26,269 bases of DNA from a virus: positions 1 through 26,269 of IMG/VR virus record IMGVR_UViG_3300032116_001152. One strand, written 5' to 3'. Numbering within the stretch: position 1 is the first letter of the stretch; every line of letters starts with the position of its first letter. The notes below the pieces were generated by a model. It searched no databases, was not told the origin of the DNA, and saw only the letters and a list, made by a program, of their open reading frames with translations. A program made the position numbers and the translations under genes. Of the stretch, positions 1-26,269 are shown piece by piece.

Positions 1-757
1 ATCGTGCTTGACCCCTCGTTGCGCGAAAAGTCGTTGAACGTCGCGGTGTTGTTGATAACAGCCCACTGCCCATTGACCGAATCGTCGTTGAACGTCGCGG
101 TGCCGAAGACTCTCGCAAAATCTCCGGGTGTCCAAGGGTAAGGGTAGGAGGGGAACATATTCCACCCGTTCCTCGCGTACCCCTCAAACGCAGCGTCGCC
201 ACTGACGGTTCCGTGTACGTTGTATGCGTTCGTGAACGTGGCGTTGCCACTGACATTTCCGCTCAGATTTTGCGCTGGCCACGAAGAGTAGTAGCCGTTG
301 GTGGAATAGTTGTTGAAGACTCCCGTCCCCACCGTCCCGATGTTGCGGCAATCGCCCCATCCATAGGTCGGCGAGGAAGCGTTGAACGTCGCCGTGCCGT
401 TGACCGAGCCGCTGTTGTAGGAGTTGCCGTAGAACGTCGCGCCGCCAGCGACCGCGCCGCTGTTGTACGACGGCCCCGTTGAACTGCCTGCGTCAAACGT
501 CGCGTCTCCCGTGACTTGCCTGCCGTATGGTGGTAGATTCGCACTGCCGTTGAGGAACGTCGCGTTGCCGTTGATCTGCGAGAGGTTATTCGCCCCGTTC
601 TGGAACGTCGCGTTGCCAACAACTGTTCCCTCGCCAAGCGTATAGTCGTTCGACGCATTCGCACCGTCGAACGTCACGTTGCCTGTAATGGTGCCGTAAT
701 TGTACGCGGCAGAGGTTGAGCCGTTGAACGTCGCCGTGCCGGTCACAGTGATGGCGA
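1..757 (-). repeat. Tandem degenerate coding repeats in the fibre gene
   Basis: On the plus strand the block GTTGAACGTCGC and close variants (TCGAACGTCAC, GTCAAACGTCGC, GAGGAACGTCGC) recur at irregular 50-95 bp intervals. They encode the xATFN core of each fibre repeat. About 12 units are visible, and the array continues to the left edge. Unit lengths vary, so it is not a CRISPR array or a simple satellite. Confidence 0.75.
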
Positions 758-1283
758 TAGACCAGCTCCCGCCACTCATCGTGAAGTCCACCACCGTCGG
801 CTCGCTGCCGCTGGTGTTTTGCGAGAGCGACCCTGTCACCACTACGCTGTCGCTGCTCGTCGGCAGGCTCGTCGCCGGGATTGTGCAAGCCTCGTCCGTC
901 CACCAGTTCGTATCGGTGCCGCCGGTCATGCTAGTCGCCGACATGACGCTGCCAGTAGCGACCACGCCGTAGTTCCCAGCGGTTCCGGGACTGCTGGCAG
1001 CAAGATTCATGGTTGAGCCGTCAACAGTCGCAGCCACAGGGACTGCGGCCTCAACCAAAGGCTCCAGCGTGGCGAGCGTAGTCGCCAGATCGACGCCGAT
1101 GACGACGGCCGTGTTTCCTTCGGTGACAGTGCTGTCGCTATCGAACTCAAAGACCACGCCGTTGATGTTCAGCGTGTCGCCGTCAGCGGGCTGGTCGCTG
1201 AAAGAGACGCTGCCGGTCGCGGCCGTCGGAACAGTCGCCCAGTTCCCGTCACTCGTCGCGTTGTTGTAGTACAGCGTTGCCAT
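1..1283 (-). CDS. Tail fibre-like repeat protein, partial (3' end beyond window)
   Basis: The frame opens at an ATG whose complement is at 1281-1283 and stays open to the window edge, giving about 427 codons without a stop. The first ~140 residues are Thr/Ser/Ala/Gly-rich and include a segment of the type INGVVFEFDSD followed by EGNTAVVIGVD, a pattern I associate with phage tail-fibre N-terminal regions. From about residue 175 onward there are some 12 degenerate units of 16-32 residues, each starting near xATF(N/D) and ending in a Gly-rich turn (TVxG, SVNG, NVSG). This looks like a beta-solenoid or stacked beta-strand fibre. It is the last gene seen in the late minus-strand block, following the 149-aa tail gene by 4 nt. 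The ribosome site is weak (GGGA about 11 nt upstream), so coupling to the gene before it is likely. The function (host recognition or fibre shaft) is inferred from architecture only. Confidence 0.72.
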   Translation of the reverse strand, partial: MATLYYNNATSDGNWATVPTAATGSVSFSDQPADGDTLNINGVVFEFDSDSTVTEGNTAVVIGVDLATTLATLEPLVEAAVPVAATVDGSTMNLAASSPGTAGNYGVVATGSVMSATSMTGGTDTNWWTDEACTIPATSLPTSSDSVVVTGSLSQNTSGSEPTVVDFTMSGGSWSIAITVTGTATFNGSTSAAYNYGTITGNVTFDGANASNDYTLGEGTVVGNATFQNGANNLSQINGNATFLNGSANLPPYGRQVTGDATFDAGSSTGPSYNSGAVAGGATFYGNSYNSGSVNGTATFNASSPTYGWGDCRNIGTVGTGVFNNYSTNGYYSSWPAQNLSGNVSGNATFTNAYNVHGTVSGDAAFEGYARNGWNMFPSYPYPWTPGDFARVFGTATFNDDSVNGQWAVINNTATFNDFSRNEGSST

Positions 1284-1287
1284 CTAT

Positions 1288-1737
1288 TTAGTATCCCGGT
1301 ACGAAGGCGATGATGTCCCACTTGTCACGGCCCGCGTGATACGTCGCGGCGAGAACGTCCATCTTGTTCGCGGCCGTGCTGAACGGCAGCGGCGAGGTCG
1401 CGGACGCAGGCAGATTGAACTTGTCGCCCAGCGTCACGCTTCGGCTTCCGGTGCCGTCCTGCGTGAGCCGCCACCGCAACGTCTGGCCGTTCACCGGGTT
1501 CGATGGGTTGGCGAGCGTGGCATTGTCGGTGAGCGTAACGTCGAAGATGTCGCCAGACGCGGCGTCCGTGCTGAGCGTGGCGGCGTAGGCGATAGCAACA
1601 ACGTGCGGGTTCCGCAGCAGTGAGGCCGACACCTTCTTGGTGACAGGCGAGCCAGTGGGGTCGTCAACAATAACGAACAGGTCATCGGGCGTGACGGCCG
1701 AAGCCGCAGACAGTTCGCTGATCTTCACCTCTGTCAT
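1288..1737 (-). CDS. Small tail/fibre-associated phage protein (149 aa)
   Basis: The N-terminus, with the pattern KISELSAASAVTPDDLFVIVDD, matches the adaptor-like start of many phage tail-fibre proteins. The C-terminal half has the pattern SGDIFDVTLTDNATLANP, later DKWDIIAFVPGY at the end, which I recognise as a common beta-rich phage fibre domain that often ends in a Gly-Tyr tail. The ATG overlaps the TAA of the 44-aa gene before it by one nt (TAATG), and a GGAG lies about 8 nt upstream, so translation is probably coupled. The position just before the long repeat fibre suggests a fibre adaptor or tip protein. The exact role is an inference. Confidence 0.8.
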   Translation of the reverse strand: MTEVKISELSAASAVTPDDLFVIVDDPTGSPVTKKVSASLLRNPHVVAIAYAATLSTDAASGDIFDVTLTDNATLANPSNPVNGQTLRWRLTQDGTGSRSVTLGDKFNLPASATSPLPFSTAANKMDVLAATYHAGRDKWDIIAFVPGY

Positions 1738-1871
1738 TAGTTCTGCTCCGTTCTGATCTTGTCGCCCGATTCAGTGGCGATGGCCGCACCGGACTCAGTC
1801 AAAAGCACAGGAGCCGAAGGCGCGGCGATCGGCTTTTTCGACGGCCTGAGAAGCCTGGGGTTCATTGGCAT
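1737..1871 (-). CDS. 44-aa protein with TESG repeats
   Basis: A 44-codon frame fills the gap between two structural genes. Its sequence starts MPMNPRLLRPSKKP and contains two similar segments, LLTESGAAIATESGDKI. Repeats of the form LLTExGxxLxTExGD are common in short phage tail-region proteins. Its TAA stop shares one base with the ATG of the next gene, the same tight junction used throughout this block. The ribosome site is poor. A second ATG six bases in (complement at 1863-1865) is an equally possible start. The function is unknown; a minor tail or fibre-associated role fits the location. Confidence 0.55.
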   Translation of the reverse strand: MPMNPRLLRPSKKPIAAPSAPVLLTESGAAIATESGDKIRTEQN

Positions 1872-1914
1872 AGTGCGCTACTCGCTATGGCTTTACAGTA
1901 AGGGATGTAACGAC

Positions 1915-2244
1915 CTAGCCCTTGGCCATCACGGTCATGGCGCAGGTGGTGCCGCCAACAACAATCGGGGCAACGTGATTGACCGCAAAGCAGGCGTCCG
2001 GAACGGCGATGATGCCCACCGTCACGGCTGACGTTACAGCCGAGCCATCGGCGTACACCTGCACCGGGGCAATCCTGGGATCGACCGTGCCATGCCAGCG
2101 GATCTGCGTGCAGCCGTTGGTGGCGCCGATCATCACGCACGCCCCGCCAAAGCGGCCAAAGGGGAACTGCCCGGAAGTGGTCGCCGCCGAGCTGTTGGCG
2201 GTGATGACCGTGCCGGGGCTAAAGTGACGCGCGATCTCGTTCAT
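1915..2244 (-). CDS. Hypothetical virion-region protein (109 aa)
   Basis: This is a Gly/Ala/Val/Thr-rich protein with alternating hydrophobic residues, suggesting a compact beta fold with no membrane segment or signal peptide. I do not recognise a named domain. The start is well supported: the leader carries AGGAAGGA a few bases before the ATG, and the ATG overlaps the stop of the upstream gene in the ATGA form. It sits between a 177-aa protein that follows the portal gene and the fibre cluster. A head-tail connector, decoration or minor tail role is possible but not shown. Confidence 0.7.
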   Translation of the reverse strand: MNEIARHFSPGTVITANSSAATTSGQFPFGRFGGACVMIGATNGCTQIRWHGTVDPRIAPVQVYADGSAVTSAVTVGIIAVPDACFAVNHVAPIVVGGTTCAMTVMAKG

Positions 2245-2774
2245 ACGTTCCTTCCTTTGACGCGGTATGCGTGCTTCTCAATGATCTTTTCCCGCAGCTC
2301 CCCGGCCTTGGCGTTGGGGTTTCTGCGTTTCTCCTTGCGAATCTCGTCTTTAATGATGCTCTCGGACAGCACCTTGCGTTGCGGAGCCTCGGGGCCCGGG
2401 TCGTAGTTCACGCTCCCGGACACAGCCAGACGACGCTTGCGGGCGACTTTGAGGACGTCATCGTTGGATGACACCCACGCGGCCGGATCACGCCAGCCAC
2501 GCTTGTCAGCCAGCCCGGCGCAGTACACCTTGCCGTTCGGGTTAATCCCAGCCTGCTTGGCTTCCTTCAGCACGTAGTTGGCCTGGAGCCTGGGCATGGA
2601 GTCGAACTGCTCCATGTTCTGCCGCCCCTCCAGGAATGCCCGTTCCGTTCCCTTTGTCCCTGGGGGCGTCTGCGTGGCGACCATAATGGCCCACCGCTCG
2701 CCGTAGGGCAGGGCCTTTTCGTACGTGTCCACGGCATCGCGGCCGAGGATGCGGACCTCATAGGGAATGTCCAT
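2241..2774 (-). CDS. Hypothetical protein next to portal (177 aa)
   Basis: The gene starts 5 nt after the portal stop, with AAGGA about 11 nt upstream of the ATG, and overlaps the next gene by 4 nt. The N-terminal ~100 residues are mixed alpha/beta with no recognised motif. The C-terminal ~60 residues are strongly basic and predicted helical (IIKDEIRKEKRRNPNAKAGELREKI split around position 140-170), which may bind nucleic acid or the portal/DNA interface. Location after the portal gene in a podovirus- or siphovirus-like order suggests a head-completion or adaptor role. I cannot name the family. Confidence 0.7.
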   Translation of the reverse strand: MDIPYEVRILGRDAVDTYEKALPYGERWAIMVATQTPPGTKGTERAFLEGRQNMEQFDSMPRLQANYVLKEAKQAGINPNGKVYCAGLADKRGWRDPAAWVSSNDDVLKVARKRRLAVSGSVNYDPGPEAPQRKVLSESIIKDEIRKEKRRNPNAKAGELREKIIEKHAYRVKGRNV

Positions 2775-2779
2775 ACTGA

Positions 2780-4771
2780 CTACTGTCCTTCGGGGGGAGC
2801 TTCAGGCTGCTGGCCGGGGGGAGGCCCCGGGGGAGGAGGAGGCGGCGGAGGCACCATGAACTCCGACACATCCATCTGCATCGCCTGCCCCCACTTGGTG
2901 AGCAGAGCGTTGAACAGCTGCGGCTGGCCGGCTTGCATCATGCCCTGCGCAACAGGCGCCAGGATCTGCATGGCCTGATTGATCTGCTCCACCCTGGTCG
3001 CGGCGTTGGGCTTGCGCACAGAGCCGGCTTCGACGCGGTAGGAGTACTCCCGAACAATGGAATCCGGGTCTTCGTTCTGAACGTGCAGCTGCCACGCCTG
3101 GGCGGCCATTGGCCCGAGGAGAGGTTCGACGTCTTGGGGGTAAATGAGCCACCGTGCCAGGAGGGCCTCCTTGCGTGCGACCTCCGACAGAGCGTCTTCC
3201 AAGATGTTGGCGTAGTCGTCGGGGCGCACCGAGATTTGCTCGGACTTCACGGTCGCCTCTGCAGCCGACCTGAAGGATGCCCTGGTCATGCCGTAAATCA
3301 GCTCGGTCAGACCAACCCGACGATCAAAGAGCGCGGTGACCTCCGAGATGATGTTGTACATGTCCTGGGTCACCCCAGGCATCTGGAAGACCGAGATCAC
3401 ATCGCTGACCGACCGGCCGACAGCTTCGGAGATTTCGACAATGTTGAAGCCGGTATCGGACCTCTCCAGGATCTTCGCCTTGAGGTCTGGGTCCGCAGCC
3501 TTCGATACGCCAATGAGCGTCTGGCTGGAGGTCGCAATGCGCGTGGCGAGGAAACTCATCGCCCAGTTGATAAATCGAAGCTCCCCGATTCCGGGACGAA
3601 TGAGCGAGATGGGCCAGCTGTAGCCCGGCTTCCCATGCCACGCCAGGAGCGTGAACGGCCAACCGTTTGGTTCAGCCCAGAATGGGATCGGCCACTGGGC
3701 AGCCATGAACAGCGACTGCGGAATGCCAGTCTCGTCCACTTCCTCCTGCAGCATCTGCGGCGGGCAGTTCAGGGGGAAGTCAATTCCCTCGGCCACAACG
3801 ATGTAGCAGTTCGGTCCCAGCGCATCGAAAACACCACTGAGATCCTTGTCGGCATCCTTCAGGCGATCACCGAACCCGGTCTTGGAGTAAATCTCCCAGT
3901 AGCAGATCAGGTCGTTCGTCTTGCCGTTCTTCTTCTTGTACTCGTAGCCACGCTCGCCATCTTCCGCGCGGCTGGAGTAGCTCTCAATGTGGCCCTTCAG
4001 CTGCTCCCGGTCCAGGCCGAACTTCGCGGCCACTTCGTCAATCGGCTGCGTCCTGCGGCGCGCGGTCCAGCGGATGTCCTCAAACTCATCGGCGTCCGGA
4101 TCCCAGACGATGTTCTGGATGGAGTCAAAGAATGACCCCGCCATCCGGATCTCGCTGCCTGGGGGCTGGTACAGCTCATGCCACCATACCCCTGCACCTG
4201 TGATGAACGCCTCTTCCACAACCTTGCGGGAGTGGCGCTTCAGGTCCAGCTCGTTGGGCGTGTAGTTCAGATAGTCCTCAAGCAGCTTGGCAATGACTTT
4301 GCGCCGCTCCTGGAGGAACTGCTGCTGCTCCACGCCCTGCTGGTACGCCATCATCCCGGGGTCAGGCATCATCACCGGCTGGCCATCAGGCCCCATGACG
4401 GGCTGGCCGTCCGGTCCCATTTGGGGAACAGGAGGCTGCGGCTGGATGCCCAGGAGCATCGGCCCGATGACCGGATAGTCCTTGGGCGTCACTGCCCGGT
4501 TGGGGTTCCGGTGATGAATGACCGAGCTAAAGAGACGGACGGCCTCCCAAACGCGGTTCACCATCATTCTGAACGGGGGAGGATTGAGCCCCTTGTTGTA
4601 TCCACGCTCGCCCCGAGCCCGTGAATCCTTCCACATGGCGTCGGGGTCCGAGCAGTAGAACATCATCGCTTCGTCAGCGTCGTCCTGGAACGGCCGCTTG
4701 TGCGTCTGGGCCTGCTTGATGCACTCCAGCCAGCGCTTGGTAATCGGACGAAGCGGATTCTCGTCGGGCAT
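2780..4771 (-). CDS. Portal protein
   Basis: At 663 aa, this fits the large portal proteins of podovirus-like phages; portals form the dodecameric ring at one head vertex through which DNA is packaged and ejected. The N-terminal part (ITKRWLECIKQAQ, then DDADEAMMFY and RMMVNRVWEAVRLF) and the mid-region patterns (WDPDADEFEDIRW at ~220-235; LICYWEIYSK near 285-300; GIGELRFINWAMSF near 390) match this portal type. A Gln/Met/Pro-rich insertion with GPDGQPVM repeats lies around residues 115-140. The last ~25 residues are a poly-Pro tail. AGGAG lies about 7 nt before the ATG. It follows the terminase gene and a 107-aa gene, the usual packaging order. Confidence 0.93.
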   Translation of the reverse strand: MPDENPLRPITKRWLECIKQAQTHKRPFQDDADEAMMFYCSDPDAMWKDSRARGERGYNKGLNPPPFRMMVNRVWEAVRLFSSVIHHRNPNRAVTPKDYPVIGPMLLGIQPQPPVPQMGPDGQPVMGPDGQPVMMPDPGMMAYQQGVEQQQFLQERRKVIAKLLEDYLNYTPNELDLKRHSRKVVEEAFITGAGVWWHELYQPPGSEIRMAGSFFDSIQNIVWDPDADEFEDIRWTARRRTQPIDEVAAKFGLDREQLKGHIESYSSRAEDGERGYEYKKKNGKTNDLICYWEIYSKTGFGDRLKDADKDLSGVFDALGPNCYIVVAEGIDFPLNCPPQMLQEEVDETGIPQSLFMAAQWPIPFWAEPNGWPFTLLAWHGKPGYSWPISLIRPGIGELRFINWAMSFLATRIATSSQTLIGVSKAADPDLKAKILERSDTGFNIVEISEAVGRSVSDVISVFQMPGVTQDMYNIISEVTALFDRRVGLTELIYGMTRASFRSAAEATVKSEQISVRPDDYANILEDALSEVARKEALLARWLIYPQDVEPLLGPMAAQAWQLHVQNEDPDSIVREYSYRVEAGSVRKPNAATRVEQINQAMQILAPVAQGMMQAGQPQLFNALLTKWGQAMQMDVSEFMVPPPPPPPPGPPPGQQPEAPPEGQ

Positions 4772-4799
4772 CTAATGTCTCCTACTGACTAATGCCCGT

Positions 4800-5123
4800 T
4801 CAGCCCTTTTTGCGGCCGTCCAAGTCAGCGACCTTCTTCTCAAGAAGAGCCACTTTCTCGGCCAAAACAGCCACTTTCGGGTCACGCGGCTTGTGCTGCC
4901 ACAGGCCGTACCGCTTCCAGTCCGGAAACTCATTCACGCCCGGATCGGTGGAGTGATGCACCGAGGGCTTCAACTGCCCGCCGTAGGCCCCGGAGACGGC
5001 CCAGAGCGTCAGCGTCCGCGAGGCGGCTTCGACAACTAGGGCAGGGGAGAGGGGCGCGTCGGCATGGGGCTGGTACAGAACCCAGTCGCCAACTTCGGCA
5101 CTGGGCATGGAGAAATCGCTCAT
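4800..5123 (-). CDS. Small coiled-coil protein between terminase and portal (107 aa)
   Basis: The longer open frame begins further upstream inside the terminase gene, but I place the start at the ATG overlapping the terminase stop in the ATGA form, with GGAAG about 10 nt upstream. The N-terminal ~75 residues have the pattern VGDWVLYQPH and look like a small beta-barrel. The pattern recurs in small phage proteins I have seen beside terminase genes. The last ~25 residues (VAVLAEKVALLEKK) form a short leucine-zipper coiled coil with Lys at the end. The function is unknown; a capsid, neck or packaging accessory role is suggested only by position. Confidence 0.75.
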   Translation of the reverse strand: MSDFSMPSAEVGDWVLYQPHADAPLSPALVVEAASRTLTLWAVSGAYGGQLKPSVHHSTDPGVNEFPDWKRYGLWQHKPRDPKVAVLAEKVALLEKKVADLDGRKKG

Positions 5124-6793
5124 CGCTTCAGGCTTCCTATGGGGCCAAGGATCACGCAGGGGTCTTCGGACCTCCGCTCTCGTCGTCGCTTGTCGGCCAG
5201 ATACTTCACCCACCACGGGTCTTGGCCGAGTTGTCTGGGAGGCTTGTGGTACTTCGGCTCGTAGGCACAGAGGTACTCAAGTGTCTGGCAGGCATGCACT
5301 TCACCGCGCGTCTGCGGCTCGTCGGTGACAAACACCTGCCCGTTCACGGTCGTTGTCTTCTTGCGATACCGCTTGATCTCACGGATGAGATTGGGACACG
5401 CGCCCTGGAGGATCTTCAGCTGCGTCGTCCCGTCGCCGCGGATGTGCAGCATCTTGCGGACGAGCGCGGTGCGGGCCGGGATGTCGTCGGAGCCAGGAAT
5501 GAACTGGTGGCCGCCGATGAGGAATTTGATGTTCCGCTTCTTCAGCTCCTCGGAGTACAGCTCATGCGGCAGTCGTCCCGAGCCCAGGTCACGCAGGGTG
5601 CCGCCGTGCATGTCCATGATCGCGGATCGGATCAGCTGGTCATGGGCCTTCTCGGCAAACTGCTCGCCCCAGATCAGGGCGTTGCAGTTGCGGATGTACA
5701 GCTCGTCGTAGATCAGCAGGAACCGTTCATCGGGAGGCACGGCCCCGAAGAGCGTGGCCATCACGGCGTGGCCAGGGTCAATCGCCACGTAGCGCGTCCA
5801 GTCCGGGGGCACCCGGCCGTCAGGAAGTTCTTCTCTGGGGAAGATGTGGACCGACTGATTGAACGTCGGGTACATCAGCGTGGATTCGGTGGTGAACTCA
5901 CCCTCCGCACGCATGCGGAGTTCTTCCTGACCAAGAGCCGACCACCGTTCGATGTTCTTCCGCTTTTCCTCGTCATCGATGAACTGGTTGTCTAAGAAGC
6001 GAAACGTGAACTTGCGGATGATGGCGTCCTTGTCTTCCGACACCTTGTCCGCACGCTCGCACAGTCCGATGAGCGCGTCGTTCTTTGAGTGTGGCATGGC
6101 CGACCAAATGAACCGGCCCTTGCGATCCGCGAGCCGCGCTTGGCACTCCCCGATCCACCGCTCGTTGTTCAGGTCTTCGTCCAGCCACACGGCATCGGCC
6201 TGATAGCCCTGGGGAGGCTCGCCTTCCGACGAGAAGCACCAGATCGTCCAGCCGTTGGTCAGCTCGCACTTGTTGAGATAGCCAGCGTTCTTCAGCACCC
6301 AGGACATGTCCTTCACAAGTCTTGGCGGAATAAGCGGAGGGGCGGGTTTACTCTTCGCCTTGTCGTCGCCCTTCCTGATGCTGCGCCACTCGCCAGTCTC
6401 TTCGTCTTTGGTGATCCGGAACGCCCCGGCTTTGAAGAGGATCGGGTAGATCACAAGCCCGATGTGGGGCCAATTGCGGCCGACGATGGCGAGGTTGCCG
6501 CCTTCGGACGGGTATTTCTCGTACGGGTCTTGCCCCGTCACAGCTCGGGCCATCTCCACTGCCACTGCCAAAGACTTGCCGCCTCGGTTGCCACCCAGGA
6601 CGATCCGCTCGCTGGCCATGCACTTGTGGAACTCTTCCTGGTGAGGCATGGGACGATACAGCCGCAGAGCCTCCAGCCGGCGAGACGCAAGCTCAGCCTG
6701 CACCTCACGCAGCTGTTGGATCTGATGCTGCGAGACAACCGGAGCGTCTGGCTTCGGGATCTCAGGCGGCGGGATCTTCGGATGCTTTTTCAT
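5120..6793 (-). CDS. terL: Terminase large subunit (packaging ATPase/nuclease)
   Basis: At 557 aa, this is full length for a TerL. The N-terminal ATPase has a Walker A motif, GGNRGGKS, at residues 67-74 and a Walker B, AVWLDED, at about 201-207. The C-terminal RNase H-like nuclease has VAIDPGH with an Asp near 339, IYDELY near 362-367 and a third acidic site in AIMDMHGG near 391-398. It drives DNA into the prohead and cuts the concatemer. The preceding ~45 residues are Pro- and Gln-rich, then helical. Its ATG overlaps the stop of the putative small subunit (ATGA) and lies inside the end of the nested 67-aa gene, so translation may be coupled to either. Confidence 0.95.
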   Translation of the reverse strand: MKKHPKIPPPEIPKPDAPVVSQHQIQQLREVQAELASRRLEALRLYRPMPHQEEFHKCMASERIVLGGNRGGKSLAVAVEMARAVTGQDPYEKYPSEGGNLAIVGRNWPHIGLVIYPILFKAGAFRITKDEETGEWRSIRKGDDKAKSKPAPPLIPPRLVKDMSWVLKNAGYLNKCELTNGWTIWCFSSEGEPPQGYQADAVWLDEDLNNERWIGECQARLADRKGRFIWSAMPHSKNDALIGLCERADKVSEDKDAIIRKFTFRFLDNQFIDDEEKRKNIERWSALGQEELRMRAEGEFTTESTLMYPTFNQSVHIFPREELPDGRVPPDWTRYVAIDPGHAVMATLFGAVPPDERFLLIYDELYIRNCNALIWGEQFAEKAHDQLIRSAIMDMHGGTLRDLGSGRLPHELYSEELKKRNIKFLIGGHQFIPGSDDIPARTALVRKMLHIRGDGTTQLKILQGACPNLIREIKRYRKKTTTVNGQVFVTDEPQTRGEVHACQTLEYLCAYEPKYHKPPRQLGQDPWWVKYLADKRRRERRSEDPCVILGPIGSLKR

Positions 6794-6965
6794 TGACCTG
6801 ACGCATGTTCATCGGGTGGAACTCCCCGCAGCCCTGGCTCTTGTCGGTCAGCGGGAACTCCCACATCCCGAGCCTCGCCTGCGGCGGAAACCGGCGGCAC
6901 TCCCCCACCAACGCTTCCGGCTTGCTCACTCCCCACCACCGGCAGTTCTCGCACTTCATCAGCAT
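6762..6965 (-). CDS. 67-aa Cys-motif protein nested between small and large terminase
   Basis: The 67-aa frame has MKCENCRWWG, GECRRFPPQA, then W, PLT and GCGEFHP. This C-x2-C ... C ... C-G-E-F pattern is a small metal-binding family found in many phages and bacteria. GAGG lies about 8 nt before the first ATG, and a TGA just upstream in the same frame fixes the beginning. A second ATG two codons later is possible. It overlaps the C-terminal 58 codons of the preceding 227-aa gene in another frame and runs 32 nt into the terminase gene. The Cys pattern shows it is real coding sequence. The function is unknown. Confidence 0.7.
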   Translation of the reverse strand: MLMKCENCRWWGVSKPEALVGECRRFPPQARLGMWEFPLTDKSQGCGEFHPMNMRQVNEKASEDPAA

Positions 6966-7473
6966 GTTCCAGCCTCACTTGGTTGCCGTTCACCTTCATC
7001 GATAAGGCGGCAGCGAGAACGTCCCGCCGGTACTGCGCCTCTAGCTCTTCCTCAGTCATCAGATCCAATGGCTTCTTTGCACCGCCCATGGCCGTGTTGG
7101 TGGTGATGAGCCGCATCACGCCGTCCAGCATCTTGGTCCTGAAAGCACCACCGACCGGGGAGTCGTAGTACTGCTTCATGTAGGCATTGGCGAATCCGCT
7201 CACGCCACCGAAATAGCCCATCAGCACTTCCAGCAGCTCCGACGAGTGCGGGATGTTGGCCCCGCCGATCCGGGACGATGCGATGAACATGTCCACCGCC
7301 CCACGTTCGATCTCAGCGAGCTTGCTATTCTGCTTCTTCTGTCGCTTCTGGCGTTCGACCTTGTTGCGGCACTTGCGGCAGCGGGCGTGAAAGCCATCCT
7401 TGGACTTGTGGAAGTTAGCCGTGGTGGCGGGATATGACGTCCCGCATTCGATGCACGCCTTGTAGTCAGCCAT
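6790..7473 (-). CDS. Zinc-finger protein, putative terminase small subunit
   Basis: The N-terminus holds a C-x2-C...C-x2-C finger (Cys7, Cys10, Cys32, Cys35) followed by a Lys/Arg-rich stretch, suggesting DNA binding. The middle (about residues 55-155) is helical, with LLEVLMGYFGGVSGFANAY and GGAKKPLDLMTEEELEA. I recall this arrangement directly before TerL in similar phages, where it is a candidate small subunit that recognises the packaging site. The last 58 residues (170-227) overlap the nested 67-aa Cys gene in a different frame and are Pro/Gly/Val-rich with no clear fold, so the true functional end may be near residue 170. The gene starts one base after the upstream TAG. The small-terminase role is inferred from position and the DNA-binding finger. 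Confidence 0.68.
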   Translation of the reverse strand: MADYKACIECGTSYPATTANFHKSKDGFHARCRKCRNKVERQKRQKKQNSKLAEIERGAVDMFIASSRIGGANIPHSSELLEVLMGYFGGVSGFANAYMKQYYDSPVGGAFRTKMLDGVMRLITTNTAMGGAKKPLDLMTEEELEAQYRRDVLAAALSMKVNGNQVRLEHADEVRELPVVGSEQAGSVGGGVPPVSAAGEARDVGVPADRQEPGLRGVPPDEHASGQ

Positions 7474-7474
7474 G

Positions 7475-8374
7475 CTACGCGCAGCTGTTCTTCTGGCACT
7501 TCTGCAGGAAGTTCTCCAGCGTCTGCGCCGGGCGAAGCTCCACGGTCTTCACATCCGGATCGACGTTGGCTTCCCAGCTTTGTTTCAGCTTGGAGGAGAT
7601 GTGCGACGGCTGGACGTACGACGGCTTGCCAACCACCAGCGGCTTGTGGTGCCCAGCCCAGGCGTCCCAGTTGCAGAACACGGGGTTGTAGCCAAGCTTC
7701 TGCGTGCCGACCAGCGAGAGGTCTCGGGTCATGGTGACGTCCTCGGTCGAAGCCTTCTCCGCCTCGTACAGGTCCGAGAATTCGTAATAGAACCATGGCC
7801 TCTCGCCGGGGGCCTTGGGCTCAGTCAGCTCAAACGCCCGCATGTCGTACATGATCAAGCCGGTGGGCAGGGCGGCGCACTCTTGAACGCCAGCCATCCT
7901 GGCGGCCTGGGGGCGTTCGTACATCTTCAGCTGGAAGTCCGGATTCACGCTGTCCGTACGGAGGTTCCGCCACTCAAAGACATACACGCACTCATGCGGC
8001 GGCGGGCCGCAATACGGAGCCCCGATGACGCATGGCCCGAGCGAATAGTGCTTGACCAAGAAGTCGAACGACGACTGGAAGAACGGCTTTGCGGCCGACT
8101 CCACGCCCAGGTACAGGTCGGGCGTCATGTCGCTGTCGATCATCACAAGGACGTCCAGGCCAAAACTCCGGGCGTCCAGCACGGCCTTGTTCCTGGACAT
8201 AGTCACAGGCGTGTCGGCAATGTTCCAGATGCGGATGTTCGCAATCCGCTCGTCCTTGGAGAGATCCGCAACGAGTGGCACCATCCACTCGCGAATCTTC
8301 GGCACCTCAGAGGCGATGCCGCCATTGCCGCCGTAGGAGAAGGTACAGAAACCGACGTTAAACTTCTGCTGCAT
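7475..8374 (-). CDS. Glycosyltransferase-like protein (GT-A fold)
   Basis: At 299 aa, it has GT-A features. VLVMIDSDM carries a DSD at residues 80-82, the usual DxD metal/sugar-nucleotide site after a Rossmann-like half. LPTGLIMYDMRAF (about 169-181) matches the acceptor-side region, EKASTEDVTMTRDL (about 206-219) the E/D-D helix with the likely base, and AGHHKP (about 240-245) a possible metal-binding His pair. It may add sugars to phage DNA, virion proteins or host surface; the substrate cannot be read from the sequence. GAGG lies 6 nt before the ATG. It has its own strong promoter in the gap before it, so it may be expressed apart from the capsid genes. Confidence 0.8.
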   Translation of the reverse strand: MQQKFNVGFCTFSYGGNGGIASEVPKIREWMVPLVADLSKDERIANIRIWNIADTPVTMSRNKAVLDARSFGLDVLVMIDSDMTPDLYLGVESAAKPFFQSSFDFLVKHYSLGPCVIGAPYCGPPPHECVYVFEWRNLRTDSVNPDFQLKMYERPQAARMAGVQECAALPTGLIMYDMRAFELTEPKAPGERPWFYYEFSDLYEAEKASTEDVTMTRDLSLVGTQKLGYNPVFCNWDAWAGHHKPLVVGKPSYVQPSHISSKLKQSWEANVDPDVKTVELRPAQTLENFLQKCQKNSCA

Positions 8375-8375
8375 G

Positions 8376-8398
8376 TAACACCTCGGGGTAGGGTGTTA
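8376..8398 (-). promoter_or_regulatory. Inverted repeat at the glycosyltransferase start of transcription
   Basis: TAACACC and GGTGTTA form a perfect 7-bp inverted repeat around 9 bases. It lies directly downstream of the -10 box, covers the predicted transcription start and ends next to the ATG, including the GAGG ribosome site. This position fits a repressor operator. A 5' RNA hairpin is less likely because the start site would fall within the first arm. Confidence 0.6.
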
Positions 8399-8427
8399 AG
8401 TATACAAAATTACAGTGGCAATGTCAA
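8399..8427 (-). promoter_or_regulatory. Near-consensus sigma70-type promoter
   Basis: On the minus strand TTGACA (complement 8422-8427), a 17-nt spacer and TATACT (complement 8399-8404) match the bacterial housekeeping consensus at 11 of 12 positions. The -35 box contains the TGA stop of the upstream Pro-rich gene. The start of transcription would lie near 8392, about 20 nt before the glycosyltransferase ATG. It should drive that gene and probably the terminase-portal-tail genes after it. Confidence 0.8.
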
Positions 8428-9272
8428 CCGAACCCGCCAAGCAATCCTGTCAGCGGGTTCTGGAAGCCCTGCTGGGCCATGTCGCCTGCGCGCCCCCACA
8501 TTGCCCCGAAATCCATGGGCTGCCTGCCGGCGCCGGGGTTTGAGACGAACTGCGAGCGGGCGTCGTTAATGTTCTGGATGAACGCATCGCGCATCGGGTA
8601 ATACTGGCTCGGATCGTACTGCTGGCCATCCGGCCCGCGTGTGGTGGAGGTGAACGGAGCCGGCCGCTGGTCGGGCGGTGCGTAGGCGAAGTTGCCTTGT
8701 CCGCCGCCGGGGGTAAAGGATGGGGCCTGAAGCCCTCCGCGGAAGGGAGGCTCGGACTGCGGGTAGCCCGGCATGCCCTGCGTATAGACCGGGTCGTTAG
8801 GCGCGTGCCGCTGGTTTGGAAGCCGTGGCCGCGGTTCTAACAGCTGGATCGGCATCTGGTTCGCGTAGGATGGCTGCAGGCCAGCCGGCCGACCGCCCGG
8901 CGGCTGCCCGTACGGCGTGCCCTGCGACTGCGGCTGCGTGGGCTGCGCGCGGCCAGGACGCGGCGGGGGCGACGTCCACTGCGAGCCGTTCCAGCGCATG
9001 CCCGCAGATCGACTCGGGGCGTAGCCCGACATGTCCGGGGCCTGCTGCGAAGCCTGCGGAACCTCCGGACGCATAGTGCCCTGAAACGGCCGGGTGTTCG
9101 TCTGGCCATACGGCGATACGCGGCCGTTGCTGACCGTCACGGAGTTCCGGCTATCCGGCCTAGCCATTGTCGGCATTTGGCCGTCGCGTCCAGTGCCGCC
9201 CATCATCGGGCCGACGCGGCGGTAGTAGTCGTCCGCGTACTGCTGGGAAGTTCCTGGCGCAAAAAAGGACAC
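8424..9272 (-). CDS. Pro/Gly/Gln-rich low-complexity virion-region protein (282 aa)
   Basis: The start is a GTG with GGAGGA about 8 nt upstream. Most of the protein (residues ~30-230) is disordered, rich in Pro, Gly, Gln, Arg and Ser with patterns such as GQPPGGRP and GYPQSEPP. The last ~50 residues are more ordered, with YYPMRDAFIQNINDAR and a Gly-rich tail ending GLLGGFG. I do not recognise a family. Its place between the decoration protein and the packaging genes suggests a structural or scaffold-like virion component. The low-complexity body could be a flexible linker or internal head protein. Confidence 0.72.
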   Translation of the reverse strand: MSFFAPGTSQQYADDYYRRVGPMMGGTGRDGQMPTMARPDSRNSVTVSNGRVSPYGQTNTRPFQGTMRPEVPQASQQAPDMSGYAPSRSAGMRWNGSQWTSPPPRPGRAQPTQPQSQGTPYGQPPGGRPAGLQPSYANQMPIQLLEPRPRLPNQRHAPNDPVYTQGMPGYPQSEPPFRGGLQAPSFTPGGGQGNFAYAPPDQRPAPFTSTTRGPDGQQYDPSQYYPMRDAFIQNINDARSQFVSNPGAGRQPMDFGAMWGRAGDMAQQGFQNPLTGLLGGFG

Positions 9273-9273
9273 G

Positions 9274-9417
9274 CTATTCCTCCGGTCGGTCTGTGCCCAT
9301 GCCAGAACCCTGGAGCATGCGGAGCTTCAAGGCGTCCATGTACGGCTGCTCCTGCCGCAACTCAGCGATCAGCTGACGCAGGAAGTCCAAGTTCTGGATG
9401 GCTGGTATGTCGTTCAT
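9274..9417 (-). CDS. 47-aa helical protein
   Basis: A short frame starts MNDIPAIQNLDFLRQLIAEL and continues as an amphipathic helix (RQEQPYMDALKLRM) with heptad-like Leu/Ile. It lies just after the terminator of the capsid transcript, and its TAG stop is one base before the GTG of the Pro-rich gene, whose ribosome site it contains. No good Shine-Dalgarno is visible. It may be a real small protein or largely serve to couple translation. The function is unknown. Confidence 0.5.
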   Translation of the reverse strand: MNDIPAIQNLDFLRQLIAELRQEQPYMDALKLRMLQGSGMGTDRPEE

Positions 9418-9423
9418 CTATCT

Positions 9424-9461
9424 AAGGAAAAGGGCCCCGCCCGACGAGCGGACAGGGCCCT
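9424..9461 (-). terminator. Rho-independent terminator after capsid/decoration genes
   Basis: On the minus strand AGGGCCCTGTCCG pairs with CGGGCGGGGCCCT over 13 bp, including two G-U pairs, around a 5-nt loop, and is followed by TTTTCC. It lies 23 bases after the decoration-gene stop. It would keep scaffold, capsid and decoration transcripts abundant while limiting read-through to later genes. Confidence 0.8.
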
Positions 9462-9484
9462 CCCCCGAAACCCCAAAGAGGGTC

Positions 9485-10078
9485 TTACTCAAGCCCGGTG
9501 TTGACAAAGGCAAGGATCGCCGCGCCGGTGGTGGTGCCCGCCGAGCAGGCATAGCCGATCACGCCGAGGCCGACGTTGTCGGAGCCAGTCGTAGCCGCAC
9601 CAACCGCCGAGGGCGTCACGCGGCCAGCGGTCGTAGCGCCGGTCGTCGCAGCCGTGATGGCCGAGAGCCGGTCGCCAACCGCAATGCCAGCGCCCGAGAG
9701 TGCATGCGACACCTCGGTCGGACCCTTCACCACAACCCAGAACACATCGTTCGCAGCAACGCCCGAGGCCGGGAGATGCTCATCGACCACGCCAACAATC
9801 TCGTTGTTGGTGACAGCCGAGTAACCGTCCACAGCCGAGAACGCGGCCGGGCCGGCCGTATCCCGAGCAAACCGGACCACCCGCTTCGGGAGAAGAGCAG
9901 CGCCCGACGCATTGCGGACGGCGATGCAGGTCTTCAGCCGATTGCTGCGGATCTGGCCGGTCGTCGGATTGACGTCCGGAAACACCTTTACAGTACCCAC
10001 CCAGCCAGTGCCATCAGCAGTGGACGAAACGCCGAGCGTCTGACCAAGGCTGAAGGGCGGATCAACAAACAGACTCAT
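9485..10078 (-). CDS. Putative capsid decoration protein (197 aa)
   Basis: The open frame reaches upstream into the capsid gene, but an ATG at 10078 with AGGAG about 7 nt before it gives the natural start. The protein is beta-rich and Ala/Gly/Thr/Val-dominated, with patterns CIAVRNASGAALLPKRVVRF and VVDEHLPASGVAANDVFWVV, resembling head-stabilisation or decoration proteins coded right after the major capsid gene. It has no signal peptide and no Cys-rich region. It would bind the capsid outer surface. A strong terminator follows it, in keeping with high expression together with the capsid. The family name is not certain. Confidence 0.68.
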   Translation of the reverse strand: MSLFVDPPFSLGQTLGVSSTADGTGWVGTVKVFPDVNPTTGQIRSNRLKTCIAVRNASGAALLPKRVVRFARDTAGPAAFSAVDGYSAVTNNEIVGVVDEHLPASGVAANDVFWVVVKGPTEVSHALSGAGIAVGDRLSAITAATTGATTAGRVTPSAVGAATTGSDNVGLGVIGYACSAGTTTGAAILAFVNTGLE

Positions 10079-10104
10079 TCTTGTACTCCTATGACAACCT
10101 TGGT

Positions 10105-11217
10105 TTAGACAACGAGCTTGAAGAAGTTGCGCGGCGACTTGAACTTCAGGTTGCCGAGCGTGGACACCACGTACCGATACTGTTGCGTAAGCTCGTCGTA
10201 GAACGGGCCCTCGCTCACCATCAGCTGCGACTCCATGCACAGGAGTTCGATGTTGCCCACGGCGAGGCCGTAGCCGGTGTTGGCGGGAACAGAATTCTCC
10301 GAGCCAACCTCAACACCGTCGAACTCAAACACATCGGTAAAGCCATAGCTGCGGAGGCCGTTCGTCCGACTGACGATCACGCGCTCCTTGGCGTCCAACG
10401 TGTTCAGGAAGTCGATGAACAGACGACGGTCCAGAAGGACCATGTCCACCTGATCTTCCTTCGTATCGTTGCGACGGGTCTGGTGAATCGCTTCACGCAG
10501 AGCCTTCGCACAGTTGTCCTTCCAGGTGCTGGCACCGAAGTAGGACGAGTCGGCGTTCACAATAACCGGGCTGAAGAAGTCAAACTCCGGATCGACCTTG
10601 CCGTTCGGCCAAGACGACACCGTATCCGCCGAGCCGCCGTACGCACCCAGCACGGTCGAAAGACCGGCGTAGTTGTCGTTCGGAGCAAAGTACGGATCCG
10701 CCGGGTCGGCAGTCCGCGGGTTGTAGCCAGCGCTGGCGACGTTGATCGTCTGGGTGCCGCCCATGAACGACTCAATGCCGTGGAACCGCAGCTCGTTGCC
10801 CGCAGCGTAGCCGTCCTGCACCCACTCGCGGGCGAGGTACTGCTCCATGCTCGTCAGCAGACGGCTGGCCATCTTGCCAGCGACGTTGACGAGGGCCTGC
10901 GTCGAACGATTCTCAAGCATTTCACGCTTGTAGATCGCATCGGTGACCTGCGCGCCCCGGTACTCAAGCTCTGCTTTCTTCCAGAGGTTCTCTCTGCTGA
11001 AATTGCGAGGAGTCTCACCGTTGTTGCCAGACGGCGTGTGGTTGCGGTACTGGATTTCCCAGTCGAAACCACGCCCGCTCATGTTGGTGCGGATCTGACC
11101 GGCACCCTCAAGAGCGGCAAAGAACTTGTACTTCCGCAACGACGCAATCTCTTCCTCCCGAAGGTGGTTGACGATCGTCGTTGCAATAGAACGTGCCCAA
11201 TCTACCGAGCTGCTCAT
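10105..11217 (-). CDS. Major capsid protein
   Basis: At 370 aa, this is in the usual size range for an HK97-fold major capsid protein. The N-terminal helix (VDWARSIATTIVNHLREEE) is followed by a region with RGFDWEIQYRNHTPSG and RVIVSRTNGLRSYGF later on. The C-terminus, with GFTDVFEFDGVEV and VSEGPFYDELTQQYRY, fits the peripheral/axial domains. It directly follows a scaffold-like gene, with the TGATG junction, and precedes the decoration gene. There is no prohead protease gene nearby, so assembly probably uses the separate scaffold. The assignment rests on position, length and overall pattern rather than a single diagnostic motif. Confidence 0.85.
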   Translation of the reverse strand: MSSSVDWARSIATTIVNHLREEEIASLRKYKFFAALEGAGQIRTNMSGRGFDWEIQYRNHTPSGNNGETPRNFSRENLWKKAELEYRGAQVTDAIYKREMLENRSTQALVNVAGKMASRLLTSMEQYLAREWVQDGYAAGNELRFHGIESFMGGTQTINVASAGYNPRTADPADPYFAPNDNYAGLSTVLGAYGGSADTVSSWPNGKVDPEFDFFSPVIVNADSSYFGASTWKDNCAKALREAIHQTRRNDTKEDQVDMVLLDRRLFIDFLNTLDAKERVIVSRTNGLRSYGFTDVFEFDGVEVGSENSVPANTGYGLAVGNIELLCMESQLMVSEGPFYDELTQQYRYVVSTLGNLKFKSPRNFFKLVV

Positions 11218-12233
11218 CAGATCACTCCATCATTTACGAGTTGGCCGCGAAGCCTCTCTTCAAAACTCATCCGCTGGCGCGGTGCCCGCGGCTCTGTGGT
11301 TCCTGCACTACGATTCGGGGTCCGAGTTGCACGCTCCCGGAGGAACTGCATGTTCGATTCCGCCACTGGGTCAGCCGCTGGCGCTGGTGCGGGGGCCTGC
11401 GCCATGGGCGGGGCATAACCTTGGGGAGGAGCAGCATGCATCTGCTGGTAACGCAGATTCAGGAGATCGCGCTGGAGCATGCCGGTGGCGTACTGCCAAC
11501 GCTGCTCGGGCGTTCCGATGCCCATCTCGGCGGCCTGGGCGATGTACGCCTGGATGGCCTGACCCTCGGGGCTGATCTGGCCCGACTGGTCATAGAGCCA
11601 GTCGGCGTTCTGCTGCTCCAGAGACTGAACGTAGTTCTGGGACTTGTACTGGCCGAGCTGCTTCTCAACCAGCTCTTGGGCCTTCTGCATCGCCACTTCT
11701 TCGATGAAGGGCTTCAGCGTGTTCTCAGGATCCGTGACAAACTTACGGGCGAAGTTCGCCGTGTAGTCCTGATAGGCACGGAGCTTTTCCTGCACCGAGA
11801 TCGGGGCGTTGGGATCGATGATCTCCTTGCCCGACTGCGGATCGCGGACGATGTAGGACTTATAGCTCTCTTCGATGGCGGGAGGTGACCACCACTTAGG
11901 CTTCTCGGCCGGCTTGGGCTGCGAAGCCTTTGCCTGCTCTTCCTGCCACTTGCGGAAAGCCGATTCGTTTCGCAGGTATTCCTGCGCGTATGGCACCACC
12001 GCCTGATATTGCGAAAGAGCCCGCTGTGCCTGCTGGTAGCCCTGCCGCGACTGATAGAGGTCGCGAGCGATGGAGAGATCGTCTTTGCCGGAATACTCGG
12101 GGAGGTGCTTGAAGGCCTCCCACGGCGAAGAGAACGCAGCCGACTCCTGCTGCGGAGCTGCCGACTCAACGGCCGGCGCCTCCTGGACTGGGGCTTCGCT
12201 TACCGGCGCGTCGTTGACAAATTCGTCTGACAT
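11217..12233 (-). CDS. Capsid scaffold protein
   Basis: At 338 aa, it is acidic and Ala/Gln/Pro-rich at the N-terminus and strongly helical in the centre (coiled-coil-like segments near residues 60-110 and 165-215, rich in Gln, Glu and Ala). It ends in a basic C-terminal segment (FEERLRGQLVND), the usual capsid-binding end of scaffold proteins. It lies immediately before the major capsid gene, its TGA sharing a base with the capsid ATG. AGGA precedes its ATG. It would direct prohead assembly and then leave or be lost. Confidence 0.78.
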   Translation of the reverse strand: MSDEFVNDAPVSEAPVQEAPAVESAAPQQESAAFSSPWEAFKHLPEYSGKDDLSIARDLYQSRQGYQQAQRALSQYQAVVPYAQEYLRNESAFRKWQEEQAKASQPKPAEKPKWWSPPAIEESYKSYIVRDPQSGKEIIDPNAPISVQEKLRAYQDYTANFARKFVTDPENTLKPFIEEVAMQKAQELVEKQLGQYKSQNYVQSLEQQNADWLYDQSGQISPEGQAIQAYIAQAAEMGIGTPEQRWQYATGMLQRDLLNLRYQQMHAAPPQGYAPPMAQAPAPAPAADPVAESNMQFLRERATRTPNRSAGTTEPRAPRQRMSFEERLRGQLVNDGVI

Positions 12234-12272
12234 TGATTCCTGGCCTCGGGGGAAGGGCTCTAGGAATCCAAT
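12234..12272 (-). promoter_or_regulatory. Leader inverted repeat before scaffold gene
   Basis: GATTCCT and AGGAATC form a perfect 7-bp inverted repeat separated by about 20 bases. The second arm contains the AGGA ribosome site of the scaffold ATG. The structure could reduce translation of scaffold and capsid, or be coincidental. Confidence 0.3.
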
Positions 12273-12293
12273 GCCCAGAATGGGGCGTTTTTG

Positions 12294-12860
12294 TTACGGC
12301 GACAGCTCACGCAACGCTGTATGCACGGCCCAGTTGCTCTCATCGCCGGGGCGCACGTATGGCCGTTGCTGCCAAATCACTAGCGGCGGCCGGGTGCCAA
12401 GCTCGCCGCCGCGATCCGGTAGAAGGCGATTGAAAATGTCTTCTGGTGTGAGGTCGCGAGCGCGAATCTCGCCGTACGGATGAATGCCGACCGGATACAG
12501 CGCCGCGGGGTCCAGCTCCTTCAGGACATGCATCCGCCCGCGCCCCTCATGCCCACGGACTTGCCATCCCTTTGGAGACTTGTCCACGTAGAGCATCGGC
12601 GGCCCCACCGCTTGGCCAGACTTAACAGCATCGCGGATGTGGTCTATCGGCAACAGATCCAAGTCGCGCGGAGCATTGAGCCCCAAGAACTGCGATGGAT
12701 ACATGTACGCCTGGAACCCGCGATAGTCGATGTTAGCGGCATCCGGCTGTTCCCCCATGCCGCGGCGCGCGTCAAACAGAACGCCAGCGTGGCGGCGCAC
12801 GGCGGCTGGATCCACTTGTCCAAGCCGCGTGATCAGTTCGTCCAGTCTCCCCACCGGCAT
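12294..12860 (-). CDS. Polyvalent-type conserved phage protein (188 aa)
   Basis: The centre, around GWQVRGHEGRGRMHVLKEL, resembles domains associated with large polyvalent phage proteins, in which a Gly-His-Glu-Gly-Arg core is conserved. The preceding stretch (FQAYMYPSQFLGLNAPRDLDLLP) fits the same class of proteins that are often injected with phage DNA. It is separate here rather than fused. The ATG has poor upstream ribosome-site spacing (GGGAG abuts it), so a later GTG is possible. The role may be in the virion or injected into the host. The family link is by memory of the motif only. Confidence 0.62.
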   Translation of the reverse strand: MPVGRLDELITRLGQVDPAAVRRHAGVLFDARRGMGEQPDAANIDYRGFQAYMYPSQFLGLNAPRDLDLLPIDHIRDAVKSGQAVGPPMLYVDKSPKGWQVRGHEGRGRMHVLKELDPAALYPVGIHPYGEIRARDLTPEDIFNRLLPDRGGELGTRPPLVIWQQRPYVRPGDESNWAVHTALRELSP

Positions 12861-12901
12861 CTCCCACGTACGAGGTACACAGGACTAATGCCCAGACTGC
12901 G

Positions 12902-13189
12902 CTACTCTTGGCCTTGCGTCTTTGCCCGCGTGCGACATCGCGGTCGATCCGGAAGCTCCATCCAAAACGCACGCTTTGGTATGGCTTGCTCCAGATCGCC
13001 GCCCCCGTCCAGCGATTGTCCATCGCGACGACCGACAAACGTAGGCCACACCGCGTCGTCTGGGTTGTGCCACAGCACAAATTTGCCTTCTTCCGGAAGG
13101 CGTTCTCGCACTGAAATCCACGCCGGCTGCGCGGCCATGCCGCACTCACATTCGGAATAGCCGCAGTACTCGCACGGACCCCACGCCAT
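12902..13189 (-). CDS. DUF551-like protein with N-terminal Cys cluster (95 aa)
   Basis: The frame is open further upstream, but GGAGGA five to six bases before the ATG at 13189 fixes the start. The N-terminus has CEYCGYSECECG, a likely zinc knuckle. It is followed by the typical DUF551 pattern WISVRERLPEEGKFVLW and, near the end, FWMELPDRP. DUF551 is widespread in phages and prophages and of unknown biochemical function. The C-terminal ten residues are basic. It lies after the ADP-ribosyltransferase-like gene, with a candidate promoter in the 48-bp gap. Confidence 0.78.
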   Translation of the reverse strand: MAWGPCEYCGYSECECGMAAQPAWISVRERLPEEGKFVLWHNPDDAVWPTFVGRRDGQSLDGGGDLEQAIPKRAFWMELPDRPRCRTRAKTQGQE

Positions 13190-13220
13190 AACGTCCTCCA
13201 GTTGCGCGTATGACAACTGG

Positions 13221-13248
13221 ATTGTATCGACAGATACCTATCGCGCAA
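13221..13248 (-). promoter_or_regulatory. Candidate promoter for the DUF551-like gene
   Basis: On the minus strand TTGCGC (complement 13243-13248), 16 bases and TACAAT (complement 13221-13226) resemble a sigma70 promoter. The -35 is only a partial match. It overlaps the C-terminal codons of the upstream gene and lies about 30 bases before the ATG. Confidence 0.35.
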
Positions 13249-14158
13249 CTGACTCCGGTCGCGATCCATCGATTGCTGCATCGGCCGCCAGCGTGGCCGG
13301 TATGAGCCAGCCGAACTTGCGGATGATGCGGATGGCGTCTTCCGTTCCTGGGAACATCACAAAATTGCGAGTCCCTGTGGCTGGCGTGCCGCGCGAGCCA
13401 GAGTCCAGGTAGCGAACGCCTGGAACGCCAGCTGCGCGCAACTTGTCGGCTGCGCCACGCGGCCCGTCCATTGACGCTAGCGTGTGCCACAACGCTTTCC
13501 CAGACGGAATTCCGCCGCCCTGCAAGTCATGGCTGTGCCATCTTGCCGCCGTTTCCGGATCGCCAAATCCACCAAGCTTGAAGAACTTATGAGCCTCCGG
13601 CCTTGATGCGCGCGATCTTGCCTCCTCCAGCGCGGCACGCACGGCAGGCGACTGCCCGGTCGCCAATGCGTCCCAGTCCAGCATTGCGTTTTCTGGCACA
13701 TCAATCGCCAGCTCATAGCCGGTGCCGAGATTCTTGCGAGCATCCACCAGCTCGTCGGTGGCATCGAATCCGGCCAGCCCGTCCCTTCGCAGCGACTGGC
13801 TAATCGCCTGCGACGGGTAGTCGAACCCAAGCCAGTCGTTTTCGTCCATGGCGCGAAGGAATCGCTGCTGGCGATGGTCGAATGACGGCAATGCCGCAAT
13901 CACATCTTCAGGGGCGGCTTCCTGATCAAGGCTAGATAAGAAATCGTTTTTGAGCCTTCCGTACGACAGGCTGCGCCGGTAGTCGTCCGCCACCGCCTGG
14001 TTTTGCGCAGAGTAGTGACCGTGCGCGTATGTTTCGGCGCCTTGGCCAGTTCCCAAGAACTTGGAGTCGAACTTGTCGAAATGCTCTGGCTGCGGGCTAC
14101 CGTGATAGGCGCGGATGACCTGCCGCACAGAATCGCCAAGCTGGTCTAGCTTGCCCAT
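13238..14158 (-). CDS. ART-PolyVal-type ADP-ribosyltransferase-like protein (306 aa)
   Basis: The start is the ATG that shares a base with the upstream TGA, preceded by GGAGG at 6 nt. The N-terminal pattern IRAYHGSP, then FDKFDSKFLGTGQGAETYAHGHYSAQN (residues ~27-53 in parts), is the hallmark of the ADP-ribosyltransferase domain found in phage polyvalent proteins: Arg/His-Gly at the NAD pocket and a Tyr-containing beta-strand. The later pattern GVPGVRYLDSGSRG and NFVMFPG...IRIIRKFG is the usual domain end. The C-terminus adds a short hydrophobic stretch. It would transfer ADP-ribose to a host target, probably after injection with DNA; target and activity are not shown. Confidence 0.78.
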   Translation of the reverse strand: MGKLDQLGDSVRQVIRAYHGSPQPEHFDKFDSKFLGTGQGAETYAHGHYSAQNQAVADDYRRSLSYGRLKNDFLSSLDQEAAPEDVIAALPSFDHRQQRFLRAMDENDWLGFDYPSQAISQSLRRDGLAGFDATDELVDARKNLGTGYELAIDVPENAMLDWDALATGQSPAVRAALEEARSRASRPEAHKFFKLGGFGDPETAARWHSHDLQGGGIPSGKALWHTLASMDGPRGAADKLRAAGVPGVRYLDSGSRGTPATGTRNFVMFPGTEDAIRIIRKFGWLIPATLAADAAIDGSRPESVAR

Positions 14159-14988
14159 CAGTATCCCTCCGTCAGTCCTTCCAGCGCCCGCATGGCCGGC
14201 GGGACAGTCCAGCCCATGGTGCCGAAGCCGATCTCGGGGATCAGCTCCCTGCGAGCGGCTCCGTGCAGCCCCTTGCGAGCGAGATTCAGCGCCTTGACGC
14301 CGCCAAACCACGGGTCCAGCGTCATGTCCATCACCGTGCCGAGTGGCTTTGAGATGTACCAAGGCATCTTGGCAGCCTCCAGATACCGGTCGCCCTCCAT
14401 GGGCGTGGCCTTCTTGGAGTACTCGGACGCGATCCGGTAGTCGTCGTAGCGAGGATCGACCACCTGCCACGGGATGCTGGCCTGGGCGTCACGCATGTCT
14501 TGGAGGTCACGCCAGCGGGAGTTGTTCTTGCCGACCAATTCAGCCGGCACAAGCGTGTTGATCGACTTTGCGTAGTTGTCGTATGCCCCTGGATAGGCGA
14601 CGGCCTTGGCTCCCGTGGCGCGGTCAATCTCATTGGCCGCCATCTGGCCAGTGGCCATCACCGCAGACGGCAGGGCCTGCATCCAGCTCATGGTGTTGAG
14701 CATCGGGTGATCTGATCCGTACGGCTCATATGGCGACTTCAACGACTGCATCTGGTCGCTGGTCGATGCCCGCAGAAGGCCCGGATTGGATCGGTAGTAC
14801 TCGGGATCACGCTTCTGGATCTCCTCCAAGAAGTGCGCCCGGCGGAGATCGTCGTTGTAGCGATCCTCAGACTTGGTCCGATAGTTCATCACCGATGGGT
14901 GATTCGCCGCCCAAGACCAGAAGCCGGGGAGTTCCTGGCGAGGGAGGGCTTCGGTCTCGGAAATCAGCTTGCGGATGGCTTCGGACAT
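14158..14988 (-). CDS. Putative virion/injected protein before ART gene (276 aa)
   Basis: An alternative GTG start lies 12 bases further upstream, but the ATG sharing a base with the previous TGA fits the local junction style, with GGAA about 8 nt upstream. The protein is mostly helical and polar, with no signal peptide. A hydrophobic, Met/Ala/Gly-rich stretch near residues 100-125 (MLNTMSWMQALPSAVMATG) may touch membrane. PWYISKPLGTVMDMTLDPWFGG near 220-240 resembles the linker segments in long internal virion proteins. Its tail ends close to the ART gene, so the pair may be two parts of a polyvalent protein. The function is otherwise unknown. Confidence 0.65.
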   Translation of the reverse strand: MSEAIRKLISETEALPRQELPGFWSWAANHPSVMNYRTKSEDRYNDDLRRAHFLEEIQKRDPEYYRSNPGLLRASTSDQMQSLKSPYEPYGSDHPMLNTMSWMQALPSAVMATGQMAANEIDRATGAKAVAYPGAYDNYAKSINTLVPAELVGKNNSRWRDLQDMRDAQASIPWQVVDPRYDDYRIASEYSKKATPMEGDRYLEAAKMPWYISKPLGTVMDMTLDPWFGGVKALNLARKGLHGAARRELIPEIGFGTMGWTVPPAMRALEGLTEGY

Positions 14989-15254
14989 CAGCAATTCCAC
15001 GCCCGCAGGGACTTGTTAATCCGGCTATCTGGATCGTTGGCAGTCTCTGCGCTTGTGAGCTTCTCCTTCATGCCTTTCATCCGGGCACAGAATGAGTCAC
15101 GGCGAGGGCCACCTTCAGGTTGGGGAGCTTTGAGGTTGGCGTTATTCGCCCGGTTGTAGGCTGCGCGACCCTTGGCGTTCAGTCCGCCGTCAGGATCCTG
15201 TCCTTCCTTGCGCGTCCACAGCAGGCTGCGGACCTTGTCGCCTTCACGGTCCAT
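14988..15254 (-). CDS. DUF6321-like small protein (88 aa)
   Basis: The pattern GGLNAKGRAAYNRANNANLK, then GGPRRDSFCARMKGM and DPDSRINKSLRAWNC at the C-terminus, is a well-conserved small phage family that I recall as DUF6321. The protein is very basic, with two Cys, one in SFCARM and one as the last residue. Nucleic-acid or virion association is plausible. The ATG overlaps the TAA of the gene before it (TAATG) and its TGA overlaps the next ATG. The family function is unknown. Confidence 0.78.
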   Translation of the reverse strand: MDREGDKVRSLLWTRKEGQDPDGGLNAKGRAAYNRANNANLKAPQPEGGPRRDSFCARMKGMKEKLTSAETANDPDSRINKSLRAWNC

Positions 15255-15472
15255 TAGCGCAAGCCAAACTGCTGGGACGCTGGATCGGTGACGGTCACGC
15301 TGTGCCCCTTGGCGCGAAGGTTTTCGGCAAGTGCCAAGCCGTACGCCCGCGGGTCAACCGGCGTGCCATTCGCTTGATAAAACGCGGCGATGTCGCTGAC
15401 TGCCCGCTGATTTCCTGGCGATACTGCCTGCGCGTTCATAAGCTGCCTAATGGTGCTTCCGTATTGATCCAT
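15254..15472 (-). CDS. Small hypothetical protein (72 aa)
   Basis: An upstream ATG gives 81 aa, but AGGAG before the ATG at 15472 supports the shorter start. The protein has a helical first half (YGSTIRQLMNAQAV) and ends with a short beta-like segment, HSVTVTDPASQQFGLR. No family is recognised. It is joined to the DUF6321-like gene by a TAATG overlap and is part of the same late block. Confidence 0.62.
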   Translation of the reverse strand: MDQYGSTIRQLMNAQAVSPGNQRAVSDIAAFYQANGTPVDPRAYGLALAENLRAKGHSVTVTDPASQQFGLR

Positions 15473-15557
15473 GCTCGCTCCTTTTCCATGTGATTGCACT
15501 ACTGCATAACGCTCAGGCGGATGGCATCAGCGCATCCACCCTTCGATTTCGTCTTCG

Positions 15558-15836
15558 TCATCCATGAGTGATCATGCCTCCGGGAAATCGAATGACCTTC
15601 TTGCCGCCCTGGGCATCCAGTCGGGCGATGAGAGCGGCCGTCTTCTCTCGCTCGGCAGCCATGCGCATGCGTTCCATCTCACGCTCATGCTCCATGCGGC
15701 GCATCTCACGGAGCTGGGCTACGCGGGACTCGTTCTCCCGCTGGATGGTGTCCTCAACCTCGTCGCCCATCTGGTTGTGGATGTCGCCCAGCTGCTTGTT
15801 TACGCCGCCGGTAATGCTGCCAATGTGTGCGTACAT
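15558..15836 (-). CDS. Coiled-coil protein (92 aa)
   Basis: The ATG follows GGGGAG by about 9 nt. Residues ~25-75 form a continuous charged helix rich in Glu, Arg and Met (MRRMEHEREMERMRM), almost certainly a coiled coil, flanked by Gly-containing ends. It may be a virion or assembly protein. No enzymatic motif is visible. An 85-bp gap follows, containing at most a 12-codon frame that I do not call. Confidence 0.68.
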   Translation of the reverse strand: MYAHIGSITGGVNKQLGDIHNQMGDEVEDTIQRENESRVAQLREMRRMEHEREMERMRMAAEREKTAALIARLDAQGGKKVIRFPGGMITHG

Positions 15837-15848
15837 GATGCTTCTCCC

Positions 15849-16262
15849 CTACTTACCAATGGCCTTCTTCTGCCAGTTTCTGACCGCTTTTTTCACCAAG
15901 AGCCTGCCAGCGGCACGCAGGAACGGTAGCTTGCGGGCCCGAGCGGTTTCTTCCATCACATCAACGATCTCTTCGATGTGGGGCATGCTCCAGCCGGGTT
16001 CCTTGGACTCCATGTCGTCCATCTTCTTGGCCATGGAGTTGCACTTGCAGGTGGGCGAGGCGTGGATGCCGAATCGCCCGAGCAGGGCCTTGAGTTCGCT
16101 GCCTGGGCCGCCGCGAGGACGGGCGCGCGGATAGCTGGGATGAGTCTCGTCCACGGTGAGCCGGTCGCCGTCCTCGGACAGGATGCACGGACGAACCTGC
16201 TCCAGCGTGTAGCCACGCTCACGGCATCGGGCCTCTAGGTGTCGGAGCCGGCAGCGGATCAT
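15849..16262 (-). CDS. Conserved protein with CKCN motif, partner of surface protein (137 aa)
   Basis: The frame is open far upstream inside the 913-aa gene, but the ATG overlapping its TGA (ATGA) is the natural start. The protein begins MIRCRLRHLEARC and contains ILSEDGDRLTVDETHPSYP, then GSELKALLGRFGIHASPTCKCN, EEIVDVMEETARARKLPF and AAGRLLVKKAVRNW. I recall this whole order as a small family in Planctomycetota and related phages, next to surface or sugar genes. Four Cys could bind metal. The function is unknown; translational coupling suggests it works with, or modifies, the Cys-rich surface protein. Confidence 0.68.
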   Translation of the reverse strand: MIRCRLRHLEARCRERGYTLEQVRPCILSEDGDRLTVDETHPSYPRARPRGGPGSELKALLGRFGIHASPTCKCNSMAKKMDDMESKEPGWSMPHIEEIVDVMEETARARKLPFLRAAGRLLVKKAVRNWQKKAIGK

Positions 16263-19000
16263 GGCAATGGGTTCGCACACTCGCAGTCCTCGGCAAACCA
16301 GATCGGCGCGACCGTCCGCGTGATGGTGCCGCGAATCAGTACCGTGCTGCCCCCCTCTTCGATGTATTCGTAGTAGCCGGCACTCGGATTCGTCCAGCCG
16401 AAGGGCCACCCCACATAGCCACCACCAGACGGCGAGGTAAACCCGTAGTCTGGAGCGGTCAGGAACGAGTAGGAGCAGCAATCCGACCCGCCAAAGACTC
16501 CGCCAAAGACTCCGGCAAAACCGAGCCAGATGCTCGGCTCGCTGCCGGCGGTCGGCATCTGCCATTCGTAGTACCGGACGCCATCGGACGGCAGGTCTTC
16601 GTCCTGCGTGCCGTTTGCGTCCAGGCACATCAGCAGCAACCCGTCCGGATAGGCCGTCCGCTGGGCCAGGTATCCGTCGCCCGCATTATCGATGTTGATG
16701 CCGGTGATCTGGCCGAAGGTCGCACTGCCCGTGTCAGTGTCGATGACCGCAGACAGTTCGGCTCCCGTGCCCTCGCTCGGCATCAGTTGGTTGATCGTCA
16801 CCGTCACATCGGCCACATACGGCGGCAGGCTCGCGTCTTCGCGGTAATACGCGCCACCGCTCGTCACAGTGACTCCGGTCGGGACGCCGGTGTAGTAGTA
16901 GTATTGCCCACCGTTCGTCACCACCACGCGAGCGATGCTTGTGGTGGCCTTGTAGTAGTCGCCGCCGCCCGTGATTGTCACTGATTGGATGACGCCGTTG
17001 CCGGTTGCCTTGTAGAACTTACCAATGCCGCCGTACCCGTCCAGCCCAACGCCCGTGATCGCGCCGTTCCCATCGACACTCGTAATGAGCCACCCGTCAG
17101 TCTCAACCAAGTAGTACGGAGGAATACTGGCAAACCCAGTGCCAAACTCCGAATACCAAAAATACTCTCCAGCCTCGTATCCGCTGCCTCCGTCAATGAC
17201 GTTTATCGCTGCCACGCCCCACGTTTCTGGATCATCTTCGTTGCTTACCATCGTTGCAGACAGCACTGCACCAGACCCGCCAGTAGTGCCGTTTACGCCC
17301 CAGACATACGGTGTGAGGTTCGGATTCTCTCTTCCAGCGTCGGTCGCAATCGTCCCGCTGGCCGCCGTCACCTGCTCGCCGTCCGTGACCGTAAACGTGA
17401 CCGCATCGCCGTCCGTGTAGCCCGTGCCGCCATCGGCCACCGTCACGGAGTCAACGTGCCAGAGTGCCGTATCGCTGGGCGTGGTGGGCGACTGCGAAAG
17501 CGTGACCGTCAGGGACGCGCCGCTGCCGCCTGACACGCTCGCCGTGATCGTCGGAGTGGCTCTAGCGGTTTTGATGGTCGCAACCGCTGCGGCCTGCTCT
17601 GTGACGTTGGCACCATATGAGAACGTGACCGCCGCGCCGTCGGTGTAGCCCGACGTTGATCCGCTGACGGACACGCTTGCCACGCCCCAGGTCTGCGGGG
17701 AGCCGCCGTTGCTCGCGAGCGTCGGCGTAAGCGTGGCCCCCGTGCCGCCAGACACGCTGGCCGTCAGGGTCGGCTGGGAGCGGGGGTCGGTCTGTACCGT
17801 CAGCACGGCACCCGCCTTGGTCGTATCGCCCGCCTTGGTCGATACCGTAAGCGTCTCGCCGTTGGCGTACCCCGTCCCGCCCGAGAACGTGACCGAGGCG
17901 ATCTTCCATGTGGGGATGCCGCACGCATCGTTTGTGGACGCCAGCGTGGGCGTCACGGTCAGCCCCGCGCCGCTGCCGCCGCTCACGGTCAGCGTGGGAG
18001 CCACGCGGGCGAGCTTGGCGTAGCCACTGCCGGGAGATGCACCAGCAGCGGTAATCGGCCCACGGTCTGCACGCTCATATCCAACCGGGGCAGTCACCTC
18101 GGCAGTTGCTCCAGAGCCGAAGCAGCTGGAGAGCGACAGCGTGATGAGTTGCCGAGACTCGCTCGCACAGCGGACGGTAGCAGTGCCGCTGCTCGGCAGC
18201 CAGGTCTCCACTTGCTGGCTGGCGGTCCCAGTCTGCCACCAGCTTAGGTACTCCAGATCCCACTCCCATGTGACGCAGGATAGGTAGTCGCAAGTCTCGC
18301 TCGTCGGCGTCACGCACTGGCCGTCCACGCAATCACACCCAGCCGGGCACGGATTCTCGCTGTCGCAGAAGCAGTTGCACGTAGGTGATCCGCACGGGTG
18401 CTGGTCGCAGGCATGGCCAGTCACCCAGGTTCCGCCGGCCGTTTCGCAGGCCGACTGCGTGGCGTGTTCGCCATTCACGGAGCCATCGATGCAGCACCGC
18501 TCCTCAACCTCGCACTCGGTGCCGGGCCCGGCGAAATGCACATACCGCCGACCAGCGGACTCAGCGCCCTTCAGACACTCGCATTCCGTCATCCGGCGAC
18601 AGTGAAACCCATCGCACTCCTGGGAACAACACGCCCCACGCAGCGACTCGTCGTAGTCCTCGCAGTCGTCGCAGCTCTCCACCACCGTCCCGCCGCCAGC
18701 CGCACAGCCCGTCAGATCATCACACGGCACCTCAAAGCACTGCCCCTCACAGCAGCAGAGACACGGAGGTGAAGAACAGTCAGCCCGCTCGCAGTTGATG
18801 TCCTTCGGCGTGCCCTGCCAGACATACGGAGAGCCGGGAACCATGAACCCGTTCCCGCACACCCCGCGAGGGAGATTCACGCACTGGCCAATCGTCGGCA
18901 CGCCCACCGTCTTGATCAGCGGATACCGGACGCCTGGGATGGGGTAGAAGAACGAGTGGATGCAACAGGCGGTGTCTTCGCAGCAGTTCTTACAGGCCAT
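16259..19000 (-). CDS. Large Cys-rich, beta-repeat surface/tail protein (913 aa)
   Basis: The start is an ATG with GGGCG before it. Residues 1-242 hold 39 Cys (about 16%), in clusters such as CCEDTACC, LCCCEGQC and GCDCVDGQC, plus segments like GTWVTGHACDQHPC that recall Cys-rich modules of Planctomycetota surface proteins. From ~334 to 630 there are four repeats of about 75 residues of the form TLTASVSGGTGA ... TWGVASV ... GG(S/T)GYxxG, an Ig-like or beta-prism tail-repeat pattern. The rest contains further GGxYY/GDGY motifs and Tyr/Gly-rich stretches, then two more Cys near the end. It is likely an outer tail or head adhesin; Cys-rich folding would need an oxidising or metal-rich setting. 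It is the first gene of the late block. Confidence 0.8.
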   Translation of the reverse strand: MACKNCCEDTACCIHSFFYPIPGVRYPLIKTVGVPTIGQCVNLPRGVCGNGFMVPGSPYVWQGTPKDINCERADCSSPPCLCCCEGQCFEVPCDDLTGCAAGGGTVVESCDDCEDYDESLRGACCSQECDGFHCRRMTECECLKGAESAGRRYVHFAGPGTECEVEERCCIDGSVNGEHATQSACETAGGTWVTGHACDQHPCGSPTCNCFCDSENPCPAGCDCVDGQCVTPTSETCDYLSCVTWEWDLEYLSWWQTGTASQQVETWLPSSGTATVRCASESRQLITLSLSSCFGSGATAEVTAPVGYERADRGPITAAGASPGSGYAKLARVAPTLTVSGGSGAGLTVTPTLASTNDACGIPTWKIASVTFSGGTGYANGETLTVSTKAGDTTKAGAVLTVQTDPRSQPTLTASVSGGTGATLTPTLASNGGSPQTWGVASVSVSGSTSGYTDGAAVTFSYGANVTEQAAAVATIKTARATPTITASVSGGSGASLTVTLSQSPTTPSDTALWHVDSVTVADGGTGYTDGDAVTFTVTDGEQVTAASGTIATDAGRENPNLTPYVWGVNGTTGGSGAVLSATMVSNEDDPETWGVAAINVIDGGSGYEAGEYFWYSEFGTGFASIPPYYLVETDGWLITSVDGNGAITGVGLDGYGGIGKFYKATGNGVIQSVTITGGGDYYKATTSIARVVVTNGGQYYYYTGVPTGVTVTSGGAYYREDASLPPYVADVTVTINQLMPSEGTGAELSAVIDTDTGSATFGQITGINIDNAGDGYLAQRTAYPDGLLLMCLDANGTQDEDLPSDGVRYYEWQMPTAGSEPSIWLGFAGVFGGVFGGSDCCSYSFLTAPDYGFTSPSGGGYVGWPFGWTNPSAGYYEYIEEGGSTVLIRGTITRTVAPIWFAEDCECANPLP

Positions 19001-19015
19001 CTAACGCCCTTTCAC

Positions 19016-19029
19016 TGGACAAGTGTCCA
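19016..19029. promoter_or_regulatory. Small palindrome before the 913-aa gene
   Basis: TGGACA-AG-TGTCCA is a 6-bp perfect inverted repeat 15 bases before the ATG of the surface protein. It may be an operator. Confidence 0.4.
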
Positions 19030-19246
19030 AGGCGACACAAAAGCCGAGAGGGGCTTAAAACGCAAGCCAGAGGCCCTGGCGACACAGCTGGAGTCAACAG
19101 GGGGTTGGGGGCAGGAAACGAGGAAATCGCGACATATGGGGGCTAGAGGGGTGAAAAAATCCAGGGGTGGATATGACTAATAACCGCTTCCGCGCCGGGG
19201 GGGCTCGGGGGGTGTCTGTGCCGTGTCGATACCCTCTGGCAATCGG

Positions 19247-19277
19247 TCCTAAGTCTAGGCCGGGCCTACACTTAGGA
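19247..19277. promoter_or_regulatory. 31-bp near-perfect palindrome
   Basis: The order is TCCTAAGT, C, TAGGCC, G, GGCCTA, C, ACTTAGGA. The 15-bp arms differ only at one C-C mismatch. It could bind a dimeric regulator, be a recombinase or packaging site, or form a cruciform. There is no adjacent T-run, so it is not a typical terminator. Confidence 0.65.
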
Positions 19278-19307
19278 ATGCCAGCCAGAACAGATCGGCC
19301 TGCACCC

Positions 19308-19331
19308 CTTATTGAGACCAGTCTCAATAAG
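19308..19331. promoter_or_regulatory. 24-bp palindrome
   Basis: CTTATTGAGAC-CA-GTCTCAATAAG is a perfect 11-bp inverted repeat around two bases, in the same spacer as the 31-bp palindrome. It resembles a regulator operator. It is not followed by a T-run on either strand. Confidence 0.65.
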
Positions 19332-19388
19332 CCCCCGGCCCGGGCGATCGGTTGCCATGCATCGCCCCCCCTCCCCCCGTTTCCTAGT

Positions 19389-19403
19389 TGCAATCGGTTT
19401 GCA
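19389..19403. promoter_or_regulatory. Short dyad containing GCAATCGGT
   Basis: TGCAA-TCGGT-TTGCA is a 5-bp inverted repeat around 5 bases. The element GC(A/G)ATCGGT in it recurs at 19239-19247 and 19344-19352, giving three copies in about 160 bp, so it may be an iterated protein-binding site. Confidence 0.4.
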
Positions 19404-19467
19404 TCTTGCCGCCGGACACTTAGCATTTGAGAATGGTATACGCTTGCACACTATCCCCGCGGCGCAT

Positions 19468-19501
19468 GGAAAACCCCCCGTAGGAGTTAGCCTACGGGGG
19501 G
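19468..19501 (-). terminator. Rho-independent terminator of the 253-aa gene
   Basis: CCCCCCGTAGG and CCTACGGGGGG form a perfect 11-bp stem with a 6-base loop. On the minus strand it is followed by TTTTCC. It lies 18 bases after the stop of the 253-aa gene and separates it from the late block. Confidence 0.88.
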
Positions 19502-19518
19502 CGTCACTGAACCCTAGT

Positions 19519-20280
19519 TCATTCCCCGCACAATACCGCCCGGGCGTCGGCCACGGCCACGGGTTCCATCCGCTTGTATCCCCGCTGCCGCCTTGCTTGC
19601 TTCCGGCCACGGTTGACCACGGTAGGGGCTACAAGGCCCGCGGTCGCCGCCTCTACCGCCATGGCGATCCGTGCCGGGTTGTCGCACCCGCCCCGGCGGG
19701 GCGAAAGTAGATCGTCTGGCATTGCCTCGCGCATCTTGCCCCGCCTTGCTTCCTTCCGTTCTAGTGCCGATTCACCGATCCACGCCGTTTTCCTGTATAG
19801 GGCGCACGCTTGCCACGTAGCCCCGGCAAGATTGCCCGCTGTCACGTTGGAGCGGGTGTAGTCTCGCGTCCAAATGGCATGGATGATTCGCGACACGGTA
19901 TCGTCCTGCCCTTCCTGCGAGAGGGGGTATCGGGCGGTTGGATGCGCCCATCGGGCCACGTACCGTCGCACCACCACAAGCAACGCGGCGGCCTGATCGG
20001 CCGTGATCGTCGCCGGATCGAACTGGCCGGAACCCTTGCCGGTCTCCCGCCCCGCCCATCGGTTGTCGCGACGGTGGCCCAACAGCCTCGCCATTCGTTC
20101 GCGGGTAATGGCCTTTCGGCGTTCCCCCCGCACCGTATCGGGCAGGGGGGAGTTGGCGACGGGTTCCCCGGCCCCGGCTGTCTGCAGGAGCATCGATTGA
20201 ACCGCCGGATCGGACGATTGACCGGCAACCCAATCAAGGCGGGAAACCGCATCAGTGATAACGTCGTTCCAATTGAACAT
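19519..20280 (-). CDS. Orphan protein, possible regulator (253 aa)
   Basis: The gene has GGAGGG about 8 nt before the ATG and its own terminator, so it forms a separate transcription unit between the palindrome-rich spacer and the divergent spacer. The protein is rich in Arg and Ala, with helical parts (ITADQAAALLVVVRRYVARW; GQDDTVSRIIHAIWTRDYTRSN; ARIAMAVEAATAGL). Its C-terminus is basic (NRGRKQARRQRGYKRME). There are no clear catalytic motifs. It could be a DNA-binding transcription regulator or a sigma-like factor, but no such family is recognised. Position near iterated motifs and palindromes supports a control role by inference only. Confidence 0.65.
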   Translation of the reverse strand: MFNWNDVITDAVSRLDWVAGQSSDPAVQSMLLQTAGAGEPVANSPLPDTVRGERRKAITRERMARLLGHRRDNRWAGRETGKGSGQFDPATITADQAAALLVVVRRYVARWAHPTARYPLSQEGQDDTVSRIIHAIWTRDYTRSNVTAGNLAGATWQACALYRKTAWIGESALERKEARRGKMREAMPDDLLSPRRGGCDNPARIAMAVEAATAGLVAPTVVNRGRKQARRQRGYKRMEPVAVADARAVLCGE

Positions 20281-20301
20281 GGCTTGAACCCTCCGGAACT
20301 A

Positions 20302-20326
20302 ACTAGACATGACGGCGTTACAAATC
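20302..20326 (-). promoter_or_regulatory. Bipartite motif copy R1 (minus)
   Basis: GATTTGTAAC, 8 bases, GTCTAGT, read on the minus strand, ending 21 bases before the ATG of the 253-aa gene. Its orientation matches that gene. It could be a promoter or activator site. Confidence 0.7.
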
Positions 20327-20385
20327 CGTCGCACACCCCAACTATATATCGTCCGTTTCAAAAGTCCACAAGAGGGTATTTTGAA

Positions 20386-20410
20386 GATTTGTAACCGGCC
20401 CATGTCTAGT
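20386..20410 (+). promoter_or_regulatory. Bipartite motif copy R2 (plus)
   Basis: GATTTGTAAC-CGGCCCAT-GTCTAGT, followed by AT, on the plus strand. Its orientation matches the plus-strand gene at 20627. The first element is preceded by an A/T-rich stretch. Confidence 0.7.
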
Positions 20411-20423
20411 ATCATCGTCCCCA

Positions 20424-20459
20424 ACGGGACAACGCGGGACGGTTTCAATACTGTCCCGT
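20424..20459. promoter_or_regulatory. Inverted repeat between R2 and R3
   Basis: ACGGGACA and TGTCCCGT form a perfect 8-bp inverted repeat separated by 20 bases; a nested CGGGAC inside gives an alternative pairing. There is no T-run. It may bind a regulator or fold in a leader RNA. Confidence 0.4.
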
Positions 20460-20476
20460 GCGGTTAGCGTTCGTCG

Positions 20477-20501
20477 GATTTGTAACCGCCCAACGTCTAG
20501 T
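20477..20501 (+). promoter_or_regulatory. Bipartite motif copy R3 (plus)
   Basis: GATTTGTAAC-CGCCCAAC-GTCTAGT, followed by AC. It starts 91 bp after R2 and is ungapped relative to the other copies. Confidence 0.7.
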
Positions 20502-20530
20502 ACTTGTGCGGCCAACGTCCGACCGTCCGG

Positions 20531-20555
20531 GATTTGTAACCGGCGAGCGTCTAGT
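20531..20555 (+). promoter_or_regulatory. Bipartite motif copy R4 (plus)
   Basis: GATTTGTAAC-CGGCGAGC-GTCTAGT, followed by AT. It starts 54 bp after R3 and ends 71 bases before the ATG at 20627, the closest plus-oriented copy to a gene. Confidence 0.7.
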
Positions 20556-20626
20556 ATGAATCGCCGCGTGCGACCGGGAAGTGATACGTATTACTCTCTG
20601 CGCATGCGGGCAGCTAAGGAGGTTCC

Positions 20627-21109
20627 ATGTACGTTCCGGAACATCTGGAACGCTGGAAACTCCCCAGGTATTACTTCGGGCAGGAATGGCCGGAGTATTA
20701 CTCTGCGGGAGTCGGGCGTTCCCGTGATTCGGGCTGCTTGGAGGAATCCAACTTCCGTTCCATGCTCAAGCGGCTGGGCGGCGAATCGGACACCGTGCAG
20801 GTCGTCCGTGAGTCGCATTGGGCCGTGGGCTGGGTGGAGTGGATTGCCATCCATGAGTCCGACGAGAAGTCTCTGCGGACAGCTGACGGGCTCAAGGCCA
20901 AGCTGGACGGTTATCCGATCTTGGACGAATTCGACTGCTCCGAGCTGGAGTGGGAGGAAGGCTCCAGGATCTGGTCGGAAGTCTACGACTGGCGGGACCG
21001 CGTCCGCGAACTGCGGAGGCACCATGAGTGCCAGTCATTCGGTGAGCTGCTGAGTGCGGCTCGCGGGAGTTACAGCTCCGCCTCGGGCGTGCAGCTGGAG
21101 GTTTTGTAA
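20627..21109 (+). CDS. Hypothetical phage protein, first of plus-strand genes (160 aa)
   Basis: The ATG is preceded by AAGGAGG, a nearly perfect ribosome site. The protein is acidic and aromatic-rich, with WAVGWVEWIAIHESD near residues 64-78 and a segment LDGYPILDEFDCSELEWEE near 93-111 that recurs in small phage proteins of unknown function. There is no membrane segment or catalytic motif. It is the first gene downstream of the iterated motifs and is followed by the 290-bp structured region, so it may be expressed early and strongly. Confidence 0.78.
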   Translation: MYVPEHLERWKLPRYYFGQEWPEYYSAGVGRSRDSGCLEESNFRSMLKRLGGESDTVQVVRESHWAVGWVEWIAIHESDEKSLRTADGLKAKLDGYPILDEFDCSELEWEEGSRIWSEVYDWRDRVRELRRHHECQSFGELLSAARGSYSSASGVQLEVL

Positions 21110-21120
21110 TCGGGCCGCCG

Positions 21121-21145
21121 GGCAGGGGAGACAGTGACCCCTGTT
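21121..21145 (+). ncRNA. Stem-loop H1
   Basis: GGCAGGGG pairs with CCCCTGTT (8 bp, the two outermost pairs G-U) around a 9-base loop, AGACAGTGA. There is no T-run after it. It starts 11 bases after the stop of the 160-aa gene. Confidence 0.45.
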
Positions 21146-21154
21146 CCGGCATCC

Positions 21155-21226
21155 GATCCTGGGCATGGTGGATGCGGCGAGCGGGCGACTGCCCAACTAA
21201 GTCCGAAAGCCATCATGCCTGGGATC
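21155..21226 (+). ncRNA. Stem-loop H2 with G-U pairs
   Basis: GATCCTGGGCATGGTGG pairs with CCATCATGCCTGGGATC over 17 bp, three of them G-U on the plus strand. The loop contains a smaller hairpin, GGGC-GACT-GCCC. G-U pairs that hold only on the plus strand favour a plus-strand RNA over a DNA palindrome. Confidence 0.55.
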
Positions 21227-21383
21227 AGGTGCCGTTAGTCGGTGTCTGAATAGCCCCCTCTGGGCTGACACACAATCGCCTGCGATCAGCAGCGGGCGGG
21301 TATGTCCGATCCTGAGTCCCCTATATGGCAAAAGGGGTCGCGGTGTGCCAGAGGGGGCTATTCAGGTGCCGTGTCGGTGCCTG
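21226..21383 (+). repeat. Direct repeats flanking the long inverted repeat
   Basis: CAGGTGCCG-TTA-GTCGGTGTCTG (21226-21248) and CAGGTGCCG-T-GTCGGTGCCTG (21363-21383) are near-identical in the same orientation. They overlap the outer ends of the 18-bp inverted repeat, as an old target duplication or a shared RNA or protein motif might. Confidence 0.6.
21246..21365 (+). repeat. 18-bp perfect inverted repeat around 84 bases (H3)
   Basis: CTGAATAGCCCCCTCTGG at 21246-21263 and its exact complement at 21348-21365. The interior carries ATCGC-CT-GCGAT and CCCCT...AGGGG hairpins, so an RNA copy would be branched. It ends 35 bases before the ATG at 21400. It could be a leader RNA, a non-coding RNA or a MITE-like element. 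Confidence 0.75.
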
Positions 21384-21399
21384 TTCACAGGAGGTGCAT

Positions 21400-22221
21400 A
21401 TGGTCGCAAGATCAAGCACCGCCAAGCCACTCGGTGTCATTCTGCACCGTGGCCAGTCTGCCTTCGATGGCTCTCCGTATGTGGTGATCATGCCACTCGG
21501 GAAGCCATCTAAGAATGGCAAGACGGGCAAGATGCTACAGACCTACATTCTTAGGTCACATGTGCATCCAGTGGTGGCGGTGCGCAATGGGGGCGACGTT
21601 GGCATTTGCAACGATTGCCCTATGCGTGGACTGGTTAGCTTTCCGAAACGCCAGCCACCCAAAGTGAAACGCAAGCGGTTCCGGGCTTGCTATGTCAACG
21701 TCGGGCAGGGGCCATCCATGGTCTACGATGCGTTCAAGCGTGGACGCTACGTGGACTATGTCCCGGGCCTGCATGATCAGTTCATCCGTGGCCGTAAGGT
21801 GCGCTTTGGCACATACGGCGAGCCGGTGCTGATTCCCTTGGATGTGGTGCAGCATCTGGTCAGCATTTCGGCTGGCTGGACGGGCTACACGCATCAATGG
21901 GCCAACCTGCACTTTGCAGGCTACCAGCGGTTTCTCATGGCCAGTGTCCACGGCCTTACGGGTCCGTGGTCACGGGAGCATGCGAAGAGTCTTGGCTGGC
22001 GTACCTTCCGCACCATGCGTGAAGGTGAGCCCGCCGCAGACGAAATTCTGTGCCCTGCATCCAAGGAAGCGGGCAAGCGGCTGACCTGTGAGCAGTGCCG
22101 TCTGTGCGATGGTGCTGGTACGCGCAAGGCCGGTTTACAGATGGTGGATATCTACATTCCGGGTCATGGGGGCAAGGCGATTATGTCAGCCGTTGCCAAC
22201 CTGCCCATCCTGCAAGCGTGA
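21400..22221 (+). CDS. Conserved phage Cys-motif protein, DUF7227-type (273 aa)
   Basis: The open frame begins upstream inside the inverted repeat, but AGGAGG before the ATG at 21400 gives the start. The patterns KMLQTYILRSHVHPV, then VGICNDCPMRG (a Cys pair), FRACYVNVGQGP, SAGWTGYTHQW, GWRTFRTMREGE, and the C-terminal ILCPAS...GKRLTCEQCRLCDG (Cys cluster) are the full order of a widespread phage family that I recall as DUF7227. The Cys sets probably bind zinc. It is the longest gene of the plus-strand array, and its activity is not known to me. It is preceded by the structured region, which may control it. Confidence 0.85.
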   Translation: MVARSSTAKPLGVILHRGQSAFDGSPYVVIMPLGKPSKNGKTGKMLQTYILRSHVHPVVAVRNGGDVGICNDCPMRGLVSFPKRQPPKVKRKRFRACYVNVGQGPSMVYDAFKRGRYVDYVPGLHDQFIRGRKVRFGTYGEPVLIPLDVVQHLVSISAGWTGYTHQWANLHFAGYQRFLMASVHGLTGPWSREHAKSLGWRTFRTMREGEPAADEILCPASKEAGKRLTCEQCRLCDGAGTRKAGLQMVDIYIPGHGGKAIMSAVANLPILQA

Positions 22222-22229
22222 GGTGTGAC

Positions 22230-22469
22230 ATGCGGTATCTGCATGATGTCTACCCTGATGCCACGTATCGGCATGTGCCGTATGCGGGGCGCAAGGGGTT
22301 GACGGTGTCGGGCTACGGAAAGCGTCTGCCCATGCACTACATGGTGCGAATCGGACAGCGGCTGTACCGCATGCGGTGCATCTGCTTCTCCAATGCCGGT
22401 ACGCCGTGGGTGCGGGTGCGGGGCGAACAGTTCATCTTTTCAGACTGCAACCACAAGCAGGAGGTGTGA
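22230..22469 (+). CDS. Small basic hypothetical protein (79 aa)
   Basis: The start is the ATG after GAGGTGTGAC, in place of a longer frame inside the upstream gene. The protein is basic and Tyr/Arg-rich (TYRHVPYAGRKGLTVSGYGKRLP), with three Cys in the C-terminal half (MRCICFS and SDCNHK). The end of the gene contains the next ribosome site. No family is recognised. Part of a tightly packed small-gene array. Confidence 0.7.
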   Translation: MRYLHDVYPDATYRHVPYAGRKGLTVSGYGKRLPMHYMVRIGQRLYRMRCICFSNAGTPWVRVRGEQFIFSDCNHKQEV

Positions 22470-22470
22470 C

Positions 22471-22647
22471 ATGCGGTTTCTGGTGGAGATTCAGTGCGAT
22501 CACGCCGCGTTTGCGGATGACCCCAACCATGAGGTCGTTCGTCTGCTGCGTGAGATCTGCAACCGCCTGGAGAAGGACGGCGAGTCCTGCGGCGGGCTGG
22601 TCGTTAAGGCTGGCGATTCCTGTGGCTCTTACAAGTACGAGGTGTGA
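22471..22647 (+). CDS. Small phage protein (58 aa)
   Basis: The gene starts one base after the previous TGA, with GGAGGTG as ribosome site. The pattern HEVVRLLREICNRLEKDGESC, then a short GLVVKAGDSCGSYKYEV tail, matches a widespread small phage family with an amphipathic helix and a Gly-Ser-Tyr beta end (often written ...LRELADRLExG...G...D.NGN.VGS). The role of that family is unknown. The end GAGGTGTGAC is the same boundary as in the two neighbouring genes. Confidence 0.72.
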   Translation: MRFLVEIQCDHAAFADDPNHEVVRLLREICNRLEKDGESCGGLVVKAGDSCGSYKYEV

Positions 22648-22648
22648 C

Positions 22649-22840
22649 ATGACCCTTGCACAACTGGACGCCTTCATGGATCGCGTGAACCATGAGGACA
22701 ACTACGGTGGCTGGCCCTGCAAGTACGGCCACAACGGCTGTTCGGATCGGCAGGGTGGCAGGTGTTCCGACGAGGCGTGGCAGCAGCAGTGCAGCGACGA
22801 ATCCGACGAAGACTACGACGCACGCATGGAGGACGAGTGA
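22649..22840 (+). CDS. Small acidic Cys-containing protein (63 aa)
   Basis: The ATG follows GAGGTGTGAC, one base after the previous stop. The pattern HEDNYGGWPCKYGHNGCSDRQGGRCSDE carries three Cys and a His in a knuckle-like spacing; the C-terminus is very acidic (ESDEDYDARMEDE). It may bind a metal ion. The TGA overlaps the next ATG by one base. No named family is recognised. Confidence 0.68.
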   Translation: MTLAQLDAFMDRVNHEDNYGGWPCKYGHNGCSDRQGGRCSDEAWQQQCSDESDEDYDARMEDE

Positions 22841-23010
22841 TGCAGTGCCCCCTATGTGACTGCGAGGAGGTTCAGTTTGCCCATGTCATGGGTGACATCG
22901 GGCATGCGAGATGCCGGGATTGCGGTATAGTGTACACGTTTACACCGTCATTGGAGGACGAGTGCTATGTGGGCTGTGAAGACACGGACGGAGATTTTGG
23001 CGGTCTTTGA
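22840..23010 (+). CDS. Zinc-ribbon protein (56 aa)
   Basis: The ATG shares a base with the previous TGA (TGATG), with GGAGG just before it. MQCPLCDCEE and ARCRDCGIVYTF form a two-knuckle zinc ribbon of the type found in small nucleic-acid- or protein-binding adaptors. The acidic tail after it overlaps the next gene by 44 nt in another frame, so its true end might be shorter. The role is unknown. Confidence 0.68.
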   Translation: MQCPLCDCEEVQFAHVMGDIGHARCRDCGIVYTFTPSLEDECYVGCEDTDGDFGGL

Positions 23011-23095
23011 TGACCGATACGAGGCCGAGCAGTGGTGCCGTGACTGGCGTGCAGTCAATGGCATGCGGGCCTGGGTAACCAAGACTGAGAGGTGA
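22967..23095 (+). CDS. 42-aa small protein overlapping the zinc-ribbon gene
   Basis: The ATG is 9 bases after GGAGG. The frame codes MWAVKTRTEILAVFDDRYEA and EQWCRDWRAVNG, ending KTER, which looks like a compact small protein rather than random sequence. It overlaps the previous gene by 44 nt. The end carries the ribosome site of the following gene (GAGAGGTGATGCG). No family is recognised. Confidence 0.55.
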   Translation: MWAVKTRTEILAVFDDRYEAEQWCRDWRAVNGMRAWVTKTER

Positions 23096-23099
23096 TGCG

Positions 23100-23306
23100 A
23101 TGGCAGTTGAAGAGGCTCGCCATGTTTTGTCGGGCGACTGGATCGCCATCGACTACGGCGGCACCGAGGTGGAGTGCGAGGTGGTCTGCACCGTGCACGG
23201 TGCCAGCGACTCTGTGATCGGCGTGATGTTGGCCGACGATTATCAGCGGCTGGAGATGCTGCCCGATGATCCGGTCATGGTTGTTCATTACAGCGGAGGC
23301 GACTGA
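23100..23306 (+). CDS. Small beta-rich hypothetical protein (68 aa)
   Basis: GAGGTG lies upstream of the ATG. The protein, with DWIAIDYGGTEVECEVVCTV, is beta-rich, as in a small SH3-like or OB-like fold, with two Cys and a Gly-Gly-Asp end. The TGA shares a base with the next ATG. The function is unknown. Confidence 0.7.
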   Translation: MAVEEARHVLSGDWIAIDYGGTEVECEVVCTVHGASDSVIGVMLADDYQRLEMLPDDPVMVVHYSGGD

Positions 23307-23650
23307 TGGCAGATACGACCTACAACGGCTGGCACAACTACGAAACGTGGCTCGTCAACCTGTGGATGGACAACGAGCAGGGCTCGCAGGAGTTCTTCCG
23401 TGAGACTGCAAAAGAAATCTACGACGAGACAGATGCATACAACACCGGGCTGAACAAGCAGGAGCATGCACGCCGTCGGTTCGCGGACTGGCTAAAGCAG
23501 TACTACGAGGAAGAGATGCTGCCAGAACTGCCGGGTGTCTACTGCGATCTGCTGGGCGCTGCGTTGGCGTCCGTGAACTGGGATGAGATTGCACGGCATT
23601 ACATCGATGCCGTCTTAGAGGAGGTGAACGATGCTGAAGCGAGTGCGTGA
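23306..23650 (+). CDS. Conserved phage protein, NYETW family (114 aa)
   Basis: The N-terminal pattern YNGWHNYETWLVNLWMDNE is the hallmark of a widespread phage and bacterial family (recalled as DUF7249). The rest is helical and ends with VNWDEIARHYIDAVLEE, also typical (VDWYEIAENLL). It is probably a cytosolic factor acting on host or phage replication; no catalytic function is known to me. The last 20 bases overlap the next gene. Confidence 0.82.
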   Translation: MADTTYNGWHNYETWLVNLWMDNEQGSQEFFRETAKEIYDETDAYNTGLNKQEHARRRFADWLKQYYEEEMLPELPGVYCDLLGAALASVNWDEIARHYIDAVLEEVNDAEASA

Positions 23651-24074
23651 TTGGGTGCAGGCCCGCATCGATGCGGCGATCCTGCCACAGGTGCAGCGGT
23701 GCGTGACCGATGTTGCCCAGCCGATTGACTACACCAAGCTGGCAGCGGAGGTGACATCGCTCCAGTGTTTTATGCATGAACTGTCTGCCCTGACTGCCAG
23801 CTGCGATGACCTGCGGCTGGATGTAGCAGCCAACATCGCTCGGGATGTGGCCGAGGAGATTGATACGGGCGAGATTGCGGCCGTCGTTGCGGACAGGATC
23901 TCCGCAGAGGATGTGGCCTACCACATGGATGCCGAGGATGTGGCCGGCTATGTGGAGGTGGATGCGGATTCGATTGCAGAGAAGGTGGCCGAGGATATCG
24001 ATGTGTCCGAATGCGTGGACTACGACAAGCTGGCCGAGGCTTTGGTCAGCAAACTGAAGGAGGCATGGGCATGA
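23631..24074 (+). CDS. Acidic helical protein with Asp-Val repeats (147 aa)
   Basis: The ATG follows GAGGAGGTG and overlaps the previous gene by 20 nt. The second half contains repeats built around (A/D)xxDVA...MDAEDVAGYVEVDADSIAEKVAEDI, which recall the repeated short helical patterns of some cyanophage- and other phage-coded accessory proteins. The first part is helical (RDWVQARIDAAILPQVQRC). It may serve as a binding scaffold. The activity is unknown. Confidence 0.7.
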   Translation: MLKRVRDWVQARIDAAILPQVQRCVTDVAQPIDYTKLAAEVTSLQCFMHELSALTASCDDLRLDVAANIARDVAEEIDTGEIAAVVADRISAEDVAYHMDAEDVAGYVEVDADSIAEKVAEDIDVSECVDYDKLAEALVSKLKEAWA

Positions 24075-24295
24075 GTTACGCAATCCCGCCACGGTTCAGC
24101 CCGTGGCAAGACCCCAAGCAGCATGCACCCGAATTCGCCCAAGAGTGGGTGCTTGGTTTCTACGACAACAAACATGGGCCGAGGGTGTTGCCGGTGCGAA
24201 AGGATCACGCCGGCTGGGTTGACGAGACAGGCACCACGCAGGCAGCCCCGATTTGCTGGGCGAGCATTATCTACCCAACGGAGGAAGAGCAATGA
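24071..24295 (+). CDS. Small hypothetical protein (74 aa)
   Basis: Of two ATGs, the second (24071) has GGAGG at 7 nt and overlaps the previous stop in the ATGA form; the first is too close to the ribosome site. The pattern FAQEWVLGFYDNKHGPRVLPVRKDHAGWVDE is Trp/Tyr-rich and compact. It may be an antirepressor-like or host-interaction factor, but no family is recognised. Confidence 0.65.
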   Translation: MSYAIPPRFSPWQDPKQHAPEFAQEWVLGFYDNKHGPRVLPVRKDHAGWVDETGTTQAAPICWASIIYPTEEEQ

Positions 24296-24504
24296 GTTAC
24301 CGTCCGATGGTTCAGGTATCTGGCAAGTGGGCAGGCAATGGCGTCCGCTTCTCCACCGAAGAGGAGGCTATGTCCTCCGCCCGTGACCTCATGTCACGTT
24401 GGTTTCTGGTGGAGAACTACGGGTCCGAGTACTCCGAAGACCCGGTGAACTGTGCGTGGGATGAGAGCAGGGGCAACGTACATCTGGAGGTGGTCAATGC
24501 GTAG
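24292..24504 (+). CDS. Conserved small phage protein (70 aa)
   Basis: The ATGA junction with the previous gene, plus GGAGG upstream, supports the start at 24292 over an alternative TTG start further upstream. The pattern YRPMVQVSGKWAGNGVRFSTEEEAMSSARDLMSRWFLV, ending in SEDPVN, is a common small phage family (seen as VGGEWSGNALRFATEEEALA...SDDPVN). It probably has a mixed alpha/beta fold. The function is unknown to me. Confidence 0.8.
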   Translation: MSYRPMVQVSGKWAGNGVRFSTEEEAMSSARDLMSRWFLVENYGSEYSEDPVNCAWDESRGNVHLEVVNA

Positions 24505-24820
24505 TCCATGCAGCGAGCGTCCACCATGCCGCAAGTCGCGGCCCGATTACCCGGATGGGGTGATCGCAATCTATGACAACAAGGGTGCTACATGCGACAG
24601 GTACACGGTGGTCTATACCCCGTTTCGCAGTGACGATGCGTGGCATTACCCCACCCTGGACATGAGCGCCGATCCCTTCCATCCGCAAGGGGTTGGGATG
24701 CACGGCGAGTATTCGTTCCGGCCTACGCGGAGGAAGGTGGAGCGAGTGATCGGTTGGCCTGACCTGCCAGCGCTGTGCCAGCAGGCTGTGATGCAAGACC
24801 TGGAGGTGACTGATGAATGA
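24497..24820 (+). CDS. Conserved small phage protein with DMSADPFHPQG motif (107 aa)
   Basis: An open frame begins 45 bases upstream, but GGAGGTGGTCA before the ATG at 24497 gives the start, overlapping the previous gene by 8 nt. The pattern RYTVVYTP, then YPTLDMSADPFHPQGVGMHGE and IGWPDLPALCQQAVMQDLE, is a common phage family that may bind a small ligand or peptide. No enzymatic activity is known to me. The end overlaps the next gene by 8 nt. Confidence 0.8.
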   Translation: MRSPCSERPPCRKSRPDYPDGVIAIYDNKGATCDRYTVVYTPFRSDDAWHYPTLDMSADPFHPQGVGMHGEYSFRPTRRKVERVIGWPDLPALCQQAVMQDLEVTDE

Positions 24821-24995
24821 CACCCGCCAGTGGGATGTGTTCATGGAGTCGTTCGTCTGCATCGAACTACCAGCAGACGTTGACCCCGACTCCGAGGAGG
24901 GCACGGCGTTGCTATACCGCAAGGCCGCCGACCTGTATGTGGAGCGTATCCGATCAGGCCAGTGCGAGTTTACATGGGAGGAGTTCGATGACTGA
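24813..24995 (+). CDS. Small acidic protein (60 aa)
   Basis: The ATG at 24813 follows GGAGGTGACTG. The protein has an N-terminal beta segment and a helix (LYRKAADLYVERIRSG), ending with FTWEEFDD. It is acidic overall and resembles small phage proteins with a beta strand followed by a helix and an acidic end. The function is unknown. Overlaps both neighbours by 8 nt. Confidence 0.68.
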   Translation: MNDTRQWDVFMESFVCIELPADVDPDSEEGTALLYRKAADLYVERIRSGQCEFTWEEFDD

Positions 24996-25269
24996 CACCC
25001 AACTCCAACGCATGGCACAAGCCGCTGCCGTTATCCGGCGGGTGGTGGGCCATGAATTCCAATGGGAGCAGCCCGGCCTGCGGGAGTATGGCAAGGGGGC
25101 AGTGATGATCCTCCTGCATAACTCCTGCGATCCGCTCGCACCCTACTGCAACTACGACTGCAACCAGTACGAGAAGATCGATGCCCTCACCGATGCGTTG
25201 TCGGAGATCGGGCTGTATGTGGAAGACTGCACCGGGCTTTACTCCGGGGTGTATGAGGTGAGCAAATGA
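24988..25269 (+). CDS. Hypothetical protein (93 aa)
   Basis: The frame starts further upstream inside the previous gene, but GGAGGAGTTCG before the ATG at 24988 gives the likely start. The first third is helical; residues ~40-60 (AVMILLHNSCDPLAPYCNYD) contain three Cys with nearby polar residues; the end has ALTDALSEIGLYVEDCTGLYSGVYEV, common in a small phage family. The function is unknown. Confidence 0.7.
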   Translation: MTDTQLQRMAQAAAVIRRVVGHEFQWEQPGLREYGKGAVMILLHNSCDPLAPYCNYDCNQYEKIDALTDALSEIGLYVEDCTGLYSGVYEVSK

Positions 25270-25430
25270 GCGCAACCGAAGACAACCCCGCCATGCGATG
25301 CCCCGAGTGCGGGTGCTTTAGGTTCCTTGGCTACATCAACGGTGGCGTTTTCTTTGCTTGCGGCTGCGAGGCGTTGGGCTGGCCGCTTTCCCAAGTCTTG
25401 GAGGTGAGCAATGCCAAAGACCATGCGTGA
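25266..25430 (+). CDS. Zinc-ribbon-like protein (54 aa)
   Basis: The ATGA junction with the preceding stop supports the start. MRCPECGCFRF and FFACGCEALGW form a CPxCGC...CGC pair, a small zinc ribbon. It overlaps the next gene by 20 nt. With the zinc ribbon at 22840-23010 it makes a second member of that type in the array. The role is unknown. Confidence 0.66.
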   Translation: MSATEDNPAMRCPECGCFRFLGYINGGVFFACGCEALGWPLSQVLEVSNAKDHA

Positions 25431-25584
25431 TCTGCGGGAATGGGTCAACGAGAAGGACGAGCATGGGTATCTCATGCCCGATGAGTTGCTTGTCGTTGTC
25501 TCCCAGACATCCCTCTGTGCCGTGCATCCCGACTGCGTGTTGATGGGTGCGGCGTTTGAGACAGCCACCGAGGAGGATCAGTGA
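25411..25584 (+). CDS. Small hypothetical protein (57 aa)
   Basis: GGAGGTGAGC precedes the ATG. The sequence begins MPKTMRDLREWVNEKDEHGY, has PDELLVVV and ends acidic. The order (helix, short linker, PDE-LLV beta) is typical of small phage proteins of unknown role. The stop overlaps the next ATG by one base. Confidence 0.66.
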   Translation: MPKTMRDLREWVNEKDEHGYLMPDELLVVVSQTSLCAVHPDCVLMGAAFETATEEDQ

Positions 25585-25811
25585 TGCCGCGATACAGATT
25601 GATCGGCTACTACGACGACAACGGGCAAGTGTACGACGGGGGCTGGGAGGGGGCCGACGCCGCGGATGCGGTTGCGGAGTGCCGCTGCACGCTGGACCCC
25701 CGCGAGAGCGAGGAGCTTGTGCTGGTGGCGATCTTGGATGCGAGCGGCGTCAACGTCTACGACAGTGACACTGCATCGTTCGCTAAAGACTGGCCAAAGG
25801 AGGACGAGTGA
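25584..25811 (+). CDS. Small acidic hypothetical protein (75 aa)
   Basis: A GTG one codon earlier (25581) is possible; the ATG at 25584, with GAGGAGGATCA upstream, is preferred. The pattern YRLIGYYDDNGQVYDGGWEGADAADAVAECR has alternating beta and helix typical of small phage factors. The end is acidic, ending KEDE. The function is unknown. Its TGA shares a base with the next ATG. Confidence 0.68.
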   Translation: MPRYRLIGYYDDNGQVYDGGWEGADAADAVAECRCTLDPRESEELVLVAILDASGVNVYDSDTASFAKDWPKEDE

Positions 25812-26014
25812 TGCGTGACCTAAACACACAGGCGACGACGGTTGACCTCATGCGCATGGCCTTCTGGGCCTTGCATACAGACGACGATGCGATGACGACT
25901 GCCGATTTGTTCCGCATGTCCGACGCCTTGCAGGCACTTGCAGAGGATGCCGTGTCCTACTGGATGGAACACGGCCGTGCCCCGGAGATTTGTCCACCAC
26001 AGGAGGACGCGTGA
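25811..26014 (+). CDS. Small helical hypothetical protein (67 aa)
   Basis: The ATG overlaps the previous TGA, with GGAGGACGAG upstream. The protein is largely helical (VDLMRMAFWALHTDDD; FRMSDALQALAEDAVSYW), with several Met and a Pro-rich, acidic end. No family is recognised. Part of the array. Confidence 0.65.
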   Translation: MRDLNTQATTVDLMRMAFWALHTDDDAMTTADLFRMSDALQALAEDAVSYWMEHGRAPEICPPQEDA

Positions 26015-26223
26015 TGCCGACGCTGACGCTGAATGACCGTGAGTTCGATGAGGTGCGTGGCCTAGTGCAGCATGCGATTGATTCCGCCAATGAGGATGCA
26101 ACCAACACCGGGAAGTATCCGCATTGGCAGGACCGGGCCTATGCCTGGGAGTACACCGCCCTGTTGGCAGGTGTGCTGGCTGCCTTTGCCCGAGCCGAGG
26201 AGGTGAGCGATGCGATTAAGTAG
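26014..26223 (+). CDS. Small helical hypothetical protein (69 aa)
   Basis: GGAGGACGCG precedes the ATG, which shares a base with the previous TGA. The pattern LTLNDREFDEVRGLVQHAIDSAN, then YAWEYTALLAGVLAAFARAEE, is helical and resembles small phage proteins with a two-helix fold. The function is unknown. Its end carries the ribosome site of the final gene. Confidence 0.67.
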   Translation: MPTLTLNDREFDEVRGLVQHAIDSANEDATNTGKYPHWQDRAYAWEYTALLAGVLAAFARAEEVSDAIK

Positions 26224-26269
26224 TGACATTGCCCGTCTGGCCCCGCTGGCCATGGCGCATCCAAACATG
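26210..26269 (+). CDS. Partial gene at right edge (20 codons visible)
   Basis: GAGGAGGTGAGCG precedes an ATG at 26210 that overlaps the previous gene by 14 nt, and the frame stays open to the end of the window (MRLSSDIARLAPLAM...). The product cannot be identified. Confidence 0.55.
   Translation, partial: MRLSSDIARLAPLAMAHPNM

Follow-up and report, generated by a model that had tools for sequence, protein, structure and literature searches.

A repeated, lineage-specific motif in a divergent phage spacer as the candidate target of the adjoining 253-aa protein

Genes and motif copies at the divergent spacer

The window, by which we mean the whole 26,269-base stretch of the IMG/VR virus record that was analysed, encodes a terminase, a P22-like portal protein and the major head protein on its minus strand, and small genes on its plus strand. 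Its terminase has a relative (81%) on a contig from a Pirellulaceae MAG, which makes a planctomycete the probable host of the phage; full-text literature searches on planctomycete phages returned nothing beyond one taxonomy paper. The following features were identified in and around the divergent spacer:

19470-19501, minus strand: strong intrinsic terminator (11-bp stem, 6-nt loop, TTTT) immediately following the 253-aa gene
19519-20280, minus strand: gene for a 253-aa protein, the proposed regulator, whose family was defined by HMM
20302-20326, minus strand: motif copy before the 253-aa gene; exact match, with counterparts in G025, G029, G030 and L100
20341-20371, minus strand: sigma70-like left promoter, TTGTGG-N17-TATATA (20371-20343) or TGGACT-N16-TATAGT (20368-20341), as read from the sequence and a scan
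20386-20410, plus strand: rightward module 1, with box GATTTGTAAC, N8, GTC and the -10-like TAGTAT (20407-20412)
20477-20501, plus strand: rightward module 2, with the -10-like TAGTAC (20498-20503)
20531-20555, plus strand: rightward module 3, the closest to the right-hand gene, with the -10-like TAGTAT (20552-20557)
20575-20613, plus strand: conserved leader of the rightward transcript, a hairpin and GCATGCGGGCAG ahead of the ribosome site
20627-21109, plus strand: first right-hand gene, 160 aa, widespread in phages

The three rightward modules were defined by exact matches in the window together with the analysis of tandem modules in relatives, and their -10 elements were assigned by resemblance. 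The pattern GATTTGTAAC-N8-GTCTAGT occurs in the window in four perfect copies, one on the minus strand and three on the plus strand, against 0.01 matches expected from dinucleotide shuffles, none of which reached four. This exact-match scan confirmed the initial annotation, which had described four gapless copies with 17 identical fixed bases and no others in the window; none was found even with three mismatches allowed. The distance of 21 bases from the end of the minus-strand copy to the start codon of the 253-aa ORF (ATG, 20280) was likewise confirmed. The annotation had also called the eight-base middle variable; the copies are as it described them, but across relatives the N8 is not wholly free. 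In all of IMG/VR, the exact pattern has one other match, which lies within a T4-like coding gene (L005) and was taken as chance. Given this single chance match and the confinement of lineage-specific boxes to the spacer (see below), the motif cannot be read as a widespread promoter. A palindromic operator was rejected because the window copies are self-complementary at only 4-6 of their 25 positions.

In 16 of the 20 members of the 253-aa family, the window included, such a hairpin comes right after the regulator gene, and this terminator of its own makes the regulator a separate transcription unit. Most records have a canonical promoter ahead of the left gene, such as TTGACA-N17-TATTAA (G014) or TTGACA-N17-TAGAAA (G029). 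Across relatives, left promoters score 3.2 bits over shuffles and right modules only 0.2-0.3 bits, both with the E. coli sigma70 matrix, applied here to phages whose hosts are probably planctomycetes. With the same E. coli matrix, no -35 signal above chance was detected in the rightward modules of relatives. The earlier remark that the spacing does not fit canonical sigma70 or ECF promoters is supported.

Conservation of the architecture in related phages

Relatives were gathered by terminase, and long records were examined whole. The exact motif, for which a scan of relatives had been proposed, is not conserved in them as a sequence and is essentially private to the window phage, but the architecture of the divergent spacer is present in about 23 records. 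The closest relative of the 253-aa protein (52% identity) is encoded in G025, which carries drifted copies, TTGT(A/C)AC-N8-GACTAGT, in the same places and with the same spacing. G029 and G030, whose 253-aa homologues are ~30% identical to that of the window, each have four copies of TTGT-N14/15-TAGT arranged in the same way, among them one ahead of the 253-aa homologue and an extra one standing singly before a later right-hand gene. The boxes of these two records contain a partial dyad, GGAATTGTTCC, which raised the possibility of a DNA-hairpin promoter as in phage N4; this candidate was dropped because the dyad is missing from the window copies. More distant relatives were negative for TTGT-N14-TAGT, and lineage-specific boxes were therefore sought instead. 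Contig L226 measures 117,778 bases, roughly double the 59 kb of G025, to which it is nearly identical, and may be a concatemer or an assembly duplication.

In the ~23 related records, the right side of the shared divergent spacer holds two or more modules in tandem, each of which combines a lineage-specific box with a -10-like TA element downstream of it; there are two modules per spacer, and three in the window. In a self-alignment test, tandem modules were found in 24 of 24 records, each above every shuffle of its own sequence, although these include the near-duplicates G006/G008 and G012/G017, so that the independent lineages are fewer than 24. The distance from box to -10 is nearly fixed within a genome and differs between lineages. 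Module columns are more conserved than the remaining spacer in the pairs G034/G014 (0.77 versus 0.68) and G008/G012 (0.79 versus 0.65); for G021/G035 there is no difference because the entire spacer is similar. Under the pattern scanned in 17 genomes (23-63 kb), the lineage box is restricted to the divergent spacer, apart from the extra copy in G029/G030. An HMM of the 253-aa protein identified a family member adjoining the spacer in 20 fetched genome records, and the most distant members (G021, G012 and G008 types) have marginal HMM scores but occupy the same position.

On the right side, counterparts of the leader were found in ~22 relatives, with a hairpin stem of variable sequence, a CGT loop that is mostly kept, and a near-invariant GCATGCGGGCAG just upstream of the ribosome site, irrespective of the box type. 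An Rfam search of the leader gave no match. A GCGATCAG-type sequence lies upstream of the second rightward module in G034, G014, G004, G024 and G005, despite their different boxes. Relatives of the 160-aa right-hand gene were found in 63 viral loci and seem to extend beyond this phage group. Conservation of the motif along with this gene was rejected, as those 63 relatives lack the motif.

Co-inheritance of the box with the 253-aa family

Computed over 23 records, box similarity follows similarity of the left 253-aa family (Mantel r=0.74, p=0.0002) and much less that of the right gene (r=0.22), TerL (0.17) or the phage sigma factor (0.30). When 43 gene clusters were compared blind, the 253-aa family came first (r=0.82, median 0.21); next was a cluster of minus-strand genes to which the window ORF at 13238-14470 belongs (r=0.76, 10 records). 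Natural swaps show the same pattern. G034 and G035 are nearly identical in TerL (1.00), sigma (0.99) and right gene (0.99), whereas their regulators have a similarity of 0.04 and their boxes are at background; G021 and G024 repeat this, with unrelated boxes and different regulators. Conversely, G034 and G014 (TerL 0.78, regulator 0.61) have the same box. The regulator and its cognate sites thus appear to be exchanged together, as the Mantel correlation and the swaps both indicate. An exception is L224 compared with G029 or G030, where a regulator similarity of 0.57-0.61 goes with box similarity at background. Physical closeness could account for part of the co-inheritance via linkage, yet the last rightward module is nearer to the right gene than to the 253-aa gene and the box still tracks the 253-aa family. 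Hence the product of this gene, already put forward as a possible binder, is the best candidate for the reader of the motif, and binding by it is the most likely, if predicted, arrangement.

No match to the 253-aa protein was found in Pfam, PHROG or NCBIfam, no DNA-binding domain was recognised in it, and a sequence search against solved structures gave nothing meaningful. AlphaFold models are mostly helical (mean pLDDT 71). All Foldseek matches of these models were non-significant (E>0.3), but sigma factors recur among them (sigma32, sigmaS, ECF sigmas, gp55-like), and a D-x-x-Q-like pattern in helix 2 of some members resembles sigma region 2 in an unscored reading. The profile of the family showed no similarity to the phage sigma, and Pfam Sigma70_r2 had no match in the window record even at E 10. 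The weak fold resemblance to sigma factors is best treated as no more than a lead. A bolder reading, which we hold to be rather doubtful, is that the family constitutes an unrecognised sigma-like or sigma-partner factor with a fast-diversifying site, in which case related phages would carry private early promoter-regulator pairs that are exchanged as cassettes. T4 gp55 and ECF sigma factors would then be the nearest parallels, several sigma factors being among the weak matches, but every E-value exceeds 0.3, Sigma70_r2 has no sequence match and the motif spacing is unlike that of ECF promoters.

The motif had been proposed to represent a promoter class for a phage-coded RNA polymerase or sigma-like factor. 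The confinement of the boxes to one spacer in genomes of 23-63 kb lends this no support. A search for single-subunit RNA polymerase (PF00940) in nine long relatives gave no match, though the control genomes likewise gave none. A sigma-70-like factor is encoded in the family: 16 of 26 records, for the most part the longer ones, have a Sigma70_r2 protein that scored above the cut-off (G029, 39813-40379, minus strand; G025, 50096-50749, plus strand; and counterparts); its gene is probably missing from the window because that stretch is so short. The two-block form of the motif, with a TA-rich downstream block, would suit a promoter for such a factor, but this sigma is 99-100% similar within the pairs G021/G024 and G034/G035, whose boxes are unrelated, its correlation with the box is just 0.30, and no copies stand upstream of other operons. 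We consider a promoter specific to the family-encoded sigma very improbable, and the earlier suggestion to this effect is not supported, as near-identical sigma factors accompany completely different boxes.

In the window, G025 and G029 alike, the cumulative GC skew has its minimum at the divergent spacer; this minimum could be the sign of an origin or simply reflect divergent transcription. If it marks an origin, the copies might be replication iterons and the 253-aa protein their initiator, a reading that also draws on the confinement of direct repeats to one spacer adjoining the gene that tracks them. However, divergent transcription by itself can produce such a skew minimum, and the copies are all oriented with the genes, each ending in a -10-like element, with the conserved leader and ribosome site downstream; the extra copy in G029/G030 moreover stands singly before another gene. 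Iterons are accordingly an improbable explanation.

Activation or repression by the proposed regulator

With moderate confidence, we propose from the comparative evidence that the motif copies are binding sites of the divergent 253-aa protein, that protein and sites form an exchangeable cassette, and that binding likely activates the right promoters. The rightward modules lack a -35 element above chance and hold the box at a near-fixed distance from the -10-like element, which makes activation of the kind seen at T4 middle promoters the best reading. In those promoters, a MotA box 12 +/- 1 bp from the -10 replaces the -35 element (PMC2988021). Similarly, the window box takes the -35 place, with TTGTAA 12 bp upstream of TAGTAT (TTGTAA-N12-TAGTAT). 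In contrast to MotA boxes, which are spread genome-wide over ~60 promoters, the boxes described here occupy one control spacer and vary between lineages, and the 253-aa family has no MotA homology, as judged from the lack of Pfam, PHROG and NCBIfam matches. Promoters activated by lambda cII carry TTGC-N6-TTGC at -35. They offer a further parallel, namely a temperate-phage activator site in place of the -35 element, but the site structure differs and the cII gene is not known to lie beside hypervariable tandem sites.

The main alternative is that the 253-aa protein is an immunity-type repressor and the copies its operators, which would cover the rightward promoters and sit just downstream of the start of its own promoter. 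Several relatives encode a tyrosine integrase, which suggests a temperate life and makes repression of the right side more plausible. As in the lambda immunity region with CI and Cro, a regulator and several operators lie in a divergent spacer and are exchanged as a unit between otherwise similar phages. The left copy (20302-20326) comes shortly after the predicted start site of the canonical left promoter and is positioned as a block: with its own -10 at TAGTTA, a transcript would start at the ribosome site, which suits a blocking site better than a promoter. However, right modules without a -35 above chance leave little promoter to repress, and a nearly constant distance between copy and -10 within a genome is not needed by a repressor. 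The sites also depart from lambda operators in that they are single, asymmetric direct repeats that have a fixed -10 but lack a -35, the right modules contain no complete canonical promoter above chance by the E. coli matrix, and the 253-aa protein matches no repressor or HTH family. We regard repression as possible though not probable, and activation as the most likely mode.

Under the favoured activator reading, each right-hand site would take up the -35 position, ~12 bp upstream of the -10-like TAGTA, and the bound 253-aa protein, much like T4 MotA or lambda cII, would recruit host RNA polymerase, or polymerase carrying the phage sigma, to the tandem promoters, which have no -35 of their own. 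The regulator gene itself would be expressed from a canonical sigma70-type promoter and usually end at its own terminator; in the window clade, protein bound to the left copy, downstream of the promoter start, could block that promoter and so exert feedback. Among the earlier proposals, an activator site that sets the divergent programme is the one we favour, with the 253-aa product as its probable reader; a site does precede both arms.

The cassette is most likely an early-gene control switch of this virus family, in which each lineage would have its own protein-site pair. These observations suggest a family of phage transcription regulators not described before, whose sites are already identified in about 20 lineages and whose phages have Planctomycetota as their probable hosts. 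The natural swaps provide many protein-site pairs from which a recognition code could be solved, and a role in governing lysogeny would make the system the basis of immunity groups among these phages.
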